Source of the DNA: Gimesia alba
GTDB lineage: Bacteria; Planctomycetota; Planctomycetia; Planctomycetales; Planctomycetaceae
Reading direction: 5' to 3'
Length of the DNA: 64,000 nucleotides
Assembly (NCBI RefSeq): GCF_007744675.1
Contig: NZ_CP036269.1
Coordinates: 4,753,546-4,817,545 of the forward strand
The notes under the pieces were generated by a model. That model saw nothing but the letters and a program-made list of their open reading frames with translations, searched no databases and was not told the DNA's origin. Positions 1 to 64,000 of this stretch are shown here, one piece after another. The position numbers and the translations under genes are program-made. Within the stretch, counting starts at the first letter, position 1; each line of letters starts with the position of its first letter.

Positions 1-177
1 TAACAGGGTATACCCGGCGAGCACTCCCATCATGATCCAACAGTTGATGGAACCGATCTCAATGGTTCCGTAAGCGGACCGCACGGCAAACAACATCAAT
101 ACCGCACTAATAACATAGAACGGATTGTGGTTGTAGAGGTAACTAAAGACCGAGCGGTGAGAAGCAGACGCAGACAT
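1..177 (-). CDS. Membrane protein, N-terminal part only (runs off left edge)
   Basis: The 59 visible codons start at an ATG (177) preceded by a strong GAGGAGG ribosome binding site. The frame is open to the window edge. The protein begins MSASASHRSVFSYLYNHNPF and continues into hydrophobic stretches (YVISAVLMLFAV, WIMMGVLAGYTLL), which suggests at least two membrane segments. I do not recognise the family. It is divergent from the vault-like gene at 611, and an extended -10 (TGCTATAAT, minus strand, 261-266) gives a plausible promoter with a leader of about 75 nt. No function can be assigned from this fragment. Confidence 0.7.
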   Translation of the reverse strand, partial: MSASASHRSVFSYLYNHNPFYVISAVLMLFAVRSAYGTIEIGSINCWIMMGVLAGYTLL

Positions 178-511
178 AACAGCCTCCTCTCAAGAAATGA
201 AAATAAATAAGACCCCAAGAACAGGGGATAAAAAGACAGGTTCACTTCTATTGAAAATGTATTATAGCAAAATTGTCTAAATAGATATATGAAAATCTGA
301 GGGACCAGCAGAATTTAAAAAAGGAACGCCGTTGCTGAATAGGATGGCTCTCCCTGACTATGACTTTTTGTTAAGAGAGAAAACTTAGCGAATCAAGCAA
401 CCCCTGCAATTGATCCAACATTGAGCCGAGTTGAAACACGCATTCGAACACACCGCCTTACCTCTGCTGCCACCCCTGGCCACAAATATTTCTTCTTTTC
501 TAAAAACCTGG
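178..511. other. Divergent intergenic region
   Basis: This AT-rich spacer separates the leftward membrane gene from the rightward vault-like gene. I see the extended -10 described for the leftward gene at 261-266. Nothing else in it looks like a gene, an RNA or a strong hairpin. Confidence 0.5.
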
Positions 512-540
512 TTGACTTAGTGTCTTCACAACACTACCAT
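512..540 (+). promoter_or_regulatory. Candidate sigma70-type promoter of the vault-like gene
   Basis: TTGACT (512-517) and TACCAT (535-540) are separated by 17 nt. They lie 71 nt upstream of the ATG at 611. The spacer is largely occupied by an inverted repeat, so the promoter may be repressible. The match to consensus is moderate and transcription is not demonstrated. Confidence 0.45.
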
Positions 541-558
541 AAGTGTATGATTAACACT
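518..558. promoter_or_regulatory. Two tandem inverted repeats, AGTGT-N7-ACACT
   Basis: TAGTGT-N7-ACACTA occupies 518-536 and AGTGT-N7-ACACT occupies 542-558. Both have the same half-sites and the same 7-nt gap, and their centres are 23 bp apart, about two helical turns. The first lies inside the promoter spacer and the second just downstream of the -10. This is the geometry expected for paired dimer binding sites of a repressor. The regulator is not identifiable from the window. Confidence 0.5.
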
Positions 559-610
559 TTGTAATGCGGGCGCGACAGATGAACCACACCTCAATAACGG
601 GAGAAATTCA

Positions 611-1816
611 ATGATTACCATTAAAACCGTTCGGCAGGGTGATCGTGTTGCAGTCTGGAATGTGAAAGGACAAGTAGCTTACGTCGATGGTCCCCGTCGC
701 CTGATTCTGTTTCGTAAGACGATTGAACCCCTGCGGCAGTATTGCGCGGGTGCCGACCAGTACCTCTCCATCGAATTCACTGACGGTCACTGCGAGCACC
801 TGAGAGGGCCCGTCTCGGCCTGGTACGACCCGGTCAATCATTTATCGATTGACATCAAAGACGCACTGGAACTCGATTCTCACGAAGCGATCGTGGTCTA
901 TCGACGTAACGGAAGTGAAGTTCAGCGACGCGTGGAACGGGGGCCGATGTTATTCGTTCCCTCTGAAAACGAGTGGCTGCATGATTTTCGCTGGCACGGC
1001 GCAGATCCGGAGTATCCGTCTCACAAAGTGCCACGAGCGTTAAAGTTTCACAAATTGAGGGTGATTCCAGATCAGACGTATTACCTGGTCGACGATGTTC
1101 GGACGTCCGATGATGCGTTGTTAACGGTCAAACTGATGATCTTTTTCGAACTGGCCGACATCGAAACGATGCTGGATCAGACCCATGACCCTATTGCCGA
1201 CTTTATCAATGCGGTGACTGCCGATGTGGTTGATTTTGTGGGTGCCCGTTCCTTTGAAGTCTTCAAGCAGGATACTGAGAACCTGAACGAACTGGAGTCC
1301 TATCGGAATCTGCTGACCAGAGCACAACGGATCGGCTATCAGATCAATAAAGTCGTGTACCGCGGTTACACGGCTGGAGAGACACTGCAGTCGATGCACG
1401 ATAGCGCGATCGAAGCCCGGACCCGACTGAAGCTGGATGCCGAGACGGAAATTCAAGCCCAGGAACTGGCCGATGTGCAACTGGCACGAGAAGCCATCCG
1501 CGCAGAAAAACGGCAGGAGATGGAAGCGCAACAAACCACGCATAACATTCACCTGCAGCGACTGGAACATGATGAGCAGATTCATCAACAGGAGGAATTA
1601 GACATCGCCGAGGAAGAGACAAAACGCCGCGTCAATCAGATTGAACTTGAACATCAGCGGGCAACGAATGAAGAACAAAGTCGTTACCTGGCTACGATGA
1701 GAGAGATGCAAGTCGATCTGACCAGGTACCTTGTCGCCCAGTACCAGAACCCGGACCGCTTGATTCGGATTACAGGAGACAATGAACCAAAGCTGCATCT
1801 TCACGATAATAATTAG
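611..1816 (+). CDS. Major-vault-protein-like / SPFH-domain protein
   Basis: This 401-aa soluble protein has no signal peptide or membrane segment. Residues 1-70 look like beta-rich repeats. Residues 84-127 resemble a vault repeat, including the GPMLFVPSENEWL segment. Residues 140-255 resemble the SPFH-like shoulder domain of major vault protein: a DALLTVKLMIFFEL strand, then a DPIADFINAVTADV helix, then a GYQINKVVYRGY strand. Residues 256-385 are a long charged coiled coil rich in Ala, Glu, Gln and Arg, like the vault cap helix. Eukaryotic MVP has about 860 residues and more N-terminal repeats, so this is a short version. The ATG is preceded by GGGAG. A plain SPFH/band-7 scaffold is the alternative, but the lack of a membrane anchor and the repeat-shoulder-cap order favour a vault-like relative. 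Assembly into particles is inference. Confidence 0.6.
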   Translation: MITIKTVRQGDRVAVWNVKGQVAYVDGPRRLILFRKTIEPLRQYCAGADQYLSIEFTDGHCEHLRGPVSAWYDPVNHLSIDIKDALELDSHEAIVVYRRNGSEVQRRVERGPMLFVPSENEWLHDFRWHGADPEYPSHKVPRALKFHKLRVIPDQTYYLVDDVRTSDDALLTVKLMIFFELADIETMLDQTHDPIADFINAVTADVVDFVGARSFEVFKQDTENLNELESYRNLLTRAQRIGYQINKVVYRGYTAGETLQSMHDSAIEARTRLKLDAETEIQAQELADVQLAREAIRAEKRQEMEAQQTTHNIHLQRLEHDEQIHQQEELDIAEEETKRRVNQIELEHQRATNEEQSRYLATMREMQVDLTRYLVAQYQNPDRLIRITGDNEPKLHLHDNN

Positions 1817-1899
1817 AGGATCAATAAAAAGATTAGCTCCCCTATATTCTCAAACGATCTCAGTTCCTGACAATCTCTGTCGGAACAGGGAAAATAGTG

Positions 1900-1926
1900 T
1901 TGCAACTCTGTAGAAAATGGTATAAT
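1900..1926 (+). promoter_or_regulatory. Candidate promoter of the first DUF1501 gene
   Basis: A perfect TATAAT at 1921-1926, preceded by TGG, lies 45 nt before the ATG at 1971. A weak TTGCAA at 1900-1905 sits 15 nt upstream, so recognition probably depends mainly on the -10. Confidence 0.5.
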
Positions 1927-1970
1927 CCACACATCAAATTAGGTTTATACGATTTTCAGTGAGATTGCGC

Positions 1971-3374
1971 ATGAACGAATTGGAAATGAACCGCAGGCAG
2001 GCCCTTATTGCGAGCGGCCTGGGTACTCTCAGTCTTGGCATGCCGGGCGTGGTGATGGGGAGCGACAAAGTAGACGCCTCGGGCAACGCAGTCCGTGCGG
2101 AGAAGTCTTGCATCTTTGTCCTGCTGTGTGGCGGGCCGAGCCACCTGGATACCTGGGATATGAAGCCGGAAGCGCCGCTGGAATACCGCGGGCCCTACAT
2201 GCCGATTGCCACCAAAGTGCCGGGCATGCGGATCAATGAGATGCATACCAAGCTGGCCAAGCTGACCGACGAGTTCACGCTCATCAATTCGATGTCGCAT
2301 CCGGGCGCGATCAGCAATCACTTCGATGCGATGCACAATCTGCTTAGCGGCCAGTCAAATAAACGCGTGCAACAGGGCATGGCGAACGAGCAACCGTACC
2401 TCGGTTCCATCGTCTCCAAAATAAGGCCGAGCAAACGCAACTTCGTCTCCAATGCCTGGCTGATCAAATGCGTGGGTCCACCTGTGTTTTGTGCGCCCAA
2501 TATTGGAATTGGCGGTTACCTGGGTTCGGCATTTGCTCCCGTGTTTGTCGGTGCGGCAAACAACCATCCCGCGATGAAAGACTTCAAGCCGCCCGAAATT
2601 TATGCCCCTTATGACGAGCAGCGACTCGAACAACGCAAATCAGTTCTGCGTCACCTGGAATCCAAACGTCTGGACCAGAACCAGAATATGAAAGACTGGT
2701 CGGACCTGCGCGAGAAGACCTACGAAGCGTTAACGCGCGCCGAAGGGCGCAGAGCGTTTAACATGGAGGAAGAGCCGGTTAAAGTTCGCGAAAAATATGG
2801 CATGCATCCGCTCGGTCAGAATCTGCTTTTAGCAAGGCGGATGGTGGAATCGGGCGTCCGGTTTGTGACCGTCAACGGCTGGACCGGACAGGCAGAGTAC
2901 GATAAGAAAGGCCCTCCGAGCAGCAGCTGGGACATGCACGGCGGCAACATGGGGATGGGCAATGCCTTCGGTAACGGTTCTTACGGCATGGGATTCTGCC
3001 TGCCGCGCCTGGATCAGGCGCTGGCCGCCCTGCTCTCCGACCTGAAGGACCGCGGCATGTTGGACAACACACTTGTTGTGGTCACCGGCGAATTCGGCCG
3101 CACCCCCAACGTGCTCAAGCAAGACCCGCCGGGTCGTCAGCACTGGCCGCGCTGTTTCTCATCCATTCTGGCGGGAGCCGGCATTAAAGGGGGGAACGTA
3201 TACGGCAAATCCAACAAGTACGGTCAATATCCCACGCACAACCCCGTCCGCCCCGAAGAACTGGCAGCGACAATCTACCACGCTCTGGACATCCCGATCA
3301 GTAATCCGCAAGACCCCACGGGGCTCTTACGTACCCTGACAACGGGCAAGCCGATCATGGAATTGTTTGGATAA
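1971..3374 (+). CDS. DUF1501 domain-containing protein, Tat-exported
   Basis: This is a planctomycete DUF1501 protein of the sulfatase/alkaline-phosphatase-like superfamily. The N-terminus carries a twin-arginine signal (NRRQALIASGLGTLSLGMPG), so export in a folded state is likely. Typical family segments are visible: LCGGPSHLDTWDMKPEAP near the start, NSMSHPG, MHGGN in the centre, VVVTGEFGRTPN and RQHWPRCFSSILAGAG near the end. DUF1501 genes usually pair with a DUF1549/DUF1553 cytochrome gene, but none is adjacent here. Possible starts are a GTG at 1959, the ATG at 1971 and an ATG at 1986; 1971 was chosen for spacing from the TATAAT. No biochemical reaction is established for the family. Confidence 0.85.
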   Translation: MNELEMNRRQALIASGLGTLSLGMPGVVMGSDKVDASGNAVRAEKSCIFVLLCGGPSHLDTWDMKPEAPLEYRGPYMPIATKVPGMRINEMHTKLAKLTDEFTLINSMSHPGAISNHFDAMHNLLSGQSNKRVQQGMANEQPYLGSIVSKIRPSKRNFVSNAWLIKCVGPPVFCAPNIGIGGYLGSAFAPVFVGAANNHPAMKDFKPPEIYAPYDEQRLEQRKSVLRHLESKRLDQNQNMKDWSDLREKTYEALTRAEGRRAFNMEEEPVKVREKYGMHPLGQNLLLARRMVESGVRFVTVNGWTGQAEYDKKGPPSSSWDMHGGNMGMGNAFGNGSYGMGFCLPRLDQALAALLSDLKDRGMLDNTLVVVTGEFGRTPNVLKQDPPGRQHWPRCFSSILAGAGIKGGNVYGKSNKYGQYPTHNPVRPEELAATIYHALDIPISNPQDPTGLLRTLTTGKPIMELFG

Positions 3375-3412
3375 CCGGCTCGGGATCAGTAGAGTTCAGA
3401 GCCCCCAAGCAC

Positions 3413-3811
3413 TTATTCCGAAACCAGATTCAACAGGTCACCAATCGATTTGTGCTTTTCGATCGGATGCCGCAACGGCTGCTCAGTCAGGACTTCGTAG
3501 TGGTTCCGACGACCGATTTTCTCTCGTTTAACGAACCCCTCTTCTTCCAGGTCCTGGATGATCCGCTGGACGGCACGCTCTGTTATGCCGACTTTTAAAG
3601 CGACTTCCCGCAACACAATCGAGGGTTCGCGATGCAACACGATTAGAACGTGTGCATGATTGGTCAGGAAGGTCCAACGGTTTCCGGAATCCGTCGCAGG
3701 ACTGACAGCTGTTTCTGATTTCGCGTCGCGCATCGCGTCTTTCCCTTGCTGTTTTCCGGCTCTGACTCTGTCGGAACCACTCCCGCGTTTGTTTTTTGAC
3801 GCTTTTTTCAT
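3413..3811 (-). CDS. Winged helix-turn-helix transcriptional regulator
   Basis: The protein has a basic, low-complexity N-terminal tail rich in Lys, Arg and Gly, followed by a winged-helix domain (from about [20 protein letters not shown] through [18 protein letters not shown] to the wing [13 protein letters not shown]). This matches a small MarR/ArsR-like family of single-domain DNA-binding proteins. ATG at 3811 is used (132 aa); a TTG at 3838 would add nine residues. A perfect 14-bp palindrome overlaps the upstream alternative start. The gene is divergent from dabB at 4125, so it may regulate the inorganic-carbon uptake genes, itself, or both. That role is inferred from position only. Confidence 0.75.
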
Positions 3812-3836
3812 CGATTTGTTACCCGTCCCGAAAAGC

Positions 3837-3850
3837 AAGGCACGTGCCTT
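3837..3850. promoter_or_regulatory. Perfect 14-bp palindrome AAGGCACGTGCCTT
   Basis: The sequence is fully self-complementary and lies 26 bp upstream of the regulator's ATG at 3811, in the gap facing dabB. A perfect palindrome directly before a winged-helix gene is a good autoregulatory operator candidate. It is a single copy and could be chance. Confidence 0.4.
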
Positions 3851-4032
3851 ACTTCATACTATCAATGCATTTAGAGCAAAAGAGCATCTTAGTCCTTTAT
3901 AGTGTATCCGATCCTGAGATGAAATCAAATTCACGAAAATAATTACGCCTCTCAAACGCTACGATTCAGGTTCCTTCCGCGCACATTCCTGGAAGCGACC
4001 TCAAGAATTTCAAAATAAATGACGAAAAACTA

Positions 4033-4080
4033 TTGACGACATATAATTCGTGTATCATTATACGCGTTATTAAATACACG
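4033..4080 (+). promoter_or_regulatory. dabB upstream control region with inverted repeat
   Basis: This AT-rich region contains TTGACG (4033-4038), TATAAT (4042-4047) and further TATCAT/ATTATA hexamers. CGTGTAT (4049-4055) and ATACACG (4074-4080) form a 7-bp inverted repeat with an 18-bp gap. The arrangement suggests a regulated promoter for the dabB-dabA transcript. Which hexamers are used cannot be settled by eye. Confidence 0.4.
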
Positions 4081-4124
4081 TATCTGTTTTCACGACTCTA
4101 TTTTAATGAACTGGAGATCATACA

Positions 4125-5708
4125 ATGTCTGGTGAAATTGGTTTGATCTTGATCCTTCCTGCTTGCCTTCTGCTGATGTTTGGGTTAATTCCAAGAAAAG
4201 CGGCGAACACGCGGGGCAATCAACTTTGTCAAATGACAACCTTAGTCACAGGCATTCAATGCCTGCTCGCGACTCTCTTTGTTCTGCTCTACTCCTCACA
4301 GGTATTTTTTGACGCTCGTCTGGACAATCTACCCGAAACCGTCAAACTCACCAATCTCAACCTCGTCATGTTTGACGGTGCCTCTTGCTTGATGTACTCA
4401 CTGGTCAGCTTTGTCGGCTGGATCATCAGCCGTTTTTCGATCCGATACCTGGATGGTGAACCCGAACAGGGCAACTATTTCCGCTGGACCGGTTTTACGG
4501 TAGGAGCAGTCTCCCTGATGGTGATTTCGGGAAATTTGCTGCTGTTCATCGTTGCCTGGGCGATCTCCAGTTTAGGGCTTCACCAACTGCTTCTATTTTA
4601 CAGAAATCGACCAGCGGCTCAACGGGCTGCATGGACGAAATTCACGGTGAGTCGCATTGGTGACATTGCCCTGATCGGCGCTACAATACTGATTTACCAG
4701 GAATTTCAGACTCTCAATTTTTCCGAGATCTTCGCATCCATCAAGTACCAGTCCGGGTTCGATTCTCCCCGGATCATGTGGGCGGTCTCGCTACTGGTAC
4801 TCGGAGCCATATCCAAATCCGCTCAATTCCCATTCCATACCTGGTTGCCACAAACACTGGATACACCAACTCCCGTCTCGGCTTTGATGCATGCGGGAAT
4901 CGTGAATGCGGGAGGCTTTCTCATGATCCGTACCAGCCCCCTGCTTTTCTTGAATCCTACCGCCATGGCTGGTCTGGCTGTGGTGGGAACGGTCACAACC
5001 TGTTTTGCTGCCACCGTGATGCTGACGCAAACCAGTATCAAGAAAAACCTGGCTTATTCCACCATTGCGCAGATGGGATTCATGATGCTGCAATGTGGCC
5101 TGGGTGCTTTTTCCGCTGCCATGCTGCATATTCTGGCTCATTCGCTCTACAAAGCGCATGCGTTTCTGAATAGTGGTAGCGTGCTCGATCAAAACAAAGC
5201 TTCAGGTTGGAATCAGGCAAACCATCACCAAGAGAAGGTATCCTCAAGCAAACTCTTGATAACCGGTGTCTGTATTGTCATGGTTTACTGCGCGAGCTTG
5301 GCGCTCTTCGGTATCAACCCGCTCACAAAACCAGGTGGCATTCTACTGGGGTTCATTATATGCCTCGCGCTGCTGGGTTGGATGCGACAGGCTTTACAAT
5401 CAAACAATCGTTCCCTGCTGCTTCGAACCGCTGGCATCTCCCTGGTACTCTGCCTGGCCTACAGTCTCAGTTTCGTCGCGATCGACAAAATTGTAGGACT
5501 GAACCAAAGCACTTCCAGTTCCGCTTATCTAGCCTGGGCGGCTGCTGCTCTGATCGTGGTCGGATTCAGCAGCATGTCGCTGTTACAGCGCAAGATCTCA
5601 CAAGCCCAAAAGCCCGCATGGATCAACAAGCTCTACATCCATGCCCTCAACGGGTTCTATGTTGAGGCGCTGCTCAGGCAACGTTTCGAGAACCTGACCC
5701 GGGAATAA
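4125..5708 (+). CDS. dabB: DabB: NuoL-like proton-conducting subunit of inorganic carbon pump
   Basis: This 527-aa polytopic membrane protein belongs to the NuoL/ND5/MrpA antiporter superfamily and has about 12-14 hydrophobic segments. The superfamily signature HTWLPQTLDTPTPVSALMHA is present near residue 240, followed by the TSIKKNLAYSTIAQMGFM segment. It is shorter than NuoL of complex I, and no other nuo genes are nearby. The next gene is the DUF2309 protein DabA, which identifies this as DabB of the DAB dissolved-inorganic-carbon accumulation complex. In that model DabB lets cations (protons) move down their gradient to drive CO2 hydration by DabA at the inner membrane. ATG at 4125 has a GGAG site. 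The gap to dabA is 61 bp, consistent with an operon. Confidence 0.88.
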   Translation: MSGEIGLILILPACLLLMFGLIPRKAANTRGNQLCQMTTLVTGIQCLLATLFVLLYSSQVFFDARLDNLPETVKLTNLNLVMFDGASCLMYSLVSFVGWIISRFSIRYLDGEPEQGNYFRWTGFTVGAVSLMVISGNLLLFIVAWAISSLGLHQLLLFYRNRPAAQRAAWTKFTVSRIGDIALIGATILIYQEFQTLNFSEIFASIKYQSGFDSPRIMWAVSLLVLGAISKSAQFPFHTWLPQTLDTPTPVSALMHAGIVNAGGFLMIRTSPLLFLNPTAMAGLAVVGTVTTCFAATVMLTQTSIKKNLAYSTIAQMGFMMLQCGLGAFSAAMLHILAHSLYKAHAFLNSGSVLDQNKASGWNQANHHQEKVSSSKLLITGVCIVMVYCASLALFGINPLTKPGGILLGFIICLALLGWMRQALQSNNRSLLLRTAGISLVLCLAYSLSFVAIDKIVGLNQSTSSSAYLAWAAAALIVVGFSSMSLLQRKISQAQKPAWINKLYIHALNGFYVEALLRQRFENLTRE

Positions 5709-5769
5709 ACCAGTTCGAGACCTGTTTGTTGATCGCTCATTAAAGCAAACCTTTAGAAAGAGTAAAACA

Positions 5770-8361
5770 ATGTCACAAATGCAATCCGAGTCGCGGTACT
5801 TTTCTTCGCCTGATCTAATCAACCAATTCATTCCCGAACAGGGATATCTGATAGAACAGATTTCCGAAGCACTCAAAGTCGTCTCTCAGGTGATTTCGCC
5901 AGTCTCGCCTTTAAAAGATTATGTGGCAGTGAATCCCTATCACGGGATTTCTGAACGTTCATTCTTGAATGCACGAAATTATTTACGAATTTTCTCCGAC
6001 TGCGAAAACCTGATGCCTCTGGAACACTATGCTGAAGAATTCCGTTCAGGACAATTCGGGGTTAAACAGATCCAATCTGCAGTCGAGGAATTAGAGAGCA
6101 CCAATCTGAGCACTCACCCCATCCCCTCTGCAGAGGAAATTGTAGAATTGTTGCATAGCCTGGAGAAACCAGTCAGTCACACTGACCAGATGAAGCAGAA
6201 ACAGGACAGACCCGTTCGCACTTTGTCTGAGATGCTGGATCATCAAACTCAGGGGAACTGGTCCGAAAAGATCTGTGATGAGATCTCTAAATATTGTGCA
6301 ATGCACTACGACCAGGGAGAAGCCGTCTGGGGTAGCCCCTGGAAAGAGATGACCTTGTACCAGTCCTGGCGTTCCGCGGCGGTCCATGATCGAAATATGG
6401 AATTCCACGGACTGACTGGTTTCTGCAGTTATGTCTCGGAGCTTCCCCACACGGCTGAAGCCTCAATGATTGCTTCATTGCAATGTTTGCATGTTCCGCC
6501 CGCCCTGTGGGAAACCTATTTGCTTTGTCAGGCCTTTTCCATCCCCGGCTGGAGCGCCTGGGTCAAATATCAGTCTGAAGAATCGGAAACCGAAGATCCA
6601 TTGTGTAACGATCTGGCGGGTCTAATGGCAATGCGTCTCGCTTACGATGCCGCACTTTCAAAATCGCAGGCATTCGAAGTGGACTGGCGCGATTTCGCCA
6701 GTCACCAGCCGATTTCATTTAAGTTATCTGCTGACGCACAAGACAACGAGTTCTTGCGATATACGCTGTTACGTGCTTCTGAAATCGCGTTCCGGGATCG
6801 ACTGCTCAATTGCGTTGCGATTCCATCAGCCTCATCTGACATCACACAACACTCCGAACAAGCAACTCATTTTTCAACGGTTCCAGCAGAACGGAAATTA
6901 GCACAGATGGTTTTCTGCATCGATGTCCGATCAGAGCGAATTCGGCGGCAACTGGAATCAGTCTCTTCCCACATTGAAACATTCGGATTTGCTGGATTTT
7001 TTGGCCTGCCGATCGAATTCGTGCGACTGGGAGATCAGTCAGGAGACAGTCAGGTCCCCGTCTTATTAAAACCTCAAATACAGATTTACGAAGATGTTCA
7101 GTCTGCAGATCCAGATTTGAAGTCGCATCTCGTCAAGCAACGCGGCCTGTCCAGATCATTGCGAAAACTCTGGAAAAACCTGCGTACCTCAGCCGTGGGC
7201 TGCTTCCCGTTTGTAGAAACGACCGGTTTACTCTATGGACTGAAACTCTGGCAACGATCCGTCGGTTCCACTTCAAAACCTTCAGACGCCGATCCCCAGA
7301 GATTATTCCGCGAGAACTTTGAGGTACTGGAACCCAGTTTGAATGGTTTGAATCAGCAGGGAATCACAATAACTGAGCTGACTGACTTAGCCGAATCGAT
7401 GTTAAAGAATCTGGGTTTGACGGAGAACTTTTCTCGACTGGTGGTATTTTGCGGACATGGCAGCCAAACAGAAAACAATCCTCTCAAAGCCGGCCTGGAC
7501 TGCGGCGCCTGTGGGGGACACTCTGGCGAACCGAATGCCCGAATCGCAGCGAAAATTCTGAATCAAACTGTGGTACGGCGTGCACTGGAACACCGGGGAA
7601 TCACGATTCCCTCTGACACCTGGTTTGTCGCAGGCTTACACAATACTACGACAGACAGCCTCGATTATTTCGAATGCGATCAAGTTCCAGAGACACACCA
7701 CAAGGACTTGGAAACGCTCATCGAAATCTCTCAGTTTGCTTCTGAGAATTCCCGAGTCGAGCGTATGCCAGAGATAAATGCTCCCACAATGACCGATCTG
7801 ATGCGACGCGCCGCAGACTGGTCCGAAGTACGCCCCGAGTGGGGACTGGCAGGCAACGCCGCCTTTGTCATCGCGCCGCGGGAATTTACACGAGAGATTA
7901 ACCTGGATGCCCGGACGTTCCTGCACAGCTATGATCACGAGAACGATCAGGAGGGAATCGTCCTGGAAAATATCATGACAGCTCCGATGATCGTCGCCCA
8001 CTGGATCAACATGCAATACTACGCTTCCACCGTCGACAACCACCATTTCGGCAGCGGAAACAAAACGCTGCATAATGTTGTGGGAGGTTTTGGAATTCTC
8101 TCAGGTAATGGGGGAGACTTGATGACGGGTTTACCCTGGCAGTCGCTGAATACCGGTGCGAAGTTTCAACATCAACCACTGCGTTTACAAGTCCTGATTG
8201 CCGCACCGAGAAACGTCATCGAAAAGATCATTGCGAAACATCAAGACATCTCGAATCTACTCACCGGCGGATGGATGCACCTGATTTCGCTGGAGGAACA
8301 ACAACAGTTTCAGTACTCCACTGATGGTAACTGGAACAAGATTGAATTGACGCAATCCTGA
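5770..8361 (+). CDS. dabA: DabA: DUF2309 carbonic-anhydrase-like subunit of inorganic carbon pump
   Basis: This 863-aa protein of the DUF2309/UPF0753 family is the catalytic half of the DAB complex. The four zinc-site residues known from characterised DabA can be placed: C383 and D385 in MVFCIDVRSER, H563 in FCGHGSQTENNP, and C578 in LDCGACGGHSGEPNAR. The H-to-C spacing of 15 matches the family. The N-terminal VAVNPYHGI motif is also typical. DabA is thought to convert CO2 to bicarbonate in a vectorial reaction coupled to ion flow through DabB. It may serve anaplerotic CO2 supply here, since no carbon-fixation genes are visible. All metal ligands are intact, so an active enzyme is expected. 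Confidence 0.9.
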   Translation: MSQMQSESRYFSSPDLINQFIPEQGYLIEQISEALKVVSQVISPVSPLKDYVAVNPYHGISERSFLNARNYLRIFSDCENLMPLEHYAEEFRSGQFGVKQIQSAVEELESTNLSTHPIPSAEEIVELLHSLEKPVSHTDQMKQKQDRPVRTLSEMLDHQTQGNWSEKICDEISKYCAMHYDQGEAVWGSPWKEMTLYQSWRSAAVHDRNMEFHGLTGFCSYVSELPHTAEASMIASLQCLHVPPALWETYLLCQAFSIPGWSAWVKYQSEESETEDPLCNDLAGLMAMRLAYDAALSKSQAFEVDWRDFASHQPISFKLSADAQDNEFLRYTLLRASEIAFRDRLLNCVAIPSASSDITQHSEQATHFSTVPAERKLAQMVFCIDVRSERIRRQLESVSSHIETFGFAGFFGLPIEFVRLGDQSGDSQVPVLLKPQIQIYEDVQSADPDLKSHLVKQRGLSRSLRKLWKNLRTSAVGCFPFVETTGLLYGLKLWQRSVGSTSKPSDADPQRLFRENFEVLEPSLNGLNQQGITITELTDLAESMLKNLGLTENFSRLVVFCGHGSQTENNPLKAGLDCGACGGHSGEPNARIAAKILNQTVVRRALEHRGITIPSDTWFVAGLHNTTTDSLDYFECDQVPETHHKDLETLIEISQFASENSRVERMPEINAPTMTDLMRRAADWSEVRPEWGLAGNAAFVIAPREFTREINLDARTFLHSYDHENDQEGIVLENIMTAPMIVAHWINMQYYASTVDNHHFGSGNKTLHNVVGGFGILSGNGGDLMTGLPWQSLNTGAKFQHQPLRLQVLIAAPRNVIEKIIAKHQDISNLLTGGWMHLISLEEQQQFQYSTDGNWNKIELTQS

Positions 8362-8418
8362 GACTCTTCCCTACACCGAACTTATTTTTTACTGAATTTC
8401 TTAACAAGGAGAAATGCG

Positions 8419-8742
8419 ATGAAAATTACCATTATCGATCAAAGTCAATTATTAGGCCAACAGCTGGTTCAACTCTGCAAGCGATATTTGCATGATGTTC
8501 TCGCGCCCCATTTCCAGCCCATGATGCTCTCCCTGGAGTTGAATATCAAAGCCCTGAAAAACCCTCAGGGAGAGTTGAAAAAAGTATATCGAGTTCAGAT
8601 CGATCATGGCGATGGTCAAATTGTCTTTCACCAGAAAGGTGAAAACATCGACACGTGTCTGTCCAAGATTGCTGAGAGAGCCCAACGAGAAATCTCTCGT
8701 GTGAGAGCACGTTCGATAGCACGAGCGAAGTGTTTGTACTGA
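8419..8742 (+). CDS. HPF/RaiA-like ribosome-associated protein, copy 1
   Basis: This short 107-aa protein is preceded by an AAGGAG site. Its layout fits the hibernation-promoting factor/RaiA fold: an N-terminal KITIIDQSQLL strand, a helix around LCKRYLHDVL, strands with YRVQIDHGDGQIVFH, and a basic C-terminal helix (CLSKIAERAQREISRVRARS). It lies 57 bp after dabA and is a paralogue of the gene at 8901 (shared SKIAE and basic tail). HPF proteins bind the 30S decoding region in slow growth. No long C-terminal dimerisation domain is present. A specialised role linked to DabAB is possible but only inferred from linkage. Confidence 0.65.
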   Translation: MKITIIDQSQLLGQQLVQLCKRYLHDVLAPHFQPMMLSLELNIKALKNPQGELKKVYRVQIDHGDGQIVFHQKGENIDTCLSKIAERAQREISRVRARSIARAKCLY

Positions 8743-8900
8743 TTCAAGAACGATCCTAAGCATCAAGATCTTCAAGTTCATGTAATTGAGACGTGATACC
8801 ACAGTCAGGCTGACGAGGCTGAGTGACAGATCTGACAATTGAAAAACTCTGAGTGTGTAATTCGTGAGTTTCTGAATATCCCCCCGAGAGGAGAAGTCCG

Positions 8901-9239
8901 ATGACAATCACCTTTACAGATCGAAATCAGTTATTAACTCATCAATTGAAGCAGCTTTGTGAGAGACGCCTTGAATATGCTTTGTCTCGATTTCAATCGA
9001 TGATCAAATCCATCGAATTCAGCGTCAGCGACTTGAACGGACCGAGAGGAGGCATCGACAAAGCGTGCCGCGTTCGGATCAGACACAGGACCGGTCATGT
9101 TATCGTAAACCATAAGCATGAAGATCTTGCCGTGTGCATCTCTAAAATTGCTGAAAAAGCCTCTCGTGCCCTTTCCCGTAAAAGGTCACGTTCGCAGAAA
9201 TTCAATCGCACGCGTCATACCGATCTGATCGAAACTTAA
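8901..9239 (+). CDS. HPF/RaiA-like ribosome-associated protein, copy 2
   Basis: This 112-aa protein is preceded by GAGAGGAG. It aligns with the preceding gene along its length (TFTDRNQLLTHQLKQLCERR, ACRVRIRHRTGHVIV, CISKIAEKASRALSRKRSR) and matches the short HPF/RaiA form more closely. The C-terminal third is strongly basic, as expected for rRNA contact. The two copies are separated by 158 bp. A strong terminator directly follows, so this gene ends the dab transcription unit. Confidence 0.7.
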   Translation: MTITFTDRNQLLTHQLKQLCERRLEYALSRFQSMIKSIEFSVSDLNGPRGGIDKACRVRIRHRTGHVIVNHKHEDLAVCISKIAEKASRALSRKRSRSQKFNRTRHTDLIET

Positions 9240-9245
9240 GAAACA

Positions 9246-9290
9246 AGACAGGACTTTCTTTTTCATAAGTCCTGTCTCTTTTTAGTTTTT
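9246..9290 (+). terminator. Rho-independent terminator after the dab/HPF unit
   Basis: The perfect 11-bp stem AGACAGGACTT (9246-9256) / AAGTCCTGTCT (9267-9277) has a 10-nt loop and is followed directly by CTTTTTAGTTTTTTT. It lies 6 bp after the stop of the second HPF-like gene. Confidence 0.92.
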
Positions 9291-9380
9291 TTCGTTTCTT
9301 TAAAACAGAGAATCGGAATCAGTGTGAGATATGATCATGACAAACAGAAATCAAGACTCATGAAAGCCTGATAGGCGCAA

Positions 9381-9884
9381 TCAGACATCTTTTTCCGGGT
9401 GTGCTTTCTTGTCGGGAACCTTGAAATCGGGATTCACGAGTTTGAAGTCGGCGTTCTCCGCTCCTTCGGGGGGAACGTCGAATTTCAGTGTGGTTTTCGA
9501 ATTGTATTCCGCAGGAATCGGATTGGGGCCGCGACGATCCTTTCCGGATGAGTCATAGGACGGCAGAATTTCTTCGAACACATCGAGCGTAATGATCACA
9601 TCATTCGGGCCGACGACTGCCCCATTGTCTCCGGTCATCACTACGGCGAGTTCATAGCGACCTTGTTCATCCGTTTTGCCGTACGATTCCGCTGCTCCTT
9701 TAAGCTCACTGTCCCCCTCTGTCGTTCGAGGGCGAAACAGCACTGTGGTGCCCGGCAGCGGTTCGCCGTTCATCGTCACCGTTCCCGAAACAGACGCTAG
9801 CTTCACATTATTCGATCCACATCCCGTGAGGCCTACCAACGTAACGATCATCAGAAACCATCGTGGAATCAAAAAGTTGCTCAT
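9381..9884 (-). CDS. Small planctomycete lipoprotein with carboxypeptidase-regulatory-like fold
   Basis: The signal peptide MSNFLIPRWFLMIVTLVGL ends in the lipobox LTGC, with Cys22 as the lipid site. A transthyretin/carboxypeptidase-regulatory-like domain follows (SVSGTVTMNGEPLPGTTVLF, then GKTDEQGRYEL). Such lipoproteins are commonly found beside DUF1559 genes in planctomycetes, as here: it lies 81 bp downstream of the DUF1559 gene on the same strand. ATG at 9884 follows an AGGAG site; a TTG at 9914 would put extra residues before the signal peptide and is less likely. The function is unknown, probably cell-surface. Confidence 0.8.
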   Translation of the reverse strand: MSNFLIPRWFLMIVTLVGLTGCGSNNVKLASVSGTVTMNGEPLPGTTVLFRPRTTEGDSELKGAAESYGKTDEQGRYELAVVMTGDNGAVVGPNDVIITLDVFEEILPSYDSSGKDRRGPNPIPAEYNSKTTLKFDVPPEGAENADFKLVNPDFKVPDKKAHPEKDV

Positions 9885-9965
9885 CTGTGAAAACTCTCCT
9901 AAAATAGAATTCAAACCATCCGTTTTCGAATCATCTGTCTTGTTCGCTTGCGAGAAACAGATCGA

Positions 9966-10889
9966 TCACCACTCACCGATGATTTCTCCTCCTTCAGGTG
10001 TTCCCAGACTCTGAAAAATTCCTAAATCAATGTTTTCACTCATGAAGCGACTTGATCCGTCCGCCAGCAATACCTGCATTCCACCGACATGCATGCTGCC
10101 CCAGCCTCGTTTGCAGGCGTTGCTGCCTCCAGTGCCTCCGATCGCCACACAACGATCGTAATCGGGAATCAAAGTCCGACGTTGCGCTGTAAAAGAGGAC
10201 TGGCTGTAAGAGGTGTAGGTGTAGGCCCAGAATGTCCCGCGGCGAGGACGGGTTCTCGTATGATACTCTCCCACCACGATTGTATTCGATGTCCCATCGG
10301 AGATCGAACTGAATTTCTCAACCGTGAAACCATTCGTCCCAATACTATGCAATACTCCTCTCCAACTGTGCGCCAGGTTCGACCCATCTGCGTTATCCAT
10401 CCAGCCACTCGTATCGGTTTTCCCGGAAACCGCGCGATAAGACGACAGCCGATAGTTCACACCACTGCCCGGTCCGCTCTCCGGCTGCCTCAATAAACCA
10501 GCGTTGGTATCCGACGGACAGTTATAGACAACCATGTTTTGCTCCCGCACAGCCGCGTTCGGAGCATCTTCATTGAAAGCGCTGGAGTCATACTTTTGAA
10601 ACAACGGCGCCTGATCGAGGTAAGGCAGAATCGCAATCGCCCAGTTAATCCCGCTTTTCGTACTGCAACAGCTGCCAATCGTGATTCCGCCAGGAGGAAA
10701 CGTACTGTATGCCTCATGATAATTATGCAACGCTAACCCAATCTGTTTCAGGTTGTTCTTACAAGAACTGCGTCGTGCTGCTTCGCGTGCCTGCTGGACC
10801 GCCGGCAACAGCAGAGAAATCAAAATCGCAATGATCGCAATCACCACCAATAATTCGATCAATGTAAATCCGCGTTTTGGTGAATTCAT
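9966..10889 (-). CDS. DUF1559 domain-containing type IV pilin-like protein
   Basis: The N-terminus [20 protein letters not shown] is a class III prepilin signal cleaved between Gly and Phe, followed by the hydrophobic helix and the [19 protein letters not shown] segment characteristic of DUF1559. The C-terminus has [21 protein letters not shown], the usual end motif of the family. These pseudopilins are strongly expanded in planctomycetes and probably form cell-surface fibres or part of a secretion apparatus. ATG at 10889 has an AAGGGG site. The gene is followed by its lipoprotein partner. Confidence 0.88.
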
Positions 10890-11260
10890 AATCGGGCCCC
10901 TTATGAATAAAGAAATGGAAATAAATCGAAGTGGTCGCGTCTCAATGAACACGCGTCTTTCACTATATCCTTTTTTAACCAAAAGTATACAAAAATCTCA
11001 TACATGCCAATTTGCTTTTCTAACTCGACTGAATATTAGCATTATTAATAAACAACCATCGATCGTCGTTGCATTTGTTTCACACAACATATCAAGACTC
11101 ATTCGACTTGTTTGATCAACAGAAGAGTACGTGGAGCGCACAGAAAAGGAATTCGCCTCACTTCAATATTTTCTGCAGGCAGTCCTGTCATAATACCAGT
11201 TCGGAAGTGGCAAGAATTATATTCTTATGCTGATAGATTAAACGCCACTCAGCCCTGGTG

Positions 11261-11335
11261 GCGAATATTTTCGCTTCAGGGGTTGCAATGGCGAAACTAT
11301 TCGCTACCATCGACTCGACTAGCGAAATTATTCGC
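11261..11335. promoter_or_regulatory. Triple operator GCGAA-N4-TTCGC upstream of BlaI/M56 system 1
   Basis: Three perfect inverted repeats of the form GCGAA-N4-TTCGC lie at 11261-11274, 11291-11304 and 11322-11335. Their centres are 30 and 31 bp apart, close to three helical turns, so bound dimers would sit on one face of the DNA. The flanks are also partly conserved (about T-R before and T-A/T-C after). They end 31 bp before the ATG of the BlaI-type repressor, which makes autoregulation likely. The sequence differs from the classical TACA-N2-TGTA operator of BlaI/MecI. Confidence 0.75.
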
Positions 11336-11366
11336 TACTTGTATTTTCTTTCAATGGAGCCCTGAG

Positions 11367-11756
11367 ATGCCGCGTCCCCCGTCTTCACAACTGACGGAAG
11401 TCGAGCTACAAATCCTTTGCATTCTTTGGGAGAAGCAGGCTGCGACAGCGCGTCAGATTCATAACTCTCTCTCTGAAGATCGCAACACAAATTACTCCAC
11501 GACAGTCAAGATGCTGTCGGTCATGCTCGGCAAGAAACTTGTCAAACGTGACGAAACAGTTCATCCTCAGATATACCGTCCTGCCGCCACACAACAACGT
11601 ACGCAGCAGAAAATGCTTAAGGATCTGATCAGTAAAGTTTACAATGGTTCCACAGGAAGCCTTGTTTTACAAGCACTTTCCTCACAAAAAACTTCTCCAC
11701 AAGAACTGTCAGAAATTCGTCAGTTACTGGATGAGTTGGAAGAGAATGAGAAATGA
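11367..11756 (+). CDS. BlaI/MecI/CopY-family repressor, system 1
   Basis: This 129-aa winged-helix repressor has the helix-turn-helix in LTEVELQILCILWEKQAATA and YSTTVKMLSVMLGKKLVKRD. A C-terminal dimerisation/cleavage region follows (KMLKDLISKVYNGSTGSLVL to LLDELEE). In this family the repressor is inactivated by proteolysis once the membrane M56 partner senses its signal. The stop overlaps the start of the M56 gene by ATGA, a tight translational coupling. The ATG at 11367 is chosen because the family begins here; an upstream GTG-type extension would run through the operators. Confidence 0.85.
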   Translation: MPRPPSSQLTEVELQILCILWEKQAATARQIHNSLSEDRNTNYSTTVKMLSVMLGKKLVKRDETVHPQIYRPAATQQRTQQKMLKDLISKVYNGSTGSLVLQALSSQKTSPQELSEIRQLLDELEENEK

Positions 11757-14119
11757 ACACGTTAGCAACGATCTTCCAGTCGGCTTGGGCTGAGCGCGTG
11801 GGTTGGACATTGCTGCATTCCTTATGGCAGATTGCACTACTCGCAATTGCGTATCGTCTCGTTTCGATCTTGCTCAGAAATCGTCCGGCAACCGTTCGAT
11901 ATTTGATCTGTTGTGTGACGCTGTTCTCTATGCTCGGCTTTCCGCTGAGCACGTTTTATCTGCTTTCACAAAATGCCATGCGGATTTCGACAGACATTAA
12001 CAACACAACCACAATAGTTAGTGTATCAGACGATTTACCAGCGTCCTCGAAGGTCATAACAGAATCTGAGAAGCTGATTACTTCCCCACAGTCTTCAGTG
12101 ACGCAGTCCTCTGCTACAGAAAGCGACACAAAGACAGTTTTACCAGCAAGCCTGCCTGCAAATTCTTTCTCAGACAATCTGTTCTCTCTATTGCGCCCCT
12201 GGCTGCCGCTGGCAACCACTGTCTGGTTAATCGGTACTCTCCTCTTTGCACTAAGACCACTCTGGGGGTGGCTCCACGTACGCCGGTTGAAACGGCACGG
12301 ATTATCTCCACTCTCGCCCCAGTTACGAGACTTGGGAGCCAATCTGGCTGTCCGGCTTGGCATCAAACAAGGCGTACAATTTCTGCAGTCATCCTTGGTA
12401 GAAGTGCCGACGATCGTTGGCTGTTTCTCTCCCATCATTTTATTACCGGCTTCCGCTATCACAGGCCTCACAGTTCAAGAACTCGAGATGATCTTAGCGC
12501 ATGAACTGGCCCACGTCCGTAGGCATGACTATTTGATCAACCTCGCGCAAACGGTGATTGAATCTCTGCTCTTTTACCATCCCGGAATGTGGTGGATCTC
12601 GAATCAGATCCGCCAGGAACGCGAGCATTGCTGTGATGATATCGCCGTTGCTCTGGGTAAAAACCGTGCCGTATACGTCCAGGCGCTTGCGCGGCTTGAA
12701 CAGCAGCGTCATGAGACTCTAACCATCGTACTGACCGCAACAGGCGGCTTGCTCATCTCCCGCGTTCGCCGAATATTGGAGCAATCGAAAAATGAAGTGG
12801 GCTATGTCAACCTCACAGCCTGTCTTACCGGACTGGTATTGATTGGTCTGGTAGCGACTGCATTCACAATGAACAGCATCCCTCAGAAAAAAACGATTGT
12901 TCTTTTCCCCAGTGAGCAGAACAGCAAGTTGCCTGAGGGTGAATTGAGTGTCGAAATTCCGAATCGCCTCATCAAAGTGATTCAGGCATACGATCTGCCG
13001 TTTTTCAATGAAACGGATCTGGATCAAATTCGTAAAGATTTTCGTCTGATCGTCGAAAAGTATGCTCCGGAAAACATGAGCGATGAGCGTAAACGTTCCA
13101 TTCTCACGGCGATTGAAGAACACAGTAAACAGCATCTGTTTCTAACCAGCTTTGACCCGAACAGAATGGATTCGTTGAATGAAACCTACCTGTTTATGCC
13201 TGACCGACTCAAAACACTCCAATGGAAGCTTAGCCAGGCGTTGCAGCGCGACCCCTTGAGCAAAAAACAGGCACAACGTCGGGAAGAACTGTGGACGTTC
13301 ATGTCAAATCATATCAAGAGTTTACCCGAAACTAGCCATGTGAATTATCAGACTGCACTCGAGGATCTTAAGACTCGTTTTACGGATCCTCTGTGTACCC
13401 AGTTCGACCGTCCACTGACAGAGGAACAATTCAATCAATTCAAAAATATACTGCAGCGAAGTTCTAATAATAGTAAGCATGAAATTGAGTTCGTGGTCAG
13501 TCATTTGTCTTGGTATGTTCAGCAGGCATATCGTCCTTATACCATCGGCATCACTAACACTCTGCCTTTTGATGATGAAGTCAAACATGCCAACTCCAGT
13601 AATGGATATGTGACCTTGGGGTTCACATCAAACGAAATATTCCGCGGTAAGGTACTCGATTTAGAAGATTTCAATAATTCATACACCCTAATTGATATGG
13701 ACTCTGCCATTCAAGCCAATGCAATTCCGCAAATCACTGTGCCAGCGACTGCCCGCGAACCGGACAAGATCTCTCACTGGCTCAATCAAACTGGCAAAGG
13801 CGATTTCGGTTACAAAAATGGCGAACTGTTTGCAGTACGTGGAACAAAGCTGGCACTGCTGAATGTGAAAAACTGGTTCGAAGCCGATGCAATCAGTAAG
13901 GATGCTTTGCGTGCTGAAATTAAAAAGCAGGACAAACATGACATCAATGTCAAAAACGAGATTCAAACCTATTTCGACCAGTTTCCAACGCGACATTACA
14001 CTGAATACATTGGCCCTTACATCGGGGTACTGAACCAGGAAGGACACCTCTCAGTCGTTCACATCAAAAAGATCCCCATCATGGACGGTATTTATCTCAA
14101 TTGCCGCCCACGTCTGTAA
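11753..14119 (+). CDS. M56-family (BlaR1-like) membrane sensor metallopeptidase, system 1
   Basis: The 788-aa protein has N-terminal membrane segments and an M56 zinc-protease domain with H250-E-x-x-H254 in LAHELAHVRRHD and the downstream EREHCCDDIAV motif. A further membrane helix (about NLTACLTGLVLIGLVATAF) is followed by a long extracytoplasmic part of about 390 residues that I do not recognise. It is not a penicillin-binding sensor domain of the usual BlaR1 type, since no SxxK-type motif is evident, so the ligand is unknown. It overlaps the repressor gene by 4 nt. Signal binding outside would activate the protease and relieve repression at the GCGAA-N4-TTCGC sites. Confidence 0.82.
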   Translation: MNTLATIFQSAWAERVGWTLLHSLWQIALLAIAYRLVSILLRNRPATVRYLICCVTLFSMLGFPLSTFYLLSQNAMRISTDINNTTTIVSVSDDLPASSKVITESEKLITSPQSSVTQSSATESDTKTVLPASLPANSFSDNLFSLLRPWLPLATTVWLIGTLLFALRPLWGWLHVRRLKRHGLSPLSPQLRDLGANLAVRLGIKQGVQFLQSSLVEVPTIVGCFSPIILLPASAITGLTVQELEMILAHELAHVRRHDYLINLAQTVIESLLFYHPGMWWISNQIRQEREHCCDDIAVALGKNRAVYVQALARLEQQRHETLTIVLTATGGLLISRVRRILEQSKNEVGYVNLTACLTGLVLIGLVATAFTMNSIPQKKTIVLFPSEQNSKLPEGELSVEIPNRLIKVIQAYDLPFFNETDLDQIRKDFRLIVEKYAPENMSDERKRSILTAIEEHSKQHLFLTSFDPNRMDSLNETYLFMPDRLKTLQWKLSQALQRDPLSKKQAQRREELWTFMSNHIKSLPETSHVNYQTALEDLKTRFTDPLCTQFDRPLTEEQFNQFKNILQRSSNNSKHEIEFVVSHLSWYVQQAYRPYTIGITNTLPFDDEVKHANSSNGYVTLGFTSNEIFRGKVLDLEDFNNSYTLIDMDSAIQANAIPQITVPATAREPDKISHWLNQTGKGDFGYKNGELFAVRGTKLALLNVKNWFEADAISKDALRAEIKKQDKHDINVKNEIQTYFDQFPTRHYTEYIGPYIGVLNQEGHLSVVHIKKIPIMDGIYLNCRPRL

Positions 14120-14352
14120 CAACAGAATTGTTGACAGGACCAGACAGTCAGAAACGGGTGCCTTTCCCCTACCCCTTCCGTGCAATCAGTCCTGAAAGAA
14201 AACCGTTCAAAAGTGGCAAGAAATGCGTTCTCAATAGGGTACAGCAACCGCTGCCGCGACACTTGAGTGGCGTGATGCATTTTTTACTGGCATCATTTCA
14301 GGGGTCCCTGGGCAGCGTTTTTTAATTCGAATGCTTCTTAGCAAATGGAAGA
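14120..14352. other. Intergenic spacer after M56 system 1
   Basis: No convincing gene is present between the M56 stop and the hairpin at 14353. Short ORFs here lack ribosome binding sites and family resemblance. Confidence 0.5.
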
Positions 14353-14440
14353 AACCGGGGCTAACGCCCTTCGGCTAATAAGTCATTCTGGTTGGGAAAT
14401 CACCATAAACCAGATCAGCCGCACGGCGTTAGCCGCGGTT
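14353..14440. repeat. REP-like imperfect inverted repeat
   Basis: The left arm (14353-14393) begins AACCGGGGCTAACGCC and ends TCTGGTT; the right arm (14408-14440) is its near complement and contains GGCGTTAGCC. The left arm carries about eight extra bases, so the hairpin has an internal bulge. Extragenic palindromes with a GGCTAACGCC core are familiar from planctomycete genomes. Only this copy is seen in the window. Confidence 0.6.
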
Positions 14441-14499
14441 AATACCGATCACGGTGAGGTTACATTCATGAGAATCACTTTAAAACCAATAAATCAACA

Positions 14500-14916
14500 C
14501 TACCTGGGGTGCGCTGGTTTGGACCGGAATCGGGAACCAGCAAATGCTCCCGCCAGGGATGCGAGGAGTTTCGCCAGCATGGATAAGGCAAATCCGACAG
14601 ACCAGATTCCTGCGAAGCCGACCGACGCAGCGTCGATGAATAAGTAAAACAGAGTCACGATCATCACCATCTGATACGCGTTTCGCTCAGGTTGGCGTGT
14701 CGTAAGGAACCAGCCTGCCACGAAAAACAATGCGGTTCCCGCTGTATGCAAACACCATGGCGCCAACCATTTAGCGGCTTCGTCGTAAAATTCGCTTGGG
14801 TGTCCCGGCTCGATGAACAAGGCATAAACCATCACGACCAGAATGACAATCAGCACATTGATCGCCAGTAAGATGAAAGCAACACCAGCCGCTTTGGCAT
14901 AATCGAGAAGTTTCAT
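14500..14916 (-). CDS. Small integral membrane protein of an ArsR-SRPBCC operon
   Basis: This 138-aa protein has four predicted membrane helices (AAGVAFILLAINVLIVILVV, LHTAGTALFFVAGWFL, AYQMVMIVTLFYLFIDAA, ALSMLAKLLASLAGAF). ATG at 14916 follows GGGAG and lies 16 bp after the SRPBCC gene, so the three genes 15827-14500 form one operon. I do not recognise a named family with certainty. Small membrane partners of this kind are common beside ArsR-SRPBCC pairs. The function is unknown. Confidence 0.75.
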   Translation of the reverse strand: MKLLDYAKAAGVAFILLAINVLIVILVVMVYALFIEPGHPSEFYDEAAKWLAPWCLHTAGTALFFVAGWFLTTRQPERNAYQMVMIVTLFYLFIDAASVGFAGIWSVGFALSMLAKLLASLAGAFAGSRFRSKPAHPR

Positions 14917-14932
14917 TTTTCTCCCTGCTTCC

Positions 14933-15460
14933 TCAACGCACATATTTGTCCGGGATCGTCTTGCACGTGTAATAGCGTTTTTCGATGGGAATGGCACCAC
15001 AGCGGAATACGCCGGACTCGACGTGCCCCAAGACACGAGGGACCATCTTCTTCAACATGTATCCCCAGCCAATCCGCATCATATTGCGAGTCAGCCAATC
15101 GACATTCTCGGCTCCGGTGTGTTCCAGTATCAAAAGCGTTCCCTCATCCTGAGGCGTCAACGTCCAGGTGATGATCATCGGAGCCGGACGCGGATGCGAC
15201 TCCTCTTTGGGCACATGAGCCCAACTCCACACGAGCCGTTTGGGAGCGTCCGCTTCCAGAACTTCACATTCAGTGATGCCCGATCCACACAGGCCAGGAT
15301 CACAACGGAACTCAAATTTATGCCCGACAACGGGCTGATGATTATTCGGTTCCAGCCATTCCGCTAATGCATGAGGATCAGTGATCGCCGCCCAGACATC
15401 CTCAGGCGGGTGTGGATAATACCGCTCCTTGCGAATGGTAATTGGTTTGCGTGCGACCAT
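14933..15460 (-). CDS. SRPBCC/AHSA1-family protein
   Basis: This 175-aa protein has the START/Bet v1-like fold of the AHSA1 (Hsp90-activator homologue) family: VWAAITDPHALAEWLEP at the N-terminus, a GHKFEFR strand, LVWSWAH, and ITWTLTPQDEGTLLILEHTG. The family binds hydrophobic ligands in a cavity and is often co-transcribed with an ArsR-type repressor that may respond to the same ligand. ATG at 15460 has an AGGAGA site. The family usually ends after the helix near WGYMLKK; here about 40 more residues including several Cys follow. Confidence 0.85.
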   Translation of the reverse strand: MVARKPITIRKERYYPHPPEDVWAAITDPHALAEWLEPNNHQPVVGHKFEFRCDPGLCGSGITECEVLEADAPKRLVWSWAHVPKEESHPRPAPMIITWTLTPQDEGTLLILEHTGAENVDWLTRNMMRIGWGYMLKKMVPRVLGHVESGVFRCGAIPIEKRYYTCKTIPDKYVR

Positions 15461-15479
15461 GCTGTCTCCTTTAGTTTAG

Positions 15480-15827
15480 TTACGTTTTCTTTTGTCTGGC
15501 TTTCTTCTTTTCGTCAAGGTATTCGCCGAGCGCGTCGAGCTTGTCATCCCAGTATTTCTCGAACAGCAAGACCCATTGATGCACATCACGCAACCGATTG
15601 GCTTCAATACCATAAAGTTGCTCGCGGCCCGATCTGCGACAGTGTACCAGTCCCGCTTCACGAAGGATTCGCAAGTGCTTTGAAACAGCCGGCTGGCTGA
15701 TGGAAAACGGTTCCCTTAACTGCGTAACATTCCGTTCGCCCTCCCGTGCCAGTCGCAGTAAAAGTTCGCGGCGGGTCGGGTCGGCAATCGCGGAAAAGAC
15801 ATCAGTGTCTGTATCTGAACTGTTCAT
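15480..15827 (-). CDS. ArsR-family transcriptional repressor
   Basis: This 115-aa winged-helix protein has the ArsR core DVFSAIADPTRRELLLRLA, recognition helix SISQPAVSKHLRILREAG and wing HCRRSGREQLYGIE. No metal-binding CxC is present, so it is the non-metal type paired with AHSA1 proteins. ATG at 15836 overlaps the putative -10 box, while ATG at 15827 lies where transcription should start. I therefore choose 15827, implying a leaderless message. It heads the operon with the SRPBCC and membrane genes. Confidence 0.83.
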   Translation of the reverse strand: MNSSDTDTDVFSAIADPTRRELLLRLAREGERNVTQLREPFSISQPAVSKHLRILREAGLVHCRRSGREQLYGIEANRLRDVHQWVLLFEKYWDDKLDALGEYLDEKKKARQKKT

Positions 15828-15834
15828 AAACCAC

Positions 15835-15862
15835 ATTGTATAACCTTTTGGTTATATGTCAA
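15835..15862 (-). promoter_or_regulatory. ArsR promoter with operator embedded in spacer
   Basis: On the minus strand TTGACA (15862-15857), a 16-nt spacer and TACAAT (15840-15835) form a good promoter. The inverted repeat ATAACC-AAAA-GGTTAT (15855-15840) fills the spacer and touches the -10. This is typical ArsR-type operator geometry and indicates autorepression of the operon by occlusion of RNA polymerase. Confidence 0.75.
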
Positions 15863-15928
15863 GCGGCTCGTTCACAAGACATGAGACTGAATCAACCGGG
15901 TGAGCAAGCTTGATGTTCAAGACCGGCG

Positions 15929-16417
15929 CTAAGAAACATCCATCGGCTCAGAACCGTCGAGAAATGCGGTTTCGACGAGTTGGGGAAGCGCACCGGGACG
16001 CAGAATCTCAGTCGTGTTAACAAGTTCCTCACAGGACCACCAGCGGATCGCCTTCAGTGTTTGCCGCTCGCTGTCCGATAACCCTGCCTGATTGATTAGG
16101 GGTACTTCCGAGACGCGGCAAACATAGTAGGTTTCGTGGCTGAGCACCACGCCCGCTTCCGGTAGATTCAACCGAACTTCTCGAATGCCAACCTGCCTGC
16201 CGATTGTGACATGTGTCAGACCAAGTTCTTCTCGCAACTCACGCCGGAGCGCATTTACTGCTTGCTCCCCTGCTTCAATTCCGCCGCCGGGTGTTGCCCA
16301 GTAAGAGAGCACGTCAGGCCGCGCAGGATCAACGGGCGTTGTATCTTGATGCTGGATCAACAGCACCTGATCCTGATAATTCAGCAGAATCGCCCGGGCT
16401 GAATGGCGGTGTTGCAT
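15929..16417 (-). CDS. Nudix hydrolase
   Basis: This 162-aa protein contains the full Nudix box in GGGIEAGEQAVNALRREL followed by REELGL, with the metal-binding REXXEE residues intact. The N-terminal ARAILLNYQDQVLLIQH strand is the usual entry to the fold. Nudix enzymes cleave nucleoside diphosphates linked to another moiety; the substrate cannot be told from sequence. ATG at 16417 is used. It is a stand-alone gene, 93 bp downstream of the ArsR operon's promoter and read in the same direction. Confidence 0.88.
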   Translation of the reverse strand: MQHRHSARAILLNYQDQVLLIQHQDTTPVDPARPDVLSYWATPGGGIEAGEQAVNALRRELREELGLTHVTIGRQVGIREVRLNLPEAGVVLSHETYYVCRVSEVPLINQAGLSDSERQTLKAIRWWSCEELVNTTEILRPGALPQLVETAFLDGSEPMDVS

Positions 16418-16552
16418 AGGAGCCTTATAAAGCCGCCTAAATAGTTTGGGATTTCACACATCGCTCTAAGCAATCACTCAGCTTACTTCTCTCGGATGAT
16501 TAAAAGCATGGCGTGACTTTTAGAATCAGAGTTTGACTCGTTTTTTTCCTAA

Positions 16553-18397
16553 TTACAATAGATACTCGCGAGGAAATGAGTTTTTCACGGCGGTTAAACG
16601 CTCTATACAATGCAAAAGCCACCTTTCCTCATCAATAAAACCGCTCTCAACAAGCCCATTGAGCCGATTAATGTATGAGTCTGCCATCGCGTAAGAAACG
16701 GAAGGCAACTTCACCGAATCAAGCCATTGCAATTCCCTTACCAAGCTGTGCTTATCATCACCGAAACGTGCCTTAAACCCATTCATAAAACTCTGCTCTT
16801 GGTCACGAGTGAACTCAATAAATGACGTCGATGAATGAACGCGCATTTGAAAGTCTCTAGAAATGTGCCCTGCAGTCTGTTTGATCTGTTTTTTTGTTTC
16901 CAGATCTACGGGTGTTATCATCGCCATATTATCAATATAAGCGGGATGCGATAATATTCGCAAATAGGCGTCAACTGTCCTTTTATGCACATCAAAATCC
17001 TCCCCACAAAATAGTTCTGGAACGGGGTGAATCAGATTATATTTTCGTAGTGATGTTTCAAGATCACTCAAATATTCTTCACGATACCCAAGACGGATCA
17101 TGTCCACATACCACGATCTTCTTTTTGGCAAACGTGAGAGTAGATGCAGATTATGAATCCCTGCAAGAAAATCCCGCGGCGATGCGTTATCATGATGTAG
17201 TGTAAAGAGGTTTGCAATCCTTTCATCATGTTCATTTCTGGTACGAAGATCACCCGCAATCAGCGCTTCCATCCACTCGTAATCGTATAATCGTTTTGAC
17301 GTTTTTTTTCTACTGGAGAATATATCTTCAGCGGCTGCCGACCGTAGGACTCCCTCCCAAATCCAGAGCTCACGTCGCAGATCACCATTGGCCAGGTCTC
17401 TAATTAGTTGACCAATTTTCTCTGATTGCAAACTATCGAACACAAAGTCTACAAATGATAAAAAATCATCACAATCAGTTAGCTTTGGAGCCCCATGTGC
17501 TTCGACGTATGTACTGGTTTCTTCAACGATACGATCCTTGATTACGGCAAGACGCTTTCCAATAAACTCCTTTTCCAGAGGTGGCCCGAGGTGTATTCGA
17601 GGTTTGCCGGTAGTCAGCACTTCAGTTGTTTGAGAAAATGTATCGTACGTAGTTGGCCACAGAGGAATGATTACACGAAATAATTTAATTGTCGTGTATT
17701 TTTTGATATCGTTAATATACTGAATCACCAATCTTTGAACAGCAACCGGACAGTTATCGAGATTATCTAACACGAGTACTAAGTATTTAAAGTTCTCAGA
17801 TGTTTCGCAAAGTTCTGAGAGTCGCTGCAGCGACTCCTGTAGGCGATCAATACTATCTCGTGTGGGCCGTTTGATAGCAATTTCAATATCATGTGATTTG
17901 CAGTGCTCATCAACCGCCTTCTTCATCGCATCAAAGAATCTCTGATTTGCATGCGCATGGTATTGAAAACTGCGGGCGTCAAAGTAAACAACCAGTTTCT
18001 TATCAAATTCTTCGGCATGATCCCCTTTTTCCGGGCAATAATGTCGGATGTAATAATCAATAAAAGTCGACTTTCCACATCCAACAGGCCCAGTAATATA
18101 AAGCTCGGGAACATGTTTTTCTTCATCAGCATCCATCCCGCGCCAGAACAGATGCTGCAGCAGTTGCTCATACTTTTCTTCAGACTCAGGAAAGGAATTT
18201 AGATGGTCGTCTATAGCTAAACGTTTGGTGTGATAACGGTTAGATTCGATATCACTTTCAGTAAATCGTCGTGGAAACTTAGTTCTTGATGGTAGTATGT
18301 CTGTTTCCAAACAACTCCGAATTGCATCAGAGAAAACTAATTCTCTTGAGAATTGATTTACTAACTTTGAAAGATGGGGGTGAGCAGCTTCTCGCAT
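16553..18397 (-). CDS. P-loop NTPase (AAA/STAND/KAP-like), function unknown
   Basis: This 614-aa soluble protein has a clear Walker A, GPVGCGKST (residues 103-111), and Walker B, LVLVLDNLDN (about 205-214). Between them lies KLVVYFDARSF, as in STAND and KAP-type NTPases. The segment after Walker B (FRVIIPLWPTTYDTF) fits a sensor strand of this class. The C-terminal half (about 350-614) is helical and not recognised. The gene stands alone, is visibly AT-richer than its neighbours and is flanked by AT-rich spacers, which suggests recent acquisition. Large solitary NTPases of this type are often defence or signalling proteins, but nothing here proves that. Confidence 0.7.
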   Translation of the reverse strand: MREAAHPHLSKLVNQFSRELVFSDAIRSCLETDILPSRTKFPRRFTESDIESNRYHTKRLAIDDHLNSFPESEEKYEQLLQHLFWRGMDADEEKHVPELYITGPVGCGKSTFIDYYIRHYCPEKGDHAEEFDKKLVVYFDARSFQYHAHANQRFFDAMKKAVDEHCKSHDIEIAIKRPTRDSIDRLQESLQRLSELCETSENFKYLVLVLDNLDNCPVAVQRLVIQYINDIKKYTTIKLFRVIIPLWPTTYDTFSQTTEVLTTGKPRIHLGPPLEKEFIGKRLAVIKDRIVEETSTYVEAHGAPKLTDCDDFLSFVDFVFDSLQSEKIGQLIRDLANGDLRRELWIWEGVLRSAAAEDIFSSRKKTSKRLYDYEWMEALIAGDLRTRNEHDERIANLFTLHHDNASPRDFLAGIHNLHLLSRLPKRRSWYVDMIRLGYREEYLSDLETSLRKYNLIHPVPELFCGEDFDVHKRTVDAYLRILSHPAYIDNMAMITPVDLETKKQIKQTAGHISRDFQMRVHSSTSFIEFTRDQEQSFMNGFKARFGDDKHSLVRELQWLDSVKLPSVSYAMADSYINRLNGLVESGFIDEERWLLHCIERLTAVKNSFPREYLL

Positions 18398-18812
18398 TAT
18401 AGCCCTTCATTGCATGTAGTATAAGACACACTGTGATCATATAACCATAGTGCAATAATTACCTGCTATGTACACTTTACTACCGCATTCGCTTATTCAA
18501 TACAAGCAAGAGCTCCTAAATTCTAATAAAACGTTTTTTCCATATATGACCACTTCAATCGATCTTCAAAGAAAAACTGCAAACAACGCCAATCCTTATC
18601 AACATGAGATTCATTTTTAACAGACTGTTTTTTAGATCTCGAATTTAAACAAAAAAAGAGGGAAGACTTCAATAAAATTCACCATTTTACGACATTGAAT
18701 CTGATCCTTGATCCGTTCCCGCAGGATTCGGTAAGGTAGTCCTGTCAGACAAACTGCGAAAAACAACGAACCGAATTCAATCAGATCCAAATTAAGCACA
18801 GGGCAAAACATC
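18398..18812. other. AT-rich intergenic spacer
   Basis: This 415-bp region separates the NTPase from the divergent alpha/beta hydrolase. It is distinctly AT-rich. I see no convincing coding region, strong hairpin or clear promoter pair. A minus-strand ORF of 63 codons overlaps the hydrolase start but has no ribosome site or family resemblance. Confidence 0.5.
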
Positions 18813-19676
18813 ATGCGGGCCAAAATTAACGGAGCCGAGATCTATTTCGATGTCGATGGCATGGGGCTGGTTCCCGAAGTGGACCAAATGGTTGAACGGC
18901 CCGTTTTGTTTCTGTTACACGGGGGCCCGGGCAGCGATCACTCCAGCTTTAAATCGAATTCCGCGCCGCTCCGCGATACCGCACAACTGGTTTATGTGGA
19001 TCACCGCGGATCAGGCCGCAGTGCCCCCGCTGATCCAGAGACGTACACGCTCGACCAGAACATCGATGACGTTGACGCGTTGCGCGAGCACCTCGGGTTG
19101 GAACGCATTTCGGTCCTCGGTTCTTCCTACGGAGGCATGGTAGCCCAGGGTTATGCCATTCGTTATCCCGAGCGCATCGCGAATCTGATTCTCGTTGCAA
19201 CGACACCCAGTTATCGTTTTCTGGAAGACGCAAAGCGGATCGTCACAGAACGTGGCACTCCCGAACAGCAACGTGTCTGTCAGTGGCTTTGGAACGGGAC
19301 TTTTGAGTCGCAACAGCAGGTTTACGAATATTACAAAGCAATGGGGCCGATGTACTCCACCAAATTCGACCTGGAGAAGCTGGAAAAGAGCTGGCCCCGC
19401 GGCATCCGCAACTTCGAGCAGCTTAATATCGGATTCAGCAATTTTCTGCGCACGTTCGACTTCATCGAACAGCTCTCTTCCATCACCTGCCCGACCCTGG
19501 TGCTGGGAGGCGCTCACGACTGGATCTGTCCCCCGCAACATTCCGAACTCATCGCAGAGAAGATTCCCCGCGCCCACTTGAAAATCTTCGCCAACAGTTC
19601 TCATTCCATTGCCGACGATGAACCGGAAGCCTATCTCACCGCGGTCCGCGGATTTCTGACCTACTGCAATTCATAG
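18813..19676 (+). CDS. Alpha/beta hydrolase, proline iminopeptidase-like
   Basis: This 287-aa cytoplasmic enzyme has the oxyanion HGGPGSDHSSF motif characteristic of the proline iminopeptidase subfamily and the DHRGSGRS segment. The nucleophile elbow is GSSYGG with Ser105. The acid is the Asp in GGAHDWICPP and the His is in NSSHSIADD, so the triad is complete. No signal peptide is present. It could cleave N-terminal proline from peptides, but related family members act on esters, epoxides or lactones, so the substrate is open. Confidence 0.85.
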   Translation: MRAKINGAEIYFDVDGMGLVPEVDQMVERPVLFLLHGGPGSDHSSFKSNSAPLRDTAQLVYVDHRGSGRSAPADPETYTLDQNIDDVDALREHLGLERISVLGSSYGGMVAQGYAIRYPERIANLILVATTPSYRFLEDAKRIVTERGTPEQQRVCQWLWNGTFESQQQVYEYYKAMGPMYSTKFDLEKLEKSWPRGIRNFEQLNIGFSNFLRTFDFIEQLSSITCPTLVLGGAHDWICPPQHSELIAEKIPRAHLKIFANSSHSIADDEPEAYLTAVRGFLTYCNS

Positions 19677-19828
19677 AAATCTCCCTATCACAACACATTA
19701 ACAGCCACTTATGTATTGATCTTTTAACCATCTGTGTTATAAACAACCTTAAGTAATTAGCAGGTCCGGGCCAGTTTCCGTCTCGTTGAGACAGTATTCT
19801 TACCGAACGCAGATTGTGAGGGGCAGAT

Positions 19829-21286
19829 TTGTTGAAGAAACGCAATCTTTCGCACGCGACAAACCACGGGAAGACAGACCCCCTCCGTCGCCGATTGCTG
19901 CAGTCCGTTTCGGCCGGCATGATGAGCGTGGGTCTGGCCGAGATGCTGTCTCTGGAAGCGGTCGCCAAAAGCGAATCCAGAACACCAGGGCAGGCCAAAC
20001 GGGTACTGGTCGTCTATGAAGAAGGTGGCATCAGCCAGATGGATACCTGGGACCCCAAACCGGAGGCCCCCTATGATCATCGCACGCCGTTTAAGTCAAT
20101 CGCCACGAACGTGCCCGGCATCAATTTTTCGTCTCTGATGCCGATGACCGCACAGCAGGCGGACAAGTTATCCGTGATCCGTTCGATGACCTCGGCCCGC
20201 GTGGCCGGCCACAAAGAAGGATGTCAGGAGTTTTTCAAAGGCTACCGCTTTGATTCCTCGTTTGACTTTCCCGACATCGGCTCGGTCGTCACCGATCAAA
20301 TTGGAACAGACTGCCGGCAACTTCCGGGTTACATTTTCTGTCCCGGCATCAACATGCCCAATCATGTGACCAGCACCGGTTTTCTGCCCGCCAGCCGGGC
20401 ACCGTGGAAACTGGGAACCAAAAACCTGGGAGAGAATCTGGCGGACCCGACCTGGGAAGTGAAATCATTACAGTTAAACCCGAAATTAAGCACGGAGCGG
20501 TTCAACCAACGGCGTGAGCTGCTCGCACAGTTAGATCGGTCGGCTGTTGCGAAAACCGAATCTGCCGAAACGTTGCAAGCCTACTATGAGAACGCCGTCG
20601 ATCTGTTAACCAGTCCCCGCGTACAGGCTTCGCTCAATCTCTCAACAGAAAGTGAAATAACACGCGACCGTTATGGACGCGACCATCGCGGCTGTTGTTA
20701 TCTATTGGGACGCAAGCTAATAGAAGCGGGCGTGCGATTTGTGAGTGTGACCGTCATTCAACCGCCGGAGCACGTCAACCGGCCCGGCTACGGTCAACCC
20801 AAGGGGGTGTTCCTGAATTGGGATCACCACGAGGGCATCTATCAGAACGGCCCTTGTGGCGGCCCGCAAGGGAATGGCAACCAGGAACGCTTCGGCTTAC
20901 CTCATCCGGTGATGATGCCCAGTCTCGACCGTTCCTTCAGCGCGCTGATTGAAGACATGCATGCCCGCGGCTTACTCGAAGACACACTCGTTTGCTTCAT
21001 CACCGAAATGGGGCGCACCCCGCGCGTCAATAAATGGGGCGGCCGTGATCACTGGGGACGCGCGATGTCGGTCGCGCTGGCGGGTGCCGGTGTTCCGGGC
21101 GGTCAACTGATTGGTGCTACCAACAAAGAGGGTGGTGATGTCACCGACCGGCTCTACACGCCCTACGATTACGCAGAAACGATCTATCGCAAGCTCGGCA
21201 TCGACACGGCAGCACGCATCCGCAGACCGGACGGCCTACCGATCGAATTCACGGACGGCGGTCACCCGATAGCCGAAGTGTTTTGA
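19829..21286 (+). CDS. DUF1501 domain-containing protein, Tat-exported
   Basis: This second DUF1501 protein (485 aa) has a twin-arginine signal (RRRLLQSVSAGMMSVGLAEM), then VVYEEGGISQMDTWDPKPEAP, SMTSARVAGHKEG, CFITEMGRTPRVNKWGGRDH and GATNKEGGDVTDRLYTP. The start is a TTG (19829 or the adjacent 19832), supported by a GAGGGG site 5-8 nt upstream. It differs from the first DUF1501 in the window in length and central segments. It lies 171 bp before the PVC-type cytochrome gene in the same direction and probably forms an exported functional set with it. Confidence 0.86.
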   Translation: MLKKRNLSHATNHGKTDPLRRRLLQSVSAGMMSVGLAEMLSLEAVAKSESRTPGQAKRVLVVYEEGGISQMDTWDPKPEAPYDHRTPFKSIATNVPGINFSSLMPMTAQQADKLSVIRSMTSARVAGHKEGCQEFFKGYRFDSSFDFPDIGSVVTDQIGTDCRQLPGYIFCPGINMPNHVTSTGFLPASRAPWKLGTKNLGENLADPTWEVKSLQLNPKLSTERFNQRRELLAQLDRSAVAKTESAETLQAYYENAVDLLTSPRVQASLNLSTESEITRDRYGRDHRGCCYLLGRKLIEAGVRFVSVTVIQPPEHVNRPGYGQPKGVFLNWDHHEGIYQNGPCGGPQGNGNQERFGLPHPVMMPSLDRSFSALIEDMHARGLLEDTLVCFITEMGRTPRVNKWGGRDHWGRAMSVALAGAGVPGGQLIGATNKEGGDVTDRLYTPYDYAETIYRKLGIDTAARIRRPDGLPIEFTDGGHPIAEVF

Positions 21287-21457
21287 TGGGTCAGCACAGT
21301 ATCAAAGAAACCCCAGACTTGGAAATCAGGGAGATCTTCTCGACCTCGACTTTCCCCTCCCTCAACCGCGCGGTATGATCGAATCAGAGTTCAAAACAGC
21401 AACCACAGATAGTTAACTACCGCTCTCAAATCAGACAAACCAACAAGAGAAACACCT

Positions 21458-24070
21458 ATGAATCATTTTACAATCTGCTCTCTGGCCCTCGGCTGGATTT
21501 TCGCCATCAGTTCGCTACCCGCAGCAGAACGGGAACCGCAGGTCAAAGCGTTGCAACCCGGGGTGAAACTGACACTCGTCGCCGAACATCCTGAACTGGC
21601 AACTCCGACGGGAATCGATGTGGACGAACAAGGCCGCATCTGGGCCGTCGCCACGCACACGCATTTTCGTCCCGATGATTATGTTGGCCCGGAGCATGAT
21701 GAAATTTTGATCTTTTCTGATCTGAACAAAGAGGGGCGCGCCCAGAAACGACAGGTCTTTTATAATGCCACCGACGCCACAATGGACCTGGAACTAGGAC
21801 CGGATGGCTGGGTCTATCTGGCCGAGCGCGACCGTATTTTGCGAATCAAAGATACGAATGGCGACGGCAAGGCCGACGTCGAAGAGAACATCGCCGTCCT
21901 GAAGAGTGAAGCCGATTACCCGCATAACGGTCTGGAAGGTCTGGCGTGGGACACAAAGGGGAACCTGGTCTTCGCACTCGGCGAGAACTTTGCCAAGCCG
22001 TGGACACTGACGGGAACAGATGGAAAAACCGTCAAGGGAGCCGGCGAAGGGGGCATCTTCCGTTGCACCGCCGACGGCAAACAATTAAGACGCATTGCCG
22101 AAGGTTTCTGGAACCCGTTCGGAATTTGCGTTCGCGCCGATGGGGAAATCTTCGCTGCCGAAAACGATCCCGGCGAACGTCCCCCCTGTCGCGTCCTGCA
22201 TATCGTGGAAGGTGGCGACTACGGTTACGAGCGCAGCTATGGTTCGGAGGCACATCATCCCTTCGTCGCTTGGAATGGCGAATTGCGCGGCAGCCTCCCC
22301 ATGATTCATCCATCCGGAGAAGCCCCCTGTGGAATCCTGCCGCTGGGACGCGGATTACTCGTCCCGTCTTGGAGCGATCATCGCATTGACTTTTTCCCGC
22401 TCACTCCCAAGGGAGCCAGCTTTACATCCAAGCCCATTACGTTGGTCAAAGGCGGGCGCTACTTCCGCCCCAGTTGCATTGCCGAAGATCCGACCGCCGA
22501 AAAACAAAAACGCATCTATTATCTCTGCGACTGGGTCGATGGTCGATATCAGGCACACGGCTATGGCCGCGTGTGGAAGCTGGAAATCGACCTGGAAAAA
22601 GCAGACTGGGTCGGCAAGCTGGATCTGGAACCACCCACGAAGAAAGCTCAGCTGGCAGCTCACCTGCGTAGCGGCGATACGACATATCCGCTGCAAGAGT
22701 TATTCGAGTTCACCCAAGATCAAGATCCGTTTCTTGCGCAGTCTGCCTTGCAGGCGCTGGCACGCGAAGCCTCCACATGGACGCCGAAAGAAGTCGCCGG
22801 CTGGTCGGCAGCGAAGCGGATTCAGGCCGTGATGGCGCTGAAACTTGCGAAGGCGGACCCAGAAAAATGGGTCCCGCTGTTTCTGGCGGACCAAAACCCG
22901 GACGTGCAGTTCGAGACGCTGCGCTGGATTTCCGACTATGGATTGAAAGCATTTCTGCCGGAAGTGGAAGCGAAATTATCGCAAAGTGATCTCGACTACC
23001 GCCGGTTCGAAGCCGCCATCGCCACCTTGAATACGTTGCAGGGAAAACCCGAGGCAGGCATTCGCAACCCGGACATGCTGTTAGCGAAAGTTCTGGATGC
23101 GAAAAGTGCACCCCGCATCAGGGCTTATGCACTCCGACTGCTGCCCACGCAGTCCCGTTCTGCACCCAAACCAGGTGCGCAGCCGGTCAAAAACTTTCCC
23201 AAAGGGCTCACGCTGGAAATACTCCAGCAACTTCTGGCCGTCAACGATGAGACACTTTCACTGGAAGTGGTCCGCACGCTGGCTGGCAATCCCATCGTTT
23301 CTCAAAAGATTCTTGCCAAAATCGCCGCCGATCCCAGGCAAAGCGCGAAGCTGCGTGCTGAAGCCGTCGCCGGACTGGCGACCTTGGCCGAACAAAATAC
23401 CGAGCTCTTATTAAAGTTAGCGGGCGACAAAGAACGTGCCGTGCGCGAAGAAGCCTTACGTTGCCTTCGCTCCCTTCAACATACGCCACAACAGGTGCAG
23501 ACTCTGAAAGGTCTGGCCCGTCAGTACCCCGAATCGAAGGATCTGATTGCAGCTGCATTGAACCCCAAATCACTCAGCACGGGACGCCCTGCCCTGACCG
23601 ATACAGAGGCCTGGTTACAGGCGCTGGAAGCAGTATCGGTTCCTGCGGACCCGGAGAGTGGTCGTCGAATCTTTCATCATGGCCGCCTGGCGAACTGTTC
23701 TCACTGCCATCGTCACGGCGGTCGCGGAAATGTCGTCGGTCCCGACTTAAGTAGCCTGGGCAACAAACAGGACCGAACCTGGCTGTTGAAATCCATCCTC
23801 GAGCCAAGTTGGGAGATGGCACCGGAGTACCAGCCTCGTACGATCATTCTCAACGATGGTCGCACCTTCACCGGAATTCGACTGCGGTCCTACGTGAAAG
23901 AGACCATCCGTGATGCCAATGGGCAAAACCGCACTTTTGACCGTAGCGACGTGGAGGAGATGATCGAATCGCCGGTTTCCTTCATGCCAAACGGCCTGGT
24001 CCATACTTTAACCGACCGTGAATTAAAAGATTTAATCGCCTTCCTGGAAAGTAATTCACGTCAGAAATGA
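21458..24070 (+). CDS. PVC-type cytochrome with beta-propeller dehydrogenase and HEAT-like repeats
   Basis: The 870-aa exported protein has a signal peptide (NHFTICSLALGWIFAISSLP) followed by three parts. Residues about 30-390 form a beta-propeller of the glucose/sorbosone dehydrogenase-like, membrane-bound dehydrogenase type (TPTGIDVDEQGRIWAVATH, LEGLAWDTKGNLVFALGENF). Residues about 400-700 form helical HEAT-like repeats. The C-terminal c-type cytochrome domain has CSHCH (C747, C750, H751) and a later Met-rich segment. This domain order is a hallmark of planctomycetes and verrucomicrobia. It is probably periplasmic electron-transfer coupled to oxidation of carbohydrates; the substrate is unknown. 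Confidence 0.88.
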   Translation: MNHFTICSLALGWIFAISSLPAAEREPQVKALQPGVKLTLVAEHPELATPTGIDVDEQGRIWAVATHTHFRPDDYVGPEHDEILIFSDLNKEGRAQKRQVFYNATDATMDLELGPDGWVYLAERDRILRIKDTNGDGKADVEENIAVLKSEADYPHNGLEGLAWDTKGNLVFALGENFAKPWTLTGTDGKTVKGAGEGGIFRCTADGKQLRRIAEGFWNPFGICVRADGEIFAAENDPGERPPCRVLHIVEGGDYGYERSYGSEAHHPFVAWNGELRGSLPMIHPSGEAPCGILPLGRGLLVPSWSDHRIDFFPLTPKGASFTSKPITLVKGGRYFRPSCIAEDPTAEKQKRIYYLCDWVDGRYQAHGYGRVWKLEIDLEKADWVGKLDLEPPTKKAQLAAHLRSGDTTYPLQELFEFTQDQDPFLAQSALQALAREASTWTPKEVAGWSAAKRIQAVMALKLAKADPEKWVPLFLADQNPDVQFETLRWISDYGLKAFLPEVEAKLSQSDLDYRRFEAAIATLNTLQGKPEAGIRNPDMLLAKVLDAKSAPRIRAYALRLLPTQSRSAPKPGAQPVKNFPKGLTLEILQQLLAVNDETLSLEVVRTLAGNPIVSQKILAKIAADPRQSAKLRAEAVAGLATLAEQNTELLLKLAGDKERAVREEALRCLRSLQHTPQQVQTLKGLARQYPESKDLIAAALNPKSLSTGRPALTDTEAWLQALEAVSVPADPESGRRIFHHGRLANCSHCHRHGGRGNVVGPDLSSLGNKQDRTWLLKSILEPSWEMAPEYQPRTIILNDGRTFTGIRLRSYVKETIRDANGQNRTFDRSDVEEMIESPVSFMPNGLVHTLTDRELKDLIAFLESNSRQK

Positions 24071-24156
24071 TGGGAAGTTTCTCGCAAACCTGAAACCATC
24101 GTCGAATCATCTGCTGGCACGCTTGATCGGAAATCAACTTCATCCTGGAATCCATC

Positions 24157-26526
24157 ATGAAAATATCGACCACACTCCGCATGACTGCTTTCGTCACGTT
24201 CACAGTCAGCCTGATACTGGCTCAAGCAAACGCAGCTGAAAAACCGGCAGCCCCTCCCTGGGCCGTTCTGAAACCGGCTCTCGATCAAAGCCCTCTGCCG
24301 CAGTCACAGCGTTTAACTGACACCAGCGATCTCAGTGCGAAAATGATTGCCGGCATAGATCGGTTTCTGCTGAAACAGATTGCACAGGCAGCCATTGAAC
24401 GTCCTCAAAACTGGAACCGGGATCTCTCCTCCCCCGAAGCTTATGCCAAATCGATCGCCAAACAACAACAGGAACTTTCCGCGATGCTGGGTCTCACCGA
24501 TCCGCTTGTCACTGGACGCATCTCCTACATCGGTGATGCAGCTGCTCAGCCCTCGAAAGACTTCATGATTTACGAAGTCAGCTGGCCTGTGCTGGACGAT
24601 CTCAACGGCGCCGGTCTGTTACTGGTGCCTGAGGGGAAAATCCGAGGAGACATCATCGCCGTCCCGGAAGCCGACCAGGTGCCGGAAGATCTGGTCTCTG
24701 CAAAGAATCCTACCGATGCTTATGCGCAACAGTTGGTACGTTCCGGTTTTCGCGTACTGATCCCGACGCTGATCAATCGCGAGAACAATCAATGGAAAAT
24801 GAGCAATCGTGAGTGGGCCCATCGCCCTGCGTTTGAGCTGGGCCGCACCCTCGCCGGTTACGAAACGCAGAAAATCATGGCAGGCGTCAGTATATTAAAA
24901 CAGACCAGCGGCGATGAAAATCGTCCGGTCGGTGTAATTGGCTGGGGTGAAGGCGGCCGACTGGCACTCTACGCGGCCGCCCTTGATCCTCGCATCGACA
25001 GTGCCGCCGTCTGCGGCTATTTCGGTCCGCGAGAGTTGCTCTGGGAAGAGCCCGCCGATCGAAATGTGTTTGGCCTGCTCAAGTCATTCGGCGATGCGGA
25101 AATCGCCAGCCTTGTCGCACCACGGACTTTAATTATTGAGGCAGGAACCTATCCGAAATATGGTTTTCGCACCACCGCCAGTGGCGAACTGGAAGTCAAA
25201 CAGGATGGCTATACCGCGCTGAAAGGCAAGCCGGGGCGATTACTGACGCCCGATAAAAAAGAAGTCAAAACAGAATTCGCCCAGGCCCGTGAGTTTGTCG
25301 CCGCTCTCAAACCCCAGGCCCCCACACTCGAACTGGTGGAATCCCAACAGCCTGTCTCACAGGCAACACTCGCCGCGTTGATTCAGAGCCTGGACGCGGA
25401 CGCGTCTCTGGCATCGGCATCAAAGTCTCTGGATCTCAAATCGCGCGAGCAAGCCGACCAGCGGCACGCGGATCAGTTGGCGGAGATTCTCAGACATAAT
25501 CAACGTCTCCTGCAATTGGCCTATGAAAGTCGCATCGACTTCATGAAAGACCTCAAAACGGATTCGCTGGCGAATTTTGAGAAATCGGTTGAGCCGTATC
25601 GCAAAATCTTTCGCGATGAAGTCATCGGCGCATTTGATCTGAAACTTCTGCCCGACAATGCCCGGACACGGAAGTATCAGGTCGGCCCCAAAACGGTCAG
25701 CTACGAAGTCGAACTGGATGTGTTCCCAGATGTCACCGCGTATGGCATTCTGACGCTACCCAAAGACATGAAACTGGACGGCTCTGAACAACGGCCCGTC
25801 GTCGTCTGCCAGCACGGACTGGAAGGACGTCCGCAGCACACTGTCGGCGAAGAGAAATACCGCGCCTACAAATCGTTCTCGACCCATCTGGCGGAACGGG
25901 GCTTCATCACCTTTGCTCCCCAGAATCCGTACATTCTGTTCGATCGCTTTCGCACACTGCAGTTCAAATCGCAGTCGATTGGACGCACTCTATTTTCCAT
26001 CGCGGTCCCGCAACATCAGCAGATCACTGACTGGCTCTCGAAACAGCCGTTTGTCGATAAAAAGCGAATTGGTTTTTACGGAATTTCCTACGGCGGCAAG
26101 TCAGCCATGCGGATTCCCCCGCTGGTGAAGAACTATGCTTTGTCCATCTGCTCGGCCGATTTCGGAGAATGGGTCTGGAAGAACGCGGCCACCGACAAAC
26201 GCTCGCTGCGTTACAGCTACGCGAATAAGGGAGAGTATGAAATCTTCGAATGGAATCTGGGCAGTACCTTCAACTATGCCGAGATGGCGGCCCTCATCTG
26301 CCCACGTCCTTTCATGGTGGAACGCGGACACTTTGATGGCGTCGAACCCGATGACCGGGTTGCCCAGGAATATGCCAAGGTCCGGTTTCTGTACCAGGCA
26401 CAACTGGGCATCGGCGACCGGGCAGAAATTGAATTCATCAAAGGCCCGCATGCAATTCACGAACAGGGTTCTTACGACTTCCTGCAAAAGCACCTCAACT
26501 GGCCCGCTCCGAAAGAAGCAGACTGA
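24157..26526 (+). CDS. Exported tandem alpha/beta hydrolase (dienelactone hydrolase/acetyl-xylan-esterase type)
   Basis: The 789-aa protein has a signal peptide ending near ANAAE. Two alpha/beta-hydrolase domains follow. The first (about 100-400) has GWGEGG at residues 262-267, with Glu265 where the catalytic Ser should be, so it appears non-catalytic. The second (about 500-785) has GISYGG with Ser644, an Asp-rich segment GHFDGVEPDD, and His in GPHAIHEQG, so it looks active. The family resembles acetyl-xylan esterases and dienelactone hydrolases common in planctomycete polysaccharide gene sets. It is co-oriented 86 bp after the cytochrome gene, suggesting a shared degradative role. Confidence 0.8.
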   Translation: MKISTTLRMTAFVTFTVSLILAQANAAEKPAAPPWAVLKPALDQSPLPQSQRLTDTSDLSAKMIAGIDRFLLKQIAQAAIERPQNWNRDLSSPEAYAKSIAKQQQELSAMLGLTDPLVTGRISYIGDAAAQPSKDFMIYEVSWPVLDDLNGAGLLLVPEGKIRGDIIAVPEADQVPEDLVSAKNPTDAYAQQLVRSGFRVLIPTLINRENNQWKMSNREWAHRPAFELGRTLAGYETQKIMAGVSILKQTSGDENRPVGVIGWGEGGRLALYAAALDPRIDSAAVCGYFGPRELLWEEPADRNVFGLLKSFGDAEIASLVAPRTLIIEAGTYPKYGFRTTASGELEVKQDGYTALKGKPGRLLTPDKKEVKTEFAQAREFVAALKPQAPTLELVESQQPVSQATLAALIQSLDADASLASASKSLDLKSREQADQRHADQLAEILRHNQRLLQLAYESRIDFMKDLKTDSLANFEKSVEPYRKIFRDEVIGAFDLKLLPDNARTRKYQVGPKTVSYEVELDVFPDVTAYGILTLPKDMKLDGSEQRPVVVCQHGLEGRPQHTVGEEKYRAYKSFSTHLAERGFITFAPQNPYILFDRFRTLQFKSQSIGRTLFSIAVPQHQQITDWLSKQPFVDKKRIGFYGISYGGKSAMRIPPLVKNYALSICSADFGEWVWKNAATDKRSLRYSYANKGEYEIFEWNLGSTFNYAEMAALICPRPFMVERGHFDGVEPDDRVAQEYAKVRFLYQAQLGIGDRAEIEFIKGPHAIHEQGSYDFLQKHLNWPAPKEAD

Positions 26527-26569
26527 TCTCCGACCTTTAGTATGATCCTGAATCGAATGGAAACGAAGA

Positions 26570-27484
26570 TCATGGTTTCCGCTGCAACGTTTGCAGCCGA
26601 CGGCCGCCGATTTCTGCAATGTAAAGATTCCCGTCCGCATCGAAGGCCAGCATATGGGGCAGGTTATATTCCCCCAAGCCATCCCCTTTCTTGCCCCATG
26701 AATGAACCACCTTACCCGCCGGATTAACCTGCAGTACTTTGTTCGCTCGACCGTCCGCTACGAACAGTCTGCCTTGAGCATCATATTCCATCCCATACGG
26801 CGCAAAACCAGGCCAGACTTCCAGCAGTTTGCCTTCCCTGTCGAAGATCTGCACCCGGTCATTCTCGCGATCGCCAACCAGCACGCGGCCTTTGTCATCG
26901 ATGATAATCGAGTGCGGCAGATTGAACTGCCCCGGTCCTTTACCCGGTTCTCCCCATTGGCCGAGATATTTTCCGTTCGCAGCGAACTTCATCACACGAC
27001 TGTTGCCGTACCCGTCTGACACATAAAATTCTCCCTCAGACCCAAACGCGACATCGGTCGGCTTGTTGAACTGGTCGATCGTATTTCCCGGTTTGCCTGC
27101 TTTTCCCAGCGCCAGCAACAGCTTTCCCTGCGGGCTGAACTGAAACACCATGTGGTTGCCGATGTCGGTGACCCAGATATTATCATGCCGATCAACGCGA
27201 AGCCCATGTGCCTGACCGATCAGTTTATCCCCCCAGGAGCGAATGAACTTGCCATCCCGATCAAAACAGAGAATCGGCTGCTTGCCCCGATGAAAGAGAT
27301 ACATCCGCCCCTGGCTGTCAAAATCCACAGCCGAACAAGGCCCCAGAGTGAGACCTTTCGGTAGTTGGATCGCACTGGCTACGGGTTCAAATTCGATTTT
27401 GTCACCGGCTGTGGAATGCTCTGTCACAAGCATCATAATAGCGATCATGAACACAAAGACGCGACAGATACGATGCAGATTCAT
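26570..27484 (-). CDS. Exported NHL-repeat beta-propeller protein
   Basis: This 304-aa protein has a signal peptide (ICRVFVFMIAIMMLVTEHST) and about six NHL blades, e.g. DFDSQGRMYLFHRG, GLRVDRHDNIWVTDIGNHMV, FKFAANGKYLGQWGEPGKGP-like spacing, and IIIDDKGRVLVGDREND. It resembles the peptidyl-alpha-hydroxyglycine alpha-amidating lyase family, but NHL propellers often have only binding roles. ATG at 27484 follows AGGAGAG; an ATG at 27538 would put 18 residues before the signal. It is convergent with the tandem hydrolase gene, 43 bp apart. Confidence 0.82.
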   Translation of the reverse strand: MNLHRICRVFVFMIAIMMLVTEHSTAGDKIEFEPVASAIQLPKGLTLGPCSAVDFDSQGRMYLFHRGKQPILCFDRDGKFIRSWGDKLIGQAHGLRVDRHDNIWVTDIGNHMVFQFSPQGKLLLALGKAGKPGNTIDQFNKPTDVAFGSEGEFYVSDGYGNSRVMKFAANGKYLGQWGEPGKGPGQFNLPHSIIIDDKGRVLVGDRENDRVQIFDREGKLLEVWPGFAPYGMEYDAQGRLFVADGRANKVLQVNPAGKVVHSWGKKGDGLGEYNLPHMLAFDADGNLYIAEIGGRRLQTLQRKP

Positions 27485-27641
27485 ACGGGACTCTCCTACT
27501 GGTCTGGATATAAACCATCGTGCCGGGCAATCAAGCATGCCTGTTTCGATTCATTCAGTCTACTCAGCGTGATTCGAACTGTCGAGACTGTTCCCGGGAT
27601 ACAAATCTGTATGACAGATGAAGAAACAAACTGTTCTCCAA

Positions 27642-28511
27642 TCAGGAGTGGGTATCGGTAGACGCGTGCCATTCCTTGATCCATGTCGACCAGTTTCTAA
27701 ATGCATACCACTTCAATCGGCAGTAACCGTACATGATTGCCACATTTGCAATTACTGAAATACCTAACATTGCTATGCGAAACGGAAACATGTGTGGAGA
27801 GGATGGCAAACCACGCCGGTCTGCATAGTACCGCGCTGCATCGGATGTCAGCCTTAAAGCCTGATACGGCGACGCATGGGCTGTTAGAAAACCAGGCAGT
27901 CCGTCCTCTTTGTCTTTCGCGAAGTCGAAAATATCGTCGATGATCTGGCAGAGCATCACGATCCGGAAAAGCGTTTTGAGATCTTCCTGATAGTATGTCG
28001 CCTGGATGCCGTCCTCGATTGTCAAGTTTCCTAAAGCGGTCGCGGCGATCGTACCTAATGAGAGTCGAATCACGGATTCTCGATATGTTTGAGCCAGATG
28101 ATATACCTGATCGTCACCATTGAGTGTTGGACGTCGATCCTCAAGACGACGCAACTTGCCCAGGTACTCATCAACCATCCCACTGATTTCAGCACTCTCA
28201 AGTAGCCGGCGGGTTGTCTGATATTCCTCACGGGAAAATCCCTTCTCGTCAAACAAGTCATTCGCACAAGCACCGAAATCAATCAGAGCTGCCAGATTCT
28301 GTAACTTCTCTGAGGAGAGACGCCTTGAATACCGCAGCACGCAGACGGTATCAAATGCCATCAGACAAAGAACACGTAGTGGAGTTCTCGGCCGGTGGGA
28401 AACGAACAATCTCAACCCACGCAAAATACTGACAACGGTGGCCAAGCTCGCACCAATACAGCCGGACTGCGTCTTGATCTTTTCGGTAGCTCTGTTGATC
28501 GGAGAAACCAT
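27642..28511 (-). CDS. Class I isoprenoid-synthase-fold protein
   Basis: This 289-aa protein is helical with two Asp-rich motifs in the right order for the trans-isoprenyl diphosphate synthase/squalene synthase fold: D78-x6-D85-x2-D88 (IDFGACANDLFDE) and D192-D193-x2-D196 (CQIIDDIFDFAKDKEDG). The N-terminus has a hydrophobic stretch and the C-terminus a membrane-like helix (FRIAMLGISVIANVAIMYGY), so it may be membrane-associated. It follows a metallophosphoesterase gene by 26 bp. Prenyl-diphosphate binding is likely; the product is unknown. ATG at 28511 has a GGGAG site. Confidence 0.65.
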   Translation of the reverse strand: MVSPINRATEKIKTQSGCIGASLATVVSILRGLRLFVSHRPRTPLRVLCLMAFDTVCVLRYSRRLSSEKLQNLAALIDFGACANDLFDEKGFSREEYQTTRRLLESAEISGMVDEYLGKLRRLEDRRPTLNGDDQVYHLAQTYRESVIRLSLGTIAATALGNLTIEDGIQATYYQEDLKTLFRIVMLCQIIDDIFDFAKDKEDGLPGFLTAHASPYQALRLTSDAARYYADRRGLPSSPHMFPFRIAMLGISVIANVAIMYGYCRLKWYAFRNWSTWIKEWHASTDTHS

Positions 28512-28537
28512 GGTTTTTTTTTCTCCCTATATCCAGG

Positions 28538-29275
28538 TCAGACATAACACAGAACCACTTCGCGAGGACACCGCCAACGAATCGGCACCAAATCGCTGAT
28601 ACCGCGGCTCACAACCAGGCGCGTTGCGCCAGATTGATGACTCAGGTAATTATACGGGTAGAATACTGCTCCCGGAAATAAGCGGTCGCGGAATTCGAAC
28701 GCAACGAACTGACACCCATGCAGGTGTCCGGCGAGAACAAGATCATAACCGGCGCGGCGTGTGGTTTTCCAAATCCGCGGGTTATGAGCGCAGAGCACTC
28801 GTACGTCGCCAGTTAGCTGGGCAGCGAAGTCGGGACCACATATCGAAATCAAACGAGAGCGGTGCTGAAGATTCATGCTGTCATTGTGAATCCAAGCACC
28901 ACCGCCCTTCAGTACAGCATCGCATACCTGACTGGTGCCGACACGGCTATCGTGATTTCCTCCGACCGCCAGCACCGGCCCAAAACGGGTAAGCTCCTCG
29001 ACCAGCACACTCAAGCGATCCAGTTCTGAAGCGTTATCCACCAAATCGCCACCGAGGAGTACCGCATTCGCATCGCAGCTGCGCACAGCATCAATTACTT
29101 GTTTCGCAATATGGCCGGATCTACTGGCACGCAAGTGGAGATCGCTTACATACACCAAACGACATGCATGGGAACTCGATGAAATCCGTTCCTCACGAAT
29201 ATGTAACGGCGCGTGAAAACCAATTTCCAGCGGACCAGCTAACAATGCATCTGCTCCTGATTGAAAGTGGAACAT
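28538..29275 (-). CDS. Metallophosphoesterase
   Basis: This 245-aa calcineurin-like enzyme contains all the metal-ligand motifs in order: SDLHL, GGDLVDN, GGNHDSR, CAHNP and GHLHGCQ. The arrangement resembles YaeI/LpxH-like phosphodiesterases. No signal peptide is evident. It is the first gene of a two-gene unit with the isoprenoid-synthase-fold protein, so it may act on a lipid phosphate or diphosphate; that is inference from linkage. Confidence 0.86.
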   Translation of the reverse strand: MFHFQSGADALLAGPLEIGFHAPLHIREERISSSSHACRLVYVSDLHLRASRSGHIAKQVIDAVRSCDANAVLLGGDLVDNASELDRLSVLVEELTRFGPVLAVGGNHDSRVGTSQVCDAVLKGGGAWIHNDSMNLQHRSRLISICGPDFAAQLTGDVRVLCAHNPRIWKTTRRAGYDLVLAGHLHGCQFVAFEFRDRLFPGAVFYPYNYLSHQSGATRLVVSRGISDLVPIRWRCPREVVLCYV

Positions 29276-29770
29276 TGATTAAGTAAAAACGCTCAGGCTC
29301 AAATGAAGCTCACATCGCAAACGGTCTCAAATTGTCAGACACGTGATTTCATTTTATTAGTTCAATTGTGACTGAGGTAATCTTCTCATTCAGCTGGTCC
29401 TTAAAGAAATACTTACCTTTTTCAGAAGCGAACTGAGAAGTGAAAGGCTTTGAATCTCAAAGTAACTGACATAATTGTAAAAGTCAAGATTCGAATTGGG
29501 GCCGGTGATGTGGTTCCTCATGTGTTGCCAACGTCTTCCTTGCATATCAAAACTGGCAAAACCTGAATAGCACTGACAGCCTGCACGATGCTAGACGTTG
29601 ATATATGGCAACATTGAATTTTCTGTAAAATCAGTTTGTTCGGATGAATTTACTATGAGTTTCACCACCAACGGACTGAAAGCGGGCGAATCGACCAGAT
29701 CCGTAAAATGATGTATTACGTTTCATTTGCTGAAGAAACCGTTCCACAATCCATCTGACAGGAAAACATT
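29276..29770. other. Divergent intergenic region
   Basis: This 495-bp AT-rich spacer separates the leftward phosphoesterase unit from the rightward beta-lactamase-fold gene. I see no gene, RNA or strong hairpin. It presumably contains both promoters, but no hexamer pair stands out. Confidence 0.5.
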
Positions 29771-30916
29771 ATGACGATTTCAGTGAATTCTCCCCGTGCT
29801 GCTACTTCACACTGCTGGATGCTTACCCTAAGCCTGGCTCTGGTTTTTGCCGTCCCGGGAAGAATCTCAGCCGAATCGAGAGACTACCAGTCAAAACTCC
29901 CCGAAATTCGCAAACTCGTCTCAGATACGATGGCCCGGGAAAAATTGCAGGCGGTTCTGCTGGGGATCACAGTAGAAGGTAAGGAACTGTTGATCCTGGC
30001 GGAAGGAGAATCGATGACGGGTGTGCCCGCTACAGCCGACATACACTTTCGCAACGGCAACATCGCGGTGGCCTACATGGCGAATCTGTTCTATCAGCTT
30101 GTCGATGCGGGCATCGTCCGCGCCGACGACCCGGTCGGTAAGTGGCTGCCTCAACTGCCCGCAGCGCAGGCCGTCACACTCGAAATGCTCATTAACGGCA
30201 CCGCCGGTTACCCAGACTTCATGCCGATGGAGACGTTTCAGAAACAATTCTACGCCAACCCGTTCTATCAATGGACGCCGGAGGAACTAATCAAGTTGGC
30301 TTTCACGGAAAAACCGAAATTCAAACCAGGCAGCGATTGGAATTATGCGCACACCAACTTCGTGATCCTGGGTCTCGCACTGGAACGCGCCGCAGGAAAA
30401 CCGTTCGGCACATTGATGCAGGAACGCGTCCTGACTCCGTTCGGTATGCAGCAGACTGCCGCGCCAGGCACACCTCGGATCGCTTCACCCGTCCTGCATA
30501 CCTATTCTGACGAGCGGGGACAGTACGAAGACGCCACCTTCTGGAATCCGTCCTGGACACTGGCCCGCGGTGCCGTCCAGTATACGACACTCCGCGACAC
30601 GCTCGCCGGCTTCCGCGCCGTTGGTCAGGGTCAACGTCTCAAACCGGAATCCTTCCAGGCCATGCTCGCACCGCACACAGCTGGAATGAAGATCTGGACC
30701 AAAGACCGCTACTACGCCCAGGGCATTCTTGTCAATCAGGGCTGGCTCACCCAGGCCCCCAGTTTCGCCGGCCTGTACGGCACCGCCGGCTATCACCCGG
30801 ACAAAGACCTCACCGTCACCATCTGGTGCACGAAGTCGATCGATTTCAAATCAGACAGAAATCCGGTTTCCGCACTCTTCAAACAGGTCACCACGATTCT
30901 GACGACAGAGAAGTAA
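29771..30916 (+). CDS. Serine beta-lactamase-fold exported protein, catalytic motif degenerate
   Basis: The 381-aa protein has an N-terminal signal (WMLTLSLALVFAVPGRISA) and the overall layout of class C beta-lactamase-like hydrolases: FRNGNIAVAYMANLFYQLVD, DPVGKWLPQLP, PGSDWNYAHTNFVILGLALE and LYGTAGYHPDKDLTVTIW. Where the family has the catalytic Ser-x-x-Lys, this protein reads N97-I-A-V100, losing both the nucleophile and the general base. The second motif Tyr192 is kept (YAH). It is therefore likely a binding pseudoenzyme rather than an esterase or peptidase. The frame is clean and long, so it is under selection as a protein. Confidence 0.78.
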   Translation: MTISVNSPRAATSHCWMLTLSLALVFAVPGRISAESRDYQSKLPEIRKLVSDTMAREKLQAVLLGITVEGKELLILAEGESMTGVPATADIHFRNGNIAVAYMANLFYQLVDAGIVRADDPVGKWLPQLPAAQAVTLEMLINGTAGYPDFMPMETFQKQFYANPFYQWTPEELIKLAFTEKPKFKPGSDWNYAHTNFVILGLALERAAGKPFGTLMQERVLTPFGMQQTAAPGTPRIASPVLHTYSDERGQYEDATFWNPSWTLARGAVQYTTLRDTLAGFRAVGQGQRLKPESFQAMLAPHTAGMKIWTKDRYYAQGILVNQGWLTQAPSFAGLYGTAGYHPDKDLTVTIWCTKSIDFKSDRNPVSALFKQVTTILTTEK

Positions 30917-31135
30917 GTCGATTGATTGGCACGAAGTCTCTGGGAGATCATCATTTCGCAAACGCCAAGTTGATCAATGGTTTTACTGTCGTTTGATTCT
31001 CGCCTGGTTTCTACCATGAAACATTTTAGTATCATTGAGCCTTGATGGTGAAATCAAAAGTTCTATATGGTAAAGTCCTCTGCACAATCTGCGTCTCTCT
31101 GCCGACAAAGAATCAATTGAATCTGAGGAGTACCG

Positions 31136-32110
31136 ATGACTGCGAAGAGTTTTCAACCTGTAAAAATAGGTGTTATTGGCCTGGGTCGGTTTGGGCGATT
31201 GCATTCGTTGACGTTATCTCGGCTGGCAGAAGCAGAACTGGTGGGAGTGGTGGCTCGTCGGCAGGAGAGCCTCGCTGCCCTCAGCAAAGAACTTCCTGAT
31301 GTGCCGGGCTGGACGAATCTGACTCAGGCGATTGAGGAGTCGGATGCAGAGGCGTGGGTTGTCGCCTGTACGACGCATTCACATGTTGCTGTCGCCCGAG
31401 AACTCCTTGAACATGGCAAAGCGGTGCTGTTGGAAAAGCCGATTGCGGATCGTCTGGAAGAAGCGGAAAGCCTTGCTCCCCTGGTGCGGCCCGATTCGAG
31501 TAACCTGATGCTGGGACACATCCTGCTGTTTAACAGCGAGTTTCAAGAATTGCGGGAGGTGGCCCGCGAACGTGGCCCGATTTCTTATATTGATTGCGTA
31601 CGACATCGACCGGCGAGCATTGTTGAGAACTTTCCGGGTGAGAACCCCTTACATGCCGCGATGGTGCATGACCTGTATTCAACACAGGTACTACTCGATT
31701 GTGCGGAACCGGATCATTTCAGTGCCCAATATCATCGGACTGACGCAGGCGACATTGATCTGGCGGTAGCACAACTCCAGTGGAACGGAGGTCCGGTGGC
31801 ATCGTTTGCTGCCTCGTATTTAACACCTGCAGGTATGCCGCCGCGCGGGTTTGACAGAACGGAAGTGTTTGGTGTGGGTTGGTCTGCCCGTATTGAACCG
31901 AACCCGCGACCGATTTCTGTCTGGGACAACGAAGCCTCCTGGCCTCTGGCGTTGGAAGTGCGTGCCAACCCACCCAGCGGAATGATGGCTGAAGAGTTGC
32001 GTTGCTTCTGTCGGGTTGTACGTCAAATGGAAGCAGTGCCCACCGGAGCGACCTACTCAGATGCCATGCAGGTACAACGCTGGATGGAAAAGCTGACTGC
32101 GTTTGTCTAA
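31136..32110 (+). CDS. Gfo/Idh/MocA-family oxidoreductase
   Basis: This 324-aa NAD(P)-dependent dehydrogenase has the Rossmann motif IGVIGLGRFGRLHS near the N-terminus and the family EKP signature in LLEKPIADRLEEAE, where the Lys is catalytic. No signal peptide is present, unlike many planctomycete members. The ATG is preceded by TGAGGAG. The usual substrates are sugars, inositols or amino-sugar derivatives; the specific one is not evident. Confidence 0.88.
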   Translation: MTAKSFQPVKIGVIGLGRFGRLHSLTLSRLAEAELVGVVARRQESLAALSKELPDVPGWTNLTQAIEESDAEAWVVACTTHSHVAVARELLEHGKAVLLEKPIADRLEEAESLAPLVRPDSSNLMLGHILLFNSEFQELREVARERGPISYIDCVRHRPASIVENFPGENPLHAAMVHDLYSTQVLLDCAEPDHFSAQYHRTDAGDIDLAVAQLQWNGGPVASFAASYLTPAGMPPRGFDRTEVFGVGWSARIEPNPRPISVWDNEASWPLALEVRANPPSGMMAEELRCFCRVVRQMEAVPTGATYSDAMQVQRWMEKLTAFV

Positions 32111-32281
32111 CCAGCAGAGTGGTGATTCGGCCTCAGTTTATTCTGGAATCTCAGAAAGCCATCGTTTACGATACGAAGAAGAAAAAACGGTCCTATGGAT
32201 TCATGAATCAAGTAGAGATTTCATTTTTGATTTGGACAGTCATGCTATTGGAATCGCCTGAGTTTTTTCAGTGAGGCTATC

Positions 32282-33505
32282 ATGATGACTCATTTTACAC
32301 ATGCGTTAGGGGCATTCGCCATTGTTGGCTCCCTGTGCTGTTCATCAATGGCAGAGAATCGCACTGATACACAATCTGCTCTTAGCCCACCCGTATCCAG
32401 CGAACTTCTGGCCAAGATCAGACAGGTGGAGGGCCAGGAAAAGTATGGAGCGAACAATCAAATCATAAAACTGATGATCTTCAATCCCACTAACTCTCCC
32501 GATCATACGCTTCCGTTTCTACGAGAACTCAAGTATCTGGAAGATCTGTTCGTCACAAATGACAAGAACCATAAAGAGGCGACATGGATGATGTCCATTG
32601 CCAAACTTCCTCGACTAAAATCGCTGACGATCGATAGTGCCGATGTTTCCGATAAGACAATCCATTATTTGGCTGGGATCAAGACACTCCAAAAATTGAC
32701 ACTTGATGTCAGTGATGTCACGGATGTGGGAATCGAATCACTTCTCGGTTTAGAGAATCTCGAGTATTTAAAGCTGCGGTACACGCCTATCACCAATGTC
32801 GGACTAGCGAAGTTAACACGCTTGCCGAAGCTCAAGAAACTGTGGCTTGTAAATATTCCCATCACACCAGAAGGAATTCTTGCCTTTCGAGAGACAAAGT
32901 TGGAAGAGGTTATCTGGTACGACGAGGATCGACCTCGACTGGCGATGCTACCCTACCTCAAGCAATTGCCTCATCTCTGGCGATTAGATCTCAGATCCTG
33001 TTATGTTTCAAACCGGCATGTTGAGCATCTGCAGGAGATGAGTTCCCTGGAAGATCTGGATTTGTATGGGCACGCGATTACCGACTCGGGACTGGCTGGA
33101 TTGTCAAAACTGACGAAGATGCAATACCTCTGCCTGTCTCAGGCGGGAAAAAACAAAGCAAAAACACTCAGTGATGCAGGCTTAATTCACTTGGCCGGAT
33201 TATCAGAGCTGAGAGATTTGAGATTGGCCGGGATTCAGATTACCGACTCTGGTCTACGACAGTTGGCTGGATTGACAAAGCTGAGACGCTTGGATCTGAG
33301 TGGGACACGAGTCACCAGTGCTGGCCTTGCCAACCTCAGTCACCTGCTTCAACTCGAAAACCTCGATATCACGAGCACCCCTCTGCAAGATGAACCGATT
33401 GTCGATCTCCGGATGTTTCCCAAACTAAAAAATGTAACCGCCTATGGCTTTGATGAGAAGAAAATTCGGTCTCCTGCGAATTGCTCTATCGTTACATTTG
33501 ATTGA
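32282..33505 (+). CDS. Exported leucine-rich repeat protein
   Basis: This 407-aa protein has a signal peptide (THALGAFAIVGSLCCSSMAE). About ten leucine-rich repeats of the RI-like/GALA type follow, e.g. GIKTLQKLTLDVSDVTDVGI, GLENLEYLKLRYTPITNVGL, GLSELRDLRLAGIQITDSGL and GLTKLRRLDLSGTRVTSAGL. Planctomycetes contain many such exported LRR proteins, probably for binding. A lipid-modified Cys in the CC pair of the signal is possible but the lipobox is not classical. Confidence 0.85.
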   Translation: MMTHFTHALGAFAIVGSLCCSSMAENRTDTQSALSPPVSSELLAKIRQVEGQEKYGANNQIIKLMIFNPTNSPDHTLPFLRELKYLEDLFVTNDKNHKEATWMMSIAKLPRLKSLTIDSADVSDKTIHYLAGIKTLQKLTLDVSDVTDVGIESLLGLENLEYLKLRYTPITNVGLAKLTRLPKLKKLWLVNIPITPEGILAFRETKLEEVIWYDEDRPRLAMLPYLKQLPHLWRLDLRSCYVSNRHVEHLQEMSSLEDLDLYGHAITDSGLAGLSKLTKMQYLCLSQAGKNKAKTLSDAGLIHLAGLSELRDLRLAGIQITDSGLRQLAGLTKLRRLDLSGTRVTSAGLANLSHLLQLENLDITSTPLQDEPIVDLRMFPKLKNVTAYGFDEKKIRSPANCSIVTFD

Positions 33506-33735
33506 CATCACAGAGATTGCGTGATTAGGCAGTGACTCATGCCGACCCGTTGCCCGACAACAGATGAATCACTCCCCTTCATCCTTCGATTAATCCAACT
33601 CAAGTTCCTGTCTCAAGCGGACAGTCAACTTAGATAAAAACGCCAACTCATAATAGCTCAATTGATCATAGGCAGAAATCCTGATAGATTTAGATAAAAT
33701 CATATTTTGTCTCTCAATTTTTATGCGATTCAAAA

Positions 33736-34305
33736 ATGTCGACTCAGCATTTCACCGAGGATCTTGAATCGAAAGCCTGGGACGCCCATCGAGCGTTCCT
33801 TGTCGAGGCCGAACGTAGCTTCGGACCAAGGGATGATTCCTATACGGTTACCGACATTGTTCAAGAAATACATGGACCAACTTTGAGTCTCAATGGCCAT
33901 TCAGTCACCTTAGTCGTAGGTCCAAATGCGACGAAGTACTTCCCTGCCCTGATCGCAAATGTCGCACATGAAACCCTACATACATTGAATCCAGTCACCG
34001 GCAATGCCACCATGTTGGAAGAGGGTGCAGCGATTTATTTTGAACTTCAGATCATCAGTTCTCAATTTAGTGAAAGCGAAAGGAAATACTTCTGGAATCA
34101 TCTTCCAGAAACGTATAGAACTGCCTTTGCCGACTTTGAAACGCTATTAGGATTCGATCAAAACGCGGGGTTAACAATCCGAAAGGAATTTGGATCACTG
34201 TCTGATCTCGATAAAAATGGGCTGCGGAAACTATTCCCTGAACTTCAAGATGATTGCGCCAGTCGCTTGGTCACGCGTCAACGAATGCGGCCAAACGCCG
34301 GATAA
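33736..34305 (+). CDS. Cassette-borne HExxH metallopeptidase-like protein
   Basis: This 189-aa soluble protein has the zinc-protease motif H78-E79-T-L-H82 in NVAHETLHTLNP. A downstream MLEEGAAIYFE segment (E95/E96) could supply the third ligand, as in small gluzincin-like peptidases. The rest is not recognised. Its TAA stop (34303-34305) lies inside the first recombination box of an attC-like site, the typical arrangement of an integron cassette. No strong ribosome site is visible before ATG 33736, also common in cassettes. Possible roles include a toxin or a maturation protease. Confidence 0.65.
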   Translation: MSTQHFTEDLESKAWDAHRAFLVEAERSFGPRDDSYTVTDIVQEIHGPTLSLNGHSVTLVVGPNATKYFPALIANVAHETLHTLNPVTGNATMLEEGAAIYFELQIISSQFSESERKYFWNHLPETYRTAFADFETLLGFDQNAGLTIRKEFGSLSDLDKNGLRKLFPELQDDCASRLVTRQRMRPNAG

Positions 34306-34390
34306 CAAAATATTACACACAGAGCCGCGGGCCGCGCGGCAAATGAAATCAAAAGCGTTTCCCACGGCCCGGTGAACGTAGGCGTTATGT
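34300..34390 (+). other. attC-like integron recombination site A
   Basis: The outer boxes are R'' GGATAAC (34300-34306) and R' GTTATGT (34384-34390). The inner boxes are L'' TT-A-CAC (34313-34318) and L' GTGAA (34372-34376), with A34315 as the unpaired extrahelical base. The spacers are 6 and 7 nt. The central part holds GC-rich pairs (CGGGCC / GGCCCG). The size of 91 bp is typical. The inner L-box match is shorter than in site C. Confidence 0.72.
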
Positions 34391-34411
34391 TAATGGAGCG
34401 ATGACGAAAGA

Positions 34412-34813
34412 ATGTCACAAAACGCAATCGCAATCATTTCTGTCACATGCATAAGTGCGGTTCTTGGCACATTCGGTGTGATTGATTTTCAAACAACTCG
34501 TTCAATATCACGCATTGAAAATCTCGGCGGAGGCGTAAGATACGATACTGGATGGGGGGCGACCGTCTGCGAATGGGTTTATCTTGACGATACGGATGCA
34601 ACAGACACCGACATGAAATATGTTCGATATCTTTGGCCTCGCATCGGCGTTTCTTTGAGGAATACGAAAATCACAGATAACGGACTTCAAGAACTTCACG
34701 GACTTCCGTTGAGCGAAATCGACTTAACTGGAACCAAAGTGACTCCCGCGGGGATTAAAGAACTGCGTCAAACACTCCCATACACACATTGTCAAATTAA
34801 ATTTCAACCGTAA
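34412..34813 (+). CDS. Small membrane-anchored LRR protein following attC A
   Basis: This 133-aa protein has an N-terminal membrane helix (AIAIISVTCISAVLGTFGVI), a RIENLGGGVRYD segment, and one to two LRR units at the end (ISLRNTKITDNGLQELHG-like, then LTGTKVTPAGIKELRQ). It starts 21 bp after attC site A, as expected for the next cassette, but no attC follows it. It shares the LENLG segment and repeat end with the 246-aa LRR protein at 44749. The function is unknown, probably surface binding. Confidence 0.65.
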   Translation: MSQNAIAIISVTCISAVLGTFGVIDFQTTRSISRIENLGGGVRYDTGWGATVCEWVYLDDTDATDTDMKYVRYLWPRIGVSLRNTKITDNGLQELHGLPLSEIDLTGTKVTPAGIKELRQTLPYTHCQIKFQP

Positions 34814-35142
34814 TATTTCAATATACTAATATGTTGACCCCATAAGGTAAAATCTCAGCCGACTCGTATTCGTGAACTCATCGCTAAACAAGACACTCTT
34901 GCCAGAACGGTTCCTGGAGTGTCAGATCTAATGAATCTAAAACGAATGTTGTACCTTTCCTGAAAGCTCACCTCTTCACTTAGTAGTTTTCTTAATCGAA
35001 TGAACCGCTTCTGGATAATTTTCATTACATTCTGGCAAATCAATGCTAAAATGAACACCACTTGCTTCAAATCACAAGTCTGGGATGAGGTTGAGCAAAT
35101 CCACAAAGTCCAGGTCCTTAATAACTACACCCGAGTTAATGA
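34814..35142. other. Intergenic region before the ABC transporter
   Basis: Apart from the possible lyase relic, no gene is supported. An 83-codon ORF on the minus strand has no family resemblance. A weak -10-like TAAAAT occurs about 90 bp before the ATPase start. Confidence 0.4.
34850..34963 (+). pseudogene. Possible relic of a methylisocitrate-lyase/PEP-mutase family gene
   Basis: A 38-codon open segment reads SQPTRIRELIAKQDTLAR and TVPGVSDLM before a stop. This resembles the N-terminus of isocitrate-lyase/PEP-mutase proteins (R-x-R-x-L-x-A ... P-G-V-x-D). No start codon is present and nothing downstream continues the family. It is probably a decayed fragment, with low certainty. Confidence 0.25.
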
Positions 35143-35856
35143 ATGCCGCACCAAGCAAACAACGTACTCGTAGAACTCACCGGCGTGTCGAAGTCGTACG
35201 GAAATTTACATCCGGCTGTGAACGCGGTCAATGAAGTCTCGTTTGTCGTGAGCCGTGGCGAACGGGTGGCCCTGTTGGGTAAATCCGGATCGGGAAAATC
35301 AACGCTGCTGAATATGATAGCCGGGCTGGATCGGCCGACGAACGGGACAATTTGCGTAGCGGGACGAATCCTTTCCGAGCTCTCGGCGGCAGAGAGTGCC
35401 GACTATCGGCGGGAGTGCGTGGGGATGATCTTTCAGGCCTACAACCTCGTCCCCTGGCGCACGGCATTACAAAACGTGGAATTGCCGATGGTCTTCGACC
35501 GTAGGGGAAAAGCCGAGCGCGTTGCGGCGGCGCGGGAGGCATTAGCGGCTGTCGGGTTAGCTGAACGTATTGGGCATCGGCCCAGCGAACTTTCCGGTGG
35601 CGAGCAACAGCGGGTCGCCATTGCGCGAGCGTTAATGAACAAGCCGGAGCTGCTGTTGGCGGATGAACCGACGGGGAATCTCGATTCCTCGACCGCTGAC
35701 GAGATCCTGGAATCACTCCGCCGATTCACTGAGAGTTCTCAAACGGCGACGATTCTTGTCACGCACGACGAAGAACTGGCGTACCGATTTTCCACTCGTG
35801 TGTTGCATATGCTGGATGGCCGCCTGGAACGCGATTCGGGAGCTGCCAGCGTATGA
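35143..35856 (+). CDS. ABC transporter ATP-binding protein (LolD/MacB-like)
   Basis: This 237-aa ATPase has Walker [10 protein letters not shown], a Q-loop in [16 protein letters not shown], the signature [15 protein letters not shown], Walker [12 protein letters not shown] and the switch His in LVTHDEE. The MacB/LolD subgroup is indicated by [20 protein letters not shown] and [10 protein letters not shown]. It overlaps its permease by ATGA. Such pairs move lipoproteins, peptides or toxic compounds, or act mechanically rather than transporting. Confidence 0.92.
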
Positions 35857-37424
35857 AATTCCTTGACATCGTCTCCATGGCCCTGCTGGGCATTCGCCGG
35901 CAGAAAACCCGCACGGCCCTCTCGCTGATTGGAGTTGTAATTGGTTCGTTGATGCTGCTCTTCGCCCTGGCCTCACGCAGCGGCGTTCAGGAGGCAATCA
36001 TGCGGGTCTTCAGCATGAACAAGCAATTGCGACAGATTGAGGTCCAGCAGAATTGGGCGTACGCTGAAGATGAGATACCTGAAGAAGAATTGGAAGTTGA
36101 TGACGAATTAGACGAGGCCCTGCGCTGGCGGATTCGTCAAATGCTCATACGTCATTGGCAATTCGAACATCGAAGCGAGAGCATCGGACTGACGCGCGAG
36201 CGAATACAGAAAATTGAATCATTCGAACATGTGCAAAACATCCACCCTCGAATGTCAACCAGCGTCACACTGATACAAGGCCAGAATGAACTGCAGGGAA
36301 TAGGTGCGTCGGTCACCACCAACGATGAAGTCATGCGCGAACGTATTCTGGTCGGTAAAGCGTTTGACTCGGAAAATGAACCGGTGATTCTGCTCAATGA
36401 GTTTGTCGCCTGGAAATGGGGATACACCACGCGCTCTCAAATGCGCGAGCTGATCGGTACCAAAGTCAGAATAGAATACCGCTTTGGTGAGGAAGGCGTC
36501 GCCTACTCACTCTCACGTCGCAGTGGAGGTGATATCGAGTTCAGTAAGGAAGAGTTAACTGCCTTAAACCGTGCGCTGGATCGCATCCCAACCATGATCG
36601 ATGATTTGACGTTCTCAGAGCAGGAGCGTGCGGTTTTGAAGAAAGCGTTTCAGCCAACACCGGCAACTCCGAACCAGGAGTCTGAATCTTTCGAGCGAAT
36701 TATTGCAGAGGAGTTTACGGTCGCCGGTATCTATCGCGGCCCGACCGAGGAGGAAACGAACGACCATGTGCAACTAGGTCATAATGACGATTTTGCCGAG
36801 TTCCTGCTGCCGATCAAAACGGAGACCCAATTTGCGATGCGTATCCCGTTCGTCAAAAAGTCAGGCTTCTATAATGCGACGGTGCTGGTTGACCATGAAT
36901 CACACCTCAAAGATGTGTCAAAACAAATTCGCGAGATGGGCTTCCGCGAATACTCGTTGATCTCAATGGTCGAATTCATCCAGAAACAGGTTCGCCAGGT
37001 CACGCTGATCGTATCCTTGGTTGCTCTTTTCGCGTTAGTTATCTCTGCTGTAGGGATTGCCAACACGATGGTCATGAGCGTCGTCGAACGCACGCGGGAA
37101 ATCGGCATCATGAAGTCATTAGGCGCCCGCGAAGGGCAGATTCAAATGCTGTTTCTGATTGAAGGTGCACTGATCGGATTGATCGGCGGACTCTGCGCGC
37201 TGGCCATTGGCCTGGTAATCAAGATCCCGATCGAATCGATGACCATTTCAATCCTCGAAAGCGAATTGAACAAAACCTTCGAGCAGCAGCAGGTGATCGA
37301 GTTCCCGCTCTGGCTGCTGGTCGCGGTACTGGCCTTCAGCACGGCCGTCACCACCCTGGCAACGATCCTGCCCGCACGCAGAGCGGCACGCATCGATCCG
37401 ATAACCGCCTTGCGACATGACTAA
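35853..37424 (+). CDS. FtsX-like / MacB-like ABC permease
   Basis: The 523-aa protein has one N-terminal membrane helix (RTALSLIGVVIGSLMLLFAL), then a large extracytoplasmic MacB-PCD-type domain of about 330 residues with an unusually acidic and charged start (DEIPEEELEVDDELDEAL). Three C-terminal helices carry the FtsX signature (SVVERTREIGIMKSLGARE, LPARRAARIDPITALRHD). It overlaps the ATPase gene by 4 nt, so the two are translationally coupled. Which substrate it handles is unknown; no periplasmic adaptor is adjacent. Confidence 0.9.
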   Translation: MKFLDIVSMALLGIRRQKTRTALSLIGVVIGSLMLLFALASRSGVQEAIMRVFSMNKQLRQIEVQQNWAYAEDEIPEEELEVDDELDEALRWRIRQMLIRHWQFEHRSESIGLTRERIQKIESFEHVQNIHPRMSTSVTLIQGQNELQGIGASVTTNDEVMRERILVGKAFDSENEPVILLNEFVAWKWGYTTRSQMRELIGTKVRIEYRFGEEGVAYSLSRRSGGDIEFSKEELTALNRALDRIPTMIDDLTFSEQERAVLKKAFQPTPATPNQESESFERIIAEEFTVAGIYRGPTEEETNDHVQLGHNDDFAEFLLPIKTETQFAMRIPFVKKSGFYNATVLVDHESHLKDVSKQIREMGFREYSLISMVEFIQKQVRQVTLIVSLVALFALVISAVGIANTMVMSVVERTREIGIMKSLGAREGQIQMLFLIEGALIGLIGGLCALAIGLVIKIPIESMTISILESELNKTFEQQQVIEFPLWLLVAVLAFSTAVTTLATILPARRAARIDPITALRHD

Positions 37425-37493
37425 GGGGCAAAATTCTAACACCGTTGAAATGACCGCGTCATTCAGTCCAATTTCTCTTTCATTGCCCCTTAG
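37421..37493. repeat. 11-bp perfect inverted repeat after the permease
   Basis: CTAAGGGGCAA (37421-37431) and TTGCCCCTTAG (37483-37493) are exact complements with a 51-nt spacer that itself holds AATGA/TCATT. The first arm includes the permease stop. It may be a complex terminator or the trace of a small element. Confidence 0.45.
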
Positions 37494-37598
37494 CTCTGTA
37501 TGCTCTTGACATCTCTATCCCATTCAAACAAAATCCGGCTAACTCTATCGTGAGTGGTTAAACCGAAATCATGCGGTCTCATTCAGGTGATTTGCAAG

Positions 37599-38234
37599 AT
37601 GAGATGGATCATTCCAATGACTGGCTTGTTCCTGCTCGCTGGATGCCAACCAGACGAGCCAACTTCGCATACCGCTCGTGTACCGCAGCCATCTCCCGTC
37701 GCAGACAATTACATTGTTCTCACCGTTCCTCCGGAACCGTTGCTCGATAAGATGGCTCAGCTGTACTCACCGGACGATGCCGAATGGTCAATGTTAGTAA
37801 ATGAGTTTGTCGAGAACGGACATCCAATTCTTCCCTATGTGATTCGCCAGCTACAGGAAGACAATAAACTATCTCCGGATTTGGGAAAACAAATTACCGA
37901 ACGCATAGCTCAATCCCCTGCTGTTACCGTCGACGCACAGCGAATCATCTCACTCATGGAGATCGCCTGTTATGCAGATATTATGTGTCATCGTATCGAA
38001 TACCCGCTACGAGTCGCCACACTAGACTACGTGAAATCAAACATCGATTCACAAGGGACCAAAGACGCATTACACTGGATACGTGATTCGTATCGTAGCG
38101 GATTGCCTCTTGATAGTCCCGGTGACGAAACCGGTGACTTTCGCGGACTGCTCGTTAAATCGATGCAAGGCCGACTTAACGCGTATGCAAACCAATTACT
38201 TGGATCGATCGATTCGCAATCAGGCAGCAACTAA
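37599..38234 (+). CDS. Cassette-borne lipoprotein
   Basis: This 211-aa protein has a lipoprotein signal MRWIIPMTGLFLLAGC with the lipid site at Cys16. The mature part is mostly helical and not recognised. The ATG at 37599 is preferred because it places the lipobox correctly; a GTG at 37554 would add 15 residues before the signal. The TAA stop (38232-38234) is part of the R'' box of attC-like site B, indicating a gene cassette. Small exported proteins of unknown function are common integron cargo. Confidence 0.7.
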   Translation: MRWIIPMTGLFLLAGCQPDEPTSHTARVPQPSPVADNYIVLTVPPEPLLDKMAQLYSPDDAEWSMLVNEFVENGHPILPYVIRQLQEDNKLSPDLGKQITERIAQSPAVTVDAQRIISLMEIACYADIMCHRIEYPLRVATLDYVKSNIDSQGTKDALHWIRDSYRSGLPLDSPGDETGDFRGLLVKSMQGRLNAYANQLLGSIDSQSGSN

Positions 38235-38315
38235 CCAAAGAATACACTGACGTCGTCCGGTCGCATAATGAAATCAACGTTGCTGGTGGGAACTCGGTGA
38301 TTTTAGACGTTATGC
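38229..38315 (+). other. attC-like integron recombination site B
   Basis: R'' AACTAAC (38229-38235) pairs with R' GTTATGC (38309-38315) through TAAC/GTTA. L'' AAT-A-CACTGA (38241-38250) pairs with L' TCGGTGATT (38294-38302), with A38244 as the extrahelical base and one mismatch. The spacers are 5 and 6 nt and the length is about 87 bp. The next ORF starts 22 bp after it. Confidence 0.78.
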
Positions 38316-38337
38316 CGCAAATGGCAGGGGGAACGAG

Positions 38338-38802
38338 ATGACCAACAAATCCCGACGCAGTACAGTCATCGGAGCTCTTGCCCTGCTTTGCGTACTGTTA
38401 CCCATCCTCAGTAAACTTTTATCGCCAAAGTCCTTGTCTCCGCGAGAGCAGGCCTTCGTGGGTACGTACACACTGACCACCATTAATAACGATACTGTTG
38501 CATACTCTATCACCTTTCTGGCTGACCGGTCATGCGTTTACAATTACAATGGTCTCACGACAAAAGGGGCCAACAGTCAATGGGAGCTTTGCGATGATCA
38601 CCTTCGCATTTCACATCACTATCAGATTGTCCCTTTCAATATTGGTCTAACGCTTCCACTTGTTCGTGCCACCGAGACGGACTCGTGGATTCTCCGCAGT
38701 ACAACTAAGCCGGACACATTCTCGCTCACATCCGACGTCAGTTCGCTCGCAGACGGTACTCTAGCTCTTACCGAGCACCGTAAACACATGATCGTCAGGT
38801 AA
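38338..38802 (+). CDS. Cassette-borne small membrane-anchored protein
   Basis: This 154-aa protein has an N-terminal membrane anchor (VIGALALLCVLLPILSKLL). A beta-rich extracytoplasmic domain follows (FVGTYTLTTINNDTVAYSIT, FLADRSCVYNYNG, ANSQWELCDDHLRIS), which looks like a small lipocalin- or META-like barrel. It starts 22 bp after attC site B with an AGGGGGAACGAG ribosome site, and site C follows 44 bp after its stop, so it is a complete cassette between two recombination sites. The function is unknown. Confidence 0.7.
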   Translation: MTNKSRRSTVIGALALLCVLLPILSKLLSPKSLSPREQAFVGTYTLTTINNDTVAYSITFLADRSCVYNYNGLTTKGANSQWELCDDHLRISHHYQIVPFNIGLTLPLVRATETDSWILRSTTKPDTFSLTSDVSSLADGTLALTEHRKHMIVR

Positions 38803-38846
38803 CAGCGTAATAGGTAGTGGCGTGTCCGACCACCAATTCCGTGGCG

Positions 38847-38936
38847 GCATAACAATACCGTGAACCGGAGCATTCATTCACGCGTCAACTGGAATCAAAG
38901 TCTTCCGCTCGAGCCCGGTTACGACAGTCGTTATGC
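38847..38936 (+). other. attC-like integron recombination site C
   Basis: R'' GCATAAC (38847-38853) and R' GTTATGC (38930-38936) are perfect complements. L'' CGT-G-AACCGG (38859-38868) and L' CCGGTTACG (38915-38923) pair perfectly except for G38862, the single extrahelical base that gives attC sites their polarity. The spacers are 5 and 6 nt and the total length is 90 bp. This is a textbook attC architecture and the best of the three in the window. Confidence 0.88.
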
Positions 38937-38990
38937 TTGCCCGGTCGAGACAACACCGTCTTCCGCTTGCTTCGATATCAAAAAACAAAG

Positions 38991-40811
38991 TCAATTTCCC
39001 AAGTCCTGCAGGAACAGCAAACGGACTTCGCGATTTTCCTCGTGGAACGTCAAGCCGGTTTGTTCAGATACGTGCTGGAGGACCAGCTGTGTGTTCTTGG
39101 CAAAATTTCTGGGAAAATTTTCCCATGTGGTGTGTTCGGATTGATCGAAATAGATGCGCCAGCCAATGGATCCCTGGGGCGGGTTTTTAATTTCACTAAG
39201 GACAGGGCGGCCGACACGGTAGCCAATTGCTTTGAGGAAGTCAGGAAACTTCCCGGCACTCTCTGCGAAATGTAGTTTATCAGGCTCGGGACCTTCCTTG
39301 CCGTAGATTAAATAGGATTTATCCTCAGGCCGCCTCCATGCGGGGCCTATGGGGGCGGGCTGGAATGTTCCTCGTGCCACGTAGACTTCTCGGTCGACTT
39401 TTTTAAATTCGAGGGAGACCTGCAGCTTCAGATCATGATTCAGCATTGAGCCGAGGTCCTCAATGATGGCTTCTGTCGATGTCCCCTTGCGGATGATAAA
39501 ATCTCCTCCCAGTTTCGTGTTCACCCAAAGCCGGGAATTCCCATCCAGGTCGACAGGCTGGAGGCCTGTGAGAACGGGGACCACAGAAAAGAGTGAAGAA
39601 GGTTGATCGCCAAACCCTCGCGATTTCAACTTCAAGTTCCCTGCGTCCCATTCATAAATATTCAAACCGGTTCCGGAGAGATACTTGAAGCGTTCCTCTT
39701 TTGAGAGTGTGAGCATTTTTTCCCGTGGTTCATTTGTCACGGGAGGAGCGAATGCGACCTGTCGGGGGGCGGATTCAGGCTGAATTGTTTTCTCCTCAGC
39801 CACAAGCTGGAAATCAAAAAGATTGATGGCGAGCAACAACAGGGGGACGAGAAGCAGCAAAGTTCGTTTCATCATGGACCTTTCGGGTGGTGCAGGAGAA
39901 AGGATTCGTCGAATGCGGTGATATAATTTTCCTCCCCGGGCGGCGGATGCGGGAGAGTGAATCTGGTGGGAATCACTGCCGATCCGAAACAACGCACGCG
40001 CATAATCGGCGATGGCATCCGGATTGTTGTTGAGGACTTCATCATCGCAGAGCAACTCGGCACACTCATCGAGCTTGTTGAGGGTCCACCATGCCAGAGG
40101 ATTGAACCAGTGCAGGCAAACCACGAGCCGCGCGAGGAATCCTTTCCAGATATCCCCATGCCAGAGATGGGCCAGTTCATGATGTAAGATTGCCAGGCGC
40201 TCTGTTTCGGTCAGGTCAGACCAGAGTTGTCGGGGAACGAAAACGCGAAATCCCCGCAGCAATAAACAGAGCATGGGACCAGCATCGTGTGTGATGTGCA
40301 GGGGAATTGGTTTTCGGATGTCGTACTGTTTCAAGACGGCCTGCCACTCCCTGGCCCATGTTTCGGTGGCGGGCTCACTGTGGCGAAGTCGTTTTGCCGA
40401 GATGATGTAGGCGGAAATCCACCAGAGCACAATCAGTCCGCAACCTGTGATCCAGATCGAGGCGGCAAGAGAAAACCAGTTGAATCTGGTGACAAGCTCA
40501 AGATCTGAATTGGTGAGAATCACTGGCGATGGATTTGTAGTGGGATTGACGGGGGTTGCGTTCAGGTTTTCTTGATGTACTGAGTCGAACGAAATGTTTT
40601 TTGTGTTGTCCGTGGGAAACCAGGGAATTGCCACCGAATAGTGCAGAAAGATGACTCCCTGAAGCATGACCAGCGCCCATGCAGCCTGGTGCCAGCGAGG
40701 CGAGGACGGTTTGATCCAGAGCAGCAGCCCTCTGACGATCAAGGCGGCGATGCCAAGGGCTAAAGTCGATCTCAATATCGCATCGAATAAATAATGGTAC
40801 GCTGAATTCAT
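38991..40811 (-). CDS. M56-family (BlaR1-like) membrane sensor metallopeptidase, system 2
   Basis: The 606-aa protein has N-terminal membrane helices (LALGIAALIVRGLLLWI, WALVMLQGVIFLHYSV, IWITGCGLIVLWWISAYII) and an M56 domain with H211-E-x-x-H215 in ILHHELAHLWHGD. A fourth helix follows (MMKRTLLLLVPLLLLAINLF), then an extracytoplasmic part of about 270 residues with no recognised sensor. It lies 3 bp after its BlaI-type repressor. As in the BlaR1 model, it should transmit an outside signal by proteolysis. The gene ends 54 bp from attC site C and faces the cassette cluster. Confidence 0.83.
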   Translation of the reverse strand: MNSAYHYLFDAILRSTLALGIAALIVRGLLLWIKPSSPRWHQAAWALVMLQGVIFLHYSVAIPWFPTDNTKNISFDSVHQENLNATPVNPTTNPSPVILTNSDLELVTRFNWFSLAASIWITGCGLIVLWWISAYIISAKRLRHSEPATETWAREWQAVLKQYDIRKPIPLHITHDAGPMLCLLLRGFRVFVPRQLWSDLTETERLAILHHELAHLWHGDIWKGFLARLVVCLHWFNPLAWWTLNKLDECAELLCDDEVLNNNPDAIADYARALFRIGSDSHQIHSPASAARGGKLYHRIRRILSPAPPERSMMKRTLLLLVPLLLLAINLFDFQLVAEEKTIQPESAPRQVAFAPPVTNEPREKMLTLSKEERFKYLSGTGLNIYEWDAGNLKLKSRGFGDQPSSLFSVVPVLTGLQPVDLDGNSRLWVNTKLGGDFIIRKGTSTEAIIEDLGSMLNHDLKLQVSLEFKKVDREVYVARGTFQPAPIGPAWRRPEDKSYLIYGKEGPEPDKLHFAESAGKFPDFLKAIGYRVGRPVLSEIKNPPQGSIGWRIYFDQSEHTTWENFPRNFAKNTQLVLQHVSEQTGLTFHEENREVRLLFLQDLGN

Positions 40812-40814
40812 TCG

Positions 40815-41216
40815 TCATTGACCTTTTCTGCTCTTCTGTTCTGCGACGTCTAAAAGTTTTTTGAGTTCTTTGACTTCATCCCTGGTCAGAGATCGTTCCG
40901 TGATCAAGTGCTTCATGAGCGGGACCACTTTTCCGGACGTGAGCTTTTCGAGAATCTGTCCGAGGTATCCTTCCGTGGCCTGGTCCTGCGTAGCGACCGC
41001 CTGGTATAGAGCCGGTCTCTGGTCGCTCTTTGTTGCCAGCCCCTTAGCGGCTAACCGATTCAGACGGGTTTGCATCGTGGGATAGGCGATCGGATTTCCG
41101 TAGTCACTAAAAGTCTCGTGTGCTTCTGCGAGAGTCAGCGGCCCTTTTTCCCAGAGCATTTTCATCAATTCCATTTCTCCCGGGGATAAACGGACGGCAT
41201 TTTTGCTTTTATTCAT
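40815..41216 (-). CDS. BlaI/MecI-family repressor, system 2
   Basis: This 133-aa winged-helix repressor has LSPGEMELMKMLWEKGPLTL, YPTMQTRLNRLAAKGLATKS and the C-terminal cleavage/dimer region. ATG at 41216 follows TTGGAG; a TTG at 41228 is less likely. Two BlaI-type operators lie directly upstream (41231-41272), so autorepression is expected. Its partner protease follows in the same transcript. Confidence 0.86.
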   Translation of the reverse strand: MNKSKNAVRLSPGEMELMKMLWEKGPLTLAEAHETFSDYGNPIAYPTMQTRLNRLAAKGLATKSDQRPALYQAVATQDQATEGYLGQILEKLTSGKVVPLMKHLITERSLTRDEVKELKKLLDVAEQKSRKGQ

Positions 41217-41230
41217 CTGGAACTCCAATT

Positions 41231-41272
41231 TATTACATGTGTAATATTCAAGATTATATTACCGGTGTAATA
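41231..41272. promoter_or_regulatory. Two classical BlaI/MecI-type operators (system 2)
   Basis: TATTACA-TG-TGTAATA (41231-41246) is a perfect palindrome and TATTACC-GG-TGTAATA (41257-41272) differs at one position per arm. Their centres are 26 bp apart. Both contain the TACA-N2-TGTA core known for BlaI/MecI. They end 15 bp upstream of the repressor ATG on the minus strand. Confidence 0.82.
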
Positions 41273-41797
41273 ATACGCAAGAGCAAGCGAGAGATTTTAT
41301 TGGTCAGCAGAAGAGTATCGTTTACAATTCCTCGTAGGAGCAAAAATCCTGCCCCCGTTGAATTGATCGAGGCATTCAACCGAACCTCTTTTTCATTGCA
41401 CCTTGCTCATTTCTCTCTTGACAATTTGCCCCTGCTGGTACAAAATTCCACTAGTTCTACTCTAGTCAGCCCACTGAGATACTGGGAACGTTTGCAGGTT
41501 GTGTCATCGGACTGGCATCAGCTGCACACCATCGCAACCTGATAAAACGCTCAAACTGAAACCGGCTCGTTGAGCGATCGTCTTATTCGCTCGCCCAGCC
41601 AACGTTGACAACGAAATATTCACCGAAAAACGTTGTTACTTTGCTGCTCATGGTCCCCCCAAGGGGTTCAATATCAAGGGGACCTACAACAACTCAGACG
41701 ACGAACGATTGTGTTTGTAAATAAAAGCCGCACGCCGTCACCAGTAGCGATAACTGCGTTCGGTGAGACTTTCTTTAAGAATAGGGTCGATTGAATC
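41273..41797. other. Intergenic region with a possible gene relic
   Basis: This is a gap of about 525 bp. A startless open stretch at about 41573-41720 (containing EIFTEKRCYFAAHGPPKGFN) has protein-like composition but I do not recognise it; it may be a decayed gene end. Nothing else is supported. Confidence 0.3.
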
Positions 41798-43513
41798 ATG
41801 AATCGAAAAAGTGCTCAGCGACACATGATCTGGAGTTGTACCGTCACCATCTTGATGGGAACAGTGGTTTTGCCGTTGTCAGTGATACCAGGCACGAGCA
41901 ATGCGAAAGGAGACCAACCGTCTGAAAAAGCGAACGATGTTTCCGAGCCGCGTTCGCAAAATGGCGCTGCCCTTCAGAACCGAGAGGCGAAAATTGAAAA
42001 ATTGACGCCGATTGAATTTCCGCGTGAAAAGCCGCACAAATTCGATGGCATTGACCAAATCGAGTTCTCGTCTGACGGCAAGTCGCTATTCGTTGCCGCT
42101 CATCGAGTCGGGAACCTGGGACTTCTGGGTCGCAAGCCGACAACATATTGGATCGAACACTGGGATGTGTCGAACTGGAAAAAGCGGGCAACAATAAAAG
42201 ATTTGGCAGCGCCGTTCACCACCGTGGGCGATAGCAAAACCATAATTGCTTTGCCGACAGAGGATTCCCAGGGAGGACCACCGTATGGACGTATTGGCAA
42301 GTTCGCAACTTACGACCTGAAGAAGGGAACAATGACTCGTAAGTTCGATGTCGATGCGGGATATGTCAGCGGGCTCGCCTGTTCCCCTGATGGACAATCA
42401 GTCGTTTCCTGTTCCAGAGCGGACGCAACCAATCCCTATCGCTGGATCAATGGGCATGTCATTTCGTGGAACATCAACGGTCGCAAACAGTGGGGACACC
42501 ACTGGGATTCGGTTCATCTCTCAGTTGTGGATTGGTCATCAGATGGAAGTCTCATTTTTGGCGTGGGGCCTGGTGGAGCTTTTGCGTGGAATACGGAATT
42601 GGGTGCGACCGCTTGGGAACGCAACGATCACGCCAATAATGTTGAATCGCTCGCTTGTTCGGATGACGGGCGGTATGTGGTTACCGGAAGCTACAGCAAT
42701 CCCGCGTTAGGTTTCGGTTTGTTAGGCCGATTGTATTCTGAGATCAAAATCAGGAATGCCAAAGACGGAAAGCCGATCCGCACCGTAAAACTCTATCACC
42801 AAGGAGTGGTACGCCCCCTGGATCTGGCCATCGATCCAGATGGTCGTTCGATCGCAGTGGCACTTGGTAGTTACAATCGTGGGCAAAAATGGGGAGAGGT
42901 GCGAATTGTCGATATTGAAAGCGGCGAGACTACGGCGACATTGTTAAAAAATCACCCGCAGCCGATCACCTCGGTGGCCTACTCACCAAACGGTCAGTTC
43001 ATCGCAGCCGGAACTGCCGACGGACTCCTTAAGCTATGGGAGATCCGACCCGATGATCAAAATGTCATCGAGGGCGTGCTTGCGGATGGGCTTAGCGAGA
43101 TACTATTGGGTAACGACTTTTTGGACGGTTTAGGCGAAGCGATCACACAGGAACTCCGCGAGAAACTGGAACTGAATTCGGAGATGGAATGGAAGCTGTT
43201 TCAACGTGTGGACAACCATTTTCCGTCCGAAATATTCGATGAAGATCGGGCTGTTTTATTCGTGCAACTTATACTTCCCTCGAATCAGCCACAAAGATCG
43301 AAAACGATCATTCTGAACACGGCTGATGATTCAACTCCCTTTCTTAAGTTGACTCGATCCTACAAGTTAGTAACGCACCCGACCGCAATTCTGACAGCCA
43401 TTGAATCCAGGCCCGACACAAAGAGACCCGTATCGCACGAGGTATCGCTGATCTGGAAAGGTGGCCGATGGATAAAAGTCAAACGTGACACGATCGAGCG
43501 AACAATCGAATAG
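41798..43513 (+). CDS. Exported WD40-like repeat protein
   Basis: The 571-aa protein has a signal peptide (MIWSCTVTILMGTVVLPLSV). Residues about 70-430 form WD40-type blades: IDQIEFSSDGKSLFVAAHR, SGLACSPDGQSVVSCSRAD, VESLACSDDGRYVVTGSYS and ITSVAYSPNGQFIAAGTADG followed by LLKLWEI. The last 140 residues form a separate domain not recognised. WD40 proteins are scaffolds, and extracellular ones are abundant in planctomycetes. No enzymatic motif is visible. Confidence 0.82.
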   Translation: MNRKSAQRHMIWSCTVTILMGTVVLPLSVIPGTSNAKGDQPSEKANDVSEPRSQNGAALQNREAKIEKLTPIEFPREKPHKFDGIDQIEFSSDGKSLFVAAHRVGNLGLLGRKPTTYWIEHWDVSNWKKRATIKDLAAPFTTVGDSKTIIALPTEDSQGGPPYGRIGKFATYDLKKGTMTRKFDVDAGYVSGLACSPDGQSVVSCSRADATNPYRWINGHVISWNINGRKQWGHHWDSVHLSVVDWSSDGSLIFGVGPGGAFAWNTELGATAWERNDHANNVESLACSDDGRYVVTGSYSNPALGFGLLGRLYSEIKIRNAKDGKPIRTVKLYHQGVVRPLDLAIDPDGRSIAVALGSYNRGQKWGEVRIVDIESGETTATLLKNHPQPITSVAYSPNGQFIAAGTADGLLKLWEIRPDDQNVIEGVLADGLSEILLGNDFLDGLGEAITQELREKLELNSEMEWKLFQRVDNHFPSEIFDEDRAVLFVQLILPSNQPQRSKTIILNTADDSTPFLKLTRSYKLVTHPTAILTAIESRPDTKRPVSHEVSLIWKGGRWIKVKRDTIERTIE

Positions 43514-43575
43514 CTCGATTGAGCAAATTATTTGAAGAAACCACAATGAAACTTAGGAACGGAATCAGCAACCAG

Positions 43576-44511
43576 TTAATCGAAGGCAACCGGCGTCACC
43601 ATAAACAGCGTTACGGTCTTTTTCTCAGGCGGGCTTTCAGATTTCGCGTTCACCACCTTACTTTGGCGTCCTGTACTCGAAACCGTCCTGACCACGAGTG
43701 TTTCCCCGAGGTTCATTTCAGCCTGTGTGTTGACGCGACGCACCGTCAGGCCGGGGACGGTAAGACCATTCACTTTGACCGCGTTCGTGAAGTCCTGGTG
43801 CGAGATCTCAGGAGAAAACAGGAGCTGGATTTTTCCCGTGTCGAGCAAACGTGGTTCGACTTTGCAAAAAACGCCGAACGGCCTCCATTCGACGGAGGTT
43901 TGATCAGCTCCTGCAGGAATCAAGATCGGAAATTCGCCGCCACTCTTAAACGTCGCGGGTTGGCCGAGAGCTGTGACAATGTGCGGACTTGCATGCACTA
44001 CAGAAACCTTACCCGAGTTTTTCAGTTGCTGGATGACTTCCTCTGCATTCTTAAAAACCGAGACCGTGGAATCAGTACGCTTCTGCAAGTCGGTTGGGGA
44101 ACGTACCGGCTCCGCAGCCGCGGCAAATTCTGCTGCTGCTTCGCTTGACAGTTCAAGAATGCAACAACGGCAGAGGATTTTGTCTGGCGTTCCCATTAGC
44201 TGTCGTAGTTGCTCCGATTGTTGCTGAAGCGCTGTCATCTGTCGCGATAACTCGGCTCGCTTTCGGAGAATGCGCTGATTGAGCTGGTCTGATAGTTCTC
44301 GCAGCTTTTTAGCTTCTTCAGCCAGCCCCGCCGCTTCCAATTGCTCCCACACGATGCGGAGGTGATCCAGAGCCGACAGATTGCCGCTCTTTTCGGGGGC
44401 CGATTGGGGCAGTCTCTGCGGCGGACGGCACTCTTTGGGTTCGGCACCGAAACTTATCGTCGCAAAACACAACGACAATGCGAAAAACCTGGAATAGTGT
44501 GCGAACATCAT
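43576..44511 (-). CDS. Exported standalone secretin-domain protein
   Basis: This 311-aa protein has a signal peptide (YSRFFALSLCFATISFGAE). A helical coiled-coil region (residues about 40-110) is followed by a Cys-rich stretch (ILCRCCILEL). The C-terminal domain resembles the core of type II/III secretion secretins (ATFKSGGEFPILIPAG, VEPRLLDTGKIQLLFSPEIS, TQAEMNLGETLVV). It is much shorter than a full secretin and lacks the N-domains. ATG at 44511 (or 44508) follows GGAGG. Standalone secretin-core proteins of this kind occur in planctomycetes; whether it forms a pore is unknown. Confidence 0.7.
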   Translation of the reverse strand: MMFAHYSRFFALSLCFATISFGAEPKECRPPQRLPQSAPEKSGNLSALDHLRIVWEQLEAAGLAEEAKKLRELSDQLNQRILRKRAELSRQMTALQQQSEQLRQLMGTPDKILCRCCILELSSEAAAEFAAAAEPVRSPTDLQKRTDSTVSVFKNAEEVIQQLKNSGKVSVVHASPHIVTALGQPATFKSGGEFPILIPAGADQTSVEWRPFGVFCKVEPRLLDTGKIQLLFSPEISHQDFTNAVKVNGLTVPGLTVRRVNTQAEMNLGETLVVRTVSSTGRQSKVVNAKSESPPEKKTVTLFMVTPVAFD

Positions 44512-44748
44512 TGATACCTCCTTATGACACGGGAATCCTAGGAAAACCAGTCAATTTGTGTCAATATGACTTGAATTCATGCCAAGGCAATATCGAGACC
44601 TTTAGTTTAATCCTGCAGCTTAAACAGTTAGAATGTCGGCAAACAAAGTAAGTTAGAAAAATTAGAAGGAAATGGGAATCGTCAATTTATGAACTGGGTA
44701 GATCGCATATGCGAGAAATATAACTAACTCAGGTGTAAGCGAGGAAGA

Positions 44749-45489
44749 ATGACTTTCAATCAGTCAGTCACACCATCCGAAGCCATTACTGCCCCCCCAT
44801 CGCACACAGCACATCGGAAACGTATTGTAGCTGCGGTTGCGGGGTTCTCTGCTCTTGCTGTCCTTGTTGTGTACTGCTCCCGCACGAGAAATGACCAGAT
44901 CTATATCACTCAATTGGAAAATCTTGGCGCTATCATCGGCTACGAAGATACGCTAAAGCGAGTACGTAATTTCACTCCACGTAGTGCTCGGAGATATCTA
45001 CCAACAGGCCCCCATGGTGTAGTCACGGGAGTCGGATTCTTCGGTCCCCGCCCAACGGACGCAGACCTTCTACTGCCTCTGTCGCATCTGCCCAACTTAC
45101 GTCAAATCCAGCTTTCCAACACGTTAATCAGTGACGAAATACTAAAACCGATTTGCCGTCTGCAATCGCTGTTCCTCCTGCAGTTGGAATCAACAAAGAT
45201 TTCAGACAACGGTGTCAAACAGCTGAGCACGAATCGCAGCATCACACACCTGTTCCTCGACAACACGCCGATCACAGATACAGCAGTGATTCATCTCGCT
45301 AAGATGGGTCAGTTGGATTCATTATCTCTGTCAAATACTTCTGTCACAGACGAATCGGTAGAGCATTTGCTGGCGATGCCTCACTTACGGATTCTGGACG
45401 TCACGGGTACGCAAATCACCTCGGCTGGAATCAACAGATTAAAAGCGAAAGGGACAATTGAGCTTTGCACAGGACTCTCAAGTCGGTAG
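44749..45489 (+). CDS. Membrane-anchored leucine-rich repeat protein
   Basis: This 246-aa protein has an N-terminal helix (IVAAVAGFSALAVLVVYCSR), a TQLENLGAIIGYED segment, and five LRR units (NLRQIQLSNTLISDEILKPI, LFLLQLESTKISDNGVKQLS, ITHLFLDNTPITDTAVIHLA, LDSLSLSNTSVTDESVEHLL, LRILDVTGTQITSAGINRLK). The ATG is preceded by GAGGAAG. It is a longer relative of the cassette-borne 133-aa protein at 34412. Confidence 0.82.
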   Translation: MTFNQSVTPSEAITAPPSHTAHRKRIVAAVAGFSALAVLVVYCSRTRNDQIYITQLENLGAIIGYEDTLKRVRNFTPRSARRYLPTGPHGVVTGVGFFGPRPTDADLLLPLSHLPNLRQIQLSNTLISDEILKPICRLQSLFLLQLESTKISDNGVKQLSTNRSITHLFLDNTPITDTAVIHLAKMGQLDSLSLSNTSVTDESVEHLLAMPHLRILDVTGTQITSAGINRLKAKGTIELCTGLSSR

Positions 45490-45698
45490 TCATCAGCGCG
45501 AATCACCAGCTAACTAGACATTTCAGCGGAGCTTGTCTCAACTACAGCGCGCAGAAGTTGGATAAACTTTGGCGGTAAAGCAGTGTCTTCCGTTCGTGTC
45601 AGTGTCAAAGGCGAAGCGGAAGGTTAGCAACTCGCCCCCCATTCACGTCGCTACCTTATCGGTTGTATTTTTCCACTGCTTTCTGTTAAAACATCGCG

Positions 45699-47495
45699 AT
45701 GAAACATATACGAAATTTCTGCATCATCGCTCATATTGATCATGGCAAGTCCACGCTCGCCGACCGGCTCATTCAAACCTGTGGAGGCGTGACACAACGT
45801 GAACTCCATGAACAAATGCTCGATTCGATGGATATCGAACGCGAACGGGGCATTACCATCAAGAGTAATTCGATTACCCTCGATTACCGGGCTCCGGATG
45901 GCACAGACTATTTATTGAACCTGATCGATACGCCGGGCCACGTCGATTTCTCGCATGAAGTCCGGCGTTCCTTGATGGCCTGTGAAGGCGCCTTGATTAT
46001 TGTCGACGCCTCTCAGGGAGTCGAAGCCCAGACGGTGGCGAACCTCTATCTGGCGTTGGAACATGATCTTACCCTGTTGCCTGTGATCAACAAGATTGAT
46101 CTTCCGGCCGCAGACATCGAACGGGCACAGGAAGCCATTGATGAAGAACTGGGGCTTGATCCGTTTGAGGCGATCCCGATTTCTGCTAAAAATGGGATTG
46201 GCATCGAGGACGTGCTGCAGGGCATCGTCGAGAAATTGCCCGCTCCCCAGGGCGATCCGGATGCGCCGCTGAAGGCACTCGTGTTTGACGCGAACTTTGA
46301 TAAGTTTCGCGGCGTGATTCTGCAGTGCCGCATCATGGAAGGCACACTCAAACCGCGCGATACGATCCACTTCATGCACGCCGGTCGTGATTTCACAGTG
46401 GATGAAGTCGGCTTTAACCAGATGAAACTCAATCCCAAATCACAGCTCAGTGCCGGTGAAGTGGGCTATGTTGTCGCGGGCGTCAAAAGTGTGCAGGACA
46501 TTGAAATCGGCGATACAATTACTCTGCTGAATCGACAGGCAGCAGAGCCGATTCCCGGCTACCAGCCCGCCAGACAGGTCGTCTTTTCTTCCATCTATCC
46601 CATGGACACGGGCGATTACGTGGAACTCACAAAGGCTCTGGAGAAGCTCGCAATCAACGACGCGGCACTCACGTTTGATAAAGACAGTTCCGCGGCACTC
46701 GGCTTTGGCTTTCGCTGCGGGTTTCTCGGACTGCTGCACCTGGATGTGATTCAAGAGCGCATCCAGCGCGAGTTTGACATTGGTCTGGTGATCTCCGCCC
46801 CGTCGGTGAAGTACCACTTAACGTTGAAAGACGGCTCCACAATCGAAGTCGACAATCCCTCTTACTGGCCCGATCCCACGGCGATTGATTCAGTCAGCGA
46901 ACCCTACATCAAAGCCTCGATTCTGACCCCCGAAACGTACGTCGGCCCTGTCATGGAACTCTGCAGGGAACATCGCTCGGAAAGCCAGACGATGAATTAT
47001 CTGTCTGCCAGTCGGATCGAAGTCACCAGCGTGATGCCGCTGGGCGAGGTCCTCTTCGACTTCTATGGCAAGCTGAAGATGATTACACGCGGCTATGGAT
47101 CGTTTGACTATGAGCCGATTGAGTATCGAACCACTGATATCGTGAAGGTTGATATTCTTGTCAACAAAGAACCGGTCGACACGCTGTCCTACCTCGTGCA
47201 TCGAGACAAAGCACGACCGCGGGCGCTGCATTATTGCGAACAACTGGCCAAAGAGATTCCCCGACATCAATTCAAGATACCCGTTCAGGGAGCTATTGGA
47301 GGCGAAGTGATTGCCCGCACCACAATCGCGCCGTTCCGCAAAGACGTCACCGAGAAACTGTACGGCGGCGATGTGACGCGCAAGAAAAAACTGCTCGAAA
47401 AGCAGAAGAAGGGCAAGGCAAAAATGAAGCAGTTCGGCAGCGTCAATATCCCCCAGAAAGCCTTTGTCTCCGTGCTTCGCACCGATAAGGAATAG
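45699..47495 (+). CDS. lepA: Elongation factor 4 (LepA)
   Basis: This 598-aa translational GTPase has G1 AHIDHGKST, the G2 ERERGITIK segment, G3 DTPGH, G4 NKID and G5 SAKNG. The LepA-specific C-terminal domain ends with KLYGGDVTRKKKLLEKQ and KKGKAKMKQFGSVNIPQKAF. The length is normal for the family (about 600). EF4 acts on stalled or initiating ribosomes. It is a stand-alone core gene and a useful chromosomal marker. Confidence 0.97.
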   Translation: MKHIRNFCIIAHIDHGKSTLADRLIQTCGGVTQRELHEQMLDSMDIERERGITIKSNSITLDYRAPDGTDYLLNLIDTPGHVDFSHEVRRSLMACEGALIIVDASQGVEAQTVANLYLALEHDLTLLPVINKIDLPAADIERAQEAIDEELGLDPFEAIPISAKNGIGIEDVLQGIVEKLPAPQGDPDAPLKALVFDANFDKFRGVILQCRIMEGTLKPRDTIHFMHAGRDFTVDEVGFNQMKLNPKSQLSAGEVGYVVAGVKSVQDIEIGDTITLLNRQAAEPIPGYQPARQVVFSSIYPMDTGDYVELTKALEKLAINDAALTFDKDSSAALGFGFRCGFLGLLHLDVIQERIQREFDIGLVISAPSVKYHLTLKDGSTIEVDNPSYWPDPTAIDSVSEPYIKASILTPETYVGPVMELCREHRSESQTMNYLSASRIEVTSVMPLGEVLFDFYGKLKMITRGYGSFDYEPIEYRTTDIVKVDILVNKEPVDTLSYLVHRDKARPRALHYCEQLAKEIPRHQFKIPVQGAIGGEVIARTTIAPFRKDVTEKLYGGDVTRKKKLLEKQKKGKAKMKQFGSVNIPQKAFVSVLRTDKE

Positions 47496-47586
47496 GGCGG
47501 AAAGCTGCCTCTGTCACTATAGAGACTCCATCAAAAGACCGCCGCAAACGACCTCTGCGGGGTGACAGTTGGACTTCGTTGAGATT

Positions 47587-48717
47587 TTAATCCACTTTGG
47601 GACGATCAACGACATACAATACAATTCCTTTGTGAGTATTCACTGACTTCTTGACATACGCGCGGTGGATCCCCGCTGCCTTCAGAACTTTATTACACTG
47701 GGAGATGGCATTTTTTAATATCGACTTCCTTTCTTTTTCCTGTTCTCTGCCGATACCAACAACGATCTCGAGTGTATTCGGTGGGGTATAACGAATGACA
47801 TCTAACCAGGATGTATAAAGTCCTCGCAGACCATGCCCTTCACGCCAAATATCCGGTTGACTGAGTAGTAACTCGTCTGCAGCGCTCCTGGCTTGATTCC
47901 GCATATTCGGGTTGGCAAGCACCTCGTAATCGGGAACAAGAGTGGCGTCTTGCCCATCAGATAATTCTTCCACATCCATGACGGTGTAGCAATTCTCTAC
48001 ATGTTCGGCACACTCTGTTACTTTGTCTTTACCAATCAGAAGCTTTTCAAAAGAGATACATAAACGAATCTTACGCTTGGATTTGTTATTCACCAGACAA
48101 TACTTGAAAAGTGCATTCGCTCGCCCTCCCACCATTGGCCCGATGAGAAATCCAAAATTAGAACTCGTCATATAAATCGTGTCGACCTCTGATACTTTTT
48201 CGTCAAGTCGCAAAAAAGTTCGAATATCACGTTCTCTTTCTTCAGGCGACACTTCGGGGTCGATCCTGCGAGAATTGATAAAATCAAGCAGCGCCAAATA
48301 CTTCACTTCGAGCGATCCTTCGGTGACTCTGACTTTCCCAATATCGAGGGATGTTAGCGTCAGAAAGTTATTGGTCAGGATGCTCTTGTCTGGAATGTCA
48401 GGAACATGAGACAGATAGGCTGATGTAGGCCCGAACGTTGTACCGCTCTCAATAAAAACGGTATGTTGATTTTTAACTGCTGTGGCAATTTCTGCTCCCA
48501 AATACTCACCAAGACTTTTCTTCGAGTCCTCATCGTCTTTTGCCCGAAGTTCGATTTCATGAAACAGATCTTCTTGCTTCAAGAGATTCAGATTGCCCGC
48601 ATCATACAACTTGATCAATGCCTTGGGCATGTCCAGTGCAAACTCAAACGTCTTCATATTTTTATTCAGAAGACCTAGCGCACCCTTCAAATTACTAATA
48701 TTGTCGTTGGATGTCAT
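47587..48717 (-). CDS. DeoR-sensor-like (ISOCOT-fold) protein
   Basis: This 376-aa protein has a helical N-terminus and a domain resembling the DeoR C-terminal sugar-phosphate-binding domain: HTVFIESGTTFGPTSAYLSH (compare the D-x-G-T-T loop), ILTNNFLTLTSL and TIYMTSSNFGFLIGPMVGGR. No helix-turn-helix is evident. The last 110 residues are not recognised. ATG at 48717 is preceded by AGGGA; a start at 48768 would overlap the upstream gene by 14 bp. It is the second gene of a pair with a glycerol-1-phosphate-dehydrogenase-like protein, so a phosphosugar or triose-phosphate ligand is likely. Confidence 0.6.
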   Translation of the reverse strand: MTSNDNISNLKGALGLLNKNMKTFEFALDMPKALIKLYDAGNLNLLKQEDLFHEIELRAKDDEDSKKSLGEYLGAEIATAVKNQHTVFIESGTTFGPTSAYLSHVPDIPDKSILTNNFLTLTSLDIGKVRVTEGSLEVKYLALLDFINSRRIDPEVSPEERERDIRTFLRLDEKVSEVDTIYMTSSNFGFLIGPMVGGRANALFKYCLVNNKSKRKIRLCISFEKLLIGKDKVTECAEHVENCYTVMDVEELSDGQDATLVPDYEVLANPNMRNQARSAADELLLSQPDIWREGHGLRGLYTSWLDVIRYTPPNTLEIVVGIGREQEKERKSILKNAISQCNKVLKAAGIHRAYVKKSVNTHKGIVLYVVDRPKVD

Positions 48718-48754
48718 TTTTCTTTCCCTTAGAACAGGTATTTGAGGGATGCAT

Positions 48755-50170
48755 TCAGGACAGGCCAAAAACAGGCCGTAACTCGTTAGCGACTAACTCG
48801 CCTGTCTCTGAATCTACCGCTTCATCTACAGACCGTTTCAGTCTGGTCCATGCACGGATTCTTATCTTCTTCAAAGCTTGTTTCGCCACCTGCGTGGTCT
48901 GGTCTTCCGAGGACTTCAAGTCTGGGTTAAACAAACCTGCGTCAATGGCAGCGTGTTTCACTCTCTGCGACAATAGTTCATATTCAGGTTCATCGAGAAT
49001 GGTGATCCGCTCGTCATCGGGTTTACGTATTTTCTTTTTATCGCTGAGCGCTTTTACGGAACGCTTACACTGATACGCAAGATACTTTGGACAGCGATAG
49101 CCGATACCAATCACCAGGCAGGTCGTGATCAGCTCCTGAATGAATTGAGGGGAAAATTCTTGCAGACCAAGGTTCATGTACGGGATTCCTAATGTATTCG
49201 CGATCCGCTTGATCTTTTCTGCATTAATGACCTGTCCCTGCATGTAGGCTGTGATGATCGTCATCGGGAGCACGCCAATCCCGTGCAGCGGAGACCGTTT
49301 AATTCGCTTCTCTGCCAGAGAGTCGTACTCGATCACAAAATCATCGAGCCATTTCTGACCGATGTGCTCAGAGCCCGAACACGCCTGGGTGCTTCCCTGA
49401 ATCTGCATGGCAAGCCCGCTCAGTTGCACCGCGCGAAACATTTCCTTGATGGAGCTTTCTTTGTGGAGATAGTCGGCTTTAAGATCATCACCCCGGTCAA
49501 GAAACGGTTGATAAGAAGATTCCGTCAGGTCCGATGCAAAATCATTCGGCTGAATCCCTTGTACATGGCAAGAATGTCGATAATCCCAAAGTGATGAGAC
49601 CTTTGCTAACATATCACCAACACAGGCGCACTTCATCATATACGGCTGCCTGAGAAGCGTGCGTTCGTGCCCCACGATGAAAGCCGGCGCTTCACACGTT
49701 TTGCTGACAGGCAGCCCCGTATTGTCATCGCGAAGGCTGGCGCCGGGACTATAGATACCATCGCTGGTCAGCGACGTGATAATACCACCAAATTCAACTG
49801 GTTGCTGCCCGGGCGGTAGCAGATCATTGACCATGCGGACAGAATACTTGGTGACATCTCCCACCGTTTGGCCGCCGACGTAGATGATCATGCGCGGGCA
49901 GACCGCCTCCGACAACAAGGCATCGCGTAGTCGTTCCGCTTCGCTCACGAACGGGGCTTTGGTGAGAATAAACAGACGAGTCTTATTTACAGACTCATCC
50001 CACATTCGTCGATAGACCTCCGCAAAAGGTCGAGTCGAAGTATTTCCGCTTACAAACCAAGTCTCGTTCTGACCAGCGTCATCAGTCGGAAATTGTTGAC
50101 TGATCACCTCGATTAAATTGCGCCGTCCTTTGGTGATTTGCGAGACGCGTGGAAATACAACATTCGGCAT
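48755..50170 (-). CDS. Glycerol-1-phosphate-dehydrogenase-like (DHQ synthase-fold) enzyme
   Basis: This 471-aa protein belongs to the iron-containing alcohol dehydrogenase/dehydroquinate-synthase superfamily. The NAD-binding loop is IIYVGGQTVGDVTKYS (residues 95-110), followed by TSLTSDGIYSPGASL, typical of sn-glycerol-1-phosphate dehydrogenases. The metal ligands can be placed at D186 (GDMLAK), H269 (SEHIG) and H296 (LHGIGVL). It has a long C-terminal extension (from about 390) rich in charged residues. G1P dehydrogenases reduce DHAP to G1P, the archaeal lipid backbone or a precursor of phosphosugar derivatives in bacteria. The pairing with a DeoR-sensor-like protein is unusual. Confidence 0.72.
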   Translation of the reverse strand: MPNVVFPRVSQITKGRRNLIEVISQQFPTDDAGQNETWFVSGNTSTRPFAEVYRRMWDESVNKTRLFILTKAPFVSEAERLRDALLSEAVCPRMIIYVGGQTVGDVTKYSVRMVNDLLPPGQQPVEFGGIITSLTSDGIYSPGASLRDDNTGLPVSKTCEAPAFIVGHERTLLRQPYMMKCACVGDMLAKVSSLWDYRHSCHVQGIQPNDFASDLTESSYQPFLDRGDDLKADYLHKESSIKEMFRAVQLSGLAMQIQGSTQACSGSEHIGQKWLDDFVIEYDSLAEKRIKRSPLHGIGVLPMTIITAYMQGQVINAEKIKRIANTLGIPYMNLGLQEFSPQFIQELITTCLVIGIGYRCPKYLAYQCKRSVKALSDKKKIRKPDDERITILDEPEYELLSQRVKHAAIDAGLFNPDLKSSEDQTTQVAKQALKKIRIRAWTRLKRSVDEAVDSETGELVANELRPVFGLS

Positions 50171-50502
50171 CTATCGGCCCCTTGATAGTTGATCACAATC
50201 AGATATGTATCCAGCTTAGACAAAAACAAGTCGATTATCAAACCTCTATTCGAGACGGCATATGAGGGAGAACAAAAGTATGAAAGCAAAAAAGAACAAA
50301 CTGGCAAATGTGACTACGCCCCGAGCATTGATCTCGCATCAAAAATGACAGGGGACTCACCGTGCCCCGGAGATCATCGATTGAGGCGCCATTAGGAGCT
50401 GAACCCTTTTCAGTTAAAGAAGTTGCAATGCTTTCGCATTTGTGACATAGTCGACGAAACAATCTTTTCTTACCAGATTCTTCTTGCACGGGATGTGAGT
50501 TC
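50171..50502. promoter_or_regulatory. Divergent region with a candidate promoter for the CNNM/CBS gene
   Basis: TTGCAA (50423-50428) and CATAGT (50446-50451) with a 17-nt spacer give a plausible rightward promoter, 51 bp before ATG 50503. The rest of the 332-bp gap holds no gene that I can support. Confidence 0.4.
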
Positions 50503-51477
50503 ATGGTTTGGCTTCTTGGTTCAATCATCGTATTTATCGCCTTGTCCGGGTTGATGGCCGCTGTCGATGCAGCAGTCCTTAGCGTTTCTCACCCCGAGAT
50601 CGATGAAATGATTCAAAGCGGCAAACACGGTGCGGGACGGTTGCGGGAAGTGAAACAGAAACTGACTCATTCACTGGCCGTGATTGTGATTCTCACTAAC
50701 CTGATCAATGTACTCGGGCCGATTCTTGTCAGCCAGCAGGCATTTAAAATTTACGGTCCCAAGGCTTTGGTGCCCATCACGATTGTGCTCATGCTCGGAA
50801 CGATCGTCTTCTCGGAAGTGATTCCCAAGGCACTGGGATCACATTACGCGCCGCTACTGGCCCGCTGGTCGGCCCCGGTGATTCGCGTCCTGGGGTTTGC
50901 CATCTATCCGCTCAGCGTTGGCCTCGCCTGGCTTTCCGACACGTTGAAGCGGGGACAAAGGAGAATCGGAACGGAAACGCAGATACGCGCACTCGTCAAA
51001 CTGGGACAAAAAGGGGGCCACATTGAACCGACTGAGGGCCATATGATCTTCCGAACGTTTCGCCTCAACGATCGTATGGTTCAAGACATCATGACACCGC
51101 TGGAAAAGGTGGTCTCGATTCCTGCAGCGACCACGGTCAGCGAAGCGGCAGATATCATTCGCACGAAGGAGTTTTCACGCTACCCGATCTTCGGAGAATC
51201 ACCTGACGATGTTCAGGGCATGCTGATCGCCCGCGATGTATTGAGCATGCTCTCTGATGATAAGGCAAAGACATCGATCACTTCGATCATACACACACCG
51301 TTTTTCGTCAGCACCGAGATGCGCGCCGACAAACTGTTACTGGAGTTCCGCACACGCCACCAGCATCTGGCCGTCGTTCAGCAATCGAACCAGACAGTCG
51401 GCATCGTGACATTGGAAGACGTTCTGGAGGAGATCGTCGGCGAAATTGAGGATGAGAAGGATTTTGGGTTGAGATAG
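50503..51477 (+). CDS. CNNM-domain/CBS-pair membrane protein (CorB/HlyC family)
   Basis: The 324-aa protein has an N-terminal CNNM (DUF21) transmembrane domain of about four helices (VWLLGSIIVFIALSGLMAAV, SLAVIVILTNLINVLGPI, ITIVLMLGTIVFSEVIPKAL). A tandem CBS pair follows (MTPLEKVVSIPAATTVSEAA, HQHLAVVQQSNQTVGIVTLE). The C-terminal CorC/HlyC domain seen in many homologues is absent, since the protein ends directly after the second CBS (EEIVGEIEDEKD). Family members are linked to Mg2+ (and Co2+) export, with CBS domains sensing Mg-ATP. Confidence 0.87.
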   Translation: MVWLLGSIIVFIALSGLMAAVDAAVLSVSHPEIDEMIQSGKHGAGRLREVKQKLTHSLAVIVILTNLINVLGPILVSQQAFKIYGPKALVPITIVLMLGTIVFSEVIPKALGSHYAPLLARWSAPVIRVLGFAIYPLSVGLAWLSDTLKRGQRRIGTETQIRALVKLGQKGGHIEPTEGHMIFRTFRLNDRMVQDIMTPLEKVVSIPAATTVSEAADIIRTKEFSRYPIFGESPDDVQGMLIARDVLSMLSDDKAKTSITSIIHTPFFVSTEMRADKLLLEFRTRHQHLAVVQQSNQTVGIVTLEDVLEEIVGEIEDEKDFGLR

Positions 51478-51628
51478 GGATTCTTTAAGCTCAAAAAACA
51501 AAGCGACTCGTATTTTCAACTCCGTTCGCCCTGTATGTAGGCTGTTTCTATTTAGCTGATCCATCCTGTTTAAGCTGCACACACCTCTACAAATTCAATA
51601 ATGAAGTCCTGAAAGATAGCGATGACAT

Positions 51629-54600
51629 TCAGGGCACAATGAGGTCTCCCAGATCCACCGTCTCACCCGGCTGAGGAATCAACGGAGCGAAAGCGGCACC
51701 GACTGTGGGCCGCGTAGCATGCTGGTCTGTCTTCCTGACGAATTCGCCGCGCACCTCAACTCCTGGGGAAACCACCAGGGAAAATTCTCCCTTCCGCTTA
51801 CCCGGTTCCTCCGTGGTCTTAAATACCCGGCCTGCGACAAAGGTATCAGGCGGCAGGCCCTTCCCCATCATCCGAATTCCAAAATCGTAGTTGGGCTGGC
51901 CTGTCTTGTCTTTGAATCGTCCGATCAACGTCGCTGCCGGCTGCATCACCACACGCACAGGGTCACTGGTCCATTTGGTGGAGCGCGTCCCGATCAGACC
52001 GCGCTCTGGGTGAGTGAAAACGAGAAATTCAGCCCGATCCGGATGCAGACCGTACACGGAAAACGTCGCTGGCAGATCTTTGTCGTTGTACTGTTTTAGC
52101 TGCCGTTTGAGACGCGCCCCTTCGACCGGCTGATTGTTGGTGTCGACGAGAATCACTTCCACCGGCGGGTCGGAGTAGACCGTCGCTGTCAGCTCCTGCA
52201 CGCCAGCGAACTCTTTGGCGTTCGTAAACACCACTGCTGCCAGATTGAGTTGATCGACGGGGCGATTTTTCCAGACCCTGAACCTTTCCGTTTCGACAAT
52301 AGCAGGTTGCGCAATTCGCCAGGCATCTCCGTAAGCATATCGCTCCTCTTCCCGCGTCCAGTCCGTGCGCCCCGGCGCAAAGAATGCTTTGGGATCAACC
52401 GCAGCCGGCCGGTCGGTCTTCGCGCCGCGTTTGACGAGCACAGCCGCGGGCCCCCATGGCACGATTCCTTCATAGATTCCCGGAGCCACGCGACGGGCAT
52501 CATTAAACCGCGATTTAATACCACGACGACTTTCACCGGGGCTGGATTGAACGCGGATCGAGTAGACCTCCCGATCCACGGGATTGCCTTTCGGATCGAC
52601 CAGCCTCAGCCGGTAAGGAACCGCCGACCCCAGTTCCACCCGGGCCTCTTCTCCAGGAACAACTCGTCGACGAGAATCAGTATAGGGTGCGGCAAATGAT
52701 CCTGAAAATGCCAGATTATAACCGCGTGGATTGTGCGCCAACCCCGTTACTACAAAACGACCTTCAGCGTCTGTCTCAAACCGCTGGCCGGTCATCCCAC
52801 TTTTGGTATGATAATTGGCCAGCGCCACGGTCACACCCGCTGCAGCCTCAGGCCGCCCCGTGTATCCCTTCCTGGAGGTGACTTGTCCCCGCAAGACCAC
52901 GCCTTTCGCGAGTTCTGCTGTGAACCCCGATCCATACAGAGACAGCGTCGGGTTCCCCCTTCCTAAAAATGGCTTGCGGTACACCGGCGGAATCGACCGC
53001 ACCGCGACGCGCATACTTGTGGTCACCGCCTGCGGATGCATGACTTCGAGCTGCGCAATGAAGCCCTCCGGTAATCCCGGCAGTGCGAAGCGGCCCTCCT
53101 TATCTGTCGTCGTTTCTGTGTTTAACCCCGGAAGTACTGCGGGACGATAGAGCGTCTCGGCATAATCGATGCTGGCAAACATTCCCAACTCGGTTTCTTC
53201 CTCTTTGGGAATATGCACATCGAGGTCATACTTAATCGGTGCCATCAAACCTGTAAGACGCACGCGGGCACCCGCCAAAGGCGTTCCCCCCTCCAGAAAG
53301 AATTGCCCCGTCAACGTTGCCGGCGATCGTGTCTGCAAAACCACTTCGCGATTCGGATGTGGATGCCAGTGCGAGCGTAAACTGCGGTCCTCGCCCCACG
53401 TCTTCAGCCAGCCCGGTGCAACGCCTGCTTTTGTCGCTACCAGCAGTGTTTCCCACCGCTTTCGGTCTCCGCCTGATGTGACCCAGGTCAGGTCGTCCGC
53501 ATGAAATTCGAATCGCCCTTGCGCATCCGTCACCGCCCGCACCGGACCGAGTTCTGCCACACCCACTTGGTTTTTGTCAGCGCGTTCCAGCAGTTCAATC
53601 GTGCTGGCGGCGTAGATCGCTGCACCCGCCAGCGGTTTTCCATCCGGCCCCAGCACAATCCCCCGGTGCAACGTCGCATGCTCAGAATCGACCTTGGGTC
53701 TGCCAGTCCAGTGAATGTTTTCATTTGGCAATGGCCTCTCGGCCACCTTAGATTCAGCCACTTTCGTTTCGTCGACTATGAGCTGATCCGCAACGGCGAC
53801 CAGACGCGTCGTTCCCGCAAGTATCACGATGGCCGTGAGACTCATCGCCACCGTCCAGCGCACGGACTGACGCATTCGAGTTCTTCGATCGCGTCGCGCA
53901 TCCAGAACTCCCGCCACACGGCGTTCCAGTTCACCACATCGGATGATCGAAGGGGCAAGCTGAGTCGCATTTGCACGCTGGCTTCTCACCTGCTCTGCCA
54001 CCGTTAGTAACGTCAGACCGTAGGCAGCAGGATCACGCTTTGCCAGCACCGCATTATCACACAGTTCCTCACGCGCACGGCACAACGCACGATTTAGTAA
54101 ATGCACGGTTATGAGCGGCCAATAGGTGGCCGCGGTAATACTTTGTAATAATAAAATCCAGTGGTCACCTCGCAGGATGTGCTCGGATTCGTGATCAAGC
54201 ACATCCTGAAGCTCGTCCGGCTGAACCGCTTCGCGAAAGCCGCGAGGCAGTACAATCGCCGGTCTCCCGAAACCAATCGCCAGCGGGACTGCCACTTCTG
54301 CTTCCAGTATTCGAATCCCATTGTGTGCCACACCTATCTCAATTCCCTGCCGTCTTACGCGCAGAATGCCGATCAGACTGGCGATGATTCGGAACAACAT
54401 TAAACAGGCAATAAAGGCATAGACCACCGCTGCCCAAGACATTGCCCACTTCCACACGCCGGCTGCAGTCGATTCTTCAAGTGCTAACTGCCTATCCGCG
54501 TGCGGCTCGCTTGACGACGTCGCTTCACTCTCAGCAGTTGTCTGCCGGTGGCTAGAATGCCTCAATGCTTCCTGGTTTATGATTCCACGAACGTTCTCTT

Positions 54601-54916
54601 GAGCCACAACCGTATCGGATAAATGCGCATTACCTTCTTCGGTTTGATCGCGCTGTAATACACTCGCTTCAGCCGACTGCTGCCTCAACAACGGAACGGT
54701 CTTGCTTGAATTTATTGTGCTTGTGTCGCTTGAACTTGATATTTCCAGTATCGTCCAGCTCGTTCCCGACCGAATTTTCATAGCGACTGGCAGAAGCAGG
54801 CACGCCACGAGCGCGGTTGTTAAAATGAGATGCCGCCGTGCCGCTGAGCACGGGCATGCCAGGCTGATTATCCAACCAGCGGTCGAAATGAAAGTCGCCC
54901 CGATCAACACCACCAT
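51629..54916 (-). CDS. M56-family (BlaR1-like) sensor with carboxypeptidase-regulatory domains, system 3
   Basis: The largest protein of the window (1095 aa) has N-terminal membrane helices and an M56 domain with H242-E-x-x-H246 in DHESEHILRGDHW. A further helix (SVRWTVAMSLTAIVILAG) is followed by about 700 extracytoplasmic residues. These contain several carboxypeptidase-regulatory-like (transthyretin-type) beta domains, e.g. GIVLGPDGKPLAGAAIYAAS, TLTGQFFLEGGTPLAGARVR and AEGRFVVTGLAHNPRG. The outer part is therefore built for binding rather than being a beta-lactam sensor. ATG at 54916 follows an exceptional GGAGGTGA site. It lies 86 bp after its BlaI repressor. Confidence 0.84.
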   Translation of the reverse strand: MVVLIGATFISTAGWIISLACPCSAARRHLILTTALVACLLLPVAMKIRSGTSWTILEISSSSDTSTINSSKTVPLLRQQSAEASVLQRDQTEEGNAHLSDTVVAQENVRGIINQEALRHSSHRQTTAESEATSSSEPHADRQLALEESTAAGVWKWAMSWAAVVYAFIACLMLFRIIASLIGILRVRRQGIEIGVAHNGIRILEAEVAVPLAIGFGRPAIVLPRGFREAVQPDELQDVLDHESEHILRGDHWILLLQSITAATYWPLITVHLLNRALCRAREELCDNAVLAKRDPAAYGLTLLTVAEQVRSQRANATQLAPSIIRCGELERRVAGVLDARRDRRTRMRQSVRWTVAMSLTAIVILAGTTRLVAVADQLIVDETKVAESKVAERPLPNENIHWTGRPKVDSEHATLHRGIVLGPDGKPLAGAAIYAASTIELLERADKNQVGVAELGPVRAVTDAQGRFEFHADDLTWVTSGGDRKRWETLLVATKAGVAPGWLKTWGEDRSLRSHWHPHPNREVVLQTRSPATLTGQFFLEGGTPLAGARVRLTGLMAPIKYDLDVHIPKEEETELGMFASIDYAETLYRPAVLPGLNTETTTDKEGRFALPGLPEGFIAQLEVMHPQAVTTSMRVAVRSIPPVYRKPFLGRGNPTLSLYGSGFTAELAKGVVLRGQVTSRKGYTGRPEAAAGVTVALANYHTKSGMTGQRFETDAEGRFVVTGLAHNPRGYNLAFSGSFAAPYTDSRRRVVPGEEARVELGSAVPYRLRLVDPKGNPVDREVYSIRVQSSPGESRRGIKSRFNDARRVAPGIYEGIVPWGPAAVLVKRGAKTDRPAAVDPKAFFAPGRTDWTREEERYAYGDAWRIAQPAIVETERFRVWKNRPVDQLNLAAVVFTNAKEFAGVQELTATVYSDPPVEVILVDTNNQPVEGARLKRQLKQYNDKDLPATFSVYGLHPDRAEFLVFTHPERGLIGTRSTKWTSDPVRVVMQPAATLIGRFKDKTGQPNYDFGIRMMGKGLPPDTFVAGRVFKTTEEPGKRKGEFSLVVSPGVEVRGEFVRKTDQHATRPTVGAAFAPLIPQPGETVDLGDLIVP

Positions 54917-55002
54917 GGGTCACCTCCCCTTCACATGCAGTCCCAATACCATCTCATCACGAACACTCACCAGTCCTTGCAGCTTGTTTCAACAGAACAC
55001 AC

Positions 55003-55386
55003 TCAGCCATTTTTCAAACGACCACCTTTTGCCTCATCCAACATCTTGCGGATTCTGTCCAATTCTCCTGGACGCAGTCCTCGGTAATCCAATAGGGCGG
55101 CAACGAGCGTTTCTGACGACCCGCCACAGACGGTATCTACCAACTCGCGCACTTTGCGACCAATAGACTCCTCGCGTGGTCGCGCAGCACGGTACACGAA
55201 CGCGCGACCAACCTCGCGGTGCGTCACCCAGCCCTTCTCTTCCATTCTCTCTAATAATGTGCGGACGGTATTTCGGGCCACGTCACGAGACAGAGCATCG
55301 CGCGCCTCCCGCGCGGTCACCTCGCCGAGATTCCATACAACCTCCATCACTTCCTGCTCTGCCGCCGATAATTCCGTGATTCCCAT
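55003..55386 (-). CDS. BlaI/MecI-family repressor, system 3
   Basis: This 127-aa winged-helix repressor has LSAAEQEVMEVVWNLGEVTA, VARNTVRTLLERMEEKGWVT and the C-terminal region ending LDEAKGG. ATG at 55386 has an AAGGAG site; an upstream non-ATG start at 55401 is less likely. Two TACA-N3-TGT-type inverted repeats lie directly upstream, indicating autorepression. Compared with the other two repressors in the window the recognition helix differs (ARNTVRTLLERM here), which fits the different operator. Confidence 0.87.
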   Translation of the reverse strand: MGITELSAAEQEVMEVVWNLGEVTAREARDALSRDVARNTVRTLLERMEEKGWVTHREVGRAFVYRAARPREESIGRKVRELVDTVCGGSSETLVAALLDYRGLRPGELDRIRKMLDEAKGGRLKNG

Positions 55387-55408
55387 CACAGCTCCTTTCA
55401 CGGTTTAA

Positions 55409-55443
55409 CTACACCATGTCGCCATCATGACTACAACCTGTAG
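55409..55443. promoter_or_regulatory. Two CTACA-N3-TGTAG operators (system 3)
   Basis: CTACA-ACC-TGTAG (55431-55443) is a perfect inverted repeat and CTACA-CCA-TGTCG (55409-55421) is a one-mismatch copy. Their centres are 22 bp apart, about two helical turns. They lie 22 bp upstream of the repressor ATG. The TACA/TGTA half-sites resemble BlaI boxes but the gap is 3 nt, not 2. Confidence 0.68.
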
Positions 55444-55699
55444 CCATGTCAATCCCACAACGTCAGATAAGACTCTAATCGGTTACCGTCTGCCTGTAGC
55501 CGCTTTCGCAGATTGTGTTTCCTTTGCGAGACTTAAGTCATTTTATGGCCAGCCCATATTTTTCATCCTGCAGGAGTTTTTCTGGAATCTCAAGATGAAG
55601 TCGTTTAGAATACGGCGTTCCCAATTCGAGATCCTGATTCTCAGTACCGAGATTGAATTCGCACTCTGACACATCCATTTCACTCTGTGAGGGCTCCAC
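55444..55699. other. Intergenic spacer
   Basis: The remainder of the divergent gap between the BlaI system 3 operators and the gene at 55700. I see no gene and no strong hairpin. Confidence 0.45.
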
Positions 55700-57127
55700 A
55701 TGGGTATTTGGGATTTATTAACCAAACCAATCAAACTCACCTCTGCCGTCTTCTACTGGCATGAACCGATGCTATACCGCTTAAAATTGCGGGGAGACCT
55801 ATTGGTCCGCTGTGTCTTTGCACTGTCTGTCTGGGCGGCTGCCAGCGGGATGTTTTGTCTGCTGTTCGCCTTAAATGGCAATCCGCCCGGAATCGAGCTC
55901 TCCTTCCTTATGGGCGCCATCCTCGGTTTAGGTCCCGCCTTCCTGGCGATGTTTTTTCGCCGTGATCATGTCTCCGGCACTCTCTGGGTTTACGATGATC
56001 ATATTCTCCGCCAGCGGTCGTATGTCTCGCTCGGTTTTTTCCGCTCTTGGTCCGAAATGCAGGAATGGCCCAACGAATGTATCTCGCGCTGTTTGATCAT
56101 TCCTAACCGGGCGCTGGGACGTTCGTTTTCCGTCATGCTGCTAAGCGTGGATTCTCGTGCTGAGATTGTCGGCATTCCGAGTAAGATCAAGCTCAAGGAA
56201 CTCGCCCGCCACTTCACTGAATCCGGCATTCCCGTAGAAAAACGGGATTCCCTGCCCGATCGCTACTCCCAGGGATTCGATCTCAAAGCGACCGCCGCGA
56301 TGGCCCTGGTTGGCGTTCTCCTGCTGTCGGTCGGATTGGGATTTCACTTCGAACGTGTTCCACAACCCGGAAATCGAATCGCCGTCCGAGAGAATGCCCC
56401 GAACCTGCAACCCAACTTTCCGCAGCCACCGGGGGAAGTGCAGTTCGTTCCGAATCCCGTCGCGCCAAATCCGATCGCACAAGACAATGAACCAACCAAA
56501 AAAAAGAAAACGCCGGTTCCCCCCGCTGGAAAACCGAATTCCACCCCCCCCAACATCATGCCGAATCCCACCGGACTCGCGCCGCGCGGCTTTCCCAATC
56601 AGTTTCCTAACCGACCAGGAACTCGGACGCCCCCGCCCGGCACTCCCGCTGCCAGACCGAACACTCCCGCTGCGCCCCCGCAGCCCGCATCCAATAAAGG
56701 GAATGACTCCAAACTCATCGGCAACCCCCAGGGAGGCTTCCCGTTCCGCACAGTCAACGGTGAGGGAAAAACACTGCTCGGTTTTCAATATGCAATGGGC
56801 AGCTGGGCCGGTGAACCAGCGGTTCGCAGCCTGACTCCGATCTATGATCGCGTCCCGGGCTCAGACTCAGTCATTGTCGCTAAAGAAGGTTATGCCGTCG
56901 GCGGATTAAAAGTGGACGCCCCCAAATACGTCAGCGCCGTACAAATCATCTTCCAGCGCATCAAGCCCGACGACCAGCTCGACCCGGACGACAGCTACAA
57001 CAGCGAATGGATCGGCAAGCCTTCCCAAAAAGAAGTGCCGACAGTAACCGGAAACGGAAAAAAAGCCATCGGCATCCAAGGCCGCCGCGGTGCAATTATC
57101 GATGCGCTGGGGCTGGTGTTTGAGTGA
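55700..57127 (+). CDS. Membrane protein with proline-rich linker and C-terminal planctomycete domain
   Basis: The 475-aa protein has two adjacent N-terminal helices (CVFALSVWAAASGMFCLLFA, LSFLMGAILGLGPAFLAMFF), a cytoplasmic PH-like region and a third helix (AAMALVGVLLLSVGLGFHF). A long Pro/Asn-rich linker (about 235-335) leads to a compact C-terminal domain ending IQGRRGAIIDALGLVFE. The linker is typical of proteins spanning an envelope layer. A decayed copy of the final 20-25 codons occurs at 59311-59388, 2.2 kb downstream. I do not recognise a named family. Confidence 0.72.
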   Translation: MGIWDLLTKPIKLTSAVFYWHEPMLYRLKLRGDLLVRCVFALSVWAAASGMFCLLFALNGNPPGIELSFLMGAILGLGPAFLAMFFRRDHVSGTLWVYDDHILRQRSYVSLGFFRSWSEMQEWPNECISRCLIIPNRALGRSFSVMLLSVDSRAEIVGIPSKIKLKELARHFTESGIPVEKRDSLPDRYSQGFDLKATAAMALVGVLLLSVGLGFHFERVPQPGNRIAVRENAPNLQPNFPQPPGEVQFVPNPVAPNPIAQDNEPTKKKKTPVPPAGKPNSTPPNIMPNPTGLAPRGFPNQFPNRPGTRTPPPGTPAARPNTPAAPPQPASNKGNDSKLIGNPQGGFPFRTVNGEGKTLLGFQYAMGSWAGEPAVRSLTPIYDRVPGSDSVIVAKEGYAVGGLKVDAPKYVSAVQIIFQRIKPDDQLDPDDSYNSEWIGKPSQKEVPTVTGNGKKAIGIQGRRGAIIDALGLVFE

Positions 57128-57377
57128 GAAACCAGATAGTTCCAGACCTATACGATACTAATTATGTACAGTCGAATCAGTTCCACGTGATTGGGTTCTC
57201 GTTCAGAGTTCCGCTTTTCCCGATTCGTGTCACTTAACCAATCCGTCTACTTTAAATGCTCCCTCAATCTATTCTTGACAAAAGCTCTACAACTAACCAT
57301 AAACACACTATCGTAACCACAATTGAGTGACACCAAGCTCATGCGCTCTGATATGACCGGTATGTAGGGAGACTAAC

Positions 57378-57962
57378 ATGAACGTGATGCTGCTCCCTCT
57401 GTTCTTCTTCTGCGGCATGGGCACTGACGAGCCAAAGATCGTGTTTGACAACCGCCCCCAGAGCGGTGTACCAAGGGAAGCCCGGGATCAAGATCGGACG
57501 GGCTCACTGACTCGCGAAGAGTTGAAAGCGCTCTATGCCACCTTGACCGCTCAGGAAACAACAGATCGATGGCCGATTAAGTTTCACAACGCTGTGAGTA
57601 CGATCAAGACGGTTCGAATCCGCTATTTCAACAAAGAGACGTGGAAGACTGAAGAAGAAGCCCGCGAGTACGTTCGCGGCTTGCTTGCCAACAAGTCATC
57701 AGACGTTTACAGCTTTCAGATTTGGTCGCAAGGAGTCGGTGTACCGGAGATCGATTGTCTGGTTGATTTTACGGACGAATACCGGAAGGAACTGATCGAC
57801 AAACGAAAGCCGATTAGCACAGGTCGGCTGCTCATCTGGAATAGTGAAGCATGCTTTCGCGATGCCACCGGTAGATGGTGGTTTGTGACAATCTATGATC
57901 ACTTTCACAGGGCGCATCCCAAGGGAGATCGCACGCTCGCAAAGCCCAAAAAAACCGAGTGA
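57378..57962 (+). CDS. Conserved-looking protein of unknown function
   Basis: This 194-aa protein has a short hydrophobic N-terminus (MNVMLLPLFFFCGMG) that could be a weak signal. It is followed by a charged mixed alpha/beta domain (SSDVYSFQIWSQGVGVPEID, TGRLLIWNSEACFRDATGRW). The ATG is preceded by AGGGAG. I do not recognise it. The next gene downstream is the interrupted 58061 gene in the same direction. Confidence 0.6.
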   Translation: MNVMLLPLFFFCGMGTDEPKIVFDNRPQSGVPREARDQDRTGSLTREELKALYATLTAQETTDRWPIKFHNAVSTIKTVRIRYFNKETWKTEEEAREYVRGLLANKSSDVYSFQIWSQGVGVPEIDCLVDFTDEYRKELIDKRKPISTGRLLIWNSEACFRDATGRWWFVTIYDHFHRAHPKGDRTLAKPKKTE

Positions 57963-58060
57963 AAGGTCATACAAAGAGAGCCTTCACCACAAAAGCGATC
58001 TAAACTTTCTAAGTTTAGAAAACGGATTCAACGGACAATCTTAAAATCAAGGATGTCGCC

Positions 58061-59269
58061 ATGAAATTCATTACAGCCTGCTGCGTTTTCTTCGCTCTCC
58101 CCCTGGCAGCAGAAGCGACGGATCGCTACTAATTCGACATTCACGTCCAATCCCCCTCTGGCCACTATCGTGTCGACGCGACTTCGCCTGATAATCAAGA
58201 GCGGGCATATGCCGTATTCCAGGCTTCGTTCACCTACAAGTGTGTCGACACGAAAATTGGTAAAACGATTTGGACTCGCAAACAGCCCATGGGAGAGCCA
58301 CAACGACTCAGCGAAGACTCAGACATCGAAATTGTATTACCTCGAGAAGGATCTCCCGTATCGATTTACGTCTCTGATCGTGGCACGACACTCATCCGCA
58401 ATTCTGCAGATAATCTCATCGTTGTTTCTCCAGAGGGCAAAGATGTCGGAAAAATTGACCTGCTCAAGGATGCGTTTACGGAAACAGAGAACAGGCAGTA
58501 CGTTCATGACACGACGGCAGGTCCCTATTGGTCCGGCTTATCCGCCTGGTACTACCTCGATTTACCCCAAGGCGAGATATTTGTTGTCCGTCCCTGGTGG
58601 GGCCGTCATATCTTTGTAGACGTCAGTAGAGGAAAACTCGCCCGAAGTAGTCAGGCGTTTGAGGTAGCTACATTGAAAACAGAGGAGAAACTGGTGATGT
58701 CTGCTTTAAGTTCAAAAGAAGAACCAGCTGACCACGAATTCTCAAAATATGGAGCAGCATATTTAGCAGGGATTTTGAAATTGAAACAGGCGATCCCATT
58801 GCTGAAATCTGTTGAGAAATCCACAGACATCGGGAGTTGTACGTTCGGGGGCCTTTCTTTCGGGGAAGACTATAACAATGAAGTTAACCCACGCCGTTAT
58901 TGCACGTATGACCTTCGCCAGGCAGCACAGCTCTCACTCCGACGACTAGGGATCACCCCAAAACATCTGCCTTGCCATTCATTTCAATTAGAACAAGGGG
59001 ACGATGAAATTCCCTTTGTTCCCACCGATCTCAAACGACCTCGCCACGAAAACGTAGAACGGGTGAAAGTGGGCATGTCAGCCAAACATGTCCTGAATAC
59101 AATCGGCGCTCCCGATTTTATTAACTACGATACCTGGAGTTATGACATGGATGCAGACGAGCCATTCAGCCTGACCCTGACGTTTGATGAACGCAAAGTA
59201 ACGGCAACGAAGAAAGAAGCCCCGCTTTGGAAATCAGGATTGTCTCGAGATGAGGCTTTAGCGTATTGA
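58061..59269 (+). pseudogene. Exported planctomycete protein interrupted by an in-frame stop
   Basis: An ATG at 58061 begins a good signal peptide (KFITACCVFFALPLAAEAT). TAA at 58130-58132 interrupts codon 24, after DRY. The same frame then continues without a break (FDIHVQSPSGHYRVDATSPD ... RKQPMGEP) to 59269. The C-terminal 60 residues resemble the BamE/SmpA-OmlA-type fold (VKVGMSAKHVLNTIGAPDFI). A start at the internal ATG 58289 would give a 326-aa protein without a signal and missing a conserved first domain. A single base change or sequencing error is the simplest explanation; readthrough is possible. Confidence 0.75.
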
Positions 59270-59310
59270 TGAGCCTGCAAGCTCTCAGGGATAGAAGTCC
59301 CCACCATCAA

Positions 59311-59388
59311 GTGATCTGGCAAAAAACGATTGGCATCTAAGGCCATCGCGGCGCAATTATTGATGCACTGGGACTGGTGTTTGAGTGA
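59311..59388 (+). pseudogene. Decayed 3' fragment of the 55700-type gene
   Basis: The frame reads TIGI, a stop (TAA), then GHRGAIIDALGLVFE and a TGA stop. This nearly matches the last residues of the 475-aa protein ending at 57127 (AIGIQGRRGAIIDALGLVFE). Several synonymous differences show it is an old duplication, and CAA to TAA has made an internal stop. Only about 26 codons are preserved. Confidence 0.75.
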
Positions 59389-59537
59389 GTGTAAGAAAGT
59401 CGATTCGAAAAGAGGATGCAATCTGGACTTTTGCACAGACGCCCCCTAAAATGTCCTCAGAGTGATCGTCTGTTTTCGACAGACGCGCACAGATCGCTTC
59501 CCCTGTTGGGAGATGTTTCACCATAAAGCTAATCGCC

Positions 59538-60215
59538 ATGCCTTCGCCACTCAAAAGCTTTGCCTTTGTCTGCCTTCTCCTTTCGAGTGTCTCCGCAGAA
59601 GAATGGAAGTCCGCTGATGGCGTGATCTCGGTGACGGTACCGGATGAGTCCCGATTTGTCGAAACCGAGTCCCAGCCCCCTGCTTCCATCATCTGGACCT
59701 CAACAGATGAAACACTCACCCTCATGATTGCTGAAGTGAAAATCCCACCCAATATGCCACTACGGCAATCCTCGATAGAGAAGGGAATCACCGAGGAACT
59801 GGGAGGTCAAATTCTCCACTCAACCAGTGAAATGCGCCAGGGATACGAACTCTTCACCATCATCAACCAGAGTCAGGATTTCACCCCCGAACTGATCATG
59901 ACTCAAAAAATCGTTGACATCAACGACAAAGTATACAAGCTCATGGCAATGGGTTTCGGTAAGGACGTCCGCTCGGACCCCGATGCAGAGAAATTCCTGT
60001 CCTCGTTCAAGATTCATGTCACAAGGCGTGACACTCCACCTCAGGCAGCACCAGATTCACGGGGTGTCTCGACGAATCCCGAAACCGATATGGTCGATTT
60101 CATCTCACAGAAACTGGGAGCCATCGGCATTCTCCTGTTAATGATCTGCGGAATCGTCACTCTCGTTTTACGTACTTCGAAACGCGACGAACCGACTGAC
60201 CAGAAAGAACAGTGA
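59538..60215 (+). CDS. Exported protein with C-terminal membrane anchor, unknown function
   Basis: This 225-aa protein has a signal peptide (SPLKSFAFVCLLLSSVSAEE) and a mixed alpha/beta exported domain (WKSADGVISVTVPDESRFVE, PELIMTQKIVDINDKVYKLM). A C-terminal helix (LGAIGILLLMICGIVTLVLR) precedes a charged tail. The exported part resembles PsbP/DcrB-type small folds but I cannot be sure. It lies 51 bp before the oxygenase gene's earliest possible start. Confidence 0.65.
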   Translation: MPSPLKSFAFVCLLLSSVSAEEWKSADGVISVTVPDESRFVETESQPPASIIWTSTDETLTLMIAEVKIPPNMPLRQSSIEKGITEELGGQILHSTSEMRQGYELFTIINQSQDFTPELIMTQKIVDINDKVYKLMAMGFGKDVRSDPDAEKFLSSFKIHVTRRDTPPQAAPDSRGVSTNPETDMVDFISQKLGAIGILLLMICGIVTLVLRTSKRDEPTDQKEQ

Positions 60216-60317
60216 GATTTACAATCATCAAATAACTTTACCGGAGAGACCTCGATCTTCTCCACAGTGAATTATTTACGTCTCCATTACCCAAAACCAG
60301 AGGGAGCAACCTGCTAC

Positions 60318-60935
60318 ATGCGCGAAGAAAACTGGCTCAATGACTATGTCTTCACCGTCGAGAATTTTTTAACACCCGAAGAGTGCGAGAAATACATTCG
60401 CATCAGCGAGGATTTTGGATACGAAGATGCGCTGGTCTCCAGCCCGCGCGGTCAGGTCTTGCGGAAAGATGTTCGCAATAACGAACGGGTCATGTTTCAG
60501 AACGACGAAATCGCTGCATGGCTGTGGGAACGGGCATGCGAATTCGTTCCGCAGGAATTTGAGGACCGTGCCGCCGTCGGCGTGAATGAAATGTTACGGT
60601 TCTATCGCTACGATCCCGGTCAGCAATTCAACTGGCATCAGGACTTTCCCTACGAACGCGATAACGGCGAGCAGAGCTATTTGACTCTGCTGATCTATCT
60701 GATCGATGACTTCGAGGGGGGTGAAACATCCTTCGAAGATTCGTATTCCGATGAAATCTTCGAGGAATTCATGGTAGTGCCGAAACAGGGAATGGCGCTC
60801 TTCTTTGAACACGCCATTCACCACAAAGGCGAACCCGTCACACAGGGCCGCAAATACGTCCTACGCACCGATGTCATGTACGCCGCTGAAGATGCCGAGT
60901 ATGACTACGAAGATGAAATAGATGACGAATGGTAA
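60318..60935 (+). CDS. 2-oxoglutarate/Fe(II)-dependent oxygenase (prolyl 4-hydroxylase type)
   Basis: This approximately 205-aa double-stranded beta-helix enzyme has the iron ligands His and Asp in NWHQDFPYER and the distal His in FFEHAIHHKGEPVTQGRKYV. The Arg that binds 2-oxoglutarate lies nearby in RKYVLRTDVMY. The N-terminal VFTVENFLTPEECEKYI segment is typical of the prolyl 4-hydroxylase subfamily. ATG at 60318 is chosen; a GTG at 60267 would add 17 residues that do not look like the family. The substrate could be a protein proline or another small molecule. The C-terminus is very acidic. Confidence 0.85.
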   Translation: MREENWLNDYVFTVENFLTPEECEKYIRISEDFGYEDALVSSPRGQVLRKDVRNNERVMFQNDEIAAWLWERACEFVPQEFEDRAAVGVNEMLRFYRYDPGQQFNWHQDFPYERDNGEQSYLTLLIYLIDDFEGGETSFEDSYSDEIFEEFMVVPKQGMALFFEHAIHHKGEPVTQGRKYVLRTDVMYAAEDAEYDYEDEIDDEW

Positions 60936-60977
60936 TAGACCGCAAAAACTAGTGAAGGCACCGATGAAAGGGTATTC

Positions 60978-61676
60978 ATGGGAATCGAACACCACTACGA
61001 GCCTTGTTTTGCTTCAGTTCCCGAATCAGTGACGGATCGGTGGACGCAATTGCGCGAATTCATCTCGCAGTGGCATAATATTAATCTTCCGTTGCTTCGT
61101 GACCCGGAATATGCAGCGCACGACATCGAACAGACGCTCAACAGAGTGCTACCAGAATCGATTCGTGAATGGATTGCATTTTCCCAGGACCTGATCGCTA
61201 TCGACGCTTTTCACAAGGTAATGCGTGATTTTTTTGAAGTAACCCGCATGAATCGATTCTCCTCGACGACTCTGATGATTCAAGGTGAGGATGACGTCTA
61301 CTGGACTGTTCACGACAGGAACGCCGAACGACCTGACCCGCCAGTCGACTATCTGCATCGTGACTTTGATACAAATGAGTGGACGGAAGGAGGAAATACG
61401 TCCCCGTCCCTGACGAGCTTTGTCCTGGAACATGCCTCACATTACCTGGGTCCGGGATTTGTGCGTACCAGAGACATCGATGAATCAGTGATCGCTAAGT
61501 TGGATGACGCATTCCCCGTCGCGGTCGACTACGATGGCCTGCGCGTGTTTGAAATGACAGACCTGTTCTGCATTGTCCGCAAACGCCCGGAATACTTCAC
61601 ACTTACTGTAGCCCAACACAATCAATTTCTAACAGAATCCGAACTGCCAGAGTGCCTGCGTCGGCTCAAACCATAG
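60978..61676 (+). CDS. SUKH-like protein
   Basis: This 232-aa protein resembles SMI1/KNR4 (SUKH) family members: LPESIREWIAFSQDL near residue 58, LMIQGEDDVYWTVHDRNAER and DPPVDYL in the middle, and SLTSFVLEHASHYL further on. SUKH proteins are often immunity proteins against polymorphic toxins but many are of unknown role; no toxin is adjacent. The ATG is preceded by AAAGGG. It follows the oxygenase gene by 42 bp. Confidence 0.6.
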   Translation: MGIEHHYEPCFASVPESVTDRWTQLREFISQWHNINLPLLRDPEYAAHDIEQTLNRVLPESIREWIAFSQDLIAIDAFHKVMRDFFEVTRMNRFSSTTLMIQGEDDVYWTVHDRNAERPDPPVDYLHRDFDTNEWTEGGNTSPSLTSFVLEHASHYLGPGFVRTRDIDESVIAKLDDAFPVAVDYDGLRVFEMTDLFCIVRKRPEYFTLTVAQHNQFLTESELPECLRRLKP

Positions 61677-61794
61677 TTTGCGGAATCGAAGCATCATGAC
61701 AATCAACATAGTGCCTGATAAAACCGAATAAGAAAGCACGCATTACGGCACAGAACAAACTGTCCTGCACCGCAATGTGTCTGTATCTTCTGCT

Positions 61795-62715
<921 letters not shown>

Positions 62716-62960
62716 GATGTACCCCTTGATGTTTGGTCGTGTTTTATTTGTTTTGAGTTTGATAGTTAAGTTTAAAAAAGCCAGATTTCATTTATGATTG
62801 CATTGTAACGGACGGAACGCAAGCATGATGCTGAGAATGCCTGCTGCTTTTTGTTCTGGATTTCAAGTTTCCCGAGTATCTGCAGGCCAAAAACTCAGTG
62901 AACCTGCTACGCTTCCAGAAAACAGGCTTCCCCATTAAAAATCCCGCCCCCCTCTTCCTT

Positions 62961-63479
62961 TCACTCTGGATCGGTATCGACTGGCAACTCGTCAACAGTC
63001 TCAGAATCGCCCGGCGGGGGATCCATGCGCGGGTCGAGAGGCCCGCCGCGCCAGATATTGACACCCGCGACTCCCAATGCTGTGACAACGAAAAAGAAAT
63101 AACCCAGATAGTGTGCCGGGAGCAGTTCGATGACCACTCCCTGATGCCCCGCATACACAAATGCAACGGAAATTCCAAAGAAGAAGATCAGCGAACCCCG
63201 CCGCCATACCCGGCGTTTACGACGCAGCCTCTCTGGCTCGGTGATGGATTCAATCAGATGTTCGACCGCTTCCTGCTCTTCGAGACGATCACTCCACCAC
63301 AACAACCCCAGCAGCACGGGATAGACGATGATGGTAAACAACAGCCCCCATTTGTAGTCTGGCTGCGTATTGCCCTCCCAGATACTGAGCGACAACAAGA
63401 CGATCAGCGTCAGGCAGAGCAGATGTGCCTGAATGGCATTCGACGAAAGCAGGAACTGTTTTAACGGACGTCGCGTCAT
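62961..63479 (-). CDS. Four-helix membrane protein of unknown function
   Basis: This 172-aa protein has four predicted helices (HLLCLTLIVLLSLSIW, GLLFTIIVYPVLLGLLWW, SLIFFFGISVAFVYAGHQ, GYFFFVVTALGVAGVNIW) and a Pro/Asp-rich C-terminal tail. The second half has a 2TM-domain look. ATG at 63479 follows GGGAG. I see no catalytic motif. Confidence 0.68.
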   Translation of the reverse strand: MTRRPLKQFLLSSNAIQAHLLCLTLIVLLSLSIWEGNTQPDYKWGLLFTIIVYPVLLGLLWWSDRLEEQEAVEHLIESITEPERLRRKRRVWRRGSLIFFFGISVAFVYAGHQGVVIELLPAHYLGYFFFVVTALGVAGVNIWRGGPLDPRMDPPPGDSETVDELPVDTDPE

Positions 63480-63663
63480 GTTGATCTCCCACCTTACCGG
63501 TTCTTAGAAACTCGAACAACCCGATCCATTTTAATCTGGATTGTCATCCCCTATTCTGTGAGGGGGCAATTTGAAAACACCATCCGCCGACTGCGAAATC
63601 AAACGCTGTTTCCGACTCTCACTTTATTCTGAGAGCACCACTTTTTTCGTATCAAGTTTTGAC

Positions 63664-64000
63664 GATGAATTCAAGTATCAAGTTTTTTTTCAGCATTGTG
63701 GCAATTCTGCTCACGTTTGCTGCGTTCTTCCCCTATATCCGATCCATCTTCAGAGGTACAACCAAGCCCCATCTGTTTTCCTGGGTCATCTGGGGCATCA
63801 CCACCCTGATTGTGTTCTTCGCACAACTCGAAGCCAAAGGAGGCATGGGTGCCTGGCCGATCGATGGTCCCGAGAACGTTCTGCGCGGTGACCATCTTGA
63901 CAAATTCGGGATTCTTACTTGTTCTGTCCCCTTTGTAGTCTTTAAAGTGATCGACGGCCGGTTGGATATTGGCCAGCATCGCGGTGATGTTGCCCAGTTC
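63664..64000 (+). CDS. Membrane protein, partial (runs off right edge), possibly chimeric
   Basis: From ATG 63664 the frame is open to the window end (112 codons). It encodes FFSIVAILLTFAAFFPYIRS, HLFSWVIWGITTLIVFFAQL and GGMGAWPI, which resemble a small PQ-loop/SWEET-like membrane protein. After about 63861 the sequence no longer looks membrane-like. On the opposite strand the same bases read as ITAMLANIQPAVDHFKDYKG, which also looks coding. The gene may be truncated by a junction here. The repeat GTATCAAGTTTT occurs at 63649-63660 and 63675-63686, across the start. Confidence 0.5.

Follow-up and report, generated by a model that had tools for sequence, protein, structure and literature searches.

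Accounts of integrons in Planctomycetes, with a model of their attC sites, of intI pseudogenes and of attC clusters that lack an integrase (CALINs) already exist (PMC2426708, PMC9024848, PMC3607928, PMC12901181, PMC8618304, PMC8352920). CALINs resemble the locus described below in having attC sites and cassettes but no integrase, and loss of a recognisable intI is one origin proposed for them; unlike the CALINs of these accounts, the Gimesia loci keep a whole attI, in several copies per genome and in some cases with intI stubs (PMC9024848, PMC8618304). An integron remnant of Treponema phagedenis likewise consists of attC sites and cassettes left after intI loss, but is described for one species and one locus (PMC3607928), whereas here the loci are dispersed, occur in 15 of 17 genomes of the genus and include an identified attI. 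In chromosomal integrons of the Xanthomonas type intI likewise decays while the array stays, and an intI pseudogene is reported per integron (PMC2426708); in our genus set, in contrast, no intact intI was found, and attI is multi-copy. Delta-attI-type cassettes of mobile integrons also place attI material away from intI, although in those a partial attI stands in for attC downstream of an ORF, and here a whole attI heads the array from upstream (PMC12901181). In the open-access literature searched, as far as its accessible text goes, neither orphan attI sites in multiple copies nor integrons of Gimesia are described.

The window analysed here is a 64-kb stretch of the Gimesia alba chromosome (G000:C1:4753546-4817545), in which three attC-like sites had been predicted from the letters alone. 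A covariance model (R1) built from 17 aligned related sites, without window sequence, matched the window up to E=5 at exactly these three places and with identical boundaries: attC A at 34300-34390 (73.4 bits, E 1.7e-18), attC B, the weakest, at 38229-38315 (43.5 bits, E 9e-10), and attC C at 38847-38936 (80.0 bits, E 2e-20), the E-values being rough. All three lie on the plus strand and score well in a search of the kind that the original prediction had proposed as a check, and each is found, as it had said, where a small ORF of no clear family ends. All 17 training sites of R1 were picked up by BLAST searches that started from the window's own sites, and three of them come from elsewhere in the same genome, so R1 is not fully independent of the window; 16 of the 17 belong to the genus, and the last is from G205, a member of the same class.

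When R''-R' and L''-L' pairing and the extrahelical bases are imposed on the count, the 17 sites hold 51 double-change cells against 26.1 in shuffled alignments and 11-21 in six slid registers, and their covariation score is 0.299 against 0.157 shuffled; two of the five measures did not rise above the shuffles (double-change pairs 12 against 11.1, further pair types 29 against 29.9). In the whole genome (7.77 Mb, single contig) R1 finds 10 attC sites at E<=0.1. Its 100 matches at E<=0.01 among the genus genomes are spread over 15 of 17, and the two without one are 74% and 76% complete. It is the covariation among the 17 sites, together with their recurrence in other genomes, that lifts these structures above chance, and judged by sequence A, B and C are genuine attC sites.

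Box pairing by itself is weak evidence for A and B. In a plain R/L-box scan C scored 16 and A and B 10 each, with three other places in the real window at 14 or above, and ten matches scoring 13-16 turned up in 320 kb of shuffled window sequence (five shuffles in 2-mer blocks); the scan was therefore rejected as proof of A and B, whose scores are not separable from chance. Bottom-strand folding, also proposed as a check, gave a divided answer: C folds as an attC hairpin, with R-box pair probabilities of 0.97-0.99 as bottom-strand ssDNA, and A and B, at 0.008 or below, do not by DNA energies. The minimum free energies of A, B and C are not unusual against shuffles (bottom-strand z -0.17, 1.73 and -1.22). 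The window sites have the R''/R' and L''/L' boxes and extrahelical bases of an integron's attC, with this caveat on the folding of A and B. Rfam gave no match at gathering in the window and none at E<=1 for 33500-39000, and no tRNA was found as a target.

The first attC closes cassette A (33721-34384, plus strand), which runs from just after an attI junction to the G of the G/TT of attC A (the slash marks the joining point). Its ORF (33736-34305, plus strand, 189 aa, no family) contains HETLH, a possible HExxH metal-binding motif. Behind it lies a second cassette unit (34385-34862, plus strand; ORF 34412-34813, 133 aa, weakly LRR-like), at whose end no attC was found. Cassette C (38310-38930, plus strand) lies between the G/TT points of attC B and attC C and carries an ORF of 154 aa, again of no family (38338-38802, plus strand). 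The ORF before attC B (37554-38234, plus strand, 226 aa) appears lipoprotein-like from an in-frame ATG at 37599. No convincing hit for these four ORFs came from Pfam, NCBIfam or PADLOC. Among 5.8 billion proteins the ORFs of cassettes A and C each match only themselves, in a search that needs shared 5-residue words and may for that reason miss remote relatives.

In an inserted cassette, the R'' box of its own attC should pair with the start of that same cassette. Across 35 cassettes R'' fits the own start at 100 of 140 variable positions, against 66.8 on permutation and with 0 of 5000 permutations as high; cassette A fits at 3/4 and cassette C at 4/4, each unit being bounded by G/TT as in an integron. 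A count with somewhat different spacing gave 48 adjacent pairs; those lacking an AAC close to the place where it should stand are not among the 35. R'' also fits the start of the next cassette better than permutation (69/140, p 0.007), an observation that counts against our main reading, and for cassette C the next start likewise fits at 4/4.

Upstream of cassette A is a point that the original prediction had missed. When 33500-39000 was compared as DNA with 40 relatives, a dispersed repeat came up at about 33658-33718, and a second model (R2), made from 18 copies outside the window that were collected by BLAST with the window copy, matches 33658-33725 at 61.9 bits. The 63-bp repeat (33658-33720, plus strand, with the recombination point after 33720) is, on the tests below, an orphan attI, giving the window the primary insertion point of an integron; the window copy is somewhat decayed, as it ends in TT in place of the consensus AG. 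R2 has 108 matches at E<=0.001 within the genus, including one or more opposite-strand echoes, and these fall in 15 of 17 genomes. Of the 139 other genomes of the family only 5 gave a match, which was weak in four cases. Sixty-one copies aligned on their 3' ends are conserved from about -62 to G/TTA, beyond which conservation is gone. These are the 63 R2 matches of at least 49.9 bits among 125, after removal of L153:2602 and of L115, which nearly duplicates L101; the 62 weaker matches, some of them opposite-strand echoes, stand outside the alignment. Counting same-strand attC sites within 3 kb, 44 of the 108 copies have one downstream and 13 upstream; on the opposite strand there are 0.

The identification of the repeat as attI rests on two tests: a match upstream of intact intI genes and N-terminal intI stubs alongside the repeat. 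For the first, 35 loci of relatives with intact intI were taken, of which two had too short an upstream region and two of the 33 scored were refetches (of G257 and G024), leaving 31 distinct loci. In seven of these the 3' part of the repeat (32+3 nt) finds its locus-best match just upstream of intI, reading away from it and ending at G/TT (G257 23.5, G402 16.2, G421 6.8, G512 2.9, G024 0.3, G417 -0.9, G468 -9.0). From the share of positions scanned we estimate that about one to two of 31 loci would rank first by chance. L178 ranked first but has no G/TT end and was left uncounted, L218 and L217 ranked second and third, and in L242 the G/TT lies one base past the scored place. The other 24 of the 31 loci failed this test and three of the seven passing scores are near or below zero, which counts against our main reading. 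These seven members of the same family carry, beside intI, an attI with the same 3' layout as the Gimesia repeat, but have an intact integrase, and none was found in the Gimesia genus set. The repeat was also considered as a second kind of attC; this was rejected, as it has no conserved AAC-type R'' partner and resembles the attI beside intact intI. An exact 21-nt attI pattern was found in two stretches among named contigs, from which near genomes may be absent; both stretches belong to a single uncultured Gimesia MAG.

The original prediction had seen no integrase in the stretch, and this is borne out far beyond it. No IntI exceeded the curated cut-off of TIGR02249 in any of the 17 genus genomes, and the best places in the genome itself reach 82.5 bits at most, the cut-off being 265. 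The intI of a complete integron was accordingly not found, and three attC sites in the window with no integrase in the genome or genus set correspond to a CALIN (at least two attC, no integrase). One candidate, a 321-aa TIGR02249-like protein beside an attC match (G000:C1:2348971-2349786), was rejected as the integrase: it is below every cut-off, its best match is XerA-like, and it lies next to an IS91 transposase in an IS91-like element.

For the second test of attI, 34 IntI sequences, two being refetches, were made into a profile and searched for in 1.5 kb on each side of the 61 copies. Eight matches at E<0.01, all within profile positions 1-89, lie upstream on the divergent strand; one stub, at L091, counts for two neighbouring attI sites, and the matches belong to seven distinct attI of 61. 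Three control placements around attI gave 0/61 each. A further, eighth stub is present at L116. The stub-bearing genomes number six (G396, G048, G397, G398, G381, G069), and five stubs share 54-67% identity with the integrase of G257. The missing integrase, read from the genomes in this way, is a genus-wide condition accompanied by intI stubs. In the own genome 0 of 6 attI copies tested has a stub; this, like the failure of A and B to fold as attC by energy, counts against our main reading.

Comparison with relatives bears on whether these units moved. The stretch 33726-34382, that is cassette A, is missing in G394, where the unit of ORF 34412 stands directly behind attI with the same joining base that it has behind attC A here (397 alignment columns, 87.4% identity). 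In G385 and G227 a different cassette, X, precedes this unit and ends in an R''-L'' stub of attC. The ORFs are thus not at fixed positions, and the outcome that the original prediction had named as speaking against it was absent. Its suggestion that the ABC transporter between A and B is original chromosome also held: the ATPase and FtsX-like permease genes (35143-37424, plus strand) behave as chromosomal backbone and not as a cassette, following directly behind the Gfo/Idh gene in G385 (L080, 9953 then 10001) and having long DNA matches in six genomes of the genus.

Beyond these genes, cassettes B and C form a separate pair without an attI of its own, which the original prediction had also missed. 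That B and C are off-target (attG-type) insertions in the backbone, or a rearranged piece of a larger array, and do not belong to the platform headed by the attI at 33658, is a real possibility, although we lean slightly away from it. There is no attI before B, homology with G385 ends at 37584 (the stretch 37400-41300 has no G385 match at E<=1e-20), and homology with G381 and G398 resumes at 38953, just past attC C. An attG junction, on the other hand, cannot be shown, since comparison with relatives gave no 5' junction and the 5' end of cassette B was not found. The ORF before attC B has DNA matches of 72-75% in five genomes of the genus and one of 124 bp in G394, all at other places. Cassette A, directly following attI, is not a case of attG-type insertion.

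Behind one and the same attI, close relatives can have different cassettes. G048 and G069 agree at 96.6% over 2.2 kb until seven bases before the junction, and the next 4 kb have no detectable homology. At 5404765 of the own genome and its counterpart in G385, conserved flanks (93.6% over 1.0 kb upstream, 88.5% over 2.2 kb downstream) enclose unrelated sequences of 0.8 and 1.9 kb. Four other orthologous attI pairs have kept the same cassette. The comparison of orthologous platforms, like that of the array tails, used 94 of 106 R1 matches (at least 25.6 bits). Different cassettes within flanks that are 93.6-96.6% identical are a poor fit with an old, genus-wide loss of the integrase.

Such swaps could mean that the platforms (attI with the cassettes behind it) are still active, with an IntI from a transient plasmid or phage, or a host tyrosine recombinase other than IntI, moving cassettes in trans today. 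The good conservation of attI and attC despite the lack of a detected IntI would suit such activity, as do the different cassettes behind the same attI. We nevertheless find it quite unlikely: none of the 17 genomes has an IntI that passes the cut-off, the XerA-like protein found next to an attC match is part of the IS91-like element, and several orthologous platforms keep the same cassette. A broader form, in which Gimesia would maintain a distributed integron, its promoter-bearing attI platforms scattered and no integrase resident, with the cassettes still being exchanged in trans by a visiting IntI or some other recombinase or mechanism, strikes us as improbable.

The swaps could also have come about by homologous recombination between platform copies, with no recombinase needed. 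Many attI copies share about 220-310 bp upstream, up to +1 to +6, as well as attI itself and often the tail, and attI is more diverged in the two swapped pairs (26/32 and 24/33 identical) than in the four unswapped ones (28/32 to 32/32), a comparison that at six pairs is too small to decide. The pairing of R'' with the own start and the exact G/TT join in G394, however, need site-specific insertion at some time in the past, and we consider homologous recombination a doubtful explanation. The recent exchange of cassettes may be owed to an IntI that acted late, to a visiting one, or to such recombination among platforms.

Reading the attC sites, attI, cassette boundaries, stubs and lack of an IntI over the cut-off from the sequence, we think it highly probable that these loci are multiplied and decayed chromosomal integrons, in which the integrase was lost and attI, attC sites and cassettes persist. 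The idea of an integrase-less cassette set in a planctomycete is thereby supported, by the R1 sites, the lack of IntI and the variation of cassettes between relatives. The lineage would once have had one or more integron integrases akin to that of G257, which would have inserted circular cassettes at the G/TT of attI; the platforms would then have multiplied and their intI genes decayed, leaving the attI-proximal end. The window would accordingly hold one platform (attI, cassette A and the second cassette) and, separately, the attI-less pair B and C. We infer that the insertions were the work of the lost IntI and that the platforms have by now become static or almost so.

A sigma-70-like TTGATA-N17-TAGATT, a candidate for the cassette promoter Pc of an integron, lies in attI and is found within 3 mismatches in 47 of the 61 copies, against 19.7 expected, the copies being related. 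Many arrays share, after their last attC, a common tail with a terminator-like hairpin. Given this promoter-like sequence and the tail hairpin, platforms may still serve as modules of promoter, cassette and terminator. An empty platform, with attI fused to the common tail at up to 3 mismatches, was found in 0 of 17 genus genomes.

These loci provide an attI family that lies outside class 1, is defined by sequence and has many natural copies (108 matches in 17 genomes), and they make orphan platforms recognisable where tools report only CALINs. They also constitute a natural experiment on the fate of cassettes after the death of an integrase: which of them stay, how cassettes still change behind one attI, and whether platforms become ordinary promoter and terminator modules.

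Across the family, R1 finds attC sites in 121 of 150 genomes, the searches having scored at most 29 (R1) and 33 (R2) candidates per genome, each with a single model. IntI matches at E<=1e-40 occur in 44 of 150. At least 77 of the 150 family genomes, by the difference between 121 and 44, therefore have attC sites but no IntI match at this threshold, a figure inflated by the many drafts among them. Matches over the TIGR02249 cut-off are present in 38 of the 150.

Sets of attC sites that lack an integrase are also present outside Gimesia, as the covariance model of attC (R1), built without the window sequence, matched 23 sites in each of two genomes of the same family, G283 and G315 (1 and 2 contigs, respectively), and neither of them gave an IntI match at E ≤ 1e-40. 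Another genome of the family, G024, has an intact intI and, away from that gene, a remote attI-like copy (L175 7545-7611; 33.1 bits); attC sites lie 4-6 kb downstream of this copy. Orphan platforms, those without intI alongside, may therefore coexist with an integrase in one genome.

Gene order around the attI platform is not the same in the window and in the related genome G385. The window (29594-37584) runs from a bla-like gene through Gfo/Idh and LRR genes to the platform and then the ABC genes, whereas in G385 (L080 4692-12657) the order is bla-like, attI platform, Gfo/Idh and ABC.

Behind the arrays, a common tail of ~115 bp lies directly 3' of attC in L103, L101, L116, L106, L091, L118, L142, L107 and other stretches, starting at the junction TT of the final attC site and closing with a hairpin that resembles a terminator. 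In L127 and L165, attC is followed instead by a second family of tails, the first part of which is similar to the sequence 3' of attC C in the window.

Separately, a repeated hairpin-like sequence at window 34865-34946, 3' of the ORF 34412 cassette unit, has matches in genomes G396, G385 and G398 and is possibly a terminator. Elsewhere in the G. alba genome, a transposase of the IS91 family and a tyrosine recombinase resembling XerA (L079 5778-8063; G000:C1 ~2347777-2350062) directly adjoin a low-scoring attC match (38.2 bits).
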